From assembly GCA_949289845.1 (NCBI GenBank), contig CASEPN010000001.1, forward strand, positions 592,316-656,315: a stretch of DNA of 64,000 bases. Reading direction: 5' to 3'. Source of the DNA: an uncultured Bacillota bacterium (GTDB lineage: Bacteria; Bacillota_I; Bacilli_A; RFN20; CAG-826). Below are positions 1-64,000 of the stretch, piece after piece. Every line of letters starts with the position of its first letter. Positions within the stretch are counted from its first letter, which is position 1. A model generated the notes under the pieces. It saw nothing but the letters and a program-made list of their open reading frames with translations. It was not told the DNA's origin and ran no database searches. A program made the position numbers and the translations under genes.

Positions 1-192
1 GCGCTCGCTATGGATGAGGCTCTCCCCGGCCTTTCGTTCGAAACGGAACTCCGCCCCTCCAGGATAAGGGGAAAGAAGGAGTGTCCAGGAAGGGGATACT
101 TCCACGAGGTAGAAGACCCCCTCGTCGATCACTTCGCCCACCGAGCGGAGGACCGCGAGGAACTCCTCCCCGAGCCTGTTTTCGTTTTCCAT
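1..192 (-). CDS. Unknown protein, N-terminal fragment (gene runs off the window)
   Basis: An open frame on the minus strand starts at the ATG at 192 and runs off the window edge, giving 64 residues beginning MENENRLGEEFLAVLRSVGE. It lies 57 bp downstream of tyrS on the same strand and its codon use resembles the neighbours. The only ribosome-binding-like sequence (GGAAGGG) is 16-20 nt upstream, so the start is uncertain; another ATG at 203 is in a frame that soon stops. I do not recognise a family. The fragment is rich in acidic and aromatic residues and has no signal peptide. It may be co-transcribed with tyrS. Confidence 0.5.
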   Translation of the reverse strand, partial: MENENRLGEEFLAVLRSVGEVIDEGVFYLVEVSPSWTLLLSPYPGGAEFRFERKAGESLIHSER

Positions 193-249
193 GAGGAAAA
201 CATGGGCGAATTCCCTTCCAAAAGCAAGAAAAAAGGAGCCCGGAGGCCC

Positions 250-1518
250 CTAGTCGCCAAGAGTGGCGAGGTAGTAGTTCTTCTTCCCCTTCCGGAAGAG
301 GAGCCTCTTCCCCGGGAGGGCGTCCTTCTCCTCGAGACGGAGCCCTTCCCATTCGGAAGGTTCGATCCTCCTGCCGTTCAGGGAGACGCTCCCCTGCGAA
401 AGGAGGGTGCGCGCCTGGGTCTTGGAAGGGGCCATCCCGACGAGGATGAGCGCGTCGAGGACCGGGGTCCCCGCGGGCACGAGGATCTCCTCCTTCCCGA
501 GGTAGATCTCGTCCAGCTGCTCTTTGCTCAGCCCCTCCACCTTGCCCGAGAAAAGGGCCTCGGTGAGGGCGATGGCGTCCTTCCGCGCCTCTTCCCCGTG
601 GATGAGGGAGACAACCTCGGAGGCGAGCCTCTTCTGGGCGAACCGCATTCCGGGGGAGGCGAGATGCTCCTTCTCGATGGCCTCGATCTCCTCCTTCCCG
701 AGGAAGGTGAACACCTTGAGGTAGCGCACCGCGTCCTCGTCCGTGCAGTTGATGAAGTACTGGTAGAGCTTGTAGGGGCTCGTGAGCTTCGGGTCGAGGA
801 AGAGGGCCCCGTCCTCCGACTTCCCGAACTTCTTGCCGTCCGCCCGCGTGATGAGCCGCGCGGTCATCGCCGCGCAGGAGGCTTCCTCGCCCCTCGCCTT
901 CCGGATGAGCTCGAGCCCGCTCGTAAGGTTCCCCCACTGGTCGTTACCGCCCACCTGGATGCGGCATCCCTCGGTGTCATAGAGCCGGAGGAAGTCCACG
1001 GACTGGAGGATCTGGTAGCTGAACTCGGTGAAGGAGATGCCGGCTTCAAGCCTAGAGCGCACGATTTCCTTCGAAAGCATGTAGTTCACGGAGAAGTACT
1101 TCCCGTAGTCGCGGAGGAAGTCGATGAGGGCCATCTCCCCGAGCCAGTCGTAGTTGTTGAGGATGATGCCCTTCCGCGGGTCCTCGAGGTCGAGGAAGCG
1201 CTCCAGCTGGGCGCGGATGCTCGCCGTGTTCGCCCGGAGGGCCTCCTTGCCCTGGAGGTTCCTCTCCTTGCTCTTCCCGGAAGGGTCGCCGATCATGCCG
1301 GTCGCGCCCCCGACGAGGGCGATGATCCTGTGGCCGGCCCTCTGGAGGCGCATGAGGAGCGAGATCATCACGAAGTTCCCCAGGTGCATCGAGGAGGCCG
1401 AGGGGTCGAAGCCGCAGTAGACGGTCTGCGGGGTCGAGAAAAGCTCCCGCACCTTCTCCTCGTCGCTGAACTGCTCGATCAGCCCGCGCCACCTAAGTTC
1501 GTCGACAATGTTTTCCAT
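250..1518 (-). CDS. tyrS: Tyrosyl-tRNA synthetase
   Basis: This 422-residue cytosolic enzyme charges tRNA-Tyr with tyrosine using ATP. The class I signatures are visible: a HIGH-type motif HLGN at residues 45-48, the tyrosine/AMP pocket segment GGNDQWGN near 190-197, and a KMSKS-type motif KFGKS at 230-234. The last 70 residues or so look like the S4 RNA-binding domain. Length is normal for bacterial TyrRS. The start at 1518 is preceded by GGAGG seven bases away; that site lies in a small hairpin (GCCTC-AGCG-GAGGC) directly before the start, which could modulate translation. Only 94 bp separate it from groEL, too little for a T-box leader, and a terminator for groEL lies in that gap. Confidence 0.97.
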   Translation of the reverse strand: MENIVDELRWRGLIEQFSDEEKVRELFSTPQTVYCGFDPSASSMHLGNFVMISLLMRLQRAGHRIIALVGGATGMIGDPSGKSKERNLQGKEALRANTASIRAQLERFLDLEDPRKGIILNNYDWLGEMALIDFLRDYGKYFSVNYMLSKEIVRSRLEAGISFTEFSYQILQSVDFLRLYDTEGCRIQVGGNDQWGNLTSGLELIRKARGEEASCAAMTARLITRADGKKFGKSEDGALFLDPKLTSPYKLYQYFINCTDEDAVRYLKVFTFLGKEEIEAIEKEHLASPGMRFAQKRLASEVVSLIHGEEARKDAIALTEALFSGKVEGLSKEQLDEIYLGKEEILVPAGTPVLDALILVGMAPSKTQARTLLSQGSVSLNGRRIEPSEWEGLRLEEKDALPGKRLLFRKGKKNYYLATLGD

Positions 1519-1568
1519 ACGTGCCTCCGCTGAGGCGCAATCCTATACGGGGCGGAGGGAAAAGGAAA

Positions 1569-1588
1569 GGGGAGGGCACGCCCTCCCC
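1569..1588 (-). terminator. Terminator after groEL
   Basis: A perfect 9-bp hairpin (GGGGAGGGC with a 2-nt loop) lies 25 bp after the groEL stop codon and is followed on the minus strand by TTTCCTTTT, a rho-independent terminator shape. Confidence 0.75.
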
Positions 1589-1612
1589 CGTGGTTCCCTT
1601 CCCTTTCAGGAA

Positions 1613-3241
<1,629 letters not shown>

Positions 3242-3260
3242 CTAGTTCCTTCCTTCCTTC

Positions 3261-3542
3261 TTACTCGAGGACGGCGAGGATATCCTCCGCCTTGATGAGG
3301 AGGTACTTCCTGTCCCCTTCCTCGTAGTCGGTGCCGCTATATTCGCGGTAGATGACCTTGTCGCCTTCCTTGAGCCCTTCGATCGGGACGAGCTTCCCGT
3401 CCTTGTCCTTCTTGCCCGGGCCGAGGGCGACGACAGTCGCGACGTTCCCGGTCTTCTTCTCCGAGGCGAGGATGATGGATCCCACCTTCTTCTCGTTGGG
3501 AGCCTTCTCGATGAGAAGGTAGTCGTTGAGCGGTTTGATCAT
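3261..3542 (-). CDS. groES: Co-chaperonin GroES (Hsp10)
   Basis: A 93-residue co-chaperonin that caps the GroEL ring. It starts MIKPLNDYLLIEKAP, carries the mobile-loop region near residues 18-30 and the typical GDKVIYREYSGTDYEEGDRKYLLI stretch in separate strands toward the C terminus, and has the usual length. It is the first gene of the groESL operon. The promoter, with a CIRCE-like operator overlapping the -35 box, lies 45-90 bp upstream. An AGGAGG lies about 12 bases before the ATG. Confidence 0.97.
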   Translation of the reverse strand: MIKPLNDYLLIEKAPNEKKVGSIILASEKKTGNVATVVALGPGKKDKDGKLVPIEGLKEGDKVIYREYSGTDYEEGDRKYLLIKAEDILAVLE

Positions 3543-3587
3543 GTTCGCTTTGATCCTCCTGATGCCAGTCCCCTGGCTACACGGCGT

Positions 3588-3629
3588 ATTGTAGGCACGC
3601 TTTTAGCAAGGTCAAGGGGCGAGTGCTAA
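3588..3629 (-). promoter_or_regulatory. groESL promoter with CIRCE operator (HrcA site)
   Basis: On the minus strand a -35 box TTGACC (3610-3615), a 16-nt spacer and a -10 box TACAAT (3588-3593) point at groES. A CIRCE-like inverted repeat occupies 3603-3629: one perfect half, TTAGCACTC on the minus strand, a 9-nt spacer, and a degenerate second half matching 6 of 9 bases. The operator covers the -35 box, so repression by HrcA (known to bind CIRCE in this phylum) is the natural reading. hrcA itself is not in the window. Confidence 0.85.
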
Positions 3630-3645
3630 TTTCTTTCGATGGAGT

Positions 3646-3681
3646 TCTGTAACCTACATTTCCAGTTGAGTCAGTAGGTTA
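3646..3681. repeat. 36-bp direct repeat, copy 1, with internal inverted repeat
   Basis: This 36-bp sequence recurs at 4994-5029 with a single mismatch. It contains an inverted repeat TAACCTAC-N16-GTAGGTTA. Its last three bases supply the TAA stop codon of the kinase-like gene. It lies 17 bp from the groESL CIRCE element. Confidence 0.9.
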
Positions 3682-4977
3682 CGCGATCGGCTCAAGAAGG
3701 CGCGTGATTCCTGTCTCCAGGTATTCGAAGAGGAAGCCTTCCCCCGGGAAGGGATATATGTTGCCTTGGAGCGCCTCCTCCATCCTCTCGCGGGAGAAGG
3801 CGATAGGGGGCAAGGAGGAAAACAGTCGGAGGGCATCCCTGTCTTCCCTGAGGAACTTGCGGAACATGCGAATGAGCCCGTCCTTCTCCCTCCGGGGCGA
3901 GGGAGGGGCCCCGCGCGAGAACAGGGCGAGGTTGCAGTCGAAGCTCGGGGCCATGCCCAGGACCTTCCCGGTCCCGCGTTCCCGCAGAAGCCCCATGTTC
4001 TCGCTATGGCGATCGACGTTCCCGACGACGGCGTCGAACCGCATCAGCAGGAGGTATTCCTCAAGGACGTTCTCTCCGAAGGGAATGAGAGCGCGGAACA
4101 CCGTCTGGAAGGAGTCGTCGTTTCCCGTCAGGGAGGAAACGGGCTCGAAATTCGCCTCGTTGGCGAAATTCGGGGAGATGACCGAGGAGGGGCGGGCCTC
4201 GTAGGTTGCGCTACGGACGCCGAAGGAAGGGGCGATCCGCGCGCAAAACCATTCGGCGAAAAGTTCCTCGCCAGTGCCGGCCTTTTCCATCCGCCAGCGC
4301 CCCTCGGAAAGCCGCCAGCACTTCTCGAAGGACCCGCCGAGGGTGAGCTCAGGGGTGCGGGAGGGAGGCTTCGCGAGCATCCCGGCATCCCCCGAGAAAG
4401 CCATCTCGGCGTAGCGGTCGGTCCGGAAGAGGATGTCCTCGTATCGCGTCCTCGAGCGAAGCGGCCGGAACCAGTAGTCGTCGGTCAGGGTGGCCCCATG
4501 GACGGCGAGAGATGCCGCGAGGTCGTCCCGCGGGGCGATGCGAAGCGCCTTCTTGAGGATTCGCGAATGGGCGCGATGCTGGTCGATGGCGCGCGAGGAA
4601 AGCCAGGCGGCGAGGTCGTCGCTCCGGAGAAAGAACAATGGCGCCAGCGGGCTTTTCCAAAGGAGCCTCCCGTCCTTGAAGGAAGCCGCTGGCTCGTCCC
4701 CCGACATCAGATCCCCGGTGAGGGCACGGGCATGGTTCCCAAGGCGAGGGAGCGGGCGGTCCTCGGGGAGGGAGGAAAGGGCCTCCACCAAAGCCTTGCG
4801 CTCCTCGAGAAGGAGGCGCGTCTCCTCCACCTTGTTCACGGGGACGTACTTCGAGCGGACCTTGCCCCCTTCCCTCCACTGAAGGTAAAAGCGCTCCTTC
4901 CCGTTGATCTTCTTGCGGGACAAATACCCTTTGGGAAGGGAGGCAATCTTCTCCTCGAGCGAACGGCGGTCGTCCAT
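3679..4977 (-). CDS. HipA/CtkA-like protein kinase with an N-terminal accessory domain
   Basis: A 432-residue protein. Residues 1-75 form a charged segment (LPKGYLSRKKINGKERFYLQ) often seen in short Bacillota proteins; the rest resembles the HipA-C/CtkA kinase fold. Visible marks are the PELTLGGSFEKCWR loop at 209-222, the catalytic motif N320-x-D322-R-H324-x-x-N327 and a metal-binding Asp near 347. HipA-type kinases phosphorylate cellular targets such as aminoacyl-tRNA synthetases and usually pair with a HipB antitoxin, but no small antitoxin gene adjoins it. The gene is inserted between malic enzyme and groES and flanked by 36-bp direct repeats. It appears leaderless: -35 TTGAAA (5007-5012), 17-nt spacer, -10 CATACT (4984-4989), then six bases to the ATG, with no ribosome-binding site. 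The -35 box lies within repeat copy 2. Substrate and partner are unknown. Confidence 0.8.
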   Translation of the reverse strand: MDDRRSLEEKIASLPKGYLSRKKINGKERFYLQWREGGKVRSKYVPVNKVEETRLLLEERKALVEALSSLPEDRPLPRLGNHARALTGDLMSGDEPAASFKDGRLLWKSPLAPLFFLRSDDLAAWLSSRAIDQHRAHSRILKKALRIAPRDDLAASLAVHGATLTDDYWFRPLRSRTRYEDILFRTDRYAEMAFSGDAGMLAKPPSRTPELTLGGSFEKCWRLSEGRWRMEKAGTGEELFAEWFCARIAPSFGVRSATYEARPSSVISPNFANEANFEPVSSLTGNDDSFQTVFRALIPFGENVLEEYLLLMRFDAVVGNVDRHSENMGLLRERGTGKVLGMAPSFDCNLALFSRGAPPSPRREKDGLIRMFRKFLREDRDALRLFSSLPPIAFSRERMEEALQGNIYPFPGEGFLFEYLETGITRLLEPIA

Positions 4978-4993
4978 GGGGGGAGTATGCGGG

Positions 4994-5029
4994 TCTGTAA
5001 CCTACATTTCAAGTTGAGTCAGTAGGTTA
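4994..5029. repeat. 36-bp direct repeat, copy 2, overlapping the kinase promoter
   Basis: This is the second copy of the 36-bp repeat, with the inverted repeat TAACCTAC-N16-GTAGGTTA. It supplies the TAA stop of the malic enzyme gene and carries the TTGAAA -35 box of the kinase gene, so the inverted repeat could act as operator for that gene. The two copies bracket 1.3 kb containing only the kinase gene. Confidence 0.9.
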
Positions 5030-6205
5030 TCGGGAGGAAGAACGGGCGACGCCTTCCTTGATGGCCTCCGAGCGGACGGCCTCGGCGACCGCCTTGTGGG
5101 CGTTCCTATCCAAGGGCGAGGGAAGGATCCTCTCCGGCCCGAGCCCGCCCTCCGGGATGTAGGAGGAAAGGGCCTCGGCGGCCTTCCTCATCATCCCCTC
5201 GGTGATCCTGGTGGCCCCCGCGTCGAGCGCCCCGCGGAAAAGGCCGGGGAAGCAAAGGAGGTTGTTCACCTGGTTCGGATGCTCGCTGGAGCCGGTCGCG
5301 ACGACCTTGGCGCCCGCTTCCCGCGCTTCCTCGGGCTCGATCTCGGGGACGGGGTTCGCCAGGGCGAAGACGATGGGGTCCTTCCCCATGACACGTACCA
5401 TGTCCCCCGTGAGGACATGCCCCGCGGACACGCCGATGAAGACGTCCGCGCCCCTGAGGGCGTCCTCGAGGGTCCCCCTCCTCCCTTCCTTGTTCGTGAG
5501 GAGGGCCAGCTCCTCCTGGGCGGGATTGAGGGAGGGGTCCCCGGGGGCGAGGATCCCCTGGAGGCCGACAAGGACGATGTTCCTGGCCCCCAGCGACAGG
5601 AGGAAGCGGGCGATCGCAAGGCCGGCCGCCCCGGGCCCGTTGAGGACGATGCGGACGTCCTCGAGCCTCTTCCCCACGACCTTGAGGGCGTTCATGAGCC
5701 CGGCGGCGAGGACGATGGCCGTCCCGTGCTGGTCATCGTGGAAGACGGGGATCCCGAGGTCCTGGAGGCTTCTTTCGATTGCGAAGCAGCGGGGAGCGGA
5801 GATGTCCTCGAGGTTCACTCCCCCGAAGGAGCCGGAAAGGAGGGAGATGGTCCTCACGATCTCATCGGGGTCCTTCGTCCTGAGGCATATGGGCACGGCG
5901 TCCACTCCCCCGAACTCCCGGAAGAGCGCGCACTTCCCCTCCATCACGGGCATCCCGGCCTCCGGGCCGATGTCCCCGAGCCCGAGGACGGCGGTCCCGT
6001 CGGTGATGACGGCGACCGTGTTCCACCTCCTCGTGAGGGCGAAGGAAAGGGAAGGGTCTTCCCGGATCGCGAGGCATGCCTCCGCGACCCCCGGGGTGTA
6101 GGCCAGGGAAAGGTCGTCCTTCCCCTCCAGGGGCACGAGGACCTTCGTCCCGACCTTGCCCCTCCATTCCCGATGCTTCCTCAGCGCTTCCCCTGGCTTA
6201 CCCAT
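5027..6205 (-). CDS. Malic enzyme (malate dehydrogenase, oxaloacetate-decarboxylating)
   Basis: A cytosolic enzyme of 392 residues that oxidatively decarboxylates malate to pyruvate with NAD(P). It shows the malic-enzyme core: KDDLSLAYTPGVAEACL near the N terminus, GDIGPEAGMPVMEGK, DDQHGTAIV for metal and substrate binding, and a Rossmann segment VLNGPGAAGLAIARFLLSLG. Length matches the short bacterial malic enzymes. I chose ATG 6205 because AGGAGG lies 8-14 bases upstream; an in-frame ATG at 6280 would add 25 residues unlike the family. It is transcribed away from the helicase gene at 6308. Cofactor preference cannot be told from the sequence. Confidence 0.93.
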   Translation of the reverse strand: MGKPGEALRKHREWRGKVGTKVLVPLEGKDDLSLAYTPGVAEACLAIREDPSLSFALTRRWNTVAVITDGTAVLGLGDIGPEAGMPVMEGKCALFREFGGVDAVPICLRTKDPDEIVRTISLLSGSFGGVNLEDISAPRCFAIERSLQDLGIPVFHDDQHGTAIVLAAGLMNALKVVGKRLEDVRIVLNGPGAAGLAIARFLLSLGARNIVLVGLQGILAPGDPSLNPAQEELALLTNKEGRRGTLEDALRGADVFIGVSAGHVLTGDMVRVMGKDPIVFALANPVPEIEPEEAREAGAKVVATGSSEHPNQVNNLLCFPGLFRGALDAGATRITEGMMRKAAEALSSYIPEGGLGPERILPSPLDRNAHKAVAEAVRSEAIKEGVARSSSR

Positions 6206-6307
6206 CCCTAACGTTCCTCCTGATCTTTCATTGGAATGATAGTGAGGCGCATGGGGAGGAGGAAGCGCCCTGGATCCCAAGATCCATGCCTGGTAAGCTC
6301 TTCGAGG

Positions 6308-9301
6308 ATGGAAGGAAAGTGGAGGGCGCTTGAGGAGGATTACCTCCGGCGGAAGCGAGGCGAGCTCGTGCTCCCGCGCTTCGTCCGCAATTCCCGGGAG
6401 GAGGCCGTCTCCGTCCTTTCCGCGATCAACAGGAATCTCGAGGAGTGCGAGGAGTTCCTCTTCTCCGTCGCCTTCGTGAACGCCCAGGGACTCCTGAAGC
6501 TAAAGCTCAAGATGGGGGAGGCGGTCGCAAGGGGAGCGAAGGGCAGGATCCTCACCTCGGACTACCTCGGCTTCACGGAGCCGCGGGCCCTCCGCGACAT
6601 CCTCATGATGGACGGGGTGGATGGAAGGCTCTACCGGACGGGAGGAGGGAAGCCCGGCTTCCACACGAAAGGCTACCTCTTCCGCATGAGGACGAAGGCC
6701 GGGACGCCCTACTGGAAGGCGATCGTCGGCTCCAGCAACATCACCGAGAGCGCCCTTATCGAGAACAACGAATGGAACAGCGAGATGGTCTCGCAGGAGG
6801 AAGGGGAGGCGCTCAGGGACATCCTCAGGGATTTCGAAAGGCTCTGGGGGCTCGGAGAGCCGCTGGAGGAGGCGCTCCCCTCATACGAAAAAGAATGGGC
6901 AGAGGCGCATAAGGAACGGGAATATTCGGAAGAAGAGGGGCTTTCTGCGTTGGATTTCCATCCAAACGATCTTCAAAGGACGTTCCTAAGGAGGCTCGAG
7001 GATGTCATCGGGAAAGGGTTTAGCAAGGGCCTCCTGATCGCGGCGACAGGCACCGGGAAGACCTTCGCCTCCGCCTACGCGGTCCGTGAGCTGAAGGGGA
7101 TCAGGGTCAGGAGGCTCCTTTATATATCCCACCGCGAACGGATCCTCCGCCAGGCGATGGAGGCGTACCGCCGCCTCATGCCCGGGCGGAGGCAGGCCTT
7201 CTACGGAGGCTCGGAGAAAGGGGACGCGGAGGGCGCCGACTTCGTCTTCGCGACCTTCGACACCATAAGGAGGGAGGAGCATCTCGCCCGCTTCCGGAAG
7301 GACGAGTTCGACATGGTCGTCATCGACGAGGTGCACCGCGTCGGGGAAAACCATTACCAGGACATCATCGGCCATTTCGAGCCTTCCTTCCTCCTCGGCA
7401 TGAGCGCCACACCCGACAGGAGCGACGGCTACGACCTATACGGGCTCTTCGACAACGACATCATTCTGGAAATCCGCCTCCCGGACGCCCTGGAGGAGAA
7501 GATGCTCGTGCCCTTCTCCTACTTCGGGATCGGCAAGATAACGATCGACGGGCAGGACAGGGACTTCGAGGACTTCTCCGCCCTCGGGCCTGACGAGATG
7601 GCGAGGCAGATCGTCGAGAAGAGCCGCTACTTCGGCTACTCCGGAGACCGCCTGAGGGCGCTCGTCTTCGTCTCCGGGAGAGGATCGGAAAGGAAAGGGA
7701 CGCGGAAGGTGGAAGAAGTCGCCCTTGCCCTCCGGAATCTTGGGATCCGCGCGGAAGGAATCACCGCGGCGACTCCCCTCCGCGAAAGGAATGCCCGGAT
7801 CGAGAGGCTGGACGGACCGGAAGGAGCGGAGGCCCTCGACATGCTCGTCGCCCTGGATGTCCTCAACGAAGGCGTCGACATCCCCAACGTCAACCAGATC
7901 ATCATGGCAAGGCCCACAGACTCCCCCATCGTCTTCCTCCAGCAGCTGGGAAGGGGGCTCCGGCTTGCAAGAGGGAAGGAATACGTCGTCGTCCTCGACT
8001 TCATCGGGAACTACGAGAAGGGCAACTACCTGATCCCTGCTTCCTTCACGCGGAAGATGGAAGGGCATTGCTCCCTCCTCACGATGATGGAGAACCCCTT
8101 CCTCCCCGGCGTGAGCACTATCCAGTTCGACAAGGTCGCGCGGGAAAGGGTGATGCGTTCGATCGCGAAGTCGAAGCTCCTCGGCAATAGACGCCTGGAA
8201 GAAGCCTGGGAGGACCTCTCGCGACGGATCCAAGGAAAAGGGAAGGATGCGCCCAGGGTTCCTTCCTTGAAGGACTTCGAGGTCCTCTCGCCCTATTCGG
8301 CCCGCTTCTTCCTGGACAGGACTGGCGGCTTTAGGCACGACAACTACCAGGAATTCCTCCACCGGATAAGGCCGGAGGACTTCCCCTCCCTTCCTCCGAG
8401 GGAGAACGGGCTTCTCTCCTACCTCTCCCCGCTCGTCGGGAACGGGATGAGGGCGTTCGAGCCCCTGCTTCTCAAACTTCTCCTGCAAGGACCGGAGGGC
8501 GGGATACCACTAAGGGGAGGAACATTCGAGGAAACCCTCCTGAGGGAGTGGGAAGAGGTCGTCCCCTCCCAGGCGGACGGATATCTCCGCACCTTCTTCG
8601 GGGGAGGTTTCCGCGGAGGCAGGAAAATCGAAGGAATATCGCAATTCGGAAAATTTGAAGCAGGAATCGCGGAGCTTTCTCCTTGGGTTCTACAGTCCTA
8701 TCGGTCATCCCCTTGGTTCCGGAAGCAGATGGACTGGCTCATTGAGATCGCCTTCCACTACAGGAAGTCGAGGTTCGGGGCAAAGAGGGAAGGCCCCTGG
8801 GGCTTCGTCCCTTACGAGCAGTACCGGAGGTTCGACGTCACGCGGCTTCTCTTCGCGGAGAAGGACTACACGAACACCTTCTACGGATACCAGGTGCTCG
8901 AAAGAGAAAGGGCGACGCCGATATTCGTGACGTACCAGAAGGACGTGAAGGAGGAGGAATCCATCGCCTACCAGGACAAGCTCCTGGACCCCTCCCACTT
9001 CCTCTGGGTTTCGCGAAACAACCTCACCTTGGAAAGCCCTGAGATGCGGAAGCTGATCCGCCTTCACGAGGAAGGCGGAAGAATCCCCCTTTTCCTGACG
9101 AGGAAGAGGGACGAGGACGGAGGCGCGTTCCTATATCTAGGAGAGGCGAGGATCGACCAGGAAGAGGGTCCTCGGGAAGCGAAGATGAGAGGCGGGCAGG
9201 ATGTCGTCGAGTTTCCCCTTATCCTTCAGCACCCTGTCCGGAAGGACATCTACGACTATCTGAGGCTCGATGCGGAAAAGGAAAGCGAGAGGCCAGATTA
9301 A
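6308..9301 (+). CDS. PLD-like nuclease / SF2 helicase / DUF3427 protein
   Basis: A 997-residue multidomain protein of the type common in phage-defence islands. Residues 20-190 resemble a phospholipase-D-like nuclease domain (HTKGYLF, then IVGSSNITESA). Residues 230-600 form a superfamily 2 helicase: Walker A ATGTGKT near 246, DEVH near 338, MSATPDR near 363 and the arginine-finger motif QQLGRGLRLARGK near 545. The C-terminal 270 residues match DUF3427, whose function is unknown. A role in recognising or cutting foreign DNA is inference. The start is uncertain: in-frame ATGs lie at 6236, 6250 and 6308. I prefer 6308 by comparison with the usual distance to the first domain, although no good ribosome-binding site precedes it. 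It is transcribed divergently from malic enzyme. Confidence 0.88.
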   Translation: MEGKWRALEEDYLRRKRGELVLPRFVRNSREEAVSVLSAINRNLEECEEFLFSVAFVNAQGLLKLKLKMGEAVARGAKGRILTSDYLGFTEPRALRDILMMDGVDGRLYRTGGGKPGFHTKGYLFRMRTKAGTPYWKAIVGSSNITESALIENNEWNSEMVSQEEGEALRDILRDFERLWGLGEPLEEALPSYEKEWAEAHKEREYSEEEGLSALDFHPNDLQRTFLRRLEDVIGKGFSKGLLIAATGTGKTFASAYAVRELKGIRVRRLLYISHRERILRQAMEAYRRLMPGRRQAFYGGSEKGDAEGADFVFATFDTIRREEHLARFRKDEFDMVVIDEVHRVGENHYQDIIGHFEPSFLLGMSATPDRSDGYDLYGLFDNDIILEIRLPDALEEKMLVPFSYFGIGKITIDGQDRDFEDFSALGPDEMARQIVEKSRYFGYSGDRLRALVFVSGRGSERKGTRKVEEVALALRNLGIRAEGITAATPLRERNARIERLDGPEGAEALDMLVALDVLNEGVDIPNVNQIIMARPTDSPIVFLQQLGRGLRLARGKEYVVVLDFIGNYEKGNYLIPASFTRKMEGHCSLLTMMENPFLPGVSTIQFDKVARERVMRSIAKSKLLGNRRLEEAWEDLSRRIQGKGKDAPRVPSLKDFEVLSPYSARFFLDRTGGFRHDNYQEFLHRIRPEDFPSLPPRENGLLSYLSPLVGNGMRAFEPLLLKLLLQGPEGGIPLRGGTFEETLLREWEEVVPSQADGYLRTFFGGGFRGGRKIEGISQFGKFEAGIAELSPWVLQSYRSSPWFRKQMDWLIEIAFHYRKSRFGAKREGPWGFVPYEQYRRFDVTRLLFAEKDYTNTFYGYQVLERERATPIFVTYQKDVKEEESIAYQDKLLDPSHFLWVSRNNLTLESPEMRKLIRLHEEGGRIPLFLTRKRDEDGGAFLYLGEARIDQEEGPREAKMRGGQDVVEFPLILQHPVRKDIYDYLRLDAEKESERPD

Positions 9302-9327
9302 GACAATTTCGACGATCCAATAGTGAG

Positions 9328-9349
9328 AACTTGTAGAATTCTACAACTT
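9328..9349. repeat. 22-bp repeat with 16-bp palindrome, copy 1
   Basis: AACTTGTAGAATTCTACAACTT, containing the perfect 16-bp palindrome TTGTAGAATTCTACAA (9331-9346). It lies 25 bp after the stop of the DUF4143 ATPase gene, and an identical 22-bp copy lies before that gene at 10710-10731. Confidence 0.9.
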
Positions 9350-9373
9350 TTCATCATTGTGGTTAAAAGGCTT

Positions 9374-10672
9374 CTAAGAGATGTACTTCAACAGAAAATC
9401 CGGCGCGCTCATCCAAAGGAAGCCATATTCATCCCGCATCTCTGGGATAGGACGGCTCGTCACGATGATCTTGGGGATCGAATCCTTTGCCCTGAGGAAT
9501 GGCCGGACCTCGCGCGCCCTCGCCTTCTCCCCGAAGGGGTCGGCGGAGACTTGGACATAGAAGAGGCGATTCCCCTTCTCGGCGCGGAAATCGATCTCAA
9601 GGGTTTCGCGGACGCTCCTTCCGTCCTTGTCCTTGCCAACGATGTCCAGCGTCCCGATCGAGACGGAATAGCCGTGGTAAAGGAGTTCGTTGTAGACGAG
9701 GTTCTCAAGAAGGCGGCCTTCGTCGAACCGCGAGAAGGAAAGGGCAGCGTTCCTGATTCCTAGGTCAGTGAAATAGCACTTCCAGAGGGCGCCGATCCGT
9801 TTCTTCCCGCGAATATCGAAACGAAAGGCCTTTTCGACAAGGAAGGAGTCCTCCAGGAAGGAAACATAGCGGGCGATGAGCCCCCCGTCGGACTCCGACC
9901 TGCCCGAGACGCGCATCGCCCCGGCGATCTTCGCGGGGCTCACGAGCATTCCCGCCTCGTCCGAAAGCACGGTGAGCAAGCCGAACAAGGCGCTTTCCCT
10001 CTTGAGATTGTTCCGTTCGACGATGTCCCGCGCGTAGGTCGTCTTGAGGAGCTGTGCGAGATACTCCTTACGTTCCTCCTCGCTCCCGTCGGCGAATCTC
10101 GGCATACCGCCGAAGCGCATGTATTCGTACAAGGCCTCGTAGGGAGAAAGGCGGCTATGGGCGGAATACTCCTCGAACGAGAGGGGCCGGACCCGGATCT
10201 GAGTGGATTTATCCCGGAATTCCGTGACGATGTCGGAGGAAAGGAACTTTGAGTTACTTCCCGTCGCATAAAGGTCGATGTTCTCCTCTCGGGAAAGTCC
10301 CAGCACGACGTCGACGAAGCTGATCAAGCTCCCCTTGGCCTCTGGGGAATCCATTCCGGAAAAGCCTGGATTAGGTACAGGGACGACCTCTTGGATTTCG
10401 TCCAGGAAAACATAGAGGCGTTCTTTCCCAACCGCCTTCTCCCGCACATAGGAGCCTAAAAGAAGAGGATTCCGAAGGTGCGCGTTCTTGTCATCGTCCA
10501 GCCGGATGGAAAGGATTTCATCTTCTTGAACCCCTGTTTGAAGAAGCTTGTCCCGGAAAAGATGATCGAGAAGATAGGATTTCCCGCAGCGCCTGAGCCC
10601 GGTGATCACCTTGGGGAATCCATTGCCACGGGACCGCCAAAGACGGTCAAGATACCTGTCTCTTTTGATCAT
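9374..10672 (-). CDS. AAA ATPase of the AAA_14/DUF4143 family
   Basis: A 432-residue ATPase of the widespread family that couples an N-terminal AAA domain to a C-terminal DUF4143 nuclease-like domain. The Walker A is GLRRCGKS (about residues 24-31), Walker B is LYVFLDEIQE, and the family motif LSFEEYS follows near 165; the C terminus contains ETLEIDFRAEKGNRLFYVQVS, an endonuclease-like pattern (D...E-x-Q/K). The function of these ATPases is unsettled. I chose ATG 10672; an in-frame TTG at 10690 is less likely. A -10 box TATCCT (10679-10684) sits six bases before the ATG and no ribosome-binding site is seen, so the gene looks leaderless. Identical palindromic repeats flank it on both sides, suggesting a self-contained unit. 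Confidence 0.88.
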   Translation of the reverse strand: MIKRDRYLDRLWRSRGNGFPKVITGLRRCGKSYLLDHLFRDKLLQTGVQEDEILSIRLDDDKNAHLRNPLLLGSYVREKAVGKERLYVFLDEIQEVVPVPNPGFSGMDSPEAKGSLISFVDVVLGLSREENIDLYATGSNSKFLSSDIVTEFRDKSTQIRVRPLSFEEYSAHSRLSPYEALYEYMRFGGMPRFADGSEEERKEYLAQLLKTTYARDIVERNNLKRESALFGLLTVLSDEAGMLVSPAKIAGAMRVSGRSESDGGLIARYVSFLEDSFLVEKAFRFDIRGKKRIGALWKCYFTDLGIRNAALSFSRFDEGRLLENLVYNELLYHGYSVSIGTLDIVGKDKDGRSVRETLEIDFRAEKGNRLFYVQVSADPFGEKARAREVRPFLRAKDSIPKIIVTSRPIPEMRDEYGFLWMSAPDFLLKYIS

Positions 10673-10709
10673 AGGGATAGGATACCGCAATTCAGAGTCC
10701 CATAGTTAA

Positions 10710-10731
10710 AACTTGTAGAATTCTACAACTT
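10710..10731. repeat. 22-bp repeat with 16-bp palindrome, copy 2 (probable operator)
   Basis: Identical to 9328-9349, with the perfect palindrome TTGTAGAATTCTACAA at 10713-10728. It lies just upstream of where the -35 region of the DUF4143 ATPase promoter should be, so it may bind a regulator or be a recombination site. Confidence 0.9.
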
Positions 10732-10768
10732 CCATTCATGGATAGATCTTGACGTTGAGAACAATTCG

Positions 10769-13303
10769 TCAGGGCATCCTAGCGGAGAGAAGGATTTCCC
10801 TTGCCTCCTCCTCGAGGCCGGTCTCTTCCACCACGAGCTTCCCTTCCCCGAGGCTCTTTCGCATGCGTTCCGTCTTGCGGTCGAGGGCGGCCAGCACGGC
10901 AAGGTCGAGCGTAGGGAAACGGGAGTCCCCGCTTTCCCCGATCGCGAAGTAGTAGCGAGTCCTCGTCCCTGCCGGAAGCCCCACGCGGTGGATCCTGTCC
11001 TTGCTCTGAAGAAGGTGGGCGAGGTTGTACCCATATTCAAGGTAAATGGCCTCGTGAGCCGCCATGTGGAGGGAGACGGACTCCCCGAGCGTCTGCGCGT
11101 TCGTAAGGAGGACCGCAGGCCCTCTCTCACGGAACCGGGAGATCCTTCGTTCCCGCTCCTCCACGTCCACGCGCCCGTCGACGACGAGGACGGGCACCCC
11201 CCTCCTCCTGAGCTCTTCTTCTACGAGATCGATAGTGCCCCGGAACATAGTCCAGAAAACGAGCTTCTTCCCTTCCTTCACCTCTTTCTCCGCGAGGCCG
11301 AGGGCGGCTTTCGCCTTTGAGGAAAGGCCGATGCCCCTCGCTGCCTTCAGGACTGTCTCCCCAAGGGGTTCCGAGGAAGCGGAGGGGCTCTCTTCCTCTT
11401 CTTCCCCCAGCTCCGCCCAGTCGATCCTTTCTTCCAGGAGACGAGGGTTGGTCGTTGCCTGGAGAAGGCGGATGAAGCGGAGGAGGAAGCTCGAGGAAGT
11501 CGAAAGATACACTTCCCTTAGAAGCGCGGACTCCTCCGGGGCCAAGGGGACGCGCAAGGTCGTCCTGTCGTCAGGGTCTGCGGGAGGAACGCCCATCTCG
11601 TCCTTCCCCGTGCGGACAAAGAGGGAGGAAAGCTCCTCGTTGATCCGATCGGCAAGGACGGCATCCCCGTCCGCCTCGCCAAGCCGGTCGAGGGAGAAGT
11701 CCCGCAGTCCTTCTTCCATCTCGTCAGGGTAGAGAAGGGAAAGCTGGGTGAAGAGATCCCGGAAGCTGTTGGGAAGAGGAGTGCCAGAAAGCAGGAGCCG
11801 GAAGCGTGGCGGGAAGTCGGACTCATCCACCATGCGGAGGAGGGAGCGCGCCCTTTGACCATGGGGGTTCTTGACGCGGTGGGACTCGTCGATCACGAGG
11901 AAGGTCCTCTTTCCGATGAGCGCGTCCTTGAGGAGAAGCGCGTTCCTTTCCGTGAGCTTCTCGTAGTTGAGGAGCCACCCTTCGCTCTCTTCGATATGGG
12001 AAGGGTCCTCGATTCTTTCAAAAGAGATGGGATTCTGCGGGAATATCGTCCGGTTCTCCCTGTCCCATGAATCATAGGCGCTATAGGGGCAGATGACGGC
12101 GATATGGCTTGCCAGACCGAAATGACGGAGGTAGGCGTATAGGGCGAGCGCGATCCAGGTCTTCCCTGTCCCCGGGACGGAGAAGTCGAAGGAACGCTCC
12201 AGAAGCAAATGGAAGAAAGCGTTCCTTAGCTGCCGTTCTCGGAAGGGCGCCGGGCTTTCCTGGCGCACGATCCTCTTGAAGGACTCGTACTGCTCGGTGA
12301 CCTCCGCGCTTTCCCTCCCTTCCTTGAAGGCAAGGGCGAGCTCCCGCTTCTTCTCAAGGTCGTAGTCTCCTCCCTCAAGATATTCGGAGGCGCCTTCCCC
12401 GAGGAGGAAGGGCAGTCCCGGAACCCTTGAGTAATAGTCAGAAAGAAGCCGGATGGCCTTCCTGCGGGAAGGGTAGGAAAAACGCCACTTCCCGTCCTTC
12501 TTCTCCCAATAGCGGGGCATGTATCTGTTCCTGTACTGGTCGAGGACCCTCCCTCTCGTATGGTCCTCGAGGAACACGCCTTCCCTGTCGAGGTCAAGGA
12601 GGATCCCTTCCAGGATCTCGGCGGTGCCCTCCGGCGTCTCGAGGAGCGCTCCCCGGGAACCGGACTTCAGCCTCGCCAGGATCCTTTCGGTCGGAGGGAC
12701 GGAGACAAGGCGATCGCTGTAGCGGTTCTCCCACATGGAGTCGAAGCGTTCCCTGGGGTCCTTGGCAAGCTCGGGGTGGAGCCAGGAACGGAAGACGTTC
12801 ACGAGTTCCCCGTTCATGAGAAGCCCTGCCTCGGTGTCGTTCTCGGAGCCATTGAAGGAGACGTAGTCGCCTTCCTTGTCGTAGAAAACCCCTATCTTGT
12901 AATGGGCGAGCCCCGTTCCTCGGGGAAGGAAGAGCAGCCGCACCTCGCATCGCCCGGAGGCGATCAAATAGGATAGGTTCGAGAAGTCCGGGGTGATCGC
13001 CCCTTCCAAGGAAGCCAGGAGGCCGTCCTCGACCTCCTTCCTCAGCCTCTCCCCCCTTCTGATCGCGTCGATCTCTTCCTCCCCGATCTCGCGGGTGAGA
13101 AGAAGCCTCATCCTTCCTCCATGAAGGAAGAAAGGCGCGAGCCCTCTCCCGAGAAGGGCGAGGGAACCAAGGGTGAAGTAGCAGCTGAGCCGGTCGAATC
13201 GGCACGATACCTTCAGGGCGGGGATATAGAAGCCCTCCAGGGGTTCCTCCCCTCGCTTCAGGGGGTCGTAGCCGATCCCGTAGGGGATGTCGCGGAGGCC
13301 CAC
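10769..13303 (-). CDS. SNF2-type helicase with N-terminal PLD-like nuclease domain
   Basis: An 844-residue protein, last gene of the restriction operon. The N-terminal 200 residues resemble a phospholipase-D-like nuclease (H-x-K in AHYKIGVFYD near 132, then FNGSEND). The helicase core has Walker A PGTGKT near 376, DESH near 471, LSGTPLPN near 505 and a C-terminal helicase domain ending with an arginine-containing motif QSKDRIHRVG near 772, as in SNF2/RapA-like translocases. I chose GTG 13303, which shares one base with the stop codon of the ParB-like gene (TAGTG) and is preceded by GAGAAGGA; the longer frame from 13360 would overlap that gene by 58 bases. The domain make-up suggests an ATP-driven partner of DNA restriction; this is inference. 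Confidence 0.87.
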   Translation of the reverse strand: MGLRDIPYGIGYDPLKRGEEPLEGFYIPALKVSCRFDRLSCYFTLGSLALLGRGLAPFFLHGGRMRLLLTREIGEEEIDAIRRGERLRKEVEDGLLASLEGAITPDFSNLSYLIASGRCEVRLLFLPRGTGLAHYKIGVFYDKEGDYVSFNGSENDTEAGLLMNGELVNVFRSWLHPELAKDPRERFDSMWENRYSDRLVSVPPTERILARLKSGSRGALLETPEGTAEILEGILLDLDREGVFLEDHTRGRVLDQYRNRYMPRYWEKKDGKWRFSYPSRRKAIRLLSDYYSRVPGLPFLLGEGASEYLEGGDYDLEKKRELALAFKEGRESAEVTEQYESFKRIVRQESPAPFRERQLRNAFFHLLLERSFDFSVPGTGKTWIALALYAYLRHFGLASHIAVICPYSAYDSWDRENRTIFPQNPISFERIEDPSHIEESEGWLLNYEKLTERNALLLKDALIGKRTFLVIDESHRVKNPHGQRARSLLRMVDESDFPPRFRLLLSGTPLPNSFRDLFTQLSLLYPDEMEEGLRDFSLDRLGEADGDAVLADRINEELSSLFVRTGKDEMGVPPADPDDRTTLRVPLAPEESALLREVYLSTSSSFLLRFIRLLQATTNPRLLEERIDWAELGEEEEESPSASSEPLGETVLKAARGIGLSSKAKAALGLAEKEVKEGKKLVFWTMFRGTIDLVEEELRRRGVPVLVVDGRVDVEERERRISRFRERGPAVLLTNAQTLGESVSLHMAAHEAIYLEYGYNLAHLLQSKDRIHRVGLPAGTRTRYYFAIGESGDSRFPTLDLAVLAALDRKTERMRKSLGEGKLVVEETGLEEEAREILLSARMP

Positions 13304-14541
13304 TAGTCCTTCTCTTCCTCCCCGAAGACCCAGCGCGCCAGCGCGCGGTCCTCCAGGCAAAGCGCCCGGATTGCCTTTAGACGGTTCTTTAGTTCTTCCT
13401 GCTCGCTCTTGCTCAGGGATCCAAGCGCGCGGATGTTCTCGAAGGCGAGGAAATCGTTGAGCGCCCTATAGGCTTTCGATGACTTATCGAGGAGCCCTTG
13501 CGCGGAAATGTAGTCGAGATCGACGAAGACGGATTCCTCGGCGTCGCGGAGCATCTCGTCCGAGACGCCCTTGCCCAGGGCATCGCCCGCCCTTTCTTCC
13601 GTGAGAGTCGGAAGGGAGAAGGACCTCGCCTTTTCCCTCGCGGTAGGGGAATCCCAGAGATACTTGAGATACTCCCGGATTTTCCTCGTCATGTCCCCGT
13701 CCCCTTCGTCAAGGAAGGTGTAGATGGAGGATTTCATCCCCTCGTACTCCGCCTCAGTCCATTTCCGGCGGTACTTGATGATCTCGCGGAGCGGGCCGTC
13801 CATCGCCTTCCGTTCCAGGTACTCAAAGGAAAGGGGCGTTCCCTTCCATTCGAGGAAGTCCAGGGCGATGTCGAGCTCATCGGAGAGCTTCTTGAGGTCC
13901 CCAACCGTCATGCCGGCGTTCCTTTGGTATTCCTTGGACGAAAGAAGGCCGACGGTGTTCGGGTCCCTAGTCGCTCGATAGAAGTCCGCCAGCCTTGCGA
14001 TCGGCGTGTACTCGAGGGGCTGCATCTTCGCAAGGGCGATCTGGAGCTCAAGCATCTTGATATAGCGCCAGCCCTCCTTGTCCTCGGCCTCGGGCGCGGG
14101 AAGTACGGCGGCGTGGAAAAAGAGCGTCTCCCCGGAATCGCGGGCGTTCTTTCGAAGCGCGGTATACCGTCGGTTGCCGTCGATGATCCGCCCGTCGGTC
14201 AGGATGATCCCGGGCTCCAGCTGCCCGAACAGGGCGATGTTCCTCCTCAGTTCCTGAAGCTTCCCGGGGTTCTGTTTTTCGATGAACTCTTCGAAACGGC
14301 GCTGGTACTCCTCGGGATCCTCTCGGCGAAGGGCCCCGTAGTCGACGCTCTTGCCCCTTCGAGCCTCGTCCGCCTGGATGATGGTGACGATCCGTCCGTT
14401 TAGATCGTTATAGAAAATGGCATCCAGGGGGATTTCGTAAACTTGGTAGTTATCCGATTTCCCCCGGAACGGAAATCTCTTGAACTCATTCTCGATGGGA
14501 CGGATCCGGTACGTCTCCCTGATAATCAAATCCTCAGCCAT
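13303..14541 (-). CDS. ParB/Srx-like domain protein of the restriction operon
   Basis: A 412-residue soluble protein with a ParB-type N-terminal fold: YEIPLDAIFYND, then LRRNIALFGQLEPGIILTDG and RIIDGNRRYTALRKNA (about residues 105-135), the characteristic G-N-R-R motif that binds or hydrolyses CTP in ParB relatives. The remaining 250 residues are helical and not recognised. The gene overlaps the endonuclease gene by 8 bases and its stop codon touches the helicase start, so the four genes are translationally coupled. A role in DNA loading or in sensing for the restriction complex is inference; it is unlikely to be a chromosome-partition ParB because it lacks a parS-type HTH that I can see and has no ParA neighbour. 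Confidence 0.8.
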   Translation of the reverse strand: MAEDLIIRETYRIRPIENEFKRFPFRGKSDNYQVYEIPLDAIFYNDLNGRIVTIIQADEARRGKSVDYGALRREDPEEYQRRFEEFIEKQNPGKLQELRRNIALFGQLEPGIILTDGRIIDGNRRYTALRKNARDSGETLFFHAAVLPAPEAEDKEGWRYIKMLELQIALAKMQPLEYTPIARLADFYRATRDPNTVGLLSSKEYQRNAGMTVGDLKKLSDELDIALDFLEWKGTPLSFEYLERKAMDGPLREIIKYRRKWTEAEYEGMKSSIYTFLDEGDGDMTRKIREYLKYLWDSPTAREKARSFSLPTLTEERAGDALGKGVSDEMLRDAEESVFVDLDYISAQGLLDKSSKAYRALNDFLAFENIRALGSLSKSEQEELKNRLKAIRALCLEDRALARWVFGEEEKD

Positions 14542-15238
14542 TCCCTTCTCCTTTCAGCAAAGAGTCCATATACCAGCGGCTGATCCAGAAGGCCTGCCGC
14601 GGATAATCCTTAAGGCCTGTGAGGCGGTCCGGCACAGGAAGGAGGTCCCTGTCCCTGGAGTCTCTCCCATGGGGCCTCACGTGGACGGGGTTCCCTTCTT
14701 TCTCCGCTTCGCCCGGGAAGTTCGAAAGATGGCGCCCCTCCTTCGCCTCCCGCACGATGTCCCCCGAAAGGAGGACGGACTGCGTGCGGAGGTAGGCTTC
14801 CCTCACCTTCCCCTCCAAGGTCTTCTCGTCCATCTTCAGGGGAAGGACGGAGCCGATGCATTTGTCCTCGGGGTCGAGGAGGACGAGGATGAAGTTGGTT
14901 GCCGCGAGGGTTTTCCTCAGGTCCGAGTCCTCCCAGGGGGTGAGGGCGATCTCCTTGAAAGAAAAGGCTGGAAACGGGAGGTTCTCCTTGAAGAAGAGCC
15001 CGTCGGGGCGGCGTTTTCCGGTGAGTACCCGCATTTCCGCGGAAACCTTCTTGAGGAGGGCGCCGAACTGCTTCCCTCCCAAGGAAAGCTCGATGCTCCG
15101 CCGAGCAGCGCCCGACAAATAGCCCTTTCCCCTGGGATCGAGCCCCATGGCGCCCGGAAGGGAGTCGATGGCTTTCCCGCGGAGGCGCTCGATCGCCCCG
15201 AAGACCGCCGCCATGGCCTCGCTTCCGTCCATGCTCAT
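14534..15238 (-). CDS. MutH/Sau3AI-family restriction endonuclease
   Basis: A 234-residue protein resembling the Sau3AI/MutH group, which cut at GATC. The recognisable parts are the N-terminal GKGYLSGAARRSIELSLGGKQ segment, a catalytic-type stretch near 75-110 (DGLFFKENLPFPAFSFKEIA), and the C-terminal HVRPHGRDSRDRD followed by QAFWISRWYM, matching the HVRP...FWLN ending of Sau3AI relatives. It overlaps the methyltransferase stop by the ATGA arrangement and has AGGAGG just before ATG 15238. Because translation is coupled to the methyltransferase, a frameshift in that gene should also lower endonuclease synthesis. Specificity for GATC is inferred from the family, not shown. Confidence 0.8.
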   Translation of the reverse strand: MSMDGSEAMAAVFGAIERLRGKAIDSLPGAMGLDPRGKGYLSGAARRSIELSLGGKQFGALLKKVSAEMRVLTGKRRPDGLFFKENLPFPAFSFKEIALTPWEDSDLRKTLAATNFILVLLDPEDKCIGSVLPLKMDEKTLEGKVREAYLRTQSVLLSGDIVREAKEGRHLSNFPGEAEKEGNPVHVRPHGRDSRDRDLLPVPDRLTGLKDYPRQAFWISRWYMDSLLKGEGNG

Positions 15239-16502
15239 TCCTCCTTCACGTACGGAAGGAGGGCGGCCCCGATCCTTCCTACGATCCCCGTGACCAAGGC
15301 GTTCCCCATGGTGAAGTAGCGCCTTCCCCTGCTCATCCCGGTGTCGGTCCAGCCGGCGGGGAAGCCGTTCAGCCGCTCGCACTCCTCCGGGGAAAGGAAG
15401 CGGAGCCTCCCGTTCCCGGGGTCCTTGACCACGTGGGAGGAGCGGTTCACGGAGCCTTCGCTCGTCAGCATCGTCCTGGCAGGAAGATAGGCGGAGTCGT
15501 ACTCCGACATCCTCCCTTCCTGGTAGAGGTACTCCTCCCCGAGGGCGCTCTTCCGGACGATCTTCTTCGCTCCCCTGAGGAAGGCGAACTTCTCCTCTTG
15601 CGAGGGAGAGAGGTAGAGCCTCTCGTCCCTTTCATGGGAAAGGACGTCCTTGAGGAGGAGAGCCTCTTCTTTCCTTGGGACGAGCTCGAAGGCGTGCGCC
15701 TTCCCTTCCCGAAGATATCCCCCGTTCCCGAAGTGCCCCGAGAAGAGGTCGCTGACCGCCGCGAGGTCCTTGAACGCCATGAGGTCGTGGAGGGCGACTT
15801 CCTTAGCCTCTTTCGTCGGAAGTGCCTTGGCAAGGACTCCTTCCGAGATGACGTCGGCCTCCCTCATCCTCTCCGCCAGCCTCGTCCTCCCGTGGTAGCA
15901 AAGGAGAAAGGTCCTCCTCCTTCGCTGGGGGAAGCCGTAGTCGGATGCGTTCACGACCCTCCACTCGGCCTCGTAGCCAAGCTCCGCGAGGGTGCGGAGG
16001 ATGATCGCGAAATCCCTTCCCCTCTGCTTCTTCGGGGATAGGAGCAGGCGGTTTACGTTCTCGAAGAGGAGGAAGGGCATCCTCCTTTCCCTCAGGATGC
16101 GGGCGATCTCCCACCAGAGGACGCCCTTCTTCCCGACGATCCCGATTTCCTCGTGGGTCTTCCGGGCGACGCTATAGTCCTGGCAGGGAAAGCCCGCGGT
16201 CAGAAGGGCGGCCTCCGGCACCTTCTCCGTGGGAACCGTCGCGATATCCTCGTTGGAGAAAAGGGTGCCTCCCCCTTCTTCTTCATTCCTTAGAGACTCT
16301 CTCTCTCTCTCTCTCTGGAATTATATCTTAACAAATAACACGAAAACGCGTCCTGCTTCCTGGAGCCCGGCTCCCATTGGTTCATGAAAAGGGTTTCCCA
16401 AAGAGGCTCCTCGACGGTCTTCCCCTCGATGAGGCGCGCGTGGTTCAGCCCGACGCGAAACCCGCCCACTCCAGCGAACAATTCCACGGTCGTAGGCTTC
16501 AT
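15235..16502 (-). CDS. Cytosine-5 DNA methyltransferase, phase-variable and out of frame here
   Basis: Two frames together encode one Sau3AI-type C5 methyltransferase of about 421 residues. The first, from ATG 16502, gives motif I (VELFAGVGGFRVGL) and NQWEPGSRKQDAF, then enters a tract of ten AG units (16297-16316) and stops at TAA 16292-16290. The second frame continues SNEDIATVPTEKVPEAALL, the catalytic GFPCQDYSVAR (motif IV, Cys in PCQ), FENVNRLL (motif VI), QRRRR (motif VIII) and the terminal RLNGFPAGWT and MGNAL motifs. Losing one AG unit or gaining two joins the frames with no stop between them; gaining one gives another early stop. So this copy is OFF and the gene is probably switched by slippage. 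The enzyme would methylate cytosine in the site cut by the neighbouring endonuclease, probably GATC. A GTG at 16221 could start a truncated protein lacking the SAM-binding motif. Confidence 0.88.
16297..16316 (-). repeat. (AG)10 dinucleotide tract inside the methyltransferase gene
   Basis: Ten perfect CT units on the plus strand (AG on the coding strand) within codons between methyltransferase motifs I and IV. Such tracts mutate in length by slipped-strand mispairing. It is the only long dinucleotide run I noticed in the window. Confidence 0.95.
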
Positions 16503-16509
16503 ATGCCGA

Positions 16510-16538
16510 AATCTATCAAGATCCTTAGGATCTGGGAA
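16510..16538 (-). promoter_or_regulatory. Putative methyltransferase promoter with GATC palindrome
   Basis: On the minus strand a -35-like TTCCCA (16533-16538), 17-nt spacer and -10 TAGATT (16510-16515) end seven bases before ATG 16502, fitting a leaderless start. The spacer holds a palindrome AGATCCTAAGGATCT (16519-16533) with two GATC sites; a third GATC lies at 16540. A second possible promoter is an extended -10 TGCTATAGC near 16570-16580, nearer the WYL-type operator. Binding or methylation at these sites could feed back on expression. Confidence 0.5.
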
Positions 16539-16591
16539 GGATCCAGCCTGCGGAAGAAGCAGACGAAATTAGCACGCTATAGCAATGCCTA

Positions 16592-16605
16592 TCCAAATTC
16601 TTGGA
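16592..16605. promoter_or_regulatory. Operator-like sequence, copy A (restriction operon / ADP-ribosylglycohydrolase)
   Basis: TCCAAATTCTTGGA, an inverted repeat with 5-bp arms, in the gap between the divergent restriction operon and the ADP-ribosylglycohydrolase gene. The same 14 bases occur inverted at 19116-19129 before the WYL regulator. It overlaps the probable -35 box TTGGAC (16601-16606) of the glycohydrolase gene. Confidence 0.7.
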
Positions 16606-16675
16606 CAGAAACCCAATCTATCCAGCATATCGGACAAACGCTCGCTACAATCGTTTCCGGAAGAGGGAGGGCGCC

Positions 16676-17518
16676 ATGGACAAGAGCGAGCCAAGAAAAA
16701 TCTGCTGCGGGGCCTTCGTCGGCGACATCAACGGCTCCGTCCAGGAGTTCGGAGGGGATCTCGCCTACGATAGCCCCCTCTTCCAGGACGATATGTTCCT
16801 CACCGACGACTCCTTCCTCACCGTTGCCTCGATGGACGCCCTCCTCCAGGCAGGGCCCGTGGAGGAAGGCCCGGAGTATGAGGAACGGCTCGCCTCCAGG
16901 ACGAAGGAATGCCTTATCCGCTACACGGAGAAATATCCATTCGCCGGCTACGGGGCGATGTTCATGGAGTGGGTCAAGAGCAAGGGCGAAAAGCCATACC
17001 ACTCTGACGGGAACGGAGGGGCGATGCGGGTCTCCCCCTGCGGCTGGCTCGGAAGAAGCCTCGAGGAAACGCTCCGCCTCGCGCGGATCGTCACCGGGGT
17101 CACCCATGATGGGAAGGAAGGGATGAAGGCGGCCCTCGCGACCGCCTCCTCCATCTACCTCGCGAGAATGGGCAAGGACAAGGACGCCATCGCGAGGAAC
17201 ATGTCCTCCTACTACCCCGGGATCGAAGAGAGGGCGCTCCTCCTTTCCCTCCCGGGATCCTTCTCCGATCTCGCGGAGAAGTCCGTCCCCCACGCCTTCG
17301 CCTGCTTCCTGATGGGGGAAGGCTACGAGGACACCCTTCGCCTGGCGATGGCCAGGCACGGTGACGTCGACACGGAAGGCGCGATCGCCTGCTCGATCGC
17401 CGAGGCCTTCTATGGTCCCGAGAACTTCCCCCTCGCCTCCGAAAAAGCCCTCCATTACTTCAACGAAGAACTCCTGGACGTCATCCATCGCTTCCAGGGG
17501 ATGGTGGAATCCATCTAG
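16676..17518 (+). CDS. ADP-ribosylglycohydrolase (DraG family)
   Basis: A 280-residue enzyme expected to remove ADP-ribose from proteins or nucleic acids using two Mg ions. Family marks are GAFVGDINGSVQEF near the N terminus, SDGNGGAMRVSPCGWL near 115-130, HDGKEGMKAALATASSIYLA and the metal-binding GDVDTEGAIACSIAEAFYG near 230-248. ATG 16676 is preceded by AGGGAGG. It is a single-gene unit convergent with the WYL regulator gene and divergent from the restriction operon, with the shared operator upstream. In a conflict island such enzymes may reverse toxic or phage-induced ADP-ribosylation; no ADP-ribosyltransferase is visible nearby, so the target is unknown. Confidence 0.9.
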   Translation: MDKSEPRKICCGAFVGDINGSVQEFGGDLAYDSPLFQDDMFLTDDSFLTVASMDALLQAGPVEEGPEYEERLASRTKECLIRYTEKYPFAGYGAMFMEWVKSKGEKPYHSDGNGGAMRVSPCGWLGRSLEETLRLARIVTGVTHDGKEGMKAALATASSIYLARMGKDKDAIARNMSSYYPGIEERALLLSLPGSFSDLAEKSVPHAFACFLMGEGYEDTLRLAMARHGDVDTEGAIACSIAEAFYGPENFPLASEKALHYFNEELLDVIHRFQGMVESI

Positions 17519-17568
17519 AAAAACTGAGCTTCCACTAAGGTTCTATGGGAATATCGAGAGTCTTCCCC

Positions 17569-19020
17569 TCACTCAGCGGGGAGGCTCTCAATTTCTGCCA
17601 GGACGGAGTCCCTCGTCGGAGGGACTTCCTTCCCCGTGGCTTTCGAAAGGAAGGCCGCCATCTCGTAAAGCACGAACTTCCCGCCGTCGAAGATTTCGTT
17701 CCAGGACCGGACGTAGTCCAGGACCATCGGCCGGAACGCCCTCCGGTGCTTCTTGTCATAGAGGTAGTAGCAAAGGGGGTACACGAGCCAATGAATGCCG
17801 GTCTTCGGCCCCGGGGAGAAATAGAACATCCGGGACAAGTCCACCCGGCAGGAGGCGAGGAAATTCGGGAACGTCCTTTCGTCCAATGGATACGTTTCCG
17901 GAATCCTTGCCGGAGGCCCGGACAGACACCAATCCTCGTCGGGAGTGAAGGGGCCTTGGACCAAATGGGCGAACGCCACGGGATGGACGTATTTTTTCCC
18001 AGTGCGATATTCCACGCGGAAATTCCGCACGGCGCTCGAGGAGGTCGCCAGGACGAAGGCGAAACGAGCGAGCTCGGTCGATTCGGGCCCGAACTGCGGC
18101 ATCATTCGCTCCTTGAGGAGCAAGGCGTAGGAGAGAAACACCTTCATGTCGTTCTTGAGCTGGGCGTGGACCGAAAGTTCCCGGTACCGGTCGGGAATCT
18201 TTGCCAGCCAGACGAGTTCGTCCCCGAAAAGGGCCTCGTCGAAGGTGCGGATATGGAGCAACGTGTTCCTACCTGCAAAATTCCGGAAGTCCGCGTAGGC
18301 CGCCCTTGCCTCCTTCTCCGTCAGAGAGTCCTTGGCGAAGGAGTAGTAGGGAAGCCCCTCGATCCTCACGACGAAAGGGCCTTCCTCGACGAGGACCCCC
18401 CGCTCGTCCCTCATGTATTCCTTCATCTCCTGGGCGACGACCGCGTCGATGTCCGCAAGGGGGATCATCGCGGGCATCCCCCCGGGATGGTAGCCATGAA
18501 GGGCGAGTCCCTCGCAATCCTTCTGATACACGAGGTCGCGCGGGAAGATGTGGACGCCCCTACCCTCCTTCGTCCGGAGGAGGAGGGGCTGCCTCCCGCG
18601 AATCGCCTCATGGATGTTCTCCACGAGCCGAAGGGAGATTCCTCCTTCCGGACCTTGCATCATCCTCAGGTTCCTAGTGAGCTCACGCCTCTCCTCCCGG
18701 GAGAAAAGGCCCCCGATCAGGCGTACGGCCGATTCCCTGTCCTCTTTCCTAAGGACGGGGGAGGTCATGATCGCCTCCCCGATAAGGAGGGCCAGCTCGT
18801 AGGAAATCCCTTCCCTAGTGTCCAGGTACCAGCCCTGCTTCTTGAGGTCGACGAGGTCCAGCTCTTCCTTGAGGTCCTTGAAGGCCGCGTTGACCGTCTT
18901 CCGGTCGATGGGCTTCCCCGAAGGACCCTTGACCCGCTCCGCGATTTCCCCCTGGGTCATCGGGTGCTCCCGATCGCTCTCCCTGAGCACCTTGACGATC
19001 TGCATGTAAATGTCCCTCAT
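17569..19020 (-). CDS. HTH-WYL transcriptional regulator
   Basis: A 483-residue regulator. Residues 1-75 form a winged HTH (QIVKVLRESDREHPMTQGEI and ERVKG..KPIDRKTVNAAFKDL). Residues 125-200 match the WYL ligand-binding domain (IHEAIRGRQPLLLRT, then FPRDLVYQKDCEGLALHGYH and MIPLADIDAVV). The last 230 residues are an unrecognised extension. WYL proteins often repress defence genes and respond to nucleic acids or nucleotides. ATG 19020 has AAAGGAG upstream. Its promoter (-35 TTGGAA 19115-19120, -10 TATTAA 19092-19097, 17-nt spacer) overlaps operator copy B, suggesting autoregulation, and the same operator lies before the restriction operon and glycohydrolase. Identification of the operator as its binding site is inference. 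Confidence 0.88.
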   Translation of the reverse strand: MRDIYMQIVKVLRESDREHPMTQGEIAERVKGPSGKPIDRKTVNAAFKDLKEELDLVDLKKQGWYLDTREGISYELALLIGEAIMTSPVLRKEDRESAVRLIGGLFSREERRELTRNLRMMQGPEGGISLRLVENIHEAIRGRQPLLLRTKEGRGVHIFPRDLVYQKDCEGLALHGYHPGGMPAMIPLADIDAVVAQEMKEYMRDERGVLVEEGPFVVRIEGLPYYSFAKDSLTEKEARAAYADFRNFAGRNTLLHIRTFDEALFGDELVWLAKIPDRYRELSVHAQLKNDMKVFLSYALLLKERMMPQFGPESTELARFAFVLATSSSAVRNFRVEYRTGKKYVHPVAFAHLVQGPFTPDEDWCLSGPPARIPETYPLDERTFPNFLASCRVDLSRMFYFSPGPKTGIHWLVYPLCYYLYDKKHRRAFRPMVLDYVRSWNEIFDGGKFVLYEMAAFLSKATGKEVPPTRDSVLAEIESLPAE

Positions 19021-19084
19021 GAGATCTCCTTTCGCACCCCGAGGGTAGCCGAGTACATCCCCACTTTGAACATTTTTCCGTTTG

Positions 19085-19152
19085 CTGTCCATTAATAAGG
19101 ACAGGTAATTCCAATTCCAAGAATTTGGACAAACCAACCCTTAGCCTATGGG
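19085..19152. promoter_or_regulatory. Divergent promoter region with operator copy B (WYL gene / MoxR operon)
   Basis: The sequence TCCAAGAATTTGGA (19116-19129) is the reverse complement of operator copy A. It overlaps the -35 box of the WYL gene (19115-19120, minus strand) and a plus-strand -35 TTGGAC (19125-19130) with TATGGG at 19147-19152 facing the MoxR operon. A second inverted repeat, CTGTCC-N8-GGACAG (19085-19104), spans the -10 box of the WYL promoter. This arrangement fits a repressor controlling both directions. Confidence 0.65.
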
Positions 19153-19185
19153 TGCGCCGCAAAGGGCGCGGAAAGGGAGGGACAG

Positions 19186-19353
19186 ATGACGTGCACGGAA
19201 TGCAAGATGGCGAAGAAGCGAGGGAGGACGCTCCTTTTGGAAGAGCCCCAGGTCGGGGGGCTTCCCTCCACGGGCGAGGGGGGAGATGCGCTTCTTTCCT
19301 ACCTCTCGGCGCTCAACGCCTTCATCCCCATCTTCCCTGTCAATAGCAAGTAA
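19186..19353 (+). CDS. Small Cys-motif protein at the head of the MoxR operon
   Basis: A 55-residue open frame, MTCTECKMAKKRGRTLLLEE at its start and SALNAFIPIFPVNSK at its end, with GGAAAGGGAGG just before the ATG. It has a CxxC pair (C3, C6) and a basic segment and could be a small metal- or nucleic-acid-binding protein, but I recognise no family. It lies 44 bp before the MoxR ATPase gene and directly after the divergent promoter, so it would be the first gene of the operon. Support is the ribosome-binding site and position; a short gene could be spurious. Confidence 0.55.
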   Translation: MTCTECKMAKKRGRTLLLEEPQVGGLPSTGEGGDALLSYLSALNAFIPIFPVNSK

Positions 19354-19397
19354 AAGGCAAGGGAACTGCAGAGATACATATAAGGAATAAGAGAGAT

Positions 19398-20771
19398 ATG
19401 GAAGAAAGAATCAAGCTGGCCGAGTCGCTCGGCCTCTACGGGTGGGACAACCTCGAGCCCTCGCTCCTGGCGGCGATCGCCAGCGGCGAACCCGTCCTCC
19501 TCGTCGGGCCCCACGGGACGGCGAAGAGCCAGCTCCTGGAGAAGCTCGCGCGTCTCCTCGGGCTCGTCTCCCGCTTCTATAACGCGTCCCTCCTCAACTA
19601 TGACGACCTCGTGGGAATCCCGGTCCTCAACGAGAAGAAGACAGCGCTCGAGTACCTCCCCTGCGCCACCAGCGTCTGGGACGCGGAGATCGTCTTCTTC
19701 GACGAGGTCAACCGCACGCGCCCCGAGCTCCAGAACAAGCTCTTCCCCATCATCCACGAGAGGAGGGTCCAGGGAATCGACCTCCCCAAGCTCCGCTACC
19801 GCTGGGCGGCGATGAATCCCTACCGCGAGGACGAGGACGGAACGAGGCCAAGCTACCTCGGGACCTATCCCCTTGACCCGGCCCTCGCCGACCGCTTCCC
19901 CTACGTGATGATGGTGCCCGCGCTCGACGAGCTCGAACGGGAGGACATCGAGAGGATGCTCCTCGGGAAAAAGGGCGAAAGCATCGACCTCCCCGCCCTC
20001 GTGGAAAGGACGAGGGAGGAAGCCTCCCGCCTCGAGAGGGAGGAGAAGGAGAAGGCCGCCTCCTACCTCATCGACCTCCTCCCCCTCCTCCAGGAGAGGA
20101 TCGGCTACGTCTCCGCGCGAAGGATGCGCCAGATGGAAAGGAGCCTCCTCTACGTCCACGCCGCCCTCAGGGTGCTCCGCGGGGAGGATAAGTCCCTCTA
20201 CGACGCCTCCTTCTCCCACATCCTCTCCGCCATCCCGAACATCGCCAACGAGGAAGTCTCCTACCCCTTCCTCAGCGCCGCCGTCGAGCAGGCATGGAAG
20301 TACAACCGCTCGGAAAGCAGCGCCGAGAAGGACGTGCTCCGCGAAAAGGACCCCGCGCAGCAGGCCCTCCTCGCCCTCCGCTCCCGCGACGAGCTCGGGA
20401 GCCAGTTCCTCTCGGAGACGCTCCTCGACGACATCGGGCGCCTCCCGCCCTACCAAAGGAGGGCGGTCGCCTTCCTCTCCTACCGCCTCCTCCGCGGGAA
20501 GGAGGACCTCCCCGCAATCTTCATGGAGACGGTGCGCGAGGATGTCCAGGCCATCCTCACCCCCGCCAAGAAGGAAGTGAGGAACAACCCGCGTTCCAGT
20601 CGGGCGCTCTCCCGCGCGAGCCAAATCGCCCTCCAGGACCAGAAGGAGCCGTGGGGAGTCCTCATCGGGAACTACCTCCAGGGCGGCGTAGGCACCCTCT
20701 TCAAGGAGGAAGCCGAGGTCGAGGAGGCCGCCGCGTTCTTCCGGAAGGCCTGGAAGGAGGCCCGGGCTTGA
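19398..20771 (+). CDS. MoxR-family AAA+ ATPase
   Basis: A 457-residue ATPase of the MoxR/RavA group, which act as chaperone-like partners of VWA-domain proteins. Walker A is GPHGTAKS (about residues 38-45), Walker B is VFFDEVNR (about 99-106), with AAMNPYREDEDGT as sensor 1 and ALADRFPY as the arginine-finger region. The C-terminal 200 residues are helical. It is followed with overlapping codons by a 124-residue protein and a metallopeptidase/VWA protein, the usual MoxR partnership. MoxR-VWA pairs with variable extra genes occur in bacterial conflict systems; here the extra genes include a SAM-synthetase-like protein and leucine-rich-repeat proteins. Confidence 0.92.
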   Translation: MEERIKLAESLGLYGWDNLEPSLLAAIASGEPVLLVGPHGTAKSQLLEKLARLLGLVSRFYNASLLNYDDLVGIPVLNEKKTALEYLPCATSVWDAEIVFFDEVNRTRPELQNKLFPIIHERRVQGIDLPKLRYRWAAMNPYREDEDGTRPSYLGTYPLDPALADRFPYVMMVPALDELEREDIERMLLGKKGESIDLPALVERTREEASRLEREEKEKAASYLIDLLPLLQERIGYVSARRMRQMERSLLYVHAALRVLRGEDKSLYDASFSHILSAIPNIANEEVSYPFLSAAVEQAWKYNRSESSAEKDVLREKDPAQQALLALRSRDELGSQFLSETLLDDIGRLPPYQRRAVAFLSYRLLRGKEDLPAIFMETVREDVQAILTPAKKEVRNNPRSSRALSRASQIALQDQKEPWGVLIGNYLQGGVGTLFKEEAEVEEAAAFFRKAWKEARA

Positions 20772-21142
20772 GCCTCCTCCATAACATCGGGCGTCCCGGC
20801 TGGACCCGGGAGATCCTCGACGTGAGGAAGACGGGGACGACCCTGATGTTCTCGCCCAAGGAACTCCGGCGGCTTCTCGGCTGCAGGAAGGAGGAAGAGC
20901 TCCACGAGGCGGCCCGTGAGTGGGCGCTCGCCCACCCCGAGGAGATGGAAAGGCGTCCCCGGGGATTCCTCATCAGCGTCTCCAAGGGGCCCGGGGACGA
21001 GCTCGTCGGCGACATCCCCCTCCTCATCAACGTCTTCTCCCGCACGATCGGGGGCCTCTACGTCCCGGGGAAGGAACCCCTCTACTCCGCATCGAGGTTC
21101 GACACCCCCTGGTGCTTCCTGAAGGAGGATATCGAAGAATGA
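20768..21142 (+). CDS. Unknown 124-residue protein between MoxR and VWA genes
   Basis: The frame starts with TTG at 20768, which overlaps the MoxR stop codon, and has AGGAGG eight bases upstream, so TTG initiation is well supported. The protein reads SLLHNIGRPGWTREILDVRK early and ends with FDTPWCFLKEDIEE; it is acidic, soluble and without a signal peptide. I recognise no family. It overlaps the next gene by ATGA, so it is translated together with the MoxR and VWA proteins and is probably a stoichiometric partner. Confidence 0.75.
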   Translation: MSLLHNIGRPGWTREILDVRKTGTTLMFSPKELRRLLGCRKEEELHEAAREWALAHPEEMERRPRGFLISVSKGPGDELVGDIPLLINVFSRTIGGLYVPGKEPLYSASRFDTPWCFLKEDIEE

Positions 21143-22443
21143 CCGAGCAAGATGTCGTCCGGTCCCTCTACGAGGTGATCCCGGGCTACTCCCTCCACAT
21201 GGAGGAGTTCCTCCGCCTCTTCCGCGTGCGCTTCGAGGAGAAGAGGGTCGATAGCGCGGCCATGACCTGCGGGGACCGCCCCGAGCTCCTCCTGAACCCG
21301 AAGTTCCTCGAGGAGCGGTGCAAGACCCCCGAGCACCTCCTCATGCTCGTCCTCCACGAGCTCTACCACGCCCTCCTCGGCCACACGAGGCTCTTCCTCC
21401 ACCCCACGGAAATCGACAACATCGCCTTCGACGCCATCATCAACGCCACCCTCGTCCGCGCCTTCCCGGGCGAGGAGTTCCGCTCCTTCTTCGAAGGGAA
21501 CAACCCGAGCGGCTCCTTCCCTGGCTGCCTCCTCCGCCCCGTCGCGGAGGACACCCCGGAAGACTGCCGCGACCTCGTCGAGGCGCTCTACCTCGGGAAC
21601 CACGTCACCTACGAGGAAATCTACGACCTCATCGTCAGGAAAATGATGGAGGGAGGCCTCCCCGAGGGAGGCTTCCTCCTCATCGGGAACCACCGGGGAG
21701 CCGGGAAGGGCAGCCGGATGCTCCGGAAGGCGCTGGAAAAGGCGATGGGAGGCTGGCCCGACGGCCTCCTCAAGGTCGGGAGGTCCGCGGACGGGGAGCG
21801 GACGCTCCTCTCCCTTTGTCCAGAGAACTCCCATGAGAAGAAGGATAGGGCGAGGATGCGGAGGCTCCTCCGCCTCGTCCTCGAGCCCAAAGGGCCCTGG
21901 CGCTCCCGCCTCGAGGAAGAGGAACGGGAGCAGGAAACCTTCCTCCCCGACCCCAGGGACCGGAGGAAGGCGGCCTACGAGGCGCTCGGGATCGACCCGC
22001 TCCTCCATCGTTCCAGCGGGAGGTCCCCACTCCTCCGGCGGGAGAGGAAGGAGGAGGCGCTCGTCTACCTCGACGTCTCCGGCTCCGTTCTCGGGCAAGT
22101 GGAGAAGCTCCTCCCCCTCCTCCGGGAGCCCTTCCGGGAAGGAAGGCTCCGCCTCTTCGCCTTCTCTTCGGAGGTCGAGGAGATTTCCTACCAGGACTTC
22201 CTCGCGGGACGCTTCCCTTCGACAAGGGCGACCTCGATCCAGGCGGTGTTCGAACACTTCCTCTCCCTCCCCTCCTCAAGGAGGCCAGGAAGGCTCCTCG
22301 TCCTCTCCGACGGGCTGTTCGGGGACGTCGGGGAGGAGCAGGAAAAGCGCCTCAAGGGAACGAAGGTGGCGCTCGGCCTCTTCGGAGAGGGGCATGCCGA
22401 GGTATTCCCGGCGGTATTCCGCCACGTGGAGGTATTCGAATGA
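21139..22443 (+). CDS. Metallopeptidase-like / VWA-domain protein (DUF2201 type)
   Basis: A 434-residue protein matching the DUF2201 architecture. The N-terminal half has the zinc-protease-type motif HELYHALLGH (about residue 73) in a putative metallopeptidase domain. The C-terminal 130 residues are VWA-like, with the MIDAS motif YLDVSGSV (near 310) and a later LVLSDG. VWA proteins of this type are remodelled by MoxR ATPases. ATG 21139 overlaps the preceding stop by ATGA, with GAAGGAGG upstream, and its own stop overlaps the next start. Whether the HExxH motif is catalytically active is unknown; a second zinc ligand cannot be assigned with certainty. Confidence 0.88.
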   Translation: MTEQDVVRSLYEVIPGYSLHMEEFLRLFRVRFEEKRVDSAAMTCGDRPELLLNPKFLEERCKTPEHLLMLVLHELYHALLGHTRLFLHPTEIDNIAFDAIINATLVRAFPGEEFRSFFEGNNPSGSFPGCLLRPVAEDTPEDCRDLVEALYLGNHVTYEEIYDLIVRKMMEGGLPEGGFLLIGNHRGAGKGSRMLRKALEKAMGGWPDGLLKVGRSADGERTLLSLCPENSHEKKDRARMRRLLRLVLEPKGPWRSRLEEEEREQETFLPDPRDRRKAAYEALGIDPLLHRSSGRSPLLRRERKEEALVYLDVSGSVLGQVEKLLPLLREPFREGRLRLFAFSSEVEEISYQDFLAGRFPSTRATSIQAVFEHFLSLPSSRRPGRLLVLSDGLFGDVGEEQEKRLKGTKVALGLFGEGHAEVFPAVFRHVEVFE

Positions 22444-23531
22444 AGGAGTATGCCGAGTACGTCTCCCGGGCCCACCCGGACCGCCTGGGCGACCAAATCG
22501 TCGAGCGACTGGTGGACATCGCGATGGAAAGGGACGAACGGGCCTTCGCCCAGTTCGAGTGCGCCCTCTTCAAGGACGAGTGCTACCTGACCGGGAGGAT
22601 CGCCGCCGGCAAGGGGGAGGATCCCCTCCCTCCTTCCCTCGTCGAAAGCGCGGTGCGGGAGACGTTCCGCGAGGCAGGCTTCGGGAAAGAGTGCCCTCCG
22701 GACCCGGGAAGCGTCCGCCTCATCGACCGCATCCAGAGGGATCCTCTCGAGGAGGAGGAGAGGGAAAGCCGCCCCTATGCGGACGACCAATGCGTGGTCG
22801 TCGGCTACGCGGAAGGGACGGGCGAGACCTCTTACTTGCCTCTCGCCCACTACCTCGCAAACTACCTCGGGCGGAGGCTCGAGGAAAAGTTCCGCCTCTC
22901 CCCCTTGGGGCCGGACTTCAAGCTCCTGGTTATGCTAGATGAGGAAGGATGGGACAAGCTCATCCTCTCCGCCCAGGAAAGGGGGCACTCTTCCTCCCGG
23001 ACGAACCTCGAGCTTGCCTATAAGGCAGTGCAGGAGGCCCTCCGCTCGCTCCCCGGGGGAAGTATGGACGCGCTCAAGGAACTTCCCCTCTCCCGCTTCT
23101 TCTTCAACCGGGGAATGCCGTTCCGGGAAGGAGGCCCCTACGGGGACAACGGCCTTTCCGGGAAGAAGCTCGCGGTCGACTTCTACGGGCCGGGAGTCCC
23201 CCTGGGCGGGGGCGCCATCTGCGGCAAGGACTTCTGGAAGCCCGACGTCGCCGGAAGCTTCGCGGCAAGGAGGGAAGCGATACGCCTCCTCAAGGAAACG
23301 GGCGCCTGGAGCGTCCTCCTGAAGGCTTCCTACTGCCCGGGCGAGAGGAAGCCCGTCGCCCTGTCCTGCGAGATGATGGACGAGTTCGGCACGAAGGCCG
23401 CGATCCCGAGCGAGAGGATCGGCCCCTCCGCCTTGGACATCAAGAAGACGGCCGAGCGGCTCCTCTCCCAAAAGGCCAGGAAGCTGGACCTCCTGAAGAG
23501 AGGCTACTTCTTCGACGACGTGAACATATAG
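22440..23531 (+). CDS. Divergent S-adenosylmethionine synthetase-like protein
   Basis: A 363-residue protein with the three-part MetK pattern though weakly similar overall. Matching pieces are AHPDRLGDQI near residues 11-20 (GHPDK in MetK), ADDQCVVVGYAEGTGET near 113-129 (AGDQGLMFGYATNET), GGPYGDNGLSGKKLAVD near 234-250 and the P-loop-like GGGAICGKD near 257-265 (GGGAFSGKD). The His, Asp and Lys positions that bind ATP, metal and triphosphate appear retained, so it could be an active enzyme making SAM or a related nucleotide product from ATP. It overlaps the VWA gene by ATGA with GGAGG upstream. A housekeeping metK would not be expected in such an operon, so a specialised role is likely; that is inference. 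Confidence 0.82.
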   Translation: MKEYAEYVSRAHPDRLGDQIVERLVDIAMERDERAFAQFECALFKDECYLTGRIAAGKGEDPLPPSLVESAVRETFREAGFGKECPPDPGSVRLIDRIQRDPLEEEERESRPYADDQCVVVGYAEGTGETSYLPLAHYLANYLGRRLEEKFRLSPLGPDFKLLVMLDEEGWDKLILSAQERGHSSSRTNLELAYKAVQEALRSLPGGSMDALKELPLSRFFFNRGMPFREGGPYGDNGLSGKKLAVDFYGPGVPLGGGAICGKDFWKPDVAGSFAARREAIRLLKETGAWSVLLKASYCPGERKPVALSCEMMDEFGTKAAIPSERIGPSALDIKKTAERLLSQKARKLDLLKRGYFFDDVNI

Positions 23532-23549
23532 AAAGGCAGCAAATCCCCT

Positions 23550-25754
23550 ATGAAAAAGAGAATTTCGAATCAAGCGATGGAGCGAAAAAAGGCGTTTCGC
23601 GCCACATGGCGCTCCATTGCCAGCGGGAAGATCTACCGCACCGCCGAAAACGGAAGCAACGTCATCGAGTCGCCTGCAGGAAAAAGCAGGCTGTCCCTCG
23701 ATTTAGCGGGAAAGCCCACGAGCCCGAAGATAATCCGTCTCGGGAAGAATGTGCGCGAGTTCGAAGTGAGCCCATGGGAGAGAGGCTATGTCTCCCGCAT
23801 CGAGGTGGACCCCGAGAATCCGCACTTGGAGTGCAAGGACGGCAAGGCGCTCCTCCGCAAGAAGGGAATGGTGCTCCTTATGTCCCTGGGCCCGATCCCG
23901 GAGGGAACGAAAGTCATCGAGTCGCACGCCTTCCCCATCGGCCTCCGCCGGAAGACCGTTCGGATCCCCTCTTCCGTGAGGCTTATCAAGCCGTCCGCTT
24001 TCGCGAGAACTAATCTCCACACCCTGATCCTGGAGAACCCCGGGGTCAGGCTCGGCTACGGCTGCTTCGCTTCCAAGACGCTTAAGGAAGTGCGCATCCG
24101 AGGGAAGGCCTGTCCCCTTGAAGGAGAGTGCTTCCGCCAAAGGACGGACGCCTCGCCCTTCATCCGCTTCGTCCTGGAGGAAAGCGGAGGGGACGCCTTC
24201 TTCCAGGACGGGGTCTATGCCACTCGGGACGGGGTGGTCCTCATCGGGAACCTCGACGAGGAAGGGGGAGCCATCGTCCCCGAATGGGCGACCAAGCTTT
24301 CCGCGCACTCCTATGAGGGACTCCGCCCCACCTCCGTCTACATCCCCTCCTCCGTGAAGGAAATCGACCACTGCGGCTTCCTCCCGAGAAAAAGCTGCCC
24401 CCTCCATATCGGGCGCGGGCTCGAGCGCTTCCGCCTGGGGTCGCCTCTGGGCGGAACCGACGGCCAGGGCTTTTCCGTCGACCCGGGGAACAAAAACTTC
24501 CTCTCCCCGAAGGGATCGGGCGCCATCCTCCGGAAGGCGGACCTCGCCCTCGTCTACGCCGAGGCGGGGAGCAAAGTCCCCGAGGTCACGAGAAGCATCA
24601 TGCAGAACGCCTTCCTCAGCGCCCCGCAAGTCCTCGAGCTTCCCGAGCATCTCGAGAAGATTGAATCCCGTTCCTTCCGAGACTCGGGGAGCACAAGGGG
24701 CACGCTCATCGTCCGCGCGAAGAACCTCCGCTCCATCCCCCTCCGTTCGCTCCCCTTCTTCCGGAAAATCCTCATGAGGAAAGGCGCGGGCGTCCCCGTC
24801 CGCTTCTTCACCGAGAGCTGGGACGAACCTCCCGCCCTTTCTTCCATCCGCCTGGAGGAAGGCTACGATGGCCACCATCTGGCGGGGAAGCACGCCCTCC
24901 TCGACCGAAGCGGGCGGATCCTTTGCCGCGACGACGGGAGCGGGACGATCCCGCAAGGCACGGAGATCATCGCCCTCCGGGCCTTTCACCGGACGGAAGC
25001 GAAGGAAATCATCGTCCCCGAGGGCGTGAAGGAAATCGAGGACCTCGCTTTCTCCGAATGCGAGGCCTTGGCGCACGTCCATCTCCCCTCCACCCTGGAG
25101 CGGATCTCCGGGAACGCCCTCCGCTGCCATAAGACCGTCCCGGGCGCCCGCCTTTCCATCGCGCCCGACAATCCCTACTTCTACGTAGACCAGACGGGAA
25201 CCTGCCTCATCCGGAAGGACGACCACACCCTTGTCCTCGCCTTCGGGGACGTCCGGCGCATTCCACCGGAAGTCAGGATACTGCGGGAGCATTCCCTGGA
25301 ATCGAACGCCGCAAAGGAACTCTTCATTCCCGAGACCGTGACCCACGTCGAAGGAAAGTTCCTGTGGGGCTCGTACTTCCTAGACCTGGCAGTGGAAGGA
25401 GGGCTCGAACGGTTCGCGGAGGATGCCTTCGAGGGCGCCGACATCATGAACCTCCTGCTGCTTGGCCCTGCCAGGGAAATCCCGGACTCCCTCTTTTACG
25501 ACGCCTCCCGCGTCGGGAAAGTCACGTTCCCGGAAGGACTCGAGCGAATCGGAGAGAATGCCTTCGCGGATTGCATGACCCTGACGGACGCTAGCTTCCC
25601 CTCCACCATCCGCTATATCGGGCCTTACGCCTTTTGCAACACCGCGCTGAAGAAAGCAACGCTTCCCGCGGGATGCGAGGTCGGCGAGGAGGCCTTCGAA
25701 CAATATACGAGAGTGCGCTACCAAGAAGAGGGAAATCTGAAAAAAGAGCAATGA
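23550..25754 (+). CDS. BspA-type leucine-rich-repeat protein, copy 1
   Basis: A 734-residue protein built mostly of LRR_5/BspA-like repeats (for example IPEGTKVIESHAF, VPEGVKEIEDLAF, FPEGLERIGENAF, FPSTIRYIGPYAF). No signal peptide, lipobox or membrane segment is seen, unlike many BspA proteins that are secreted, so it is probably cytoplasmic. It lies 18 bp after the SAM-synthetase-like gene with a weak GAAAGG site, and overlaps its paralog by ATGA. In a MoxR-VWA operon it may act as a recognition or scaffold subunit; that is inference. The start at 23550 is the first of two possible ATGs (23577 is the other). Confidence 0.85.
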   Translation: MKKRISNQAMERKKAFRATWRSIASGKIYRTAENGSNVIESPAGKSRLSLDLAGKPTSPKIIRLGKNVREFEVSPWERGYVSRIEVDPENPHLECKDGKALLRKKGMVLLMSLGPIPEGTKVIESHAFPIGLRRKTVRIPSSVRLIKPSAFARTNLHTLILENPGVRLGYGCFASKTLKEVRIRGKACPLEGECFRQRTDASPFIRFVLEESGGDAFFQDGVYATRDGVVLIGNLDEEGGAIVPEWATKLSAHSYEGLRPTSVYIPSSVKEIDHCGFLPRKSCPLHIGRGLERFRLGSPLGGTDGQGFSVDPGNKNFLSPKGSGAILRKADLALVYAEAGSKVPEVTRSIMQNAFLSAPQVLELPEHLEKIESRSFRDSGSTRGTLIVRAKNLRSIPLRSLPFFRKILMRKGAGVPVRFFTESWDEPPALSSIRLEEGYDGHHLAGKHALLDRSGRILCRDDGSGTIPQGTEIIALRAFHRTEAKEIIVPEGVKEIEDLAFSECEALAHVHLPSTLERISGNALRCHKTVPGARLSIAPDNPYFYVDQTGTCLIRKDDHTLVLAFGDVRRIPPEVRILREHSLESNAAKELFIPETVTHVEGKFLWGSYFLDLAVEGGLERFAEDAFEGADIMNLLLLGPAREIPDSLFYDASRVGKVTFPEGLERIGENAFADCMTLTDASFPSTIRYIGPYAFCNTALKKATLPAGCEVGEEAFEQYTRVRYQEEGNLKKEQ

Positions 25755-27967
25755 GATTCGAAGATAAGGCCCTTTTGAATCCTGAGAAGCTTAATGGGGA
25801 AAGGAAGATCGCCCGATGGAACTACGGGCCAGGGATGCGCCTTAGCCATGAGGCCATTGACGGGGATCCCGCGCTCGAGTCCCCTCAAGGGCGCGCCCGC
25901 CTTTCGCTTTCCTTCCTCGGGAAACCCTCCTCCCCCAAGGTGCTCCGCCTCGGGAAAGGCATCCGGCGCCTCCAGGTCTTTGACTGCAAGGCAGGATGTA
26001 TCTCCAGGATCGAACTCGATCCCAGGAACCCCTATCTGGAATGCCCGGACGGCAAGGCGCTCCTCCGGAAGAAGGGAAAGGTCCTCTTCTTCAGCCTGGG
26101 GACGATCCCCGAGGGGACGAGGAAGATCGAAAGCTTCGTCTTCCCCAAGGGGCTCAGGAAGAAGACGCTTGTCATCCCCTCGTCCGTCGAGGAGATCGAA
26201 ATCGGGGCCCTCAACGGCCTCCTGGTCCAGACGCTCGTCCTCAAGAACCCCGATGTCGAGATGGAGCATGGCGCCTGCGCATCCCCCTCCCTCCGGGAGG
26301 TGCGGATCCAAGGGAAGGCTCCTTGTTTGCCAGGATCCAGCTTCCGAAACAGCCTCTATGAGATCGCCTGTCCCTACATCCGGATCGAAGCGGACGAGGA
26401 AGGGGGCGAGGCCTTCTTCCGGGACGGAGTCTACGCGGACCAGGATGGGGTCGTGCTCATCGGAAACCTCGATGAGGAAGGGAGGGCCATCATCCCCGAA
26501 TGGGCGACCGGGCTCGCCTACCATTCCTACGAGGGGCTCCATCCTTCCTCCATCGAAATCCCTTCGCCCGTGAGAAAGATCGAATACCTCGGCCTCTCCC
26601 CGCGGAAGCATTGCCCCGTCCATATCGGGAAGGGCCTGGAGGAGATGGAATCCACCTGGTTCCTTAGCGGGACGGACAGGAAAAGCCTTTCCGTCTCCCC
26701 GGACAACAAGGCCTTCCTCTCCCCCGAGGGAAGCGGCGTCATCCTCCGGAGGGAGGACCTCGCCGTGGTCTACGCCACCCATGACGCCAGGATCCCCGGC
26801 CTCGCGAGGAAAATCGCGCGCGGCGCCTTCCTTCGCACCCCGCCCTTCCTCCACCTCCCGGAGCGCCTGGAGAGCGTGAACGGGATGGTCGTTGCCGGGA
26901 TCGCGCGCCCCGGAAGACGGCTCATCGTCTCCTCGAGGAACCTCCGCTGCCGAAGGAACCCGATTCTTCCTCCCTACAGGAGGATCGTCATGAAGCGAGG
27001 CGCCCATGTCCCCCTCCGCTTCTTCACGACGGCCTTCGAGGACCCGCCCGAGCTTTCTTCCATCCGCCTTGAGAAAGGCTACGAAGGCCACCGCATGGCG
27101 GGGAAGCACGCCCTCATGGACGGAAAGGGGACGATGCTTTGCCTGGGAGACGGGACCGGCACGATCCCGGAAGGAACCGAGGCCATCCTCTTCGGCGCCT
27201 TCTCCAATCTAGATCTCCACGGACTCCATGTGCCCGAGGGCGTCAAGGAGATCGAAGACATGGCCTTCTTCGGCTCCTGCATGGGAGGGAAGGTCCTTCT
27301 CCCCGCGAGCCTCGCGTGGATTTCCTCCTCTGCCTTCCATTCGGTCCGGGCGAGAAGGTCCCTGCGTCTCCTCGTCTCGAAGGACAATCCTTACTTCTAC
27401 ACCGACAAGTCGGGAAGGTTCCTACTCCGAAAGGAGGACGACTCCATCGTCCTTGCCGTCGGGAAGATCGCGCGCGTTCCGGAGGAGGCGAAGATCCTGA
27501 AGAACTTCTGGCTCGACTCCTGCCTGCCAAGGACCCTCTTCATCCCTAAGACGGTCGCCCACATCGAGCCGCTAGGCCTCCAGAACCCCTTCATACGAAC
27601 CCTCATCGTCGAAGGAGGACTCGAAAAGTTTGCCGAGGTCTACTTCAGGGGGCTCTTCCAGCCTCGGAAGATCCGTCTCCTCGGACCGGCAAAGGAAATC
27701 CCCGCCTCCCTCTTTCTCGGAGCCTCGGACGTCGAGGAAATCATCCTCCCCGAGGGACTCGAGCGGATCGGGGAACGCGCCTTCCTTGAATGCAAGGATC
27801 TCCGAAAGGCGCGCATCCCGGACAGCGTGCGCTTCATCGGTACGGGGGCCTTCGAAGGCACGTCCTTGAGAAGCGTCCTCCTCCCTCAAGGCTGCAAGGT
27901 CGCGCCGGACGCCTTCGACAAGAGGACGCGCATTCGTTTCCAGGAGGAGGCAGGATCCTTGGCCTAG
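25751..27967 (+). CDS. BspA-type leucine-rich-repeat protein, copy 2
   Basis: A 738-residue paralog of the preceding gene: the opening SLSFLGKPSSPKVLRLGKGI, NPYLECPDGKALLRKKGKV and VYADQDGVVLIGNLDEEG segments match copy 1 position by position, so the pair arose by tandem duplication and has since diverged. It is again without a signal peptide and made of LRR_5-like repeats (LPEGLERIGERAF). ATG 25751 overlaps the previous stop (ATGA); no strong ribosome-binding site, so translation is probably coupled. It is the last gene of the operon, ending 47 bp before the tRNA-Pro gene. Confidence 0.85.
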   Translation: MRFEDKALLNPEKLNGERKIARWNYGPGMRLSHEAIDGDPALESPQGRARLSLSFLGKPSSPKVLRLGKGIRRLQVFDCKAGCISRIELDPRNPYLECPDGKALLRKKGKVLFFSLGTIPEGTRKIESFVFPKGLRKKTLVIPSSVEEIEIGALNGLLVQTLVLKNPDVEMEHGACASPSLREVRIQGKAPCLPGSSFRNSLYEIACPYIRIEADEEGGEAFFRDGVYADQDGVVLIGNLDEEGRAIIPEWATGLAYHSYEGLHPSSIEIPSPVRKIEYLGLSPRKHCPVHIGKGLEEMESTWFLSGTDRKSLSVSPDNKAFLSPEGSGVILRREDLAVVYATHDARIPGLARKIARGAFLRTPPFLHLPERLESVNGMVVAGIARPGRRLIVSSRNLRCRRNPILPPYRRIVMKRGAHVPLRFFTTAFEDPPELSSIRLEKGYEGHRMAGKHALMDGKGTMLCLGDGTGTIPEGTEAILFGAFSNLDLHGLHVPEGVKEIEDMAFFGSCMGGKVLLPASLAWISSSAFHSVRARRSLRLLVSKDNPYFYTDKSGRFLLRKEDDSIVLAVGKIARVPEEAKILKNFWLDSCLPRTLFIPKTVAHIEPLGLQNPFIRTLIVEGGLEKFAEVYFRGLFQPRKIRLLGPAKEIPASLFLGASDVEEIILPEGLERIGERAFLECKDLRKARIPDSVRFIGTGAFEGTSLRSVLLPQGCKVAPDAFDKRTRIRFQEEAGSLA

Positions 27968-27971
27968 CATG

Positions 27972-28005
27972 AAAAAACGGCCTGGGGACCGCTCCCCTGG
28001 CCTTT
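27972..28005 (-). terminator. Terminator after tRNA-Pro
   Basis: On the minus strand GGCCAGGGGA-GCGG-TCCCCAGGCC folds into a hairpin followed by GTTTTTT. It lies just past the CCA end of the tRNA and could also weakly end the convergent LRR operon. Confidence 0.85.
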
Positions 28006-28013
28006 GCGTCCGG

Positions 28014-28091
28014 TGGTCGGGATGGCGGGATTCGAACCCGCGGTCTTCTGCTCCCAAAGCAGACGCGATGACCAAGCTTCGCTACATCCCG
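28014..28091 (-). tRNA. tRNA-Pro (UGG)
   Basis: A complete cloverleaf with acceptor CGGGATG, anticodon loop TTTGGGA (anticodon TGG, reading CCA), T loop TTCGAAT and encoded CCA. It stands alone with its own terminator and its 3' end faces the accessory island, a common insertion side, but I found no integrase or duplicated tRNA end. Confidence 0.96.
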
Positions 28092-28506
28092 GCCTGACGA
28101 AGTATAGGAAGAGGGAAAGGGGGTGGCAAGGACGTCTGCCTAAAGGAAAACCCCTAGGAGGAAAGCGTGTCCTAGGTCCGCAAAGGGCAGATCGTCTGTG
28201 CCGCCAAGGATGCAGAAATGCAGGGCCGGGGGAGATAAGCCATCGAAGCGGCAGGCAATGGACGCGCTCCGCCTGGATCGACTCCATCAACGACCGGATG
28301 GAAGCCGAGCGAACATGGGGAGGCAAGAGACCTGCCGTTCCTCCCCCTTGTCCGCTAATCTCTCCGAGATCTGGTCGCGGAGGAAAAGGTAACTCGCTCG
28401 AAAACCTATCAGCCAGCGGCGCCAGCGGGCGATCGTCCACCCTCCGCCTTGCCTCATAGGAAAGGGGGGCAGGACAGCCTTCCCGCCAGGGCCTTATCAT
28501 CGGGAC
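28092..28506. other. 415-bp gap without a recognisable gene
   Basis: The stretch between tRNA-Pro and the HD-domain gene has frames open by chance but none with a ribosome-binding site or family resemblance. I looked for RNase P, tmRNA and SRP RNA core motifs and saw none. The last bases hold a -10 box TATCAT (28495-28500), six bases before the ATG of the next gene. Confidence 0.5.
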
Positions 28507-29113
28507 ATGAATGAGTTCGATCTTCTTGCCCGCATTGGAAAAGCCACTGACGGAGTGCGCCTTGCCGCAAGGATCGCCTGGCGGGCGCACCGGGATCAGA
28601 GGCGAAGGGACGGGGAGCCCTATCTCCACCACCCCCTCCGGATGAGGGAAAAGTATCTCGATCTCCTCAGGCTTTCCGAGGAAGGCCCCGGAGATTCCGA
28701 CATCCTCCTGCTAAAGGAATGCGGCATTCCCTACGAGGGAGTGGAGGAGCTCGCCCTTCTCCACGACGTGGCCGAGGACTTCCCCATCTCGCTGGAGGAA
28801 ATCGGGGCCGCCTACGGGGAAGCGGGGATGTTTCCGAGATATGCGTCCATCCTCCGGCCGAGGCTTCCTCTGCTGACCAAGCGGCCGGGCGAGGATTACC
28901 CCCTCCTTCATCGCAAGGGTCGCCTCGGACAGGACCGCCTCCCTCGTGAAGATGCTGGACCTCGAGGATAACTCGCGGGTGCTCACCGCCGGAACATGCG
29001 AGGAATCCTCGTTCCGACGGATAGGGAAATACCTGGAGGCGGCGCGTCTCCTCGCCGAACGGCATCGTTTCCCCGAGGCGATCGCCTCCTACTGGAAGAG
29101 GAAGGAGCCATAG
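28507..29113 (+). pseudogene. HD-domain (RelA/SpoT-type hydrolase-like) protein, frameshifted
   Basis: The first frame reads an HD phosphohydrolase like the N-terminal part of RelA/SpoT: AARIAWRAHRDQRRRDGEPYLHHPLRM, then LLHDVAED with the HD pair near residue 81, and LTKRPGEDYP. At a run of five C's (28908-28912) the frame shifts; removing one C continues FIARVASDRTASLVKMLDLEDNS and RRIGKYLEAARLLAERHRFP to TAG 29113, the expected end of this family (about 201 residues in all). So the gene carries a one-base insertion, or the base is a sequencing error. The intact enzyme would hydrolyse nucleotides such as (p)ppGpp. The start appears leaderless, with TATCAT six bases before the ATG. Confidence 0.75.
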
Positions 29114-29286
29114 GAGAAAGCCGTAGGCTCCCCTTCCCTGCGCCAGAATCAAAAAGGCCACCTGAGGATCGAACCAGATACCGAGCCCTTCCAAGATGAT
29201 AGAGGAAGCAGGAGGAAAGCCCCCTCCCGTCCTGCTCTTGATGCGACGCGATATCTGCCAGGCGCGAAGCGCTCCTTTTGATTCGC

Positions 29287-31257
29287 TCAGCGCCTTTCCC
29301 TTCTGGATGGGATGACAAGGGTACCCCACGAGATAATGGAAAGGACGAGAGGGGCAAGAAGGAGCAGGAGCGACCACGGGGCGAATGTGGCAAAAGGGAG
29401 AGGGGATTCCACCGAGAAATAATGGGAAGCGGCCGGGCCGACCGCGTAGCCATATCCCCCGTAGGCTTCCTCCATGCCCCAGAGATTGGCGAGGGGCAGG
29501 AGGGCGACCTCGTACAGGAGTAAGGCGACCAGGGAAGGGACGAGAAAGAGAAGGCCTTCGATGAGAAGCCTTTCCCCCGATGTTCGAGAAGCAGGCCTTC
29601 CCGCGAGGAAGAGCGCGTTCCCCACCTCCTTATAGAATCTTCTCCGTGTCTTCCGGGAAAGCAGGAGGGAGAGCAGCGACAGGGCGAGCAGAAAGCCTCC
29701 TGCCAGATAGAAGATCGTCCGGAAGGTCGAAAGGTAAGGGATCCCGTCCCGGATCAGGTCGAGGATCCGGATATCGGCCTCTTGGACAAGGGAAAGCGCT
29801 CCTTCCTTCGTAAGGACCGCGTTCCCCCAGCTTTCGAATCCCCCGCACCCGAAGGTCGTGGCCCTCGCGGAAAGGGAAAGGTAGAGGCCGAGGGAAACGG
29901 AGGGCTCCCCTTCCTCGGCGACTATGCTCGAGCCATCCTCCCCAATGAGGAACTCGCCTCCTCCCGGGTAGGAAAGGGACGCCTCAAGCGAAGGGCCGAC
30001 GGGAAGGAAATCAGGCTCCGCCTCCCCGACGCCGACGACATTGCCCCGGAAGCGAAGCGACTCCCCGTCCATGATAGGGAGATAGAGCCCTTCGATATCA
30101 AGCTTCCATTCCTCTGGCGTTCCCTTGTTCAGAAGCGAGAGGAAGTCCCCTTCAGCGACCGAGAGAATCGCTCCCCTCGCCCCTTCCAGGACGAGGGCGG
30201 TCTCCTGGAGGCCGGCGAGGAGGCTTTCTTCCTCCTCTTCCATAAGGACGAGGGAGGAGCCCTCGGGGATGGCTTCCTCCGGGAAGAAGGAGGCAGGGCC
30301 TTCCTTCCCAAGGTCCAGTACCAGGGTCAACCCCTGCTCTCTTCCCGTCGGGCTATAGAAGGAGATAGGGAACGTCCAGAGGGCGGCTTCCGGGAGAGGA
30401 TCCAGGGGAAGCCCGTCTAGCTCCGCCCGGAATAGGGAGAAGGGGTCCTTCTCCAAGGCCAGCCTGGTCCCGTCGCCCGAGGGGGTGAGCGCCACCCCCA
30501 TGAAAAGGGATGACATCCCAAGGAAAGGGAGCACCGCGAAAAGAAGCACGCTGGAAATGTTCCTCCTGAAAAACAGGCGGAAATGGCCGAAGAACCCGAA
30601 ACGGACACTAGGGGATTCAATTTGAGGAACTTCCAGGGACGTATTGCAGGGATTTCCCTCTTTCTCTTCCAAGGAAACGCCTCCTTCTCCGTCGAAGGAG
30701 ATCCGCGCTTCCCAGGAAAGGCCGCCCGTGTCCTTCTGGTGGTTCACGACGATTACGAGATGCTCCCTGGCAAGGGAATTCAGAAAGGAAGCGATCCTTT
30801 CCCGGGATGAGGCGTCGAGGCTCGAGAAGGGCTCGTCAAGGAAATAGGCGTCCGCCGGGCGGAGAAGGCAAAGGAGAAGCTCCGCCTTCGCCCTCTCCCC
30901 GATCGAGAGGGAGAGGACCCTCTTCCCCATCAGCGGGGAAAGGCAAAGGGCATCCGCCAGCAAAGCCACTTTAGGAGAGTCGGGAGGAACGCCCAGGAGA
31001 GAGGAGACGTTCTCTCCAAGGGTGAGGTCCAGGAGCGCCGTCCCCCGCTGGCCCATGTAGGAGAAGGAACGGAAGCCCCGCCTTAGCTCTCCCCCCTCCG
31101 ACTCGCGGATCCCCATGAAGGCGTCGAGAAGGAGCGACTTCCCTGATCCGGAAGGCCCCTCGATGAGCACGAGGCCCTTATCGAAGGAAAAGGATAGGTC
31201 CTTGACGAGGAGGCGCCCTCCGACCGAAAGCCTTAGGCGAGAAGCCTCGAGGATCAT
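29287..31257 (-). CDS. ABC transporter, ATPase fused to permease (second subunit)
   Basis: A 656-residue half-transporter. Residues 1-205 are an ABC ATPase: Walker A GPSGSGKS (34-41), signature LSIGERAKAE, Walker B AYFLDEPFSSLD and H-loop VNHQKD. The rest has a membrane helix near 232-255, a large extracytoplasmic domain and three C-terminal helices, an FtsX/MacB-like permease layout. It overlaps the upstream related gene by ATGA, so the two form one heterodimeric exporter, probably for a peptide or for envelope stress. The substrate is unknown. Membrane protein. Confidence 0.85.
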   Translation of the reverse strand: MILEASRLRLSVGGRLLVKDLSFSFDKGLVLIEGPSGSGKSLLLDAFMGIRESEGGELRRGFRSFSYMGQRGTALLDLTLGENVSSLLGVPPDSPKVALLADALCLSPLMGKRVLSLSIGERAKAELLLCLLRPADAYFLDEPFSSLDASSRERIASFLNSLAREHLVIVVNHQKDTGGLSWEARISFDGEGGVSLEEKEGNPCNTSLEVPQIESPSVRFGFFGHFRLFFRRNISSVLLFAVLPFLGMSSLFMGVALTPSGDGTRLALEKDPFSLFRAELDGLPLDPLPEAALWTFPISFYSPTGREQGLTLVLDLGKEGPASFFPEEAIPEGSSLVLMEEEEESLLAGLQETALVLEGARGAILSVAEGDFLSLLNKGTPEEWKLDIEGLYLPIMDGESLRFRGNVVGVGEAEPDFLPVGPSLEASLSYPGGGEFLIGEDGSSIVAEEGEPSVSLGLYLSLSARATTFGCGGFESWGNAVLTKEGALSLVQEADIRILDLIRDGIPYLSTFRTIFYLAGGFLLALSLLSLLLSRKTRRRFYKEVGNALFLAGRPASRTSGERLLIEGLLFLVPSLVALLLYEVALLPLANLWGMEEAYGGYGYAVGPAASHYFSVESPLPFATFAPWSLLLLLAPLVLSIISWGTLVIPSRRERR

Positions 31258-33125
31258 CGCCTCTTCAGCTCCTCCAGGACGAGCGAGGCGTTCTCGGGAA
31301 GGCTGATCCTTCTCAGGACGTACTCATGGATGAGGAGCCCCAGGAGAAGGAGGGGAAGAGAGAGGATCGACCAGGGATCAAGGAATGTGAGGATGCCGAT
31401 GTTGAGGGCCGACCCCACGTACATGGCGTACCCCCACATCCCCAGCGCGGACAGGATGAGCGCGGACATATACCCAAGGAGCGACGGAAGGAGGAAGGCG
31501 AGGGACTGCTCCTTGGCGAGGAATCCCCTGTCCGCGCCTCCAGCCAGAAGGAGGAGGTTCCTTCTCCTGTCCCTGGAATGGGAGACGAAGGAAAGGACGA
31601 TGAGGTAGGCCGGAAGGAAGAAGGCGAAGACAAGGGAGAAGGCGGAGTAGCCCCTCGGCCCGGCGAAGGGGATGGCAAGGGGCGCGCTCCCGTCCTCGGC
31701 GACAAGGTACTTTCCGACATCGCTTCCAGAAGGGAAGGAACCACGGGAAACCTGCTCCGGAAGGACGTCCTTCGGGAAGGGGATCATCTCGCAGGTGTGG
31801 TTCCCGTCGTTTTCTCCACCGACGAATAGGGAGTCGGAAAGGAAGGAATTCTCGATCTCGAGGACCATCGAGTTCCCCATCCCTAGCTCGACGGCGAGGC
31901 CTTTATGGGAAAGGTAGTAGGGGGTGTTCAAGGAAGGGTAGACCCCGACCGGGCGGAGGGAGGAACCGTTGAGAGGAATCTCCTTCTCGGAGATCAGCGC
32001 GAAGGCTTCCTCCTCGCCGATGCCTCCGTGAAGCTCCTGCACTCGAACGAGATAGTTCTCCGGGACGAGGCATTCCGTCGAGTTCTCCGGAAGGCGCCCG
32101 TGAAGAAGGGACCAGTCCTCCCCGAGATAGGGGGAAAGCTTCTCCCAGTCGAACAGGAAGGCGCCCATATAGCGTCCGCCCGCATCGTCCTTCAACCACT
32201 CGGGGTAAAGGACGGGGAGGCCCTCTCCGAAAAGCGGCGAGTTAAGGTCGACGAACACTCCCGGGGCGTTCGCAAGGAAATATTGTGCGATGACCTCCTC
32301 CTCGGGAGACTCCCTGTCCCCCATGTTCCCGTAGTTCGAGCCCGCCATCGCGCCCAGCCCACCGAACACGAAGCAGACAAGGGAAAGAAGGAAGGAAAGC
32401 ACGAGGTTCGTCCAAACGACAGTCTTGTCCCAGTCCTTGAGGAGGGAAGACCACTTGAAGACGGTGTCCGTCGACTTTTCACGGCTATCGGAAGACGAAA
32501 TCCCCTCTCCTTCATAAGAAAGCCCGTCCCTGACATCGAGGATAGTCGCGCCAGGAAGGATGTCCTCTTCCTCATGGGTCGCAAAGATGACGAGCCGTTC
32601 CTTGGCAAGGGAAAGGACCTGCTCCCTCAGGATGGAGGCGGACCTAGGGTCGAGCGAGGCAGTGACCTCGTCGAGGAGAATGACGGGGTGGTCCCCGTAA
32701 AGGGCGCGGGCGAACGCCACACGGGCCTTCTCTCCGGAGGAAAGGGAGGAAGCCAGGGAATTCGCGACCTTCCCGAGGCCCATCCTATCCACGAGGCTGA
32801 GCGCCTTCTCGCGGTCGCGATCGCGGTAGGGGGCAAGTATATTGTCGACAACGTTTAAATCCTCAAAGACAAGGGGGATCTGCGGGAGAAATTGGGCGAT
32901 ATGGGTTACGTAGAGAGAGCGACGCTCCTCCTTCACGTCCTTCCTGTTCCAGGAAAGGGACCCTTCATATAGATCGTCCCTTCCGGACAGGATAGCGAGA
33001 AGAGTTGACTTCCCCGAGCCATTGGGGCCTCTCAACATGAAAAGCCCTTTATCCGGGAGCGAGAGCCTTACGTCCTTCAAGGAGAAGGAGCCCTGCCGTT
33101 TTTCACGAAGCCTCAGTTCAAGCAT
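31254..33125 (-). CDS. ABC transporter, ATPase fused to permease (first subunit)
   Basis: A 623-residue protein with the same layout as its downstream partner. The ATPase has Walker A GPNGSGKST (34-42), signature LSSGEKARVAFARAL, Walker B VILLDEVTASLD and H-loop ATHEEED. A membrane helix at about 242-262 leads into an external domain of 230 residues, then three helices near the C terminus. The promoter on the minus strand is TTGCTT (33229-33234), 17-nt spacer, TATACA (33206-33211), leaving an 80-nt leader; the -35 box lies inside the tail of the tRNA-Arg terminator. It leads the two-gene operon. Confidence 0.86.
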   Translation of the reverse strand: MLELRLREKRQGSFSLKDVRLSLPDKGLFMLRGPNGSGKSTLLAILSGRDDLYEGSLSWNRKDVKEERRSLYVTHIAQFLPQIPLVFEDLNVVDNILAPYRDRDREKALSLVDRMGLGKVANSLASSLSSGEKARVAFARALYGDHPVILLDEVTASLDPRSASILREQVLSLAKERLVIFATHEEEDILPGATILDVRDGLSYEGEGISSSDSREKSTDTVFKWSSLLKDWDKTVVWTNLVLSFLLSLVCFVFGGLGAMAGSNYGNMGDRESPEEEVIAQYFLANAPGVFVDLNSPLFGEGLPVLYPEWLKDDAGGRYMGAFLFDWEKLSPYLGEDWSLLHGRLPENSTECLVPENYLVRVQELHGGIGEEEAFALISEKEIPLNGSSLRPVGVYPSLNTPYYLSHKGLAVELGMGNSMVLEIENSFLSDSLFVGGENDGNHTCEMIPFPKDVLPEQVSRGSFPSGSDVGKYLVAEDGSAPLAIPFAGPRGYSAFSLVFAFFLPAYLIVLSFVSHSRDRRRNLLLLAGGADRGFLAKEQSLAFLLPSLLGYMSALILSALGMWGYAMYVGSALNIGILTFLDPWSILSLPLLLLGLLIHEYVLRRISLPENASLVLEELKRR

Positions 33126-33205
33126 GGCGATCCCTTACGCAATAGAAGCGGAAGTCCGGGCTAGCCTGGATAACGTTCTCCCTCCGACGCTTCCACGTCG
33201 CCTAT

Positions 33206-33234
33206 TGTATATTGGCACAGGCTCCTAAAAGCAA
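33206..33234 (-). promoter_or_regulatory. Promoter of the ABC exporter operon
   Basis: TTGCTT, 17-nt spacer, TATACA on the minus strand, about 80 bp before ATG 33125. The leader contains a small hairpin CGACG-TGGAAG-CGTCG. Confidence 0.6.
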
Positions 33235-33260
33235 AAACCCGCGGGATTTCCCCGCAGGTC
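33231..33260 (-). terminator. Terminator after tRNA-Arg
   Basis: On the minus strand CCTGCGGG-GAAAT-CCCGCGGG followed by TTTTTG, directly downstream of the tRNA-Arg CCA end. Confidence 0.85.
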
Positions 33261-33270
33261 TTCCTACAAG

Positions 33271-33347
33271 TGGCGCGCCAGGCAGGATTCGAACCCGCGA
33301 CCCTCAGATTCGTAGTCTGATACTCTATCCAGCTGAGCTACTGGCGC
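33271..33347 (-). tRNA. tRNA-Arg (ACG)
   Basis: A full cloverleaf: acceptor GCGCCAG, anticodon loop CTACGAA (anticodon ACG, read as ICG), T loop TTCGAAT, CCA encoded. It decodes CGN arginine codons after A34 deamination. Confidence 0.96.
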
Positions 33348-33438
33348 AGTGCGCCCTTCCTTTCGCCCATAGGAAGGGTGCGAGGCGGAATATACACCAA
33401 GCGCCAACCCCCATCAATGGGAAAAGGGGGCGGTTTCT

Positions 33439-34081
33439 TCATATCTCGTCCGGGAAGCCCTTCTCCCCTGGCTCATGCTCCGAGCGGCATCCCTCCTTCC
33501 CCTTTCTTTCTCTCTCGTGCTCGAGGTAGAGCTCCGCGGAGAAGAGGATCAAGAAGGCGAGGGACACCCCGAGGAGGCCATAAGGCGAATTGAGGTAGAG
33601 GGTGACGATACCGATCCCGGGAATGGAGGAGACCACCTTCCCCTTCACGTCCTCGAAGTCGACTACCCCGTCGAGGCGGTTGTTCGCATCTCCTCTCGTC
33701 CATATCTTCCCCGTGTCCTCATCGATCTGGACGATCCGGTGGCAGATGAGCCCAAGGTCATCGTCAAGGAAGAGGATGACGTCGTACACCTCGAGCTCCT
33801 CCAAGGAGGAGGGCATCCTTGCGATCACGACGTCGTTCTTCCTGTAGCGGTCATCGTGCCCTTCGAGGAAGTCCTCGAACTCGGGATTCACCGCTTCCAT
33901 CGACTCTGAGGAAATGACCGAGGCCCGAAGCCCGAAGAAAGGCGCGTTATAGCCAGATGCCCGGTCCACCCAGGACCAGCAGGAGGAGACAAGGACCAGG
34001 GCGATGAGGAAAAGACGAACCCCTTGAGGCAGCGCAGGAAGGGATTCCCCTTCCTCTCCTTCTTCTCGTTCCCTTTCCCAT
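33439..34081 (-). pseudogene. SipW-type signal peptidase I, start codon out of frame
   Basis: The frame encodes an archaeal/ER-type type I signal peptidase: membrane segment GVRLFLIALVLVSSCWSW, catalytic Ser in SSESME, HRIV (His instead of the Lys of ordinary type I enzymes), GDANN and a C-terminal helix LLGVSLAFLILFSAELYL. Such SipW enzymes process TasA/CalY-like secreted proteins, and two of those lie upstream. The best start, ATG 34081 with AGGAGGG five bases away, is one base out of register; no ATG, GTG or TTG fits the real frame nearby. A single indel in the purine-rich stretch 34040-34078 would restore it. So the gene is broken or contains a sequence error; CTG initiation is a remote alternative. 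Confidence 0.7.
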
Positions 34082-34119
34082 GGCCCTCCTGTATAAAGGA
34101 TATTCCCATATCGAAGGAA

Positions 34120-34140
34120 GGGCGGGGGAATCCCCCGCCC
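34120..34140. terminator. Strong GC hairpin between TasA-like and SipW genes
   Basis: GGGCGGGGG and CCCCCGCCC arms of 9 bp with a 3-nt loop, followed on the minus strand by TTCCTTCG. The U-run is poor, so it may attenuate or process the operon transcript instead of ending it. Confidence 0.5.
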
Positions 34141-34169
34141 CTTAAGATGTTCTTTTGAGGCCGATCGGC

Positions 34170-35021
34170 CTAGTTGGAGGTTGAGGTAGTGATGGCGTCC
34201 GTCCCGTTCCCGGTCCAGTAGACGCCGGTCAGATTCTCCGGGACCTGAAGATTCGGGTCGGCTGACCAAGTGCCATTCTCGTGCTTCGCCTTGATCTCGT
34301 TCCCGGCCGGGATACTGCCAAGCCACATCCACTCGAGCTTGTCCGTGGCCTCGATGTTCATGACCATCTCGTACTGGTCGGAAACGGCCCATCCGTTCAT
34401 AGAGCCGACGACGTGGGCAACCTGGTAGCTTTCGTCATCCGTCAGACTGATTGAGACACTGTAATCGCCGGCAAGAGCGAGTAGCGACTCGGCCGAAATC
34501 CCATCGGCAAGACCGATGCTGAGAGTGACTGCTTTATACGCATCGCCAGCCTCGAACCCATCGCCGACGTAGATGTACGTGCTAAGGGTGCCGGTCTTGG
34601 TATTCGCGTCCGTCTCGGTCCAGTTCAGGCTGTTCTGCCCGGCAGTGTTCGCGAAGTAGGTCCCCTCCTTATAGCCGATTGTGGCGTTCGTCTGAAGCGC
34701 GTCGATGAGCGCGGTGTTCTCAGAGGTCACCGTGACGGTCAGCTTGGCGAGGATGTAGGGCTGGGTGAAGGCGCTGCCCTCGGCCTTCTTGCCCTGGATG
34801 TTGAAGTTGTAGGTGTTGGTAAGGTGATCCGGGGTAATGAGACCGTTCCCCTCGGCGCCAGTCACTTCCGAGATCGCGTAGTTGACGTCGGTCCCGGTGC
34901 GGATGCCGATGTTGACCTCCTTGTTCTCCTAGGCGACCTTGTAGAGGGCGAAGGAGGTGCCGATCGAGGCGATCGCGGCGAAGGCGGCGATGCCTCCGAC
35001 GATAAGGCTCTTCTTTTTCAT
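34170..35021 (-). pseudogene. TasA/CalY-like secreted protein with premature TAG
   Basis: From ATG 35021 (AGGAGG eight bases upstream) the frame gives a SipW-type signal peptide, MKKKSLIVGGIAAFAAIASI then GTSFALYKVA, followed at once by TAG (34929-34931). Past the stop the same frame continues without break, ENKEVNIGIRTGTDVNYAIS, to TAA 34170, 283 codons in total. A single C-to-T change in a CAG codon explains the stop. The C-terminal 90 residues (VGSMNGWAVSDQYEM, GSIPAGNEIKAKHENGTW, DPNLQVPENLTG) resemble a starch-binding CBM20/CBM48-type module, unusual for this family. TAG ends other genes here, so recoding is unlikely; the gene is probably inactivated or the base is wrong. Confidence 0.7.
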
Positions 35022-35034
35022 TGCCATGTCCTCC

Positions 35035-35582
35035 TTAGGCGCCCGCTCCGTTGGTCGCGGAGTAGTCGAGGCTGACGGTCAGCTTCGCGTCGAGAGCCTG
35101 GACCCCGCCCTGGCTATCGTCGGCCTGGGTCCCCGGCTGGGCGCTCAGGGAGTAGCGCACCCAGTAGGTAAGCCCGGCGTCCTCGATAGTGGCGATGTCG
35201 ACGTAGTAGTCATAGGAAGTGGTGTCAGCGTTGAGAGTCGCGTCCGACTTGTCCTCGGCCGAAGCCCACTTGGAATCTTCGCCTCGACCTGAATGGTGGA
35301 GATGTTGTCCCCAGTGAGGGCGAAGCTCACCTTCGCGTAGCCGGTCACGCCCTCGGAGGCCTGCGGTTTCTTGACGGTGACCTTCTGGACGACGGGGCTC
35401 CCGTAGGTGAGGGAGGTGAGGTCCCCGAGGGTGCTCCCCTCGCCCCAGTCGAGGATGATGCCTTGGTCGACGGCGCCTTGTGTGGAGGCGGTGGCGTCAT
35501 TGATGACCCAGGCGCTGGCGGTTGCGACTCCTGCCGCGGCGAGCACAAGCCCGAGCGACAGCATCGCTTTCTTGATCTTCAT
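35035..35582 (-). pseudogene. TasA/CalY-like secreted protein, frameshifted
   Basis: From ATG 35582 (GAAAGGAG upstream) comes a signal peptide, MKIKKAMLSLGLVLAAAGVA then TASAWVINDATAS, and a beta-rich domain to ISTIQVEA near 35283. There the frame slips by one missing base; the other frame continues EDSKWASAEDKSDATLNADT to LDYSATNGAGA and TAA 35035, whose bases overlap the ribosome-binding site of the next gene. The intact protein would be about 182 residues, a small SipW-processed surface or matrix protein. It is the first gene of the damaged SipW/TasA cluster. Confidence 0.7.
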
Positions 35583-35823
35583 GTATCCGTTCTCCTTTCT
35601 GAAACTTCCTGCTACATGGATCGTTCGGGAGGAACGGAGGTCTCTTCCGCGTGGACGGGGTTGAAAGGTTTCATAAAGAAAGCACTTATTCCTTACGCAT
35701 TTCCCATTGAAAGCCCTGTCATGTGCGAAGACTATGGACCCCCCTCGACATCCGTAAACAAGGCTCTGCAAATGTTTTCAATGAATACGAATCAGGCGCG
35801 AGGGGGCTTTCTTCCCTTTCATG
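35583..35823. other. Upstream region of the TasA-like cluster
   Basis: About 240 bp between the first TasA-like gene and the tRNA-Cys terminator. It is less G+C rich than the genes and should hold the cluster's promoter, but no convincing -35/-10 pair stands out. Confidence 0.4.
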
Positions 35824-35852
35824 AAAGAAAAGCCCCGGGGTTTCCCAGGGCT
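35824..35852 (-). terminator. Terminator after tRNA-Cys
   Basis: On the minus strand AGCCCTGGG-AAA-CCCCGGGGCT followed by TTTCTTTC, just past the tRNA 3' end. Confidence 0.8.
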
Positions 35853-35860
35853 CGTCCTCT

Positions 35861-35935
35861 TGGAGCTTCCGGGCGGAATCGAACCGCCGTATAAGTGATT
35901 TGCAGTCACTTGCCTTACCGCTTGGCTACGGAAGC
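35861..35935 (-). tRNA. tRNA-Cys (GCA)
   Basis: A complete cloverleaf with acceptor GCTTCCG, anticodon loop CTGCAAA (GCA), T loop TTCGATT and encoded CCA. Confidence 0.96.
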
Positions 35936-36025
35936 GCACGCGAAGGATACACCTAAGGGAAGGCTTGGGGAAGAGCGAGGGATTCCGGGGAGGCAGGAAA
36001 GGCTTGCGGCCTTATAATCCCTTCC

Positions 36026-37600
36026 ATGGAAAAGAAGACCGCGCTCATCATCGGGGCGGGCCCGGCCGGGCTCACCGCCGCCTACGAGATTTTGAAAAGA
36101 GGGGGAGGATCCTATCGCCCCATCGTCCTTGAGGCGAGCGATGCGATCGGGGGCATCTCCCGCACCTTCGAATACAAGGGGAACCGCATGGACATCGGGG
36201 GCCACCGCTTCTTCACGAAGTCGCCCGAGGTGCTCGCCCTCTGGCATGAGATCCTTCCTCTCCAAGGGAAGCCTTCCCGGGACGACCTCGCGCTCGGAAG
36301 GGAAATTCCCCTTCAGGAAGGCGGTCCCGATCCTGAGAAAGAGGACGAGGCGATGCTCACGCGCCACAGGGTCTCGAGGATCCTCTACCTCCACCGCTTC
36401 TTCGACTACCCCATCTCCCTCAAGGCGAGCACCTTCCGGAACATGGGCTTCAGAAGGACGATGAAGGCCGGCTTCGGCTACCTCGGGAGCATGCTCCATA
36501 AAAGAGACGAGAACTCCCTCGCCGACTTCTACGTGAATCGCTTTGGGAAGCCTCTCTACGAGATGTTCTTCGAGGACTACACCGAGAAGGTCTGGGGCAG
36601 GAACCCACGGGACATCTCCCCCGACTGGGGCGCCCAGAGGGTGAAGGGGCTGAGCCTCTGGAAGACCGTCTGGAACGCCCTCTCGAAGCCCTTCCGGAAG
36701 AAGGAAGGGGAGGTCGAGACCTCCCTCATCGAGCGCTTCGAGTACCCGAAGTACGGTCCGGGGTTCCTTTACGAGAAGATGGCGGGCCGCATCCGGGAGA
36801 TGGGAGGGGAAGTCCTGCTGAATCACGAGGTCGTCGGCATCGAGATGGAAGGAGAGAGGATCAGCGCCCTCCGCGTCAAGACGCCCGCGGGCGAGAAGCG
36901 GATGGAAGGCGACCTCTTCCTCTCGACGATGGCGCTCAAGGACCTCTTCCTCGCCCTGCCCGAAGGGGCGGCCCCCGAAGACGTCCGGGAGGCGGCGGTC
37001 GCCCTCCCCTACCGCGACTTCATCACCGTCGGGCTCCTCCTCGACCATCTCAAAATCAGGAACGAGACGAAGGAGAAGACGGTCGGGAACATTGTCCCCG
37101 ACACCTGGATCTACGTCCAGGAGAGGGAGGTGAGGATGGGCCGCATCCAGATCTTCAACAACTGGTCCCCCTACATGGTGAAGGAAGAAGGGAAGGTTTG
37201 GATCGGGCTCGAGTACTTTGCCAACGAAGGCGACGACCTCTGGGAGATGGAGGACAAGGACTTCATCCGGATGGCGATCGAGGAGCTGGCGAGGATCGGG
37301 GTCATCGAAGGGCCGGAGGACGTCCTCGACTCGGTCCGCCTCAAGGTGAAGAAGGCCTATCCGGCCTACTTCGACTCCTACAAGGACATCGGGAAGGTCG
37401 AGGGCTGGCTCCAGGGCGTGGAAAACCTCTACTGCCTCGGGCGGAACGGCCAGCACCGCTACAACAACATGGACCACTCGATGCTGACCGCGATCGAGGC
37501 GGTCTCCTCGATCCTCGACCCCGAGGGCCATCCGAAGGAAGGCGTCTGGAAGGTCAACACCGAGAAGGAATACCACGAGGAGGGCAGGAAGAAGGAATGA
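36026..37600 (+). CDS. FAD-dependent oxidoreductase of the UDP-galactopyranose mutase/protoporphyrinogen oxidase superfamily
   Basis: A 524-residue flavoprotein. The N terminus has the dinucleotide-binding signature [16 protein letters not shown] (residues 7-22) and the second-strand [31 protein letters not shown] follows, as in Glf-like and amine-oxidase-like enzymes. The C-terminal FAD segment is [20 protein letters not shown]. This subgroup usually sits in glycan or lipid biosynthesis clusters, and a GT-C-like membrane protein is two genes away, so a role in envelope sugar or lipid modification is plausible. The start looks leaderless: TATAAT (36013-36018) seven bases before the ATG and no ribosome-binding site. 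It overlaps the next gene by ATGA. Confidence 0.85.
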
Positions 37601-37998
37601 GCTTCCCCTTCCGCCTCCTCCTCGACCCCTCCCCGGGGATCCTTTCCTTCCTCGGGGCGGATTCCCTTCCTCCCGCGGAAATGGATTTCCCGCGCGCTGC
37701 CTTTCTCTTCGGGGATGACAAGGAACCCCGCGCGGGCATCCTCCTCGAGAAAAGGTCCCCGACGAGATGGAGGATCCTCTCATTTGAGGGAGAGGGGCTT
37801 CCCGAGGAGGCGATGCACTATCTTGTGGACGCCCTCTTCGTGCCCCTTAGGGAAATGGGGGCGCAGGAGTGCTCCGTCCTCGCCCATGGGGAAGTCTCCT
37901 TCTGGAGGAAACTCGGTTTCCGCGGCAAATCTCCTGCGGATGATGAGATAACGGAACTCGTGAGGCCTTTGCACAGGAAACGCGCTAGAAAGGCTTGA
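37597..37998 (+). CDS. Small GNAT-like acetyltransferase-type protein
   Basis: A 133-residue protein starting [20 protein letters not shown]. The C-terminal part, with a run that ends [10 protein letters not shown], resembles the last strand and helix of GNAT acetyltransferases, but the acetyl-CoA loop (Q/R-x-x-G-x-G/A) is not clear, so the assignment is weak. It overlaps the flavoprotein gene by ATGA and is therefore coupled to it. Its 3' end overlaps that of the convergent membrane-protein gene by 14 bases. Confidence 0.6.
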
Positions 37999-40297
37999 AG
38001 GAAATCGCCCCGTCCAGGAGGAAGCGGTAGCCCCACATCTCCCCGCCCCAGACCCCGTCGAAGCCGTTCACGCTCATCGACACGCTGAAGGTAAGTGCGC
38101 CAAGGAGAAGGAAGGGCGTAAGGATGAGAAGGGCGTGCCCGAAGTTTCGCCATGGCTTCCTTGCATCCATCTCCCCCGCGTTCTTCATGAGCAAGAGAAG
38201 CGTGCCCGTCCCGAGGAAGGAGGCGAAGGGGATCGCAAGGAGGGCGTACCTCCCGCATGTGCCGCCGAGGGAATAGCCGACCCCCTCGACAAGGAAGAGG
38301 GAAAGGATCCCAAGCGAGATCGCGCCCCCTTCCGAAAGCCGCTTCCCCTTCCTGACGAAAAGAGCGGGCAAAAGGAAAAGGGGCCAGGTCGCGGGATCGG
38401 ATATCGTCCCGGGCATGGAGTTCAGATAGGTGTGGGTGTCTCCCGTGAGCTCGAGGGTCACGATCTTCCACCAGGGAAGACCCTCCACGGGCTCCATCGG
38501 GGTGAAGGAGTAGCGCGTGATCCCAAGGAGCATGCTCCAGGGGCTTACCTCGAGGTTCCTTCCGTCGACGATGGTCAGCTGGTAGGAGGAGCCGAACTCG
38601 AGGAGGGAGCCAAAGCGGACGTAGTTGTACGCCATGAGGAGGGAAGCGCCGAGGACAAGGATCCCCGCCATCGGAAGGAAGGGGACGAGCCTCCGCCAGA
38701 AAGACCCTTCCCCCTTCAGGAGCATCCCGAGGTAAAGAGGAAGGAGCATCAGGAGGAAGAGGAGCATGTCCGGCCTCGAGCCGGCGACGAGGACCGCCCC
38801 GAGAGCGGCGATCCCGAGATGGAGCATCCGCTGTTTCCCATCGCTTTTGGCAAGAAAGCTGAAGCCAAGCGCGAGGAAGAGCCCGACGAGCCCGTAGGAG
38901 AAGGGCAGGCGGTACTTCCAGGCGTCCATGTTGAAGATGACGAGCGACAGGGGCATCCCTCCCAGAAGTCCGAGGAGAAGCACCAGGATCCCCTGGCCCC
39001 GGGGAAGCTCGACTCCGTAGGCCTCCATGAACGCTCCGATCGCATGGGCGAGGAAGGCAATGTACAGGATCGAGGCGAGGATGAGCATGAAGTCGCCGTT
39101 GGGGACCTCGCCCACGAGCCAGTAGAAGGGGAACATCAATAGGCAGGGGGCGATCCCGTAGTAGGAGTAGTACTTCCCTCCGTAGAAGGCGACGTCCCAG
39201 TAGTAAGGGACCCCGCCCCGGTTTGCAGGGTTCCAGGGGTCCTCGAGGGCAAGGAGCTCCTCGCTTGGCACAAGGGGGAGGGACACCTCCCCATGCATCA
39301 GGGCGTCGAACAGGTTGAAGTAGGTATAGGCGTTGTTCATCCCGCCCGAGAAGTAGTCGTTGAAGGGATAGGGCTCGTAGAACATGTCCTTGAGGACGAG
39401 CGAGAGAAGGAAGAAGAGGAGAAAGGCTCCGCCTCCAAGGAGGAGCGACCATCTCCGGACATCCTTCCCCTTCAGGACAGGCTCTTCCTTCCTCCCGAGC
39501 CTCCTAAAGAGCGCGAAGCCGAAGAGGATGAGGAGGCTCCCGGTCCCCCAGAGGAGGAAGAGGCGAAGGGTGTTGAGGGCAAGGGGGACGCTCTGGTTGA
39601 AGAGGACCGCGGAGACAAGATAGCTCTCCCCCGGGTACCTCCCGCCGTCCGTGGACGCCTCGACGAACACTTTCACCGCGCCTTCGGGAATGCTCACGAT
39701 CCACGAGGCGGGGGAATAGGGAGTGCCGAAGTGGGTGACCTCGATGATCGAGCCGTCCGCCATATTGAAGTCGATAAGGAGGTTCGACTCCATGCCGTTA
39801 TTCGTCTCAAGGACGAAGTTCAGCGCGCCGGCGGGAAGGTCGAAGGAGATCGTCCCTCCGGGACCGAGAGGAAGGGCACTTTCGAAAGACACAGGCTCAA
39901 GGGAAGGATAGGACTGGTAGGAACTGGCATTGAAGGCGAGTCCCTCAAGGAGAACCACAAGAACGAGGAGGACGATCGAGAAGAAGCGGGGGCTCAGAAG
40001 GCTCGGCCTCTCTTTCCGGAAAAGGGGCAGGAGGAACTTAGAAGGGGAAAGGAGGACGAGCGCGGTCGAAGAAAGGGAGATGTAGATCGCGGAATTAGGC
40101 ACGTTGACCGAGGGGTATAGGAGGGTGCAGAAGGAAACCAGGAGATAGAGAAGAAAACCCGTCCCGACGTCGATCCCCTTGCTAAGAAGGACCTCCTTCG
40201 AAGGAAGGCTTCTCCCCTTGATGGAGCGATATAGAAGAGGGACGAAAGAAAGGGCCGCGCCTAGGAGGAAGCCGAGGAAGGCCCAGAGGAAAACCAT
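37985..40297 (-). CDS. Large polytopic membrane protein, probably a GT-C-type glycosyltransferase
   Basis: A 770-residue integral membrane protein with 13 or more predicted helices and a beta-rich external segment at about 130-230. The arrangement of short loops with acidic residues (DYFSGGMNNAYTYFNLFDAL, DPWNPANRGGVPYYWD) resembles GT-C enzymes that use polyprenyl-linked sugars, but no diagnostic motif lets me name a family. The start is leaderless-looking: TATAAT (40304-40309) six bases before the ATG, while an AGGAGG 17 bases upstream is too far to act as ribosome-binding site. It may work with the flavoprotein and GNAT-like genes in envelope glycan synthesis. Confidence 0.7.
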   Translation of the reverse strand: MVFLWAFLGFLLGAALSFVPLLYRSIKGRSLPSKEVLLSKGIDVGTGFLLYLLVSFCTLLYPSVNVPNSAIYISLSSTALVLLSPSKFLLPLFRKERPSLLSPRFFSIVLLVLVVLLEGLAFNASSYQSYPSLEPVSFESALPLGPGGTISFDLPAGALNFVLETNNGMESNLLIDFNMADGSIIEVTHFGTPYSPASWIVSIPEGAVKVFVEASTDGGRYPGESYLVSAVLFNQSVPLALNTLRLFLLWGTGSLLILFGFALFRRLGRKEEPVLKGKDVRRWSLLLGGGAFLLFFLLSLVLKDMFYEPYPFNDYFSGGMNNAYTYFNLFDALMHGEVSLPLVPSEELLALEDPWNPANRGGVPYYWDVAFYGGKYYSYYGIAPCLLMFPFYWLVGEVPNGDFMLILASILYIAFLAHAIGAFMEAYGVELPRGQGILVLLLGLLGGMPLSLVIFNMDAWKYRLPFSYGLVGLFLALGFSFLAKSDGKQRMLHLGIAALGAVLVAGSRPDMLLFLLMLLPLYLGMLLKGEGSFWRRLVPFLPMAGILVLGASLLMAYNYVRFGSLLEFGSSYQLTIVDGRNLEVSPWSMLLGITRYSFTPMEPVEGLPWWKIVTLELTGDTHTYLNSMPGTISDPATWPLFLLPALFVRKGKRLSEGGAISLGILSLFLVEGVGYSLGGTCGRYALLAIPFASFLGTGTLLLLMKNAGEMDARKPWRNFGHALLILTPFLLLGALTFSVSMSVNGFDGVWGGEMWGYRFLLDGAISFKPF

Positions 40298-40374
40298 GGG
40301 AGGATTATAAACCTCCTATGCGAAGTTCCCGTAACATTCAGGGAAAACGGTGAAAAGAGGCTCTTACTGCAGGG

Positions 40375-41496
40375 TTAAAGCACGAAGAAGGTGAGAAGGA
40401 GCCCGGCGAGGGCGAAGGCCCCGCCGATCGGAAGGAGGCGCACATCCTCATTTCTCGGTTTGAAGGAACGGTTGAACATCGAGAGGAGGATGTAGCAGCC
40501 GGCAAGGACGAGAAGCACCATGCCGACCAAAAGAGGAAGCGCGAGGATGGTGAAACCGTCCGCCTGAGCCCTGGCGATATTGAGGATCACCGTGCCGATC
40601 ACGAGGCAGAGGAAGAAGAGCGTGTCCCCGATGGCGACATGGACCAGCACCCGTTCGAAGGAGATGCCTTCGGGAGCCGCGCCGAAGCGCTCGCCTCCCG
40701 GTTCCTTCAAGAAGAGCAGGAAGGCCAGGGCAACGATGGCGAGAACCGCATAGACAAGAACGTCGAGCCTCTCGAGCAATCCCTTGTCCATGAAGAAGGA
40801 GCCTGCCTCCCCGAAGAAGAGGGGCGAGGCGAAGAGATCCCCGAAGACAAGGTTCCCCACGACGGAGGGCGAGCCCATGTAGACGGTATGGTAGAAGGCT
40901 GCGCTCATGATTTCCCCAAGGGCGCTGGGCTCGACCCCAAGCCTCCCCAGCGGGAGGGTGATCAGGAGCGCGAGGGGCAGGAGCCCGATGGAGAGCACTC
41001 CTTGGAACACGAGGTAGTCGACGACTGCCTCCACCACATGGTGGGCGCGCGAGAAGGGCAGCGCGACGAGGAAATAGACGAGGCTTTCGATAAAGAGGAA
41101 GGCGATGAAAGCGATGGGCGAGAAGAACCCGCTGACAGGAACGCCCCGCGAATAGACCAAGAGGAACGCATACCAGAAGACAAGTACGAGCGGCAGGAGG
41201 AAGGCGAGGTAGCCGACGAGCATTCTCGTCCAGCGGACCGAATGGAGGTTCCCGCGGAGCGCGAGATGGAAGTCGGCGCTCTTCCTGGAGTAGCGGTACC
41301 AGAAGGTATGGAGGGAGAGCACCACGGCGTACACCCCGCTCGGGATGACGATCGAATAGGAGAAGAGGGAGGCGGTGACCAAGTGCTCCTCGGGCATGGC
41401 CAGCGTGAGCGTGGCGATCCCGACCGCTAGCACAAGGTACACCGCGACGTAGGGGAGCGTTCTCCCGGCCCACCAGAGGAAATACTTGCCGTTCAT
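40375..41496 (-). CDS. ABC transporter permease (YtrC/D-like)
   Basis: A 373-residue membrane protein with about eight hydrophobic segments and no sizeable external domain. It overlaps the ATPase gene upstream by ATGA and is its partner. The pair has the size and arrangement of YtrBCD-type exporters associated with cell-wall antibiotic response. The substrate is unknown, and no GntR-type regulator adjoins it. The protein ends LAGLLLTFFVL, within a membrane segment. Confidence 0.8.
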   Translation of the reverse strand: MNGKYFLWWAGRTLPYVAVYLVLAVGIATLTLAMPEEHLVTASLFSYSIVIPSGVYAVVLSLHTFWYRYSRKSADFHLALRGNLHSVRWTRMLVGYLAFLLPLVLVFWYAFLLVYSRGVPVSGFFSPIAFIAFLFIESLVYFLVALPFSRAHHVVEAVVDYLVFQGVLSIGLLPLALLITLPLGRLGVEPSALGEIMSAAFYHTVYMGSPSVVGNLVFGDLFASPLFFGEAGSFFMDKGLLERLDVLVYAVLAIVALAFLLFLKEPGGERFGAAPEGISFERVLVHVAIGDTLFFLCLVIGTVILNIARAQADGFTILALPLLVGMVLLVLAGCYILLSMFNRSFKPRNEDVRLLPIGGAFALAGLLLTFFVL

Positions 41497-42365
41497 CGTT
41501 CATCCTCCGCTAGAAGTCCGAGAAGCTCCTCGGGGTCGGGGCTCTGGATGGAAAGGGAAAGGGGATGGAGCACCTTCTCGATCCTCTCGATGGAGGAGAT
41601 GTCACGAGTCAGGAAAGTCACCCTCCTCCCCGATGAACGGAAGGAAAGGGGTTGGACCCCCAGACGTTCGATGTCCTCCCTCCGGATAGTTCCTTGGAAG
41701 AGCAGGTCGACCTGGCGAAGGCCGGTGAGGAGGGCATCTACGTTGCGGAGCTTCCTCGTCCTCCCCTTCTCCATAAGGAGGATGGTATCGGCTATTTTGA
41801 ACAAAGCATGGACGTTATGCGAGGAAATCACGAGGATCCCAGGCTGTTTCTCGTTGAAGCGTGCGGATAGCTCCTGCCCGATTAGGCGGAGAGTGAGGGG
41901 ATCGAGCCCATCGAAGGCCTCGTCAAGGAGAAGGAAGCGCGAGCGGAGGGAAAGCGCGGCGGCCAGGAAAGCCTGCCTCCGCATGCCCTTCGAGTAATCC
42001 TTCAGCTTCTTGTTCGGAAGCTCGAGGAGCGAGACGTAGTGGGCGAAGGCCTCCTTGTCGAAGTCATGGAAGCAGGAAAGGAATTCCCCAAGGCCACGGA
42101 GATCGACTCCGGAAGGGTAGTAGGGGTCGTCCGGGAGGAAGTAGGCGCCTTGGGCCGGATGCTGGAGATAGATCCTTTCCCCATCCAGGGCGATCGTTCC
42201 CTCGTCCAGACCGTAGACTCCGGAAAGGGCCCGGAGCAGCGTGCTCTTCCCCGCGCCGTTCCGCCCGAGGATGCCGAGGATCCCGTCTCCTATGGAAAGG
42301 GAGGTCCCGTCAAGCGCCATCGTGTCCCCGAGGCGCTTCTTGGCGTTCTCAACGACCAGTCTCAT
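41493..42365 (-). CDS. ABC transporter ATP-binding protein (YtrB-like)
   Basis: A 290-residue ATPase: Walker A GRNGAGKST (about 34-42), signature YSKGMRRQ, Walker B FLLLDEAFDGLDP and H-loop SSHNVHAL. The C-terminal 90 residues form the small extra domain typical of this exporter class. It leads the operon with the permease, transcribed divergently from mutY; a CTATAA box and GGGAG ribosome-binding site lie upstream of ATG 42365. Confidence 0.9.
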   Translation of the reverse strand: MRLVVENAKKRLGDTMALDGTSLSIGDGILGILGRNGAGKSTLLRALSGVYGLDEGTIALDGERIYLQHPAQGAYFLPDDPYYPSGVDLRGLGEFLSCFHDFDKEAFAHYVSLLELPNKKLKDYSKGMRRQAFLAAALSLRSRFLLLDEAFDGLDPLTLRLIGQELSARFNEKQPGILVISSHNVHALFKIADTILLMEKGRTRKLRNVDALLTGLRQVDLLFQGTIRREDIERLGVQPLSFRSSGRRVTFLTRDISSIERIEKVLHPLSLSIQSPDPEELLGLLAEDER

Positions 42366-42561
42366 GCGTGTCTCCCAAGGAAAGGGTTATAGGCATCCAG
42401 CAGAAATCCTCCGGCATCCTAAGAAGGGGCCGAGCGAAAAAGGCGAGACTCAGAGAGGACGCGCCTTTCCAGCGGAGTTCCATCTTTTCCTTCCTAACAT
42501 GAATATAGCACAAAGCCCCAAGCCCCTTGGCGCGCTTTCTTGCCTTTGGGAAAATCTAGCC

Positions 42562-43572
42562 ATGGATAGTCTGGCCCAGTCACTTCTTTCCTGGTATCGG
42601 AAGATGGGGCGCTCCCTCCCGTGGAGGGACGATCCGACCCCTTACCATGTCCTACTCAGCGAGACGATGCTCCAGCAGACGAGGGTCAGCGCGGTGCTCC
42701 CCCGCTACTACGAGATCCTGAAAGCAGCACCAACCATCGAGGACCTCGCCTCTTTGAAGGAAGAGGAGATGCTCAAGCTGTGGGAAGGGCTCGGCTACTA
42801 CTCGCGGGCAAGGAACCTGAGAAAGGCTGCCATCTTCATTCAGGAAAATGCGATTTTCCCTGAAGATTACGAGGGTCTCCGCAAACTTCCTGGAGTAGGC
42901 GATTACACAGCGAAGGCGATCCTGGCGATCGCATTCCACAAGAAGGCCGTCGCCGTGGACGGGAACCTCGAAAGGGTGTACTCCAGGCTCGAGAGATCGG
43001 AGAAGGAGGGTTCCACCCTACGGAAAGAGGCGGAAGCCTTCCTCCTGGACGAAATAGGAGAAGAGGACCCATCCTCCTTCAACCAGGCGCTCATGGACAT
43101 AGGGGAGGTCATTTGCCTCCCTAATGGGACGCCCCGCTGCGAAGAATGCCCGCTCAAGCCCTTCTGCAAGGCTCATAAGGCAGGCAAGGAGCGGGATTAT
43201 CCCAAGAAGAAAGTCCGTTCTGCAAAGAAAACCGTGCATCTCCAGGTCTATATCCTGCATTTTGAAGGAAAGACAGTCTTCCGGATTCGCCCTGAAAAAG
43301 GGCTTCTTTCCTCCCTTGCGGAGTTCCCGAACGCACCCGGGGAAAGTCCGGAGGATGCGCTCTCCTCCCTTGGGTTCAAAGCAGGCCCCCTTTCCTACCT
43401 AGGACAAAGCGGGCATTCCTTCACCCACCTCCGCTGGGAGATGGAATGGCAGGAGGGAGAGCTCCTCGAGGCGCCCCCGGAGGGCTTCCTCCTCCTCGAT
43501 AAGGAAGAGGCGAGAAGCCTCCCCATCCCCTCCGCCTTCTCCTTCGGAAGGAAGGCCCTAGGGATCCGCTAG
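42562..43572 (+). CDS. mutY: A/G-specific adenine DNA glycosylase
   Basis: A 336-residue repair enzyme that removes adenine mispaired with 8-oxoguanine. The catalytic Glu is E34 in SETMLQQT, the helix-hairpin-helix is LPGVGDYTA (109-117) and the catalytic Asp is D133 in VDGN. The 4Fe-4S cluster ligands are C185, C193, C196 and C202. The C-terminal NUDIX-like domain that reads 8-oxoG includes GHSFTHLRW. I chose ATG 42562, which matches the family start; an upstream in-frame ATG at 42499 gives an atypical extension. No good ribosome-binding site precedes it. It stands alone, divergent from the ABC pair. Confidence 0.95.
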   Translation: MDSLAQSLLSWYRKMGRSLPWRDDPTPYHVLLSETMLQQTRVSAVLPRYYEILKAAPTIEDLASLKEEEMLKLWEGLGYYSRARNLRKAAIFIQENAIFPEDYEGLRKLPGVGDYTAKAILAIAFHKKAVAVDGNLERVYSRLERSEKEGSTLRKEAEAFLLDEIGEEDPSSFNQALMDIGEVICLPNGTPRCEECPLKPFCKAHKAGKERDYPKKKVRSAKKTVHLQVYILHFEGKTVFRIRPEKGLLSSLAEFPNAPGESPEDALSSLGFKAGPLSYLGQSGHSFTHLRWEMEWQEGELLEAPPEGFLLLDKEEARSLPIPSAFSFGRKALGIR

Positions 43573-43576
43573 AAAA

Positions 43577-43594
43577 GGGGAGGATGCCCTCCCC
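43577..43594 (-). terminator. Terminator after the phosphofructokinase gene
   Basis: GGGGAGG-GCAT-CCTCCCC followed by TTTTC on the minus strand, between the convergent ends of mutY and the phosphofructokinase gene. Confidence 0.75.
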
Positions 43595-43614
43595 AAGTCA
43601 TCGGCGGTATCCCC

Positions 43615-44808
43615 CTACTTCGCCCTTTCCAGACGCAGCCGGGCGCTTTGGAAGATGCCGTTCTCGTTGATGACCTGAACGCTTCTAGCGACGAGGGGGC
43701 GGAGGTATTCCCGGAAAGATTCGGAGAGCTCCATCTCGCTGAGGAGCCAGGACTTGGGGAACTTCCTCTCCCGGTTGGCGATGTCCTTGACCGGAGCGAG
43801 GAACCATTCGACCTCGTAGCGGTCGCTCGGGACCCGGCGCATCGCGACCATCTCCCCGGAATGGCCTTCGAGCGCCATCCTGACCGCGTACTTCCCCGCG
43901 GCGATCGCCTCCTCGCGGTCGCTCCGGGAGACGAGGTAGGGATCGGCCCTCTGGGCGAGCGAGAGGTCCATGACCCTCGTCCCGTAGCCGAGCCTCTCGT
44001 GGATCATCTCGGAGAGGTGGAACGAGACCCCTTCCAGGGCGACGTGCCCAAAGGCGTCCACTCCCCCGGTGTTCCGGCGCGGGAGGTTCAGTCCCTCGCT
44101 CACGCAGCAGACCACGTGGCCCTTCCTCTCGTAGATCTCGCGGACCTCGTAGAGGAACCTCTCCTGGTCGAACTCCATCTCCGGGAGGAAGATGAGGTCG
44201 GGCCTCTCCCCTTCCGGAAGAAGGTCGACGGAAGCGGTGAGCCAGCCGGCGTTCCGCCCCATGATCTCGATGAGGATGACCTTGCCGGCGCTATAGGCCT
44301 TCGCGTCGAGGACCGCCATCTTGACGAGGTTCATGACGTGCCTCGCGGCCGAGGGGTAGCCGAGGCAGTGGTCGGTGACGACGAGGTCGTTGTCGATCGT
44401 CTTGGGGATGCCAAGGACCTTGACGTCCCGTCCGCTCTTCCTGAAGAACTCGTCGAGCCTCATGCAGGTGTCCATCGAGTCGTTCCCGCCGTTGACGAGG
44501 ACGTAGCCGATGTCGTGCCGGTCGATCGTCTGGACGATCTTGGCGAAGAGGGGGTCCTCCTCGCCCGGAAGCTTCTTCCTTGAGCTTAGAAGCGCGGCGC
44601 CCGGGGTCTGCTTCAGGAGCTCGATCTCCTCGAGGTCCTCCCTCCTAAGGTCGGCGAGATTGTCCTCGATAAGGCCCTCCACCCCGTGGATGGAGCCGTA
44701 GACTCCTCCGATCTCGTTGCTCTTGAAGGCCTCGGCGATGACCCCGTAGAGCGAGCAGTTGATGACCGCGGTGGGGCCGCCTGACTGGAAATAGACAAGG
44801 GAACGCAT
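43615..44808 (-). CDS. pfp: Pyrophosphate-dependent 6-phosphofructokinase
   Basis: A 397-residue glycolytic enzyme. GGNDS at 107-111 and PKTIDND at 135-141 replace the GGDGS and PGTIDND of ATP-dependent enzymes; the Asp and Lys at these positions mark use of pyrophosphate. The catalytic TIDND aspartate and the MGRNAGWLTA fructose-6-phosphate loop are present. Such enzymes run glycolysis and gluconeogenesis reversibly and save ATP in anaerobes. ATG 44808 has AGGAGG nearby; the longer open frame upstream is not coding. Confidence 0.93.
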   Translation of the reverse strand: MRSLVYFQSGGPTAVINCSLYGVIAEAFKSNEIGGVYGSIHGVEGLIEDNLADLRREDLEEIELLKQTPGAALLSSRKKLPGEEDPLFAKIVQTIDRHDIGYVLVNGGNDSMDTCMRLDEFFRKSGRDVKVLGIPKTIDNDLVVTDHCLGYPSAARHVMNLVKMAVLDAKAYSAGKVILIEIMGRNAGWLTASVDLLPEGERPDLIFLPEMEFDQERFLYEVREIYERKGHVVCCVSEGLNLPRRNTGGVDAFGHVALEGVSFHLSEMIHERLGYGTRVMDLSLAQRADPYLVSRSDREEAIAAGKYAVRMALEGHSGEMVAMRRVPSDRYEVEWFLAPVKDIANRERKFPKSWLLSEMELSESFREYLRPLVARSVQVINENGIFQSARLRLERAK

Positions 44809-44867
44809 GCGGGTCCTCCTCTTTTTTCTTTCCTCGCCATTATCGGACTGAAAGGGCTTTCGGAAAA

Positions 44868-44890
44868 GGGGCGGAAGCCCGTTCCGCCCC
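44868..44890 (-). terminator. Terminator after potD
   Basis: GGGGCGGAA and TTCCGCCCC arms followed by TTTTCC on the minus strand, 12 bp after the potD stop. Confidence 0.8.
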
Positions 44891-44902
44891 ACTTTTTCCT
44901 TC

Positions 44903-46882
44903 CTAGGAAGCCTGGGAAAGAGGCTCGCGCTCCTTCTTCCTGGCCTTCCGGAGGGCGCGCGAGCGCCTCTTGAGGAGCCAGGAGGCGAGGATCCCGCCCC
45001 CGATGAGGGCGACCTCGACGACAAGCACGGCGATGACCCAGGGCTCGAGTGAGTCGCTCTTGACGGCCTCCCAGATCCGGAGGACGGACTCGTTCTCGTC
45101 CCCGTAGTCCTCCATGACCGCGAGGGAGGGGAGCATCTCCATCTCCGGGTACTGGGCGTAGAAGCCCCTCCCCACGACGACAGTCTCCTCCTCGCCCAGG
45201 AGGTTCGTCGCGGTCACCTCCTCGAGCTCGTCGGTCCAGATGATCGCGTCCCCATCTACCGTCCCCTCGAAGAAGTAGCCGAGGTCGACGGGCCTCGCCT
45301 CCCATTCCTCCTCGAGGAAGTAGCTCTCCCAGGAAAGCTCCTCCCCATCCCGGACAGCCTTCCCAAGACCGGATCCCGACATGTCGTAGGCGCCGAAGTC
45401 GACGTCGTGGTAGACGGTCCCGTCGATTTCCACTTCCTCGTGGATCCCCGTCCCGTCCTGGAACACCGGGTTCCCGTCCTCGTCGTAAAGGAAGTCGTGG
45501 TAGCCGTTGTCGTAGTCCCCCTCGTCGATATAGACGTACATGGCGTAGCTCCTCGCGTCGTACCAGGAGCGGACGAGGGAAAGGATCTCCTCCCCGGCGC
45601 CGAAGGGGGTGTAGCCGATGTAGTCCATGTTGAGGGCGCTCACGTCGGGGCGCGAGAGGAAGTCCACGAACTTCTGGGCGTACTCGACGTTCAGCCCCTC
45701 GTGCTTCTGCATGACCCAGCCGTCGAACCAGATGTTGCCGCCGGTCTTGGGGACGGAGTAGTAGAGGGAGACGTCCTCCTCGATCTCGCCAAGTTCGATC
45801 GAGTACACCGCGTCTCCGCTCCAGGCGATGCCGATGCCGGAGCGCCCGACGGTGATGTCCTGCTTGCCGCTATCGACCTCGAGGCCGTAGGAGTTGTCGA
45901 AGAGGGCGCGGAGGGAGGCTTCCGCCTTCTCGAGGATGGAGTCGACGCTTTCCTGCTCCGCCTCCTCCCCGTGGATCCTCCCTAGGAGGGCGTTGAACTC
46001 GTCCACGCGAGTGAGGTTGTTGAAGATCGCGTTCACGTCGCGGGAGTACTCCTCTTCCCCATAGGGGGTCCCGTCCGCCCATTCGCCCGAGAGATAGGCG
46101 TCGCGGAGGACATGGAGCTCCTCGTCGTAGCTTTGCATGAGGGCGACGGAGTAGGTGTCCCTCATCGAGTCCTTGATCTGGTAGGTCCCTTGGTAGCGCT
46201 CATCGAGGAGGACGTTCCAGTCCGTGAGGTGGACCTTCACCTCCTCGGGGGAAAGCCCGCGGGATTCGTATTCCTCGTAGTAGGGGTTGTAGGTGAAGCC
46301 GAGGGTGCCCCACATGTAGCCTTTCGCGTACTCCCCGATGGGGTGGCTCTCCCCGTCCGGGGTAACCCCCACGATCTTCTCGAACCATTCCTCGAGGAAG
46401 GGGGAGCAATAGGAATCGTAGTAGTCGGGCCAGTCCTCCTCGCTTGCGTTGTGGGAATAGGAAAGGCGCTTCTCCTCCCCCGAAGGGAAGGGCTCGAGCA
46501 TCCCCCGGCGCATCATGCGCTGGATCATGTAGTCGCTCGGGCAGATGAGGTCGTACTCCGCGGCCCCCGTCTCCACGCGCGAAAGCATCGTCTCGTTCGT
46601 GTCGAAGGTCTCGTAGATGACCTCGAGCTCCACCCCGTCCTTCTCCAGGACGTAGTCCTCGAACATCTCTATGATGTCGGGGTCCTCGGAGATGTAGTCG
46701 GCGGAGTTATAGACGCGGAGCTCCACCCTCTCCCGAGGGGCGGGGAGGACTTCCCTCATCTCCGGGATGAAGAGGGCGCGGTACTCCGTTTTCCCCTGCA
46801 GATCCCCTTCGGAATGGAAGGAAAAGGGAGAAAAAGGCACGATGGAGAGAAGGAAGAGGGGAACAAGGACGGCAAGGCGCAT
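44903..46882 (-). CDS. potD: Polyamine ABC transporter substrate-binding protein, extended and membrane-anchored
   Basis: A 659-residue extracytoplasmic binding protein, about twice the usual PotD length (near 350). After an N-terminal hydrophobic segment (LAVLVPLFLLSIVPFSPF) it shows ELRVYNSADYI, YDLICPSDYMIQRM and a central SGIGIAWSGDAVY, typical of spermidine/putrescine binders. The extra part includes an acidic insert (about 420-560) and a C-terminal membrane helix (PWVIAVLVVEVALIGGGILA) with a basic tail, so it may be tethered at the membrane instead of by a lipid. It starts within the potC stop codon (TGATG) with AAGGAGG upstream. Confidence 0.9.
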   Translation of the reverse strand: MRLAVLVPLFLLSIVPFSPFSFHSEGDLQGKTEYRALFIPEMREVLPAPRERVELRVYNSADYISEDPDIIEMFEDYVLEKDGVELEVIYETFDTNETMLSRVETGAAEYDLICPSDYMIQRMMRRGMLEPFPSGEEKRLSYSHNASEEDWPDYYDSYCSPFLEEWFEKIVGVTPDGESHPIGEYAKGYMWGTLGFTYNPYYEEYESRGLSPEEVKVHLTDWNVLLDERYQGTYQIKDSMRDTYSVALMQSYDEELHVLRDAYLSGEWADGTPYGEEEYSRDVNAIFNNLTRVDEFNALLGRIHGEEAEQESVDSILEKAEASLRALFDNSYGLEVDSGKQDITVGRSGIGIAWSGDAVYSIELGEIEEDVSLYYSVPKTGGNIWFDGWVMQKHEGLNVEYAQKFVDFLSRPDVSALNMDYIGYTPFGAGEEILSLVRSWYDARSYAMYVYIDEGDYDNGYHDFLYDEDGNPVFQDGTGIHEEVEIDGTVYHDVDFGAYDMSGSGLGKAVRDGEELSWESYFLEEEWEARPVDLGYFFEGTVDGDAIIWTDELEEVTATNLLGEEETVVVGRGFYAQYPEMEMLPSLAVMEDYGDENESVLRIWEAVKSDSLEPWVIAVLVVEVALIGGGILASWLLKRRSRALRKARKKEREPLSQAS

Positions 46883-47763
46883 CAGGCGTTCCTCCTTTCC
46901 GCATGGCGCTTCCCCTTCCTCTTGTGGAGCATAAGGAAGGTGACGAGCACCACGACGAGGATGACGAAGAGGAAGATGAGGGTGGTGAGCGCCCTCATCT
47001 GGGGCGGGAGCGGGCCCTTCTTGATCCTGGCCTGAACCAGGGTGGAGATTGTCTCGATCATCTGGGCGCCGGAAAGAAGGCCCGCGCCCCTCGTGAAGGA
47101 GGTGACGATGAAGTCGTCGAGGGAGAGGGTGAGCGCGAGGAGGAAGCCCGAGAGGATCCCGGGGAGGATCGCCGGGAGGGTCACCTGGTAGAGCGCCTTC
47201 CTCGGGGTAGAGCCGAGGTCGAGGGCGGCCTCGTAGAGGGCCGGGTCCATCTGCAGGAGCTTCGGCTTCACCGAGAGGTAGACGAAGGGGAGGGAAAGGC
47301 AGATATGCCCTATGAGGAGGGTCCAGAAGCTGAGCCCGAAGCCCTTGTACACGTAGTTCCCGAGGAAGACGAACATGATGACCAGGGAAAGGGCGAGGAC
47401 GATCTCCGGGGTGACGACGGGGATCTGGGTGAGGGCCTCGGCGAGGCTCTTGGAGCGCCGCCTCCATTCGTGGATCCCGACGGCGCCGAGCGTCCCGAGC
47501 ACCACCGAGCAGAAGCTCGAGAGGAGGGCGAGGATGACCGTGTTCCCGAGGGCGCGCATGATTTCCTCGTCCTCGAAGAGGGTGACGTAGAGCTCGAAGG
47601 AGAAGCCCGACCACGTCCCGAAGTTCACGGATCCCGTGAAGGAGAAGAGGACGAGGGCGAGGACGGGGACGTACATGAGGAAGAGGAGGAGGTAGACGTA
47701 GGCGTTCGCCCCGATGCGGACGCCGAGCTCCTTCCTCTCCTGGAGGGTGCGGGGCCTTCTCAT
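46882..47763 (-). CDS. potC: Polyamine ABC transporter permease PotC
   Basis: A 293-residue inner-membrane permease with six helices. The EAA loop ALDLGSTPRKALYQVTLPAILPG contacts the ATPase PotA. It starts within the potB stop (TGATG) and ends within the potD start, so potB, potC and potD are translationally coupled. With PotB it forms the channel for spermidine/putrescine uptake. Confidence 0.94.
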   Translation of the reverse strand: MRRPRTLQERKELGVRIGANAYVYLLLFLMYVPVLALVLFSFTGSVNFGTWSGFSFELYVTLFEDEEIMRALGNTVILALLSSFCSVVLGTLGAVGIHEWRRRSKSLAEALTQIPVVTPEIVLALSLVIMFVFLGNYVYKGFGLSFWTLLIGHICLSLPFVYLSVKPKLLQMDPALYEAALDLGSTPRKALYQVTLPAILPGILSGFLLALTLSLDDFIVTSFTRGAGLLSGAQMIETISTLVQARIKKGPLPPQMRALTTLIFLFVILVVVLVTFLMLHKRKGKRHAERRNA

Positions 47764-48590
47764 CACCAGAGCCCTCCTCCCCGCTCGGCGGCGGGGTCCC
47801 TCTCGAAGCCCCTCGTGAGGAGCATCGAGATCCCGATGAGGACGAGGAAGACGAGCGCCATGAAGCTCCCCTCGTTCCACTGGGAATTGCTGAAGTTCAG
47901 ATAGATGCTGTTCCCGAAGAGGGTGATCTTCCCTTCCGAGAGGGTGTCGCTGATGACGTAGCTGCTCATGACGGGCATGAACACCATCTCGCTCGCGCTC
48001 ACGATGCCGGGAAGGGACTGCGGGAGGACGTTCCGGACGAACACCTTCCAGGGCGGGCAGCCGAGGTCGGCGGCCGCCTCCATCTGGCTCCGGTCGAGCT
48101 TCAGCATCGTCGTGTAGAGGGGAAGGATCGTGAAGGGAAGGTAGTTCTGGACCATCCCGATGAGGGTGGCCTCCCAGGGGTGGGAGCCGCCGTCCAGCCC
48201 GATCGCGGAGAGGAGGTCCCTCGTCGCCCCGGTACGGATGACGAAATTGATCCACATGGGCATGATGAAGAGGACCACAAGCACCGTGTTCCGGTTGATC
48301 TTCCGATCGGCGAGGAAGTAGGCCGCGGGATAGCCGAGGAGAAGGCAGACGAGCGTCGTCTGGAGCCCCATGAAGAGGGAGACGAGGAGGACGGACGGCT
48401 TCGAGGGCGTCGAGAAGAAGCCCACGAGCGCGTCGAGGGATGGCGCCCCCGTCTCGTCGGTGAAGGCATAGAAGAGGATGAGGATCGCGGGGATGAGGAT
48501 GAAGAGGACGAGGAAGAGGACGTAGGGGAAGGCGAGGTACTTCCGCTTGAGGGCGAAGAAGCGGGAGAGCCTCCTAGTCGCGGCGCTCAT
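47763..48590 (-). CDS. potB: Polyamine ABC transporter permease PotB
   Basis: A 275-residue membrane permease with six helices and the EAA loop AADLGCPPWKVFVRNVLPQS. It overlaps potA by 17 bases and shares bases with potC, as expected for the potABCD operon. It pairs with PotC to form the transmembrane pore. Confidence 0.94.
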   Translation of the reverse strand: MSAATRRLSRFFALKRKYLAFPYVLFLVLFILIPAILILFYAFTDETGAPSLDALVGFFSTPSKPSVLLVSLFMGLQTTLVCLLLGYPAAYFLADRKINRNTVLVVLFIMPMWINFVIRTGATRDLLSAIGLDGGSHPWEATLIGMVQNYLPFTILPLYTTMLKLDRSQMEAAADLGCPPWKVFVRNVLPQSLPGIVSASEMVFMPVMSSYVISDTLSEGKITLFGNSIYLNFSNSQWNEGSFMALVFLVLIGISMLLTRGFERDPAAERGGGLW

Positions 48591-50106
48591 AGGAGGAGAT
48601 TTCCTTCCTCAGCTGGATCCGCAGGTTCTCGGGGGCGACGTGGATGGCGACGACGTCGCCCACGTTCCACTGGTAGGGGGTGTCGGCGACGAAGTCCTCT
48701 TCCCCTTCCGTGCGGACCATGTACTGGTAGTGGTCGCCGAGCCAGACAGCGGAGACGATCGTCCCCTGGCACTCCCCCTTGGAAAGGTCGTCCTCGAGCT
48801 CGACCTTGTCCAGGGCGATATGGAGGACGACGTCGGCGTCCTTGAGGTCGTAGGCGTTCCCCTTGGGGCCGAGGAGGGTCCCCTCCTCGTCGAGGCGGCT
48901 CCCTTTCAGGAGCTGGCGGTAGTCGACGGGGAAGATGATCTCCTCCTCCCCGACGAGGACGTTCCCCTTGCCGTCGAGCCAGGCGTCCTTGTACTCGTTC
49001 TCCACGAGCTCCTTCTCCATGACCTGGATGTTCTTGGGAAGGACGTCGAAGCTGACCTTCTCCCCGGGCTCGTATTCCTCGGTGCTCCGGCAGAGGACCT
49101 CGCTTTTGCCGACAAGGAGGACGTACTGGTACATCTCCCCCTTGAAGACGCGGGAGCTGACCTTGGCCTCGACCCTTCCCTTCCCGGAGGGCATGACGAT
49201 GACGTCCTCGGGACGGACGACGACGTCGACCTTCTCGTTCAGGGGGAAGTCGTCCACGCAGGGGAAGGAGGCGCCGAGGAAGCGGACCGTCCTCTCCCCC
49301 GACATCGTCGCGTTATAGATGTTGCTCTCGCCGATGAAGTCGGCGACGTAGGCGTTCACCGGCTCGTTGTAGATGCTTTCCGGAGTGCCGACCTGCTGGA
49401 TGGCCCCGTCCTTCATGACGACGATCGTGTCGGACATGGAGAGGGCCTCCTCCTGGTCGTGGGTGACGTAGATGAAGGTGATGCCGAGCTTCCGGTGCAT
49501 CTCCTTGAGCTCGAGCTGCATGTCCTTCCTCATCTTGCGGTCGAGGGCGGACAAGGGCTCGTCGAGGAGGAGCACCTGGGGCTCGTTGACGATCGCGCGG
49601 GCGATCGCGACCCTTTGCTGCTGGCCGCCGGAAAGAGAGGAGACGTCGCGGTCCTCCATGTCCTCGAGGTCGACGATCTTGAGGGCCCTGGCCACTTTCT
49701 CGTCGATGACCTCGGGGGAAAGCCTCCGGTACTTGGTCTTGGGCCGCCCCCGCCAGTCCTTCCCTTCGTAGGGGATCCTCTGGTTCTTGAGCCCGAAGGC
49801 GACGTTCTCGTAGACGTCGAGGTTCGGGAAGAGGGCGTAGTGCTGGAACACCGTGTTGACCGGCCTCTTGTAGGGCGGGAGGGAGGTAATGTCCTCCCCG
49901 TTGAGAAGGATCCTTCCCGAGCTGGGGATGGAGAAGCCCGCGATCATGCGGAGCGTCGTCGTCTTCCCGCAGCCGGAAGGGCCCAGGAGCGTGACGAACT
50001 CGCCGCGGCGCACGGACAGGTTGAAGTCGTCGACGGCGACGAAGCCGTCGGGGAATTCCTTCCGCACGTGCTCGAGCGAGATGATGAGGGAATCAGCAGT
50101 GTCCAT
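48574..50106 (-). CDS. potA: Polyamine ABC transporter ATPase PotA, with long C-terminal extension
   Basis: A 510-residue ATPase; the usual PotA is about 370 residues. The nucleotide-binding domain has Walker A GPSGCGKTT (43-51), signature LSGGQQQR, Walker B LLLDEPLSALD and H-loop VTHDQEEA, and a 30-residue insert between Walker A and signature (GKDWRGRPKTKYRR). The C-terminal 260 residues contain a TOBE domain and an additional region that may be a second regulatory unit. ATG 50106 has AGGAGG upstream. First gene of potABCD. Confidence 0.94.
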   Translation of the reverse strand: MDTADSLIISLEHVRKEFPDGFVAVDDFNLSVRRGEFVTLLGPSGCGKTTTLRMIAGFSIPSSGRILLNGEDITSLPPYKRPVNTVFQHYALFPNLDVYENVAFGLKNQRIPYEGKDWRGRPKTKYRRLSPEVIDEKVARALKIVDLEDMEDRDVSSLSGGQQQRVAIARAIVNEPQVLLLDEPLSALDRKMRKDMQLELKEMHRKLGITFIYVTHDQEEALSMSDTIVVMKDGAIQQVGTPESIYNEPVNAYVADFIGESNIYNATMSGERTVRFLGASFPCVDDFPLNEKVDVVVRPEDVIVMPSGKGRVEAKVSSRVFKGEMYQYVLLVGKSEVLCRSTEEYEPGEKVSFDVLPKNIQVMEKELVENEYKDAWLDGKGNVLVGEEEIIFPVDYRQLLKGSRLDEEGTLLGPKGNAYDLKDADVVLHIALDKVELEDDLSKGECQGTIVSAVWLGDHYQYMVRTEGEEDFVADTPYQWNVGDVVAIHVAPENLRIQLRKEISSYERRD

Positions 50107-50195
50107 GGCGTACCTCCTAGTACACGTGCCCGGGCTTTCTCCGGACGAGACAAGTGCCAATCGCCGCTCAGACGAGCCGGTCTTTGACGGGGCAA

Positions 50196-50223
50196 ATAAT
50201 AGGGGCGGGGGGCGGGGGTGCAA
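50196..50223 (-). promoter_or_regulatory. Promoter of potABCD
   Basis: On the minus strand TTGCAC (50218-50223), 16-nt spacer, TATTAT (50196-50201), about 90 bp before the potA start. The G+C-rich spacer lies in a C-run. Confidence 0.6.
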
Positions 50224-50355
50224 AGGAAATTTTAAAAAAGATTTCCCCCGGGGTCCCCGCGTCGAGGAAAAATCTTGGAAATTCCCGATGAGGCGTGAAC
50301 TTTCCCGAACTGTCCCGGGAGAGATTTTTTCCCGGGGGCGTGCTATCGTCTCCCC

Positions 50356-51474
50356 ATGAAGAAAGAAGCCCTCGCCCTGCTCGTCCTCGCCCTTCCCCTC
50401 CCCTTCCTCCCCGGATGCGCGGGAGAAGGTCAGGAAGAGGCAGTCCCCCTCACCTTCGGGAAGCTCTACGAGGAAGGGGAGGAATACCGGGACCGCTACG
50501 TCCACCTGACGCACGCGGGGCTCCTCGCCAAGGTCGGCTTGGGCGAGAGCTTCCTCCTCCTTGTCGCGGACCACGACTCCACCTGCCTTTGCTACCTCAG
50601 CTTCCAGGAGACGCTCGGGGAAAGGATGGAGAAGGAGAACCTCCTCGTCTATTCGATCGATCCCGCGGAGTTCGGAGGCGGGAAGGACGCCCTCGGGCTT
50701 GAGATCATCGAAGGCTACCAAACCCTCGCGATCTTCTCGAAGGGAAGGCTCGTCGACCAGGAGGTGACCGGCGAGACCGGGGACCCCTTCACGAGCGATC
50801 CCGCGGTCCTCGGCGACTGGCTCGAGGAACGGGTCCGCCCCTCCTCGATGCTCTACGTGGACAAGGAGCAGCTGGACGCCCTTTACAAGGGGAGCGAGCC
50901 CTTCACCCTCGGCTTCCTCCGGAGCGACTGCCCGGACTGCCGCCATATGGAAGAGGCGGTGCTCCAGCCCTTCAACGAGAAGGAAAGGAACCGGAGCTAC
51001 GTCATCGACGTCAACCAGGAAGGGATCCGCCTCGGGGCGGACGGGGAGGTCGACGAGGAGCTCTGGGAGTCCTTCAAGCGCGAGGTCGGCCTTGCGGAGG
51101 GCCAGGAGATGACCCCCGCCTCCTACGGGGAAGGCTACGTCCCTAGCTTCCTCCGGATCGACCCGAACATCGGAGTCGGGGAGGACCGCCGGAGCATGGT
51201 GGTCGACGGCTTCGTCTACATGAACGACGTCATCGCCGAGGAGGAGGGAAGGTACTTCGTCCAGGAGAGCTTCTACGACGAGGAGCGCGCCTCCTCGCTC
51301 GAGTGGCTCGGGGACTTTACGGGAAGAAAGGTCCTGGAAGGACTTGAGATTCCGGAAGAAGAGGTGCTATTTGCGGGGGAAACGCTGATTTGGGATCGGG
51401 AAAGCGCGGGACGGCTCCACGATCCCCTCGCCCGGGCCTTCCTGGAGTTCTACGTCCCCGCGATCGAGGGATAG
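50356..51474 (+). CDS. Thioredoxin-fold lipoprotein with CPDC motif
   Basis: A 372-residue lipoprotein: signal peptide MKKEALALLVLALPLPFLPG then the lipid-modified Cys21. The second half contains a thioredoxin-type active site C192-P-D-C195 (in RSDCPDCRHME) after GSEPFTLGFL, and the first half has a similar fold start with a CLC pair, so it may be a tandem thioredoxin-like protein acting in thiol-disulfide exchange outside the membrane. The gene is divergent from potABCD. It looks leaderless: TGCTATCGT (-10 TATCGT at 50344-50349) six bases before the ATG and no ribosome-binding site. Confidence 0.8.
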   Translation: MKKEALALLVLALPLPFLPGCAGEGQEEAVPLTFGKLYEEGEEYRDRYVHLTHAGLLAKVGLGESFLLLVADHDSTCLCYLSFQETLGERMEKENLLVYSIDPAEFGGGKDALGLEIIEGYQTLAIFSKGRLVDQEVTGETGDPFTSDPAVLGDWLEERVRPSSMLYVDKEQLDALYKGSEPFTLGFLRSDCPDCRHMEEAVLQPFNEKERNRSYVIDVNQEGIRLGADGEVDEELWESFKREVGLAEGQEMTPASYGEGYVPSFLRIDPNIGVGEDRRSMVVDGFVYMNDVIAEEEGRYFVQESFYDEERASSLEWLGDFTGRKVLEGLEIPEEEVLFAGETLIWDRESAGRLHDPLARAFLEFYVPAIEG

Positions 51475-51496
51475 CCTCTAGGGAGGACGAAGAAAA

Positions 51497-51514
51497 GGCG
51501 CCCCGGAGGGCGCC
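51497..51514 (-). terminator. Terminator after the first giant lipoprotein gene (minus)
   Basis: GGCGCCC-TCCG-GGGCGCC followed by TTTTC on the minus strand. Confidence 0.7.
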
Positions 51515-51523
51515 CTGGGAGAA

Positions 51524-51540
51524 GGCGGGAGGAACCCGCC
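51524..51540 (+). terminator. Terminator after the thioredoxin-like lipoprotein gene (plus)
   Basis: GGCGGG-AGGAA-CCCGCC followed by TTTTCCC on the plus strand; it lies just beside the stop codon of the convergent gene. Confidence 0.7.
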
Positions 51541-51546
51541 TTTTCC

Positions 51547-54276
51547 CTAGTTGTTCGTGTAGGTTCCCTTGGTCAGGTCGTAGACGTAGACGTTGAGAGA
51601 GGTGTTGAGGTTGGTCTGGACCTCGAGCACCACTTCCCCGTCCGCGGACTTCCACTGCTCGTAGACGGCCGCGTAGCTGCTGGTCGAGGTGCTGTTGATC
51701 CGGTAGGAGTAGATGATCTCGTCGGCGTCCTCCACCTTGTCGAGCTTCCGGTAGCCGAGCTCCTGGATCTTCGCGAGGTAGAGGTCGTAGTACTCCTCCT
51801 TGTAGGTCGAGGTGATCGACGGGTAGAAGTACATGTAGAAGCGCCGGTTGACGGTGTCCCCCTGGGCCGCCTCCTGGTTCGAGAGGGTGACGTAGTAGCT
51901 GGTCACCTTCTCGTGGTAGACGAAGGGCACGTAGGCGTCAAGCCGCTCCTCGGCCTCCTCCTCAGTCAGCCCGGACGGAGTCGCCGTCGGGTACTTGTTG
52001 TCGTTCTGGAGGAAGTAGTTGAGCATGTTCTGGAAGTAGTTGGTGCCCGAGGTCCTGGACGCCCACCAGGCGCGCCAGCTGGTCGGGATGACGAAGGGCG
52101 TGAGGGCGAGGATCGAGGCGTAGTAGGCGCTATCGATCGCCGCGTCGGCCCCGTAGGAGAAGAGGAAGCGGTAGTAGCTGACCCCGAAGTAGCCGGAGTC
52201 ATAGGAGTAGGTCACCTCGCGGAAGGCGCCGTCCTCGATCGTGAAGACGAGATCCTCGCCGGAGTAGATGCTGTCGAAGCCCGCCATGACGGAGGAGAGG
52301 GTGTTCTTGTCGATCTCCGGGCGGATGACGTAGGTGCCTTCCTCCGCCCCTTCCTGGAAGATGAGGGCGCTCGGCGTGAAGTCGAGGGTCGACTCGTAGG
52401 TGCCTTCCTGGTTCGGGCCGGTGGCGACGGCGGCGTTGTTGCTGATGGAGAAGGGGATCATGCCTTCCGCCCCGTCCTCCTTGAGGCCGGTCGCGGCGGT
52501 CCGCTTCCCGTTGGAGAGGGTCTCGGTGACCTGGCTCCTGGAGACGGGGTCCCAGTAGATGGCGCGGTTCCCGACGTACTCGCCGCTGGAAGAGTTGAGG
52601 GACTGGCGCTCGATCTTGAGGGCGGTCGCCCCGTCGAGCTTGGCCACGGCCTCCTCGACGGCCTCGGTGACCCCTTCGATCGGCTCGAGGGCGGTCGGGA
52701 CCTCCACGACCGGGGCCTCCTCCTCGATTTCGACGTGGATGTTGTAGTAGTAGTTCTCGTTGAGCGTCATCTCGTCGACGATGCGGCAGTCGATGGACTC
52801 GATGATCCCGTCAGGCGCCTCGAGGGTGAGGAGCTCGATCCTGCCGTTCAGCCCCCAGGAGACGTTGAAGAGGGAGACGACGTCGATGAAGGTGTCGGCG
52901 TCGGCCGAGACGTAGGTGTAGCGGGTCGGGTCGGTCGGGTCGCGCGAGAGGTCCTCGCTGTTGATGTAGTCGCGGAGGTCGGTCGCCGCCTGGTACCAGT
53001 ACACCTGGCGGTCGTTATCGTCCGTGACGGGGTCCCAGACGACCTCGTTCTTCGCGTTGAGGGTGACCCCGTAGGCGTAGCTGTCGTCCGTCCCCTTGAA
53101 GTAGTTGTTCGCGTAGTTGAGGCTCCCGTCCTCATTAAGGACCTGGTAGGACTCGAAGTCCTCGCCGTAGACGACGCGGCTCTTGCCCTGGATCTCGGGG
53201 TCCTCGCTCCCGTCCCTGGCGTTCAGGGTGTAGGTGGCGAGGAAGGAGACGGGCCTATCGTACATCTTCGAGAAGAGGCTCCCGGTCGGAGTGAGGTACT
53301 TCCCGCCGGCGAAGCGCTCCTCGAGGCGCTCGCTTTCCGCCGTGCCGATCCCGTCGATGAGGACGCTCGAGGCGGTCTCGACGATGGGCGCGCCGTTCTC
53401 GTCGGTGAGCGCCGCTCCGGTCGAGGGGTCGGTGGCCACGACATGGAAGTCGATGCGGAAGCTCCCGTCGTCCATGATGTGGAAGCTTATGTTGTTGCAG
53501 CCGGTGAGGTCGGTGTAGTCGAAGAGGTAGGAGGCGATGTAGCTGGACCCGGAGTTGTTCGTGTTGAGGGTCCATATCCCCTCGTAGCCCTCGGTGATGT
53601 TAGTGAAGGCGGAGCTGTCCCAGTAGCCGTAGCCGTGGTACTGGTCGATCCACGCCATCGGGTTGTACTGGTCGATGGTGTAGACGTAGGTGACGTAGTA
53701 GCCGCCGTCGATGATCGCAGGCGAGCCGACGTCGATCGTCCCGTCCCCGTTCTCGAAGTACTGGTAGACGACGTACTTGTAGCCCTGGGTCTGGCTCCTG
53801 TCCCAGCTCTCGAGCATCACGTAGCCGCGGCCCTTGCTTTCGTTGGTGATGTAGCGCGGGGTGTAGTAGTCGACGTACTCGACGCCGCCGATCGTATGGG
53901 TCACGCGGTACTGGCGGGCCTCGTAGATCTCGAGGAACTTGTCCACGATATCCTGGGCGCTCGCGTCGATCTCCTGCGGCTCCTCGAGGGGAGGCTCGGG
54001 ATCAGGCTCGGAGTCAGGGATGCTGGAGGATCCCGAGGTCACGGGATCGGGGAGGATTGAAGAGGAGGAGCTCCCCGTCTCCTCGGGACGGGAGGAAAGG
54101 CTTTCGCTCTTGTCCTCCTGGATGGAGCCGCTCCCGTCATGCGAGGCGGGAGAGGAGCTTGCGCTCAGCGTGCTGTTGGGGTCGGTGGAGGAAGCGTCCT
54201 CCTTCCCCGGGTCCTCGCAGCCGGCCAGGGCGAGCGGGGCCAGCGCGAGGAGGATCATCCATTTCTTGGCTTTCAT
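51547..54276 (-). CDS. Giant surface lipoprotein, paralog of the next upstream gene
   Basis: A 909-residue lipoprotein. The signal peptide ends LALAPLALAGC (lipobox LAGC), followed by a Ser/Asp/Pro-rich linker of about 80 residues and a long beta-rich region full of tyrosine and acidic residues. It has no enzyme motif I can name. Short similarity with its neighbour (QDIVDKFLEIYEARQYRV versus QETVDMIYELAGAHYRLDY) shows they are paralogs. ATG 54276 has AAAGGAG upstream; it follows its paralog by 13 bp, so they form an operon. It would be displayed on the cell surface; a role in polymer binding or adhesion is a guess. Confidence 0.8.
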   Translation of the reverse strand: MKAKKWMILLALAPLALAGCEDPGKEDASSTDPNSTLSASSSPASHDGSGSIQEDKSESLSSRPEETGSSSSSILPDPVTSGSSSIPDSEPDPEPPLEEPQEIDASAQDIVDKFLEIYEARQYRVTHTIGGVEYVDYYTPRYITNESKGRGYVMLESWDRSQTQGYKYVVYQYFENGDGTIDVGSPAIIDGGYYVTYVYTIDQYNPMAWIDQYHGYGYWDSSAFTNITEGYEGIWTLNTNNSGSSYIASYLFDYTDLTGCNNISFHIMDDGSFRIDFHVVATDPSTGAALTDENGAPIVETASSVLIDGIGTAESERLEERFAGGKYLTPTGSLFSKMYDRPVSFLATYTLNARDGSEDPEIQGKSRVVYGEDFESYQVLNEDGSLNYANNYFKGTDDSYAYGVTLNAKNEVVWDPVTDDNDRQVYWYQAATDLRDYINSEDLSRDPTDPTRYTYVSADADTFIDVVSLFNVSWGLNGRIELLTLEAPDGIIESIDCRIVDEMTLNENYYYNIHVEIEEEAPVVEVPTALEPIEGVTEAVEEAVAKLDGATALKIERQSLNSSSGEYVGNRAIYWDPVSRSQVTETLSNGKRTAATGLKEDGAEGMIPFSISNNAAVATGPNQEGTYESTLDFTPSALIFQEGAEEGTYVIRPEIDKNTLSSVMAGFDSIYSGEDLVFTIEDGAFREVTYSYDSGYFGVSYYRFLFSYGADAAIDSAYYASILALTPFVIPTSWRAWWASRTSGTNYFQNMLNYFLQNDNKYPTATPSGLTEEEAEERLDAYVPFVYHEKVTSYYVTLSNQEAAQGDTVNRRFYMYFYPSITSTYKEEYYDLYLAKIQELGYRKLDKVEDADEIIYSYRINSTSTSSYAAVYEQWKSADGEVVLEVQTNLNTSLNVYVYDLTKGTYTNN

Positions 54277-54289
54277 GGCGTTCTCCTTT

Positions 54290-56599
54290 CTAAGCCTTCT
54301 TGCGGATCGTGATGCCCTCCGCGGGGGCGATGGCGATTTCGATTCCGATTTCTTCCTTCGTCCAGTAGCCATCCTCCCCCTGGAGGAAGCCCTCTTGAGC
54401 GAGAAGGGCCTCGTAGCGGGCTATGTAGTCCTCGGAAAGGGCCTCGTTCCGGAGGGTGACGACCCCGGCGGAGTAGACGGGCTGCCACTTCCCCGTCAGC
54501 TCCTCGTCGTAGAGGTAGGGCACGGAGGCGGCATCCTCCCCGAGGACCTGGAGGACCTGCCAGGCGAGGGCGCTTTCCTCCCGCCAGGTGGCGGGCGGGG
54601 CCCATTCCTGGATGTTCCCGAGGTCAAGCTCCTCGGGGATGCCCTCCGACTCATGGAAGGTGATGATCTCGTAGCGCGTCCCTTCCGTCCCCTTCTGGTA
54701 GGCGTAGGTGATGCCCTCGAGGACTTCCTCCTCCCCGTAGGTGTAGATGTCGAGGGTCAATGTGCCGGGGACGTAGGCGTCCCGGACTTCCTCGGGGCCG
54801 AGGTAGCCCCCGCCCTGGAGGGTGACGATCTCGTCCCGAAGGACGGTCTCGTAGCCTTCCTCGACGAAGAGGGTCGGGTCGATGTGGAGGGCGAGGTCCT
54901 CGATGGCCCCGGGCGTCCCCTCCCCGGTCTGGCGGACCGTGCCGTCCTCGAGCGCCTCGAAGGGAAGGAGGAGCCCGTCCTTTTCCAGATACCCCGTGCG
55001 GGAGACGAGGTTCGAGCGCTCGTAGCGCTCCAGGAGCACGGCGCCCCTTTCCTTGTCGTAGGTCATGTCGACCCAGTCGGAGATGTTGGTGTCGTACTCG
55101 CTCCTCCCCTCGCTATAGCGGGCGCGGTAGGTGCTCGTTCCGTCGTAGGGAGAGAGATAGGTCAGCGCCTCCTCGTTCTCCGGAAGTCCCGTAAGAGGCT
55201 CTGGGTCCTCGATCGCGCCCGGGGCGCCGAGCGTCGCGGTGAGGTGGTAGGTGTAGATCTCCTCCGTCGTCACGTAGTAGGGATAGGTGAAGACAATCTC
55301 GTCGATGAGGCCGTCCTCGCCCGTCGTGAAGTCGATGGAAGTGAGGGCCCCGAGGCCCGAGACGCCCTGGTGGACGGCGGGCAATAGGTCGTCGTAGCGG
55401 TTCCCATAGTAGTGGTAGCTTCCGTCCTTCTCCTTCCGGACCGCTTCCGGCTCGAGGATGTCCTTCAGGAGGGCGAAGTCCCCCATCCCGTAGGGCGTGG
55501 GGTTCTGGTGGACGGTGTTATCAAGCCCGAGCCCCCTTTCCTGAAGGACCCCGTCCTCGGTCAGGAAGCGCCGCTCGTCGAGAGGGTTCCCCTCGCCGTC
55601 CTTCGTCTCCACGTAGTAGCTGTCCCCCGTGTAGACGATGCGGGAGGTCGCCTCGACGGCCCTTCCCGTCTCGGCGCCGTCCTCGCCATAGTCCACGCGC
55701 TCGAGGGTCGCGTTGATTTCAAGCGCGTCCCCGAAGAGGAGGGAGCCGGCCGTCCCGGAGGCATCCTCCTCGGGGATACCGAAGTCCCCGAAGGCGGCCT
55801 CGGTCCCCGCGTCACGGGCGGTCCCGATCTCGGAGAAGACGCCCTCGTGCATCGGGAGGTAGGCGCCGTCCTGGGTGATGCCGATGAGCGTGACCTTGAA
55901 GGTCCCGTCGTCGAGGAAGGCCATGTTGACCTTCGCGACGTAGCCCCAGTAGGCGTAGACGCCGCCTCCGATCCCGTAGCTCAGGGCCATCGTGGCGTAG
56001 TAGTTCCCCGTGGACCAAGAGCCGTCTTCCTCCGGGGAAAGGTTGTTCTCGCTGACGCTCCAGCCGGGCATGTAGTTCAGGAGGGCGATCTGGTTGAGGT
56101 CCTGCATCTCCTCGCACCAGGAGAGGACGTTCCTTTCGTCATAGAAGGTGACGCCCGTCCCGAGGGTGTAGCCTCCCTCCCCGTCGAGATAGTAGGAGTA
56201 GACCCTCGTCCCCTCCCCGTCCCAGTCGTCGAGGGCGACGTAACCCTGGCCGCCGTAGCAGACGTAACGGCCTGACCAGATCTCCGTCGTGACCTCTTCC
56301 TCGTAGCCTGTCGTCCAGTAGTCGAGCCGGTAGTGGGCTCCGGCGAGCTCGTAGATCATGTCCACGGTCTCCTGGGCGGTCTTCCCTTGGACGACCCCGG
56401 GTCCCGGGGGCTCTGGGTCGGGGACGCTTTCGCTTCCCGATCCCGTGATGGGGGGCGGGGTGCTCGAGGGCGTTCCCGCCGAGGTTCCTTCCGAACCGCC
56501 TCCCGTGCCGCTCCCGGTGCTGGAGACGGCATCGGTCGTGCACGCCGCCAGGACGAGGGATCCCAGGGCGAGGACGATCGCTAGTCGCTTTCTTTCCAT
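54290..56599 (-). CDS. Giant surface lipoprotein, first gene of the pair
   Basis: A 769-residue lipoprotein with lipobox LVLAAC after a 19-residue signal peptide, a linker rich in Ser, Gly, Thr and Pro (residues 20-70), then repeated beta-rich modules with motifs such as ATSRIVYTGDSYYVETKDGE and YGNRYDDLLPAV. No known catalytic domain is evident. AAAGGAGG precedes ATG 56599. Its promoter should be in the 300-bp gap upstream, which contains a perfect 16-bp palindrome. Confidence 0.8.
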   Translation of the reverse strand: MERKRLAIVLALGSLVLAACTTDAVSSTGSGTGGGSEGTSAGTPSSTPPPITGSGSESVPDPEPPGPGVVQGKTAQETVDMIYELAGAHYRLDYWTTGYEEEVTTEIWSGRYVCYGGQGYVALDDWDGEGTRVYSYYLDGEGGYTLGTGVTFYDERNVLSWCEEMQDLNQIALLNYMPGWSVSENNLSPEEDGSWSTGNYYATMALSYGIGGGVYAYWGYVAKVNMAFLDDGTFKVTLIGITQDGAYLPMHEGVFSEIGTARDAGTEAAFGDFGIPEEDASGTAGSLLFGDALEINATLERVDYGEDGAETGRAVEATSRIVYTGDSYYVETKDGEGNPLDERRFLTEDGVLQERGLGLDNTVHQNPTPYGMGDFALLKDILEPEAVRKEKDGSYHYYGNRYDDLLPAVHQGVSGLGALTSIDFTTGEDGLIDEIVFTYPYYVTTEEIYTYHLTATLGAPGAIEDPEPLTGLPENEEALTYLSPYDGTSTYRARYSEGRSEYDTNISDWVDMTYDKERGAVLLERYERSNLVSRTGYLEKDGLLLPFEALEDGTVRQTGEGTPGAIEDLALHIDPTLFVEEGYETVLRDEIVTLQGGGYLGPEEVRDAYVPGTLTLDIYTYGEEEVLEGITYAYQKGTEGTRYEIITFHESEGIPEELDLGNIQEWAPPATWREESALAWQVLQVLGEDAASVPYLYDEELTGKWQPVYSAGVVTLRNEALSEDYIARYEALLAQEGFLQGEDGYWTKEEIGIEIAIAPAEGITIRKKA

Positions 56600-56858
56600 C
56601 CATTTCCTCCTTTCCTCGTGGAATGGCTGGCCCTAAACGCGAAGTTACACGGAAAAGGTAGCAAGGAAAGTGTTTTTTGAGGAATTTACGAAGAAATTTC
56701 TTCGATGGCATCGAAACTTCCAACGCTCAACCCTTTATTAATACCACGTAACAGGGATTGTTCAATGGAGAAGTCGGAAACTTTGCGAAATACCTGCAAA
56801 TCGGCAGAAAAGATCAAGGTTTTGCTTGAAATCGGGCATTTTGGCGATACCCACAAGA
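56600..56858. other. Intergenic region with a 16-bp perfect palindrome
   Basis: About 260 bp of lower G+C between the lipoprotein pair and the rubredoxin-like gene. It contains CGAAGAAATTTCTTCG (56689-56704), about 90 bp upstream of the lipoprotein start; an extended -10-like TGCTACCTT lies nearer the gene. The palindrome may be an operator. No gene is seen. Confidence 0.5.
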
Positions 56859-56878
56859 AAAGGCCCGCGAGGGCCTTT
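56859..56878 (-). terminator. Terminator after the rubredoxin-like gene
   Basis: AAAGGCCC-TCGC-GGGCCTTT followed by TCTTGTG on the minus strand. Confidence 0.75.
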
Positions 56879-56894
56879 CCGACGTCCGGAGCGA

Positions 56895-57041
56895 CTACTC
56901 GGCGATGTCGTTCCCGTCTTCGTCCACGGGCACGAGCATCTCGAAGGGGGCTCCGCAGATGGGGCAGCTCCCATCGGCGAGAGGCGTGACGATCTGCCCG
57001 CAGATGGCGCAGCGGTACTTCCGTCCGGGTTCGAGTTCCAT
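56895..57041 (-). CDS. Rubredoxin-like zinc-ribbon/iron protein
   Basis: A 48-residue protein, MELEPGRKYRCAICGQIVTP then DGSCPICGAPFEMLVPVD, with two CxxC pairs as in the rubredoxin-like C-terminal domain of rubrerythrins and desulforedoxin-like proteins. It binds one iron or zinc. AAAGGAG precedes ATG 57041 and a terminator follows, so it is a real monocistronic or last gene. It may serve as electron carrier in oxygen stress; the lone domain form is common in anaerobes. Confidence 0.85.
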   Translation of the reverse strand: MELEPGRKYRCAICGQIVTPLADGSCPICGAPFEMLVPVDEDGNDIAE

Positions 57042-57106
57042 CCTGTCTCCTTTCCTCTTGTTGTCCTGATATTAAGCCCTCTTTCCCCCATATGCGAGCC
57101 AAGGGC

Positions 57107-59809
57107 TCACTCGACGGACTTGAGGGAGCTGATCATGTCGACCTTGTTCGCCCTGAGCGCAAAGAAGAGGTTCACGAGGAAGGCGAGGAGGAAGGTCAAA
57201 AGGAAGGCGATCACGTACGTCCACGGGCTGATCCAGTACATGTACTCGACGATCGCGACCTTGTTCGCGTTCATCACCGCGAGGAGGAAGGGGTAGCCGA
57301 GCCCCATCCCGAGCGCCACCCCGAGGGCGGTGATCGAGAGGGACTCGGAAAGGAGGAGGGAGGCGATCTCCACCCGGTTGAACCCGAGGACACGGAGCGT
57401 CGCGATGTCCCGCGCCCTCTCGCGGAAGGAAAGGAGGGCGAGGTTATAGAGGGAGACGATGGCGAGGAGAGAGGCGAACACCTTCACCGCGCCCGTCATC
57501 ACGTCGACCGAGCTCATGATGTCCTCGATGATGGCGCGGTACTCCGCGCGACCGGTGAGCGCCATGAGGGCGGGGGCGCCCGCTTCCTCGAGCGCCCCGG
57601 AGACGAGCTCCTCCATCTCCTCCGCGCCCCGTTCCCCTTCGACGTCGAGCCAGAAGTTCCCGTAGGAGAACTCCCTCCCCTGGAAGGCAGGGTGGTCCTT
57701 GAGGACCATGATGCCATGGAAGACGAAGGACTCGTAGATGCCGGTGAGAGGCGCCTCGTAGAGGACCCCTTCGACCTGGAAGGAAAGGATGTCCCCCGGG
57801 GAGGCCCCGAGCTCGCGGGCGCTTTTCTCCGAGAGGAAGAGGGCGTTCTCGTCCAAGGGAAGCTCGACGTGGGAGTCCTCGCGCGAAAGGACGCGGACGT
57901 CCATCTCAACGGAAGGGGAATCCGGGAGGGAGACTGGCCCGGTGGTCGAAAGATAAGGCTCCACGTCCCTCGCCCAGTCCTCGCCGGAGAATGCGGAAAG
58001 GAGAGTCTCCTCCTTCGTGCCCGAGGCAAGGACGGCGCTGTAGTCGGCGTCGTAGAAGGAGGCGAGGTCATGCTCTACCCCGTAGTCGACGGAGTTCTCA
58101 ATCCCGTAGCCCGTCACGAGAAGCATCGTGCAGCCGGCGACCCCGACGAAGAGCATCAAGGAGCGTACCCACTCGACCCTGATGTTCCGGAACGCCATCC
58201 GGAGCGAGAGGAGGAAGGGCCCCGCCTTCCCCTTTGGGCGGATGAGCCCCGCGCGGAAGAGGGAATGGGTCCTGGGGCTCCTTGGCCTCATGGATACGGA
58301 AGGAAGGGGCCGCACCTCGCGCCTTGCCATCAGCCATGTGGCAAGCCCGGCAAGAAGGAGGAAGGCCAGCGCGGTCAGGATGCCTTCCCACCACGGGAAG
58401 ACGACAATGCGGGCGGGAAGGGAATAGAGAAGGTCGTACTTCACCCCGAGGATCGCCGGGACGATGAGGGGGCCGAGGATCTCCCCGAGGAGGGTGCCGA
58501 GGAAGACCAGGGAGAGGACGATCCCGAGGTAGTAGCCGTAGACGGCCTTCCGGGAAAGCCCGATCGCCTTCATCGTGCCGATCTCGGTCCGGCCCTTGAG
58601 CACCATCTGGCCGGTGGTGGTCAGCACGATGAGGATCGCGACGGCGAAGAACACGAACGGGAAGACGAAGGTGAACTGCCTTGCCTGGAGGAGGTCGTTC
58701 TCCATCGTGATGGCGAAGGGCATCTCGGCCCGCTCGCTGATGGAAAGGACGTTCGCATCGCCCTTGAAATAGTCTTGCAGTTCCTTCTTCAATTCCGGGA
58801 TATCGCCTTCATCATTCACGGTGATGAGGTATTGGTTCGGGAGCGCGAGGGGCCTCGTGGAATCCGGGAGGAGCGAGGCGCTATCCCATCCCAGGAGGAT
58901 CGCCGCCCCGAAGCGCGCGAGCTCAAGCCCTACCCCCTGGTAGTTTTCCTCAAGCACGCTCTGGAAGGCTTCCTTCAGCATGCTGTCGCTAGCAAGGATC
59001 GTCGTCATCTGGTAGGAGCTCAGCTGGATGTTCTCCGGGTGCTTCATCGAGCCCGTCACGACGAGAGGAAGGACGAGAGAGTCCTCCCTGAGGAGGTTCG
59101 TCCCTCCTTCCTTCACGTAGGAGTCTAGGAAAGAAAGGGCCTCCTCCAGGTCGATCTCGCTTCCGATCGCGGACTCGAGAGAAGCGAGGATATCGTTCAC
59201 GTCGATCCCCATGAGCTGTAGGAGAAGGGCGAGCCTGGGGTTCTCATCAAGGACGGCATCGACCTCTTCCCCAATCGAAGCCCAGTCGAGCTGGATATCG
59301 GAGAACTGGTCCAGATACACGCTCAGGGGAACCTCGAAAAGAAGGGGGTCCCCGACCTCGTATTGCCCGGTGTCTACGCGCCCGAGGATCAGGCTTTCGT
59401 CGACGAGGCAGTAGTAGTCTTCCGAATTCATGTCCCCAGTAGCAAGGGAGTAGGGCTTTCCGATCGAGGGCATCCCGTCATGGACGGCGAGATAGGCGTT
59501 CTTCCCGTTGGCGGTCCCGAAGAACTCGTAGCGCCCGTCCAACTCTCCCCTCTCCCCGAGAATCGTCCGGATGGCCTCCTCCTCCTCTTCCTCGTGACGG
59601 GCGCTCGTGAGGAAGAGGTCGGCGCAGTTCCCGGAGTCGTAGGCCCGTTCCGTCTGGTATTCGAAGGTCGCAGCGTTCGAAAGAAGGCCCACGAAAAGGG
59701 TCACCGCGATCGCCCCGATGAGGAAGATGGCGAGGAACTGCGCCCATGAGCGACGCACTTCCCGCATCCCCATCCGGAGGAGGAGAAGGAAGGAGGAAGG
59801 CTTCTTCAC
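57107..59809 (-). CDS. ABC transporter permease with two FtsX domains
   Basis: A 900-residue membrane protein of the MacB/FtsX type with ten or so helices: one N-terminal, a cluster at about 390-540, then a second FtsX unit with helices near 570, 770-850 and 880. Large external domains lie between. It begins at GTG 59809, which overlaps the stop codon of the ATPase gene (GAGTGGTGA), with AGGAG upstream. The C-terminal ALRANKVDMISSLKSVE ending is typical. With the LolD-like ATPase it forms an exporter for peptides or lipids of unknown identity. Confidence 0.88.
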   Translation of the reverse strand: MKKPSSFLLLLRMGMREVRRSWAQFLAIFLIGAIAVTLFVGLLSNAATFEYQTERAYDSGNCADLFLTSARHEEEEEEAIRTILGERGELDGRYEFFGTANGKNAYLAVHDGMPSIGKPYSLATGDMNSEDYYCLVDESLILGRVDTGQYEVGDPLLFEVPLSVYLDQFSDIQLDWASIGEEVDAVLDENPRLALLLQLMGIDVNDILASLESAIGSEIDLEEALSFLDSYVKEGGTNLLREDSLVLPLVVTGSMKHPENIQLSSYQMTTILASDSMLKEAFQSVLEENYQGVGLELARFGAAILLGWDSASLLPDSTRPLALPNQYLITVNDEGDIPELKKELQDYFKGDANVLSISERAEMPFAITMENDLLQARQFTFVFPFVFFAVAILIVLTTTGQMVLKGRTEIGTMKAIGLSRKAVYGYYLGIVLSLVFLGTLLGEILGPLIVPAILGVKYDLLYSLPARIVVFPWWEGILTALAFLLLAGLATWLMARREVRPLPSVSMRPRSPRTHSLFRAGLIRPKGKAGPFLLSLRMAFRNIRVEWVRSLMLFVGVAGCTMLLVTGYGIENSVDYGVEHDLASFYDADYSAVLASGTKEETLLSAFSGEDWARDVEPYLSTTGPVSLPDSPSVEMDVRVLSREDSHVELPLDENALFLSEKSARELGASPGDILSFQVEGVLYEAPLTGIYESFVFHGIMVLKDHPAFQGREFSYGNFWLDVEGERGAEEMEELVSGALEEAGAPALMALTGRAEYRAIIEDIMSSVDVMTGAVKVFASLLAIVSLYNLALLSFRERARDIATLRVLGFNRVEIASLLLSESLSITALGVALGMGLGYPFLLAVMNANKVAIVEYMYWISPWTYVIAFLLTFLLAFLVNLFFALRANKVDMISSLKSVE

Positions 59810-60510
59810 CACTCGATCTCCTCGGGAAGGCGGGGGTGCTCCTGGACGAGGTCTTCCTCGACCTTCCCGTCCCGGAGGCGGATGAGGTGCTCCGCGCATT
59901 CGGCGATGACGGAGTTATGGGTCACCACGACGACCGTCTTCCCGTACTCATGGGCGACCTTTACGAGAAGGGAGAGGATCTGGCCGCCCGTCCTGGAGTC
60001 GAGCGCGCCCGTGGGCTCGTCGGCGAGAAGGAACTTCGGGTTCTTCACGATGGCGCGGGCGATCGCGACCCTTTGCTGCTCCCCTCCGGAAAGCTCGCTC
60101 GGGAAGTTCCTCGCGCGCTTGGAAAGCCCGACGCTATCGAGGATATCCTTGGCGGGAAGCGGGTTCTTGGCGACGGAAGCGGATAGCTCGACGTTCTCCA
60201 GCGCAGTCAGCTTCTCCATGAGGTTGTAGAACTGGAAGACGAAGCCGATGTCCTCCCTCCGGTAAAGGGAAAGGCGCTTCTCGTCGTAGGAGGCGATGTC
60301 CTCCTCCCCGAGAAGAAGGCGCCCCGAGGTCGCCTTGTCCATGCCGCCCAGGAGGTTGAGGAGGGTGCTCTTCCCCGCCCCCGAGGCCCCGAGGACGACG
60401 TTGAAGGAACCTTCCTCGAGCGAGAAGCTCACCTCGTCCAAGGCACGGACCTCGTTCTCCCTCCCTTCGTTATAGATGCGGGAGAGACGTTCGGCAATGA
60501 GATGTTCCAT
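59806..60510 (-). CDS. ABC transporter ATP-binding protein (MacB/LolD type)
   Basis: A 234-residue ATPase: Walker A GASGAGKST (about 41-49), signature LSGGEQQRVAIARAI, Walker B FLLADEPTGALD and H-loop VTHNS. It partners the double-FtsX permease, whose start overlaps its stop. Its -10 box TAGAAT (60517-60522) is six bases before the ATG and no ribosome-binding site is seen, so it looks leaderless; the -35 region lies in the pepC terminator. Confidence 0.93.
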   Translation of the reverse strand: MEHLIAERLSRIYNEGRENEVRALDEVSFSLEEGSFNVVLGASGAGKSTLLNLLGGMDKATSGRLLLGEEDIASYDEKRLSLYRREDIGFVFQFYNLMEKLTALENVELSASVAKNPLPAKDILDSVGLSKRARNFPSELSGGEQQRVAIARAIVKNPKFLLADEPTGALDSRTGGQILSLLVKVAHEYGKTVVVVTHNSVIAECAEHLIRLRDGKVEEDLVQEHPRLPEEIEW

Positions 60511-60529
60511 GTGCGGATTCTACAAGAAA

Positions 60530-60551
60530 AAGGAGCGGGATCCCGCTCCTT
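60530..60551 (-). terminator. Terminator after pepC
   Basis: A perfect 22-bp palindrome AAGGAGCGGGATCCCGCTCC plus TT followed by a T-run on the minus strand. Confidence 0.85.
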
Positions 60552-60568
60552 CATGACGTTTTTGCCTC

Positions 60569-61930
60569 CTAGTCGGCGAGGGTGCCCATCGGGTCCCAGG
60601 GGTCGAGGTGCGTCGGCTCTCCTTCCGCGGCCTTCCGTTCCTCCTCGTTCAGGAGGTCCTTTGAGACCACGGCCTGGTAGACGAACTTGGAGAACCAGCT
60701 CGCGGACATCACGTAATAACCGGCGATACCGTTGTCGGTGCCCCAGGAGTTCTCGATCTTCCACTTGCGGGGCTTTCCTTCCTCGTCGAGGTCGACCCCG
60801 ACGATGAGCATCGCGTGGTTCATCGCGCTCTGGGCGAAGTCGAGCATCCCGCCCTTCTCGAACTCGACGGGGAAGCCGAAGGGCGTCTCGTAGTCGAACG
60901 CCTTGTCGTTCCAGCAGTAGGAAGCCCTGTCGCGGTAGAAGGAGACGTCGGAGCCGAACCAGACGGGCTCGCCCTTCCTGAGGGACTCGACGATGAGGGA
61001 CTCGATCCTCTCCATCGGGAGGTTCAGGTGGTTGATGGGGCGCCCCTCGAGCACGTTCCCGAGCCAGTCCACCGTGTAGTTCCGGAGATAAGGCTTGTCC
61101 TTGGTGGGGCTATGGATGAGGGACTGGAGGGAGAGGAGGTAGTCCTTCCCGATGTGCCTCTCGAAGAACTCGAGCGGGGTTCCTTCCTCCCGATGGACGT
61201 TCTTCTTCCGGTCCGTGTAGTGGAAGGAGAACTTCCTGGGGGGAATGCCGAAGGCGTTGAGGAAGAGGTGGTAGATCTTCTCCATCGTCTCTTCCTTTAG
61301 GGCGCGGGCCTCCTTTTCCTTTCCCTCGGAGACAAGGCCGTGGGCAAGGTAGCCGAAGCGGCGGATCGCGGCGTTCACGAGGACGTCCGTCTCGCGGGTG
61401 TTCGAGCTCTGGTAGGTCTCGGGGAAGCTTTCCGAGGGCATGAGCCCGTACTTGAGGACGAGGTTCACGAACATGTCCCACTGTCCCCCGTCGTTGACGG
61501 GATTCTCGAGGATGAAGCGGAAGAGTCGGTCCTCCATCGGGTTCCTGTCCGCAAGGGAAAGGACGGACTCCAACGCGTAGTTCGCCTTCTCGATCTTGTC
61601 ATAGAGGGCGAGGTAGTTCTGCGAGAGCTCGAACTTGTCGAGGTCCAGCTCCTTGGCGATTTTCTCGCGAAGGAGGTTCAGCCCCGCGAAGATCCAGCAG
61701 CGGCCCGACGCCTTCTGGTTGCAGGCCCCCATCGTCTTGATTTCGACGGAGAAATGGGGCTGGAGGTCGTGGATCGACTCCGGGACGTAGCTCACTCCCG
61801 CGACGGAGTGGCGGGAAAGGGCGTGATGGATGAGCCTGTTCCTCGTCGCGAGGGGCTCCGTCCTGTAGTCCTGGAGGATTTCCTCCGTGCGTTCCGGGGT
61901 GAGCGCCCCGACCTTCGTTTCCTTACCCAT
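60569..61930 (-). CDS. pepC: Aminopeptidase C (bleomycin-hydrolase family)
   Basis: A 453-residue cytoplasmic cysteine aminopeptidase. The catalytic Cys78 lies in GRCWIFAGLN, the His in SAMNHAMLIVG (near 373) and the Asn in WKIENSWG (near 395). Length is standard. It has AGGAGGAG before ATG 61930 and a promoter TTGCAC (61976-61981), 16-nt spacer, TATAGT (61954-61959). It is divergent from pepT, and both would recycle peptides to amino acids. Confidence 0.96.
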   Translation of the reverse strand: MGKETKVGALTPERTEEILQDYRTEPLATRNRLIHHALSRHSVAGVSYVPESIHDLQPHFSVEIKTMGACNQKASGRCWIFAGLNLLREKIAKELDLDKFELSQNYLALYDKIEKANYALESVLSLADRNPMEDRLFRFILENPVNDGGQWDMFVNLVLKYGLMPSESFPETYQSSNTRETDVLVNAAIRRFGYLAHGLVSEGKEKEARALKEETMEKIYHLFLNAFGIPPRKFSFHYTDRKKNVHREEGTPLEFFERHIGKDYLLSLQSLIHSPTKDKPYLRNYTVDWLGNVLEGRPINHLNLPMERIESLIVESLRKGEPVWFGSDVSFYRDRASYCWNDKAFDYETPFGFPVEFEKGGMLDFAQSAMNHAMLIVGVDLDEEGKPRKWKIENSWGTDNGIAGYYVMSASWFSKFVYQAVVSKDLLNEEERKAAEGEPTHLDPWDPMGTLAD

Positions 61931-61953
61931 GGTGAACTCCTCCTGCTGGCGGG

Positions 61954-61981
61954 ACTATATCCCCTTATGGGGCGAGTGCAA
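61954..61981 (-). promoter_or_regulatory. pepC promoter
   Basis: TTGCAC, 16-nt spacer, TATAGT on the minus strand, 24 bp before the pepC start codon. Confidence 0.65.
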
Positions 61982-62034
61982 GCCAGACGAGGGTGGAAGT
62001 GCTAGGATGCGGAAGCTTGGAAAGGAACCGAACG

Positions 62035-63243
62035 ATGGACAAGTACGTGGAAAAGGCTCTGGAGCGGTTCCTCCGCTACGTGAGGATCGACACCCAGAGC
62101 GACGAGAATAGCGAGGAGACGCCCTCCGCGAGAAAGGAGCTGGACCTCCTTCTTCTTCTCCAAAAGGAACTAAAAGAGTTAGGAATTGAAGGGGAAATCG
62201 ATCAATACGGGAGGCTATACGCCCATATCCCCGGGGAGGAGGGCGTCGCAAGGATCGGGCTCAACAGCCACGTGGACACCGCCTCCGAGCTAAGCGGGGC
62301 GAACGTCTCCCCCAGGATCATCGAGGACTACGACGGGGGCAGGATCGTCCTTTCCGAGGAAGCGAGCATGTCCCCCGAGGAATTCCCTGCCCTAAGGAAC
62401 AGGGAGGGCGACACCCTCGTCGTGACGGACGGGAGGACGCTCCTTGGGGGAGACGACAAGGCCGGGGTCGCCCTCATCATGGGGACGATCGAGAGGGTCC
62501 TCAAGGAGAATATCCCCCATCACCCTCTCTCCATCCTTTTCACGCCCGACGAGGAGATCGGCAGGGGCGCGGAGCACTTCGACCGCGAGAAGTTCGGCGC
62601 GGACTTCGCCTACACGGTCGACGGGGACGACCCCCTCGCCATCGACTGGGAGAACTTCAATGCCGCATCTGCGAGGATCCATATCGAAGGGGTCGCCATC
62701 CACCCGGGCGAGGCCAAGGGGAAGCTCGTGAACGCCCTCCGGCTCGCCTATGAGGTCGACTCCCTCCTTCCCGAGGGGATGCGCCCGGAGAACACCGAAG
62801 GAAGGGAAGGCTTCTTCCATCCCCTCGCCCTCGAGGGAAGCGCGGCATCCTGCACCCTTTCCTACATCATCCGGAACCACGACAGCCACGCCTTCCTCGA
62901 CCAGAAGAAGATGCTAGAGGAAGCGGTCAGGAAGGTCGGGGAGGCGCATCCCTCCGCGAAGCTTTCCTTAGAGATCAAGGGCCAGTACCGCAACATGGCG
63001 GAAGTGATCGAGGGGGACCCCAGGGCGCTCATGCATGCGAAAAGAGCGTTCCGCTCCCTTGGGCTCGAGCCGAGGAGCAACCCCATCCGCGGAGGGACGG
63101 ACGGGGCGACCTTCTCCTTCCTCGGCTGCCCCTGCCCGAACCTAGGCACGGGAAGCTACAACCACCACGGTCGCTACGAGTTCCTCTCGCTCAAGGACTT
63201 CGGGACGATGATGGACGTGCTCCTGGCGATCGTCAGGGCCTAG
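62035..63243 (+). CDS. pepT: Peptidase T (tripeptide aminopeptidase)
   Basis: A 402-residue zinc aminopeptidase of the M20 family that removes the N-terminal residue from tripeptides. Metal and catalytic motifs are H79-x-D81 in NSHVDT, GGDDKAG (near 143), PDEEIG (near 176), the VDGDD region and GGTDGATFS near 360. I chose ATG 62035, with AAAGGA upstream; the frame extends to 61993 but the extra 14 residues are not family-like. It is divergent from pepC. Confidence 0.96.
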   Translation: MDKYVEKALERFLRYVRIDTQSDENSEETPSARKELDLLLLLQKELKELGIEGEIDQYGRLYAHIPGEEGVARIGLNSHVDTASELSGANVSPRIIEDYDGGRIVLSEEASMSPEEFPALRNREGDTLVVTDGRTLLGGDDKAGVALIMGTIERVLKENIPHHPLSILFTPDEEIGRGAEHFDREKFGADFAYTVDGDDPLAIDWENFNAASARIHIEGVAIHPGEAKGKLVNALRLAYEVDSLLPEGMRPENTEGREGFFHPLALEGSAASCTLSYIIRNHDSHAFLDQKKMLEEAVRKVGEAHPSAKLSLEIKGQYRNMAEVIEGDPRALMHAKRAFRSLGLEPRSNPIRGGTDGATFSFLGCPCPNLGTGSYNHHGRYEFLSLKDFGTMMDVLLAIVRA

Positions 63244-63669
63244 GCACGAAACCCAACCGCACAAGAGAGGTCATGAGGACGTTCCGAAATTCCGCCCCAT
63301 GACCGAAACGCGTCCCTTGGATTGGCGGAAACTTTCCGCGTGCCCAAGGCCACACATGGCTCACCTTGGAAGATCATCCCCATTACATAGCGCATTCGAC
63401 TATCTAATAAGTGTTTGTTCAGTAAGCGCTTTTGTTGTATTTCACTAAACACTTTTGGGGTAGTCAAGGCATTAATTTGATCTATTCATAAAAATCTAAG
63501 AGTTATCTAAAAGAATATTTATAAATAAAACACTCAAATGAGACAAATCACGAAGCATCTTCCTTAGCACCCAAAGGATCAAGATGCCCACCTATCGACT
63601 AGGGCATGGCTGCGGCGAGGTTCCAACCTTATTTCCTCCAAGGAGCAACATCCGCGCGCATGCAAAAAA
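63244..63669. other. AT-rich 430-bp gap without a recognisable gene
   Basis: Bases 63390-63560 are mostly A and T, in contrast to the roughly 60% G+C of the genes. Short hairpins occur at the start (GGTCATG...CATGACC and GCGGAAA-C-TTTCCGC), which may end pepT transcription. No plausible coding frame or RNA gene is seen. Confidence 0.5.
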
Positions 63670-63690
63670 CCTATAGCGGTCCGCTATAGG
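63670..63690 (-). terminator. Terminator after tRNA-Gln
   Basis: CCTATAGCGG-A-CCGCTATAGG followed by TTTTTT on the minus strand, a near-perfect hairpin. Confidence 0.9.
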
Positions 63691-63703
63691 CTTCTTTCGA
63701 TGG

Positions 63704-63778
63704 TGGCTGGGGTGGCTGGGATCGGACCAGCGCATCTTGGATTCAGAGTCCAATGCCTTACCACTTGGCTACACCCCA
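63704..63778 (-). tRNA. tRNA-Gln (CUG)
   Basis: A full cloverleaf with acceptor TGGGGTG, anticodon loop CTCTGAA (anticodon CTG, reading CAG), T loop TCCGATC and encoded CCA. Confidence 0.93.
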
Positions 63779-63930
63779 AGCGGAGCGGATTATACCAACC
63801 GAGGCACTCCCATCAAGGGGCAAATGCGGGCATTTCCCTGCCCAGACACGGAAATCGGAACTTTTCCTTCGAAATTCTTAGGAAAAATAGGTGGTAAGGA
63901 ATTTAAATTCGTTATACCTTTACTATAAAG

Positions 63931-64000
63931 ATGGGCAAGAGGGTGGTCATCGCGATCGCCGGAGGCTCCGGATCAGGCAAGACGCTTCTGTCCGAGCGAC
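63931..64000 (+). CDS. Uridine kinase-like protein, N-terminal fragment
   Basis: The last 70 bases start a gene reading MGKRVVIAIAGGSGSGKTLL, with the P-loop GGSGSGKT of the uridine kinase/phosphoribulokinase family. The upstream segment TTATACCTTTACTATAAAG holds overlapping -10-like sequences and no clear ribosome-binding site. The gene continues past the window, so the exact family cannot be settled. Confidence 0.7.
   Translation, partial: MGKRVVIAIAGGSGSGKTLLSER

Follow-up and report, generated by a model that had tools for sequence, protein, structure and literature searches.

An AG-repeat tract as a probable phase switch in the methyltransferase gene of a four-gene restriction system from uncultured Bacilli

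A tract of ten AG units breaks the frame of a cytosine-5 methyltransferase (MTase) gene in the window, the 64-kb stretch of DNA that was analysed, and it very probably serves as a phase switch, worked by strand slippage, for the modification gene of a restriction system with four genes. The tract occupies 16297-16316 and reads (AG)10 on the coding (−) strand and (CT)10 on the + strand. As a sequence-only reading had claimed, it lies after motif I and before motif IV of the gene. It occurs only once within the 64 kb and appeared in none of 100 dinucleotide-preserving shuffles of the window (0/100), and it is not expected by chance.

The effect of the unit number on the frame was read in silico. 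With the ten units of the assembly, a stop codon is met 4 nt past the tract and with 11 units 11 nt past it; nine units give an MTase of 421 aa and 12 units one of 423 aa. The window assembly is in the OFF phase of the gene, and the earlier statement that the frame ends shortly past the tract and that nine or 12 units restore the complete enzyme was accurate. The 5' part of the gene (16290..16502, − strand) is a 70-aa ORF that contains motif I (FAGVGGFRVGL) and ends in YNSRERERESL, with TAA just behind the tract. The 3' part, from motif IV to the C-terminus (15235..16296, − strand), is open with nine or 12 units and contains motif IV (AGFPCQDYS), ENVNRL, QRRRR and the C-terminal motifs. This downstream frame matches PF00145 at 6.6e-42, and the MTase scores above the cut-offs of PF00145 and TIGR00675, which identifies it as a C5-cytosine MTase.

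The MTase heads an operon of four tightly packed genes, all overlapping end to start, a gene order that is read directly in the sequence like the tract itself. The start of gene 2 overlapping the MTase stop, which had also been claimed, is real: the ATG and the stop share GGAGGAATGAGC, and further overlaps are found between genes 2 and 3 and between genes 3 and 4. Since a strong Shine-Dalgarno sequence (AAGGAGG) lies just 5' of gene 2, this gene could also initiate independently.

Gene 2 (14534..15238, − strand, about 234 codons) had been taken for the endonuclease gene, a name that does not hold. It encodes a single Sau3AI C-terminal-type (MutH-fold) domain, DNA-binding and non-catalytic, with no catalytic D..ExK. 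The NCBIfam Sau3AI model matches it at positions 311-473 only, scoring 56 bits where the cut-off is 300, and in the alignment with homologues the N-terminal domain (PDF..VELK) is missing. The D...ExK site is likewise absent in 5/5 single-domain relatives, and the structure model (pLDDT 90.7) finds its best match in 7xm0, the Sau3AI C-domain/DNA complex, followed by MutH. Gene 2 as an active endonuclease was therefore rejected, the catalytic Sau3AI domain being missing in the alignment, the relatives and the model; its product is predicted to be, probably, a DNA-reading subunit. As a name for the whole system, "Sau3AI-type" does not hold: the C5-cytosine MTase (PF00145, TIGR00675) is there, the catalytic N-terminal endonuclease domain is not. 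The predicted fold of gene 2 alone suggests GATC as the target site, and the window shows no depletion of GATC (428 observed vs 448 expected).

Gene 3 (13303..14541, − strand, 412 aa) has no Pfam match and was called ParB-like from the motif DGRIxDGNRRxT, judged by eye, which is invariant and resembles ParB proteins. Gene 4 (10769..13303, − strand, 844 aa) combines an N-terminal PLD domain (HxK..GSxN) with an SNF2 helicase (PF00176, 3.7e-12). Its N-terminal 180 residues match PbeA at 1.5e-42; for the helicase part, other SNF2 families match better than PbeA. By its motifs, the PLD domain is likely the nuclease of the system and gene 4 a nuclease/translocase. For the helicase, DISARM, DpdE, Zorya and BREX gave weaker, partial matches and were therefore set aside. 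A ParB-like gene followed by an SNF2-type helicase gene was also seen on at least 50 Enterococcus plasmids, with another gene in front (L187, L188); the pair is annotated there as hypothetical protein and DEAD/DEAH helicase.

The genus was sampled with 37 genomes, one per species, of which the window genome is G000. The MTase was also found, with its operon, in G018 (97% identical) and G026 (89%). G018 has ten units and is OFF like the window. G026, with nine units and one extra base behind the tract, is OFF in the other frame; ten units would be ON there, and its two OFF frames end 5 and 12 nt past the tract. The tract lengths in the window, G018 and G026 are 10, 10 and 9, all OFF and with no ON allele of the MTase among these three, and two different OFF phases are represented.

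That all three genomes are OFF would also fit a dying gene, in which a one-time slip cost the MTase and the operon is now decaying, but the state of the genes makes this improbable. Between the window and G026, dN/dS is 0.08 in the N part of the MTase (dS 0.37) and 0.13 in the C part (dS 0.46), and across the three species the MTase parts with measurable dN gave 0.06-0.18. Judged by these ratios, both halves of the MTase are under purifying selection. Apart from the tract, no frameshift or stop was found in the MTase genes of the three species. Genes 2-4 are intact in the OFF genomes examined and constrained as well (dN/dS 0.07-0.12, window vs G018). Such constraint on both halves and on genes 2-4 would not be expected of a dead gene. 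In addition, G026 keeps stops behind the tract in both OFF frames despite its extra base, and relatives of the MTase appear switchable by other devices, as described below. An in-frame stop suspected in the ParB-like gene of G026 turned out to be merely an earlier natural stop. A search of IMG/VR with the MTase returned distant homologues only (≤45% identity) and no tract-length variants.

About 50 bp directly 5' of the MTase start (16503..16552, − strand) are conserved in the three species, and in the alignment with G026 divergence begins 5' of this segment, which is the probable promoter region. A consensus promoter search including sigma-70 gave no match for the region upstream of the MTase. 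The conserved segment contains several GATC sites directly 5' of the start; through them the MTase might control its own promoter, provided that GATC is its target.

A pattern search for AG tracts of at least seven units found three in all in G000, including that of the MTase. The second lies in an MTase-type gene that has EPSCGNGNF as its motif I and is followed by an Eco57I-type MTase and a T5orf172/ResIII protein (L009, G000:C1:296000-311000, tract 7320-7355; L199 in G018). This second restriction gene is OFF in G000 and ON in G018 (nine units). Between the two genomes the tract gene is 91-97% identical, the Eco57I-type MTase 45% and the ResIII/T5orf172 protein 61%, as though the switch gene had been conserved while the specificity genes behind it were swapped. 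The third tract (L010:7003-7024), (AG)11 in G000 and ten units in G018, is intergenic; it has a lipoprotein gene, read divergently, on one side and a 401-aa gene of no known family on the other, and it may tune a promoter. Intergenic (AG)8-10 tracts were also seen in other genomes of the genus (L041, L044, L045, L039, L054), with AATCAAG or TCAAGCACTT as common 3' flank.

The same comparison bears on the idea that assembly or sequencing produced a wrong unit count and that the true gene is always in frame. Dinucleotide repeats are error-prone and these genomes are metagenome-assembled, but 20 bases fit easily within a read, the window and G018 were deposited independently and both have ten units, and the OFF state of G026 arises in another way. 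Moreover, the differences between G000 and G018 at the three tracts are gene-specific, and we consider a wrong count very unlikely.

Further relatives came from searches at the level of order and class, for which the ParB-like protein was the query, and from homologous MTase loci. The co-directional operon with a single-domain gene 2 was also found in G094, G076, G075 and G071. In G094, Candidatus Alloenteromonas pullistercoris from a different genus (contig L084), the MTase is 47% identical to that of the window and carries an (AG)10 of its own, in the ON frame and about 35 codons nearer the start than the tract of the window. In G076 and G075, from another family of the order, the first 128 codons of the MTase lie on the strand opposite to the rest of the gene (L171:10175-11589 and L173:5278-6679). 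This 5' segment sits between two inverted repeats of 25 bp (core TAAGCAGGATGCTTAAGG) with 368 nt between them; the arms encode LKHPA at the joint, and the segment adjoins a tyrosine recombinase gene (PF00589). Inverting the segment in silico gave a single MTase ORF in both genomes, of 415 and 413 aa. The recombinases of the two genomes are 65% identical and the MTases 76%; the inverted repeats are nonetheless kept. Both assemblies are in the OFF orientation; the segment presumably flips. No switch was found in the operon of G071.

In a tree of 41 MTase sequences, covering motif IV to the C-terminus, the AG clade of the window is sister to the inversion pair G075/G076 (support 100/98). The switch mechanism thus differs between sister clades. 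The AG label needs two changes on this tree, which its well-supported branches force, and because the L084 tract also has a different position, it is independent of that of the window.

These devices were confined to few loci. In a set of 92 MTase loci taken from genomes and viral contigs, G018 and G026 are the only ones in which motif I is out of frame, and AG tracts occur in G018, G026 and L084 only; across 124 loci, an MTase in pieces on opposite strands was found in G075 and G076 alone. Neither a repeat of this kind nor a pair of inverted repeats was found in the MTase of relatives that have full-length Sau3AI, other partners or a divergent MTase; several of these control loci cover only part of the MTase gene. 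Overall, a switch is present in 6/7 single-domain operons and in 0/~117 others, where genomes are counted that are not independent, so that a Fisher value overstates the contrast. At another locus, in an AT-rich genome that also has a ParB-like gene, (AT)9 lies shortly 5' of the start of a homologous MTase (L229:120-137); this may be chance.

Ribosomal frameshifting on the AG repeat (AGAGAG can be slippery, and stop codons lie directly behind the tract), or a separately started second half, would yield active enzyme at any unit count, but there is little chance of either, since G026 requires a different frame change from the window and G018, which one programmed shift cannot supply, the homologue in L084 requires no shift, and a second half alone would be without motif I, which is in the first half.

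The reading of the tract as an on/off switch at the head of the operon is supported by the selection on the genes, both OFF frames, L084, the second AG locus and the inversion in the sister clade. In the mechanism that we infer for living cells, AG units would be gained or lost by slippage at replication, so that the MTase would alternate among three frames, one ON and two OFF, with a stop within 13 nt of the tract in either OFF frame. In the ON state, the full cytosine-5 MTase, with predicted m5C activity, would mark the cell's own DNA, and in the OFF state the mark would be lost. Target recognition would probably fall to gene 2, with GATC the likely site, and unmarked DNA would probably be attacked by the ParB-like protein and the PLD-SNF2 helicase. 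Because genes 2-4 are intact in the OFF genomes, the OFF state would also have to disarm restriction. This could occur by translational coupling or polarity through the overlapping genes, and coupling of the MTase and gene 2 is plausible from their overlap. Alternatively, the restriction complex could be active only with modification present, as reported for PbeABCD.

Some elements of the system resemble described ones. M.MmyCI of Mycoplasma mycoides subsp. capri has an AG tract with 12 units OFF and ten ON and TAA right behind it, and activity was present in the strain with the ON allele (PMC3498834). Like the window gene, it carries the tract within the MTase gene and its OFF allele ends at a TAA behind the tract, but it is the N6-adenine Mod of a Type III Mod/Res system (TGAG), whereas the window has a C5-cytosine MTase with three other partner proteins and does not belong to the Type III restriction-modification systems. 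The hpyAVIBM gene of Helicobacter pylori is a phase-variable C5-cytosine MTase whose ORF is truncated by a change in AG repeat length; unlike the window gene, it has 4-5 units and the target CCTC, and it is a Type IIS remnant without restriction enzyme (PMC3411764). The Type II Sau3AI system shares with the window a C5-cytosine MTase of the same broad family and the fold of its C-terminal domain, found in gene 2, but the window has no catalytic Sau3AI domain, has extra ParB-like and PLD-SNF2 proteins, and its genes are co-directional and overlapping.

In PbeABCD and the CxC ABC-ATPase systems, as in the window, a PLD (HKD)-SF2 helicase fusion is paired with DNA modification (PMC6459918, PMC10853773). 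PbeA is an HKD endoDNase fused to an SF2 helicase according to published analysis (PMC10853773), loss of the modification genes of PbeABCD was reported to be harmless and to abolish defence (PMC6459918), and MTases have been reported close to solitary pbeAC genes (PMC6459918, PMC10853773). However, the four-gene operon has no CxC ABC ATPase (PbeC) and no DndE-type gene (PbeD), its modification would be base methylation and not phosphorothioation, and the likeness lies mainly in the N-terminal PLD domain. As for the inversion, most of the known invertible restriction-modification loci are Type I hsdS loci (PMC4948785, PMC5903667), such as that of the Streptococcus pneumoniae cod locus with PsrA (PMC4948785). 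The cod locus and G075/G076 have in common a tyrosine recombinase and inverted repeats that switch a restriction-modification gene. Inversion of hsdS mainly changes target specificity, whereas that in G075/G076 splits the MTase ORF and would be an on/off switch.

AG-tract MTase switches are already known from M.MmyCI and hpyAVIBM; the variant system and the exchange of the switch mechanism look new. In the open-access papers searched, the four-gene system is not described as phase-variable, and neither a C5-MTase ORF split by an invertase nor a case of both switch mechanisms in sister clades is described. Different switch devices in the closest MTase relatives suggest that switchability itself is selected. 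The wider proposal, of an undescribed restriction system in which switchability has been selected, with at least three origins (AG tract twice, recombinase inversion once) and the whole system toggled, stands in our estimate at about even.

Most known examples of phase-variable restriction come from host-adapted pathogens and involve Type I or Type III systems, and here it would operate in uncultured Bacilli with small genomes. The finding raises the question of how a cell that loses modification survives with intact restriction genes downstream in the operon. With two switch machineries in sister MTase clades, selection for switchability would become testable apart from an accidental repeat.
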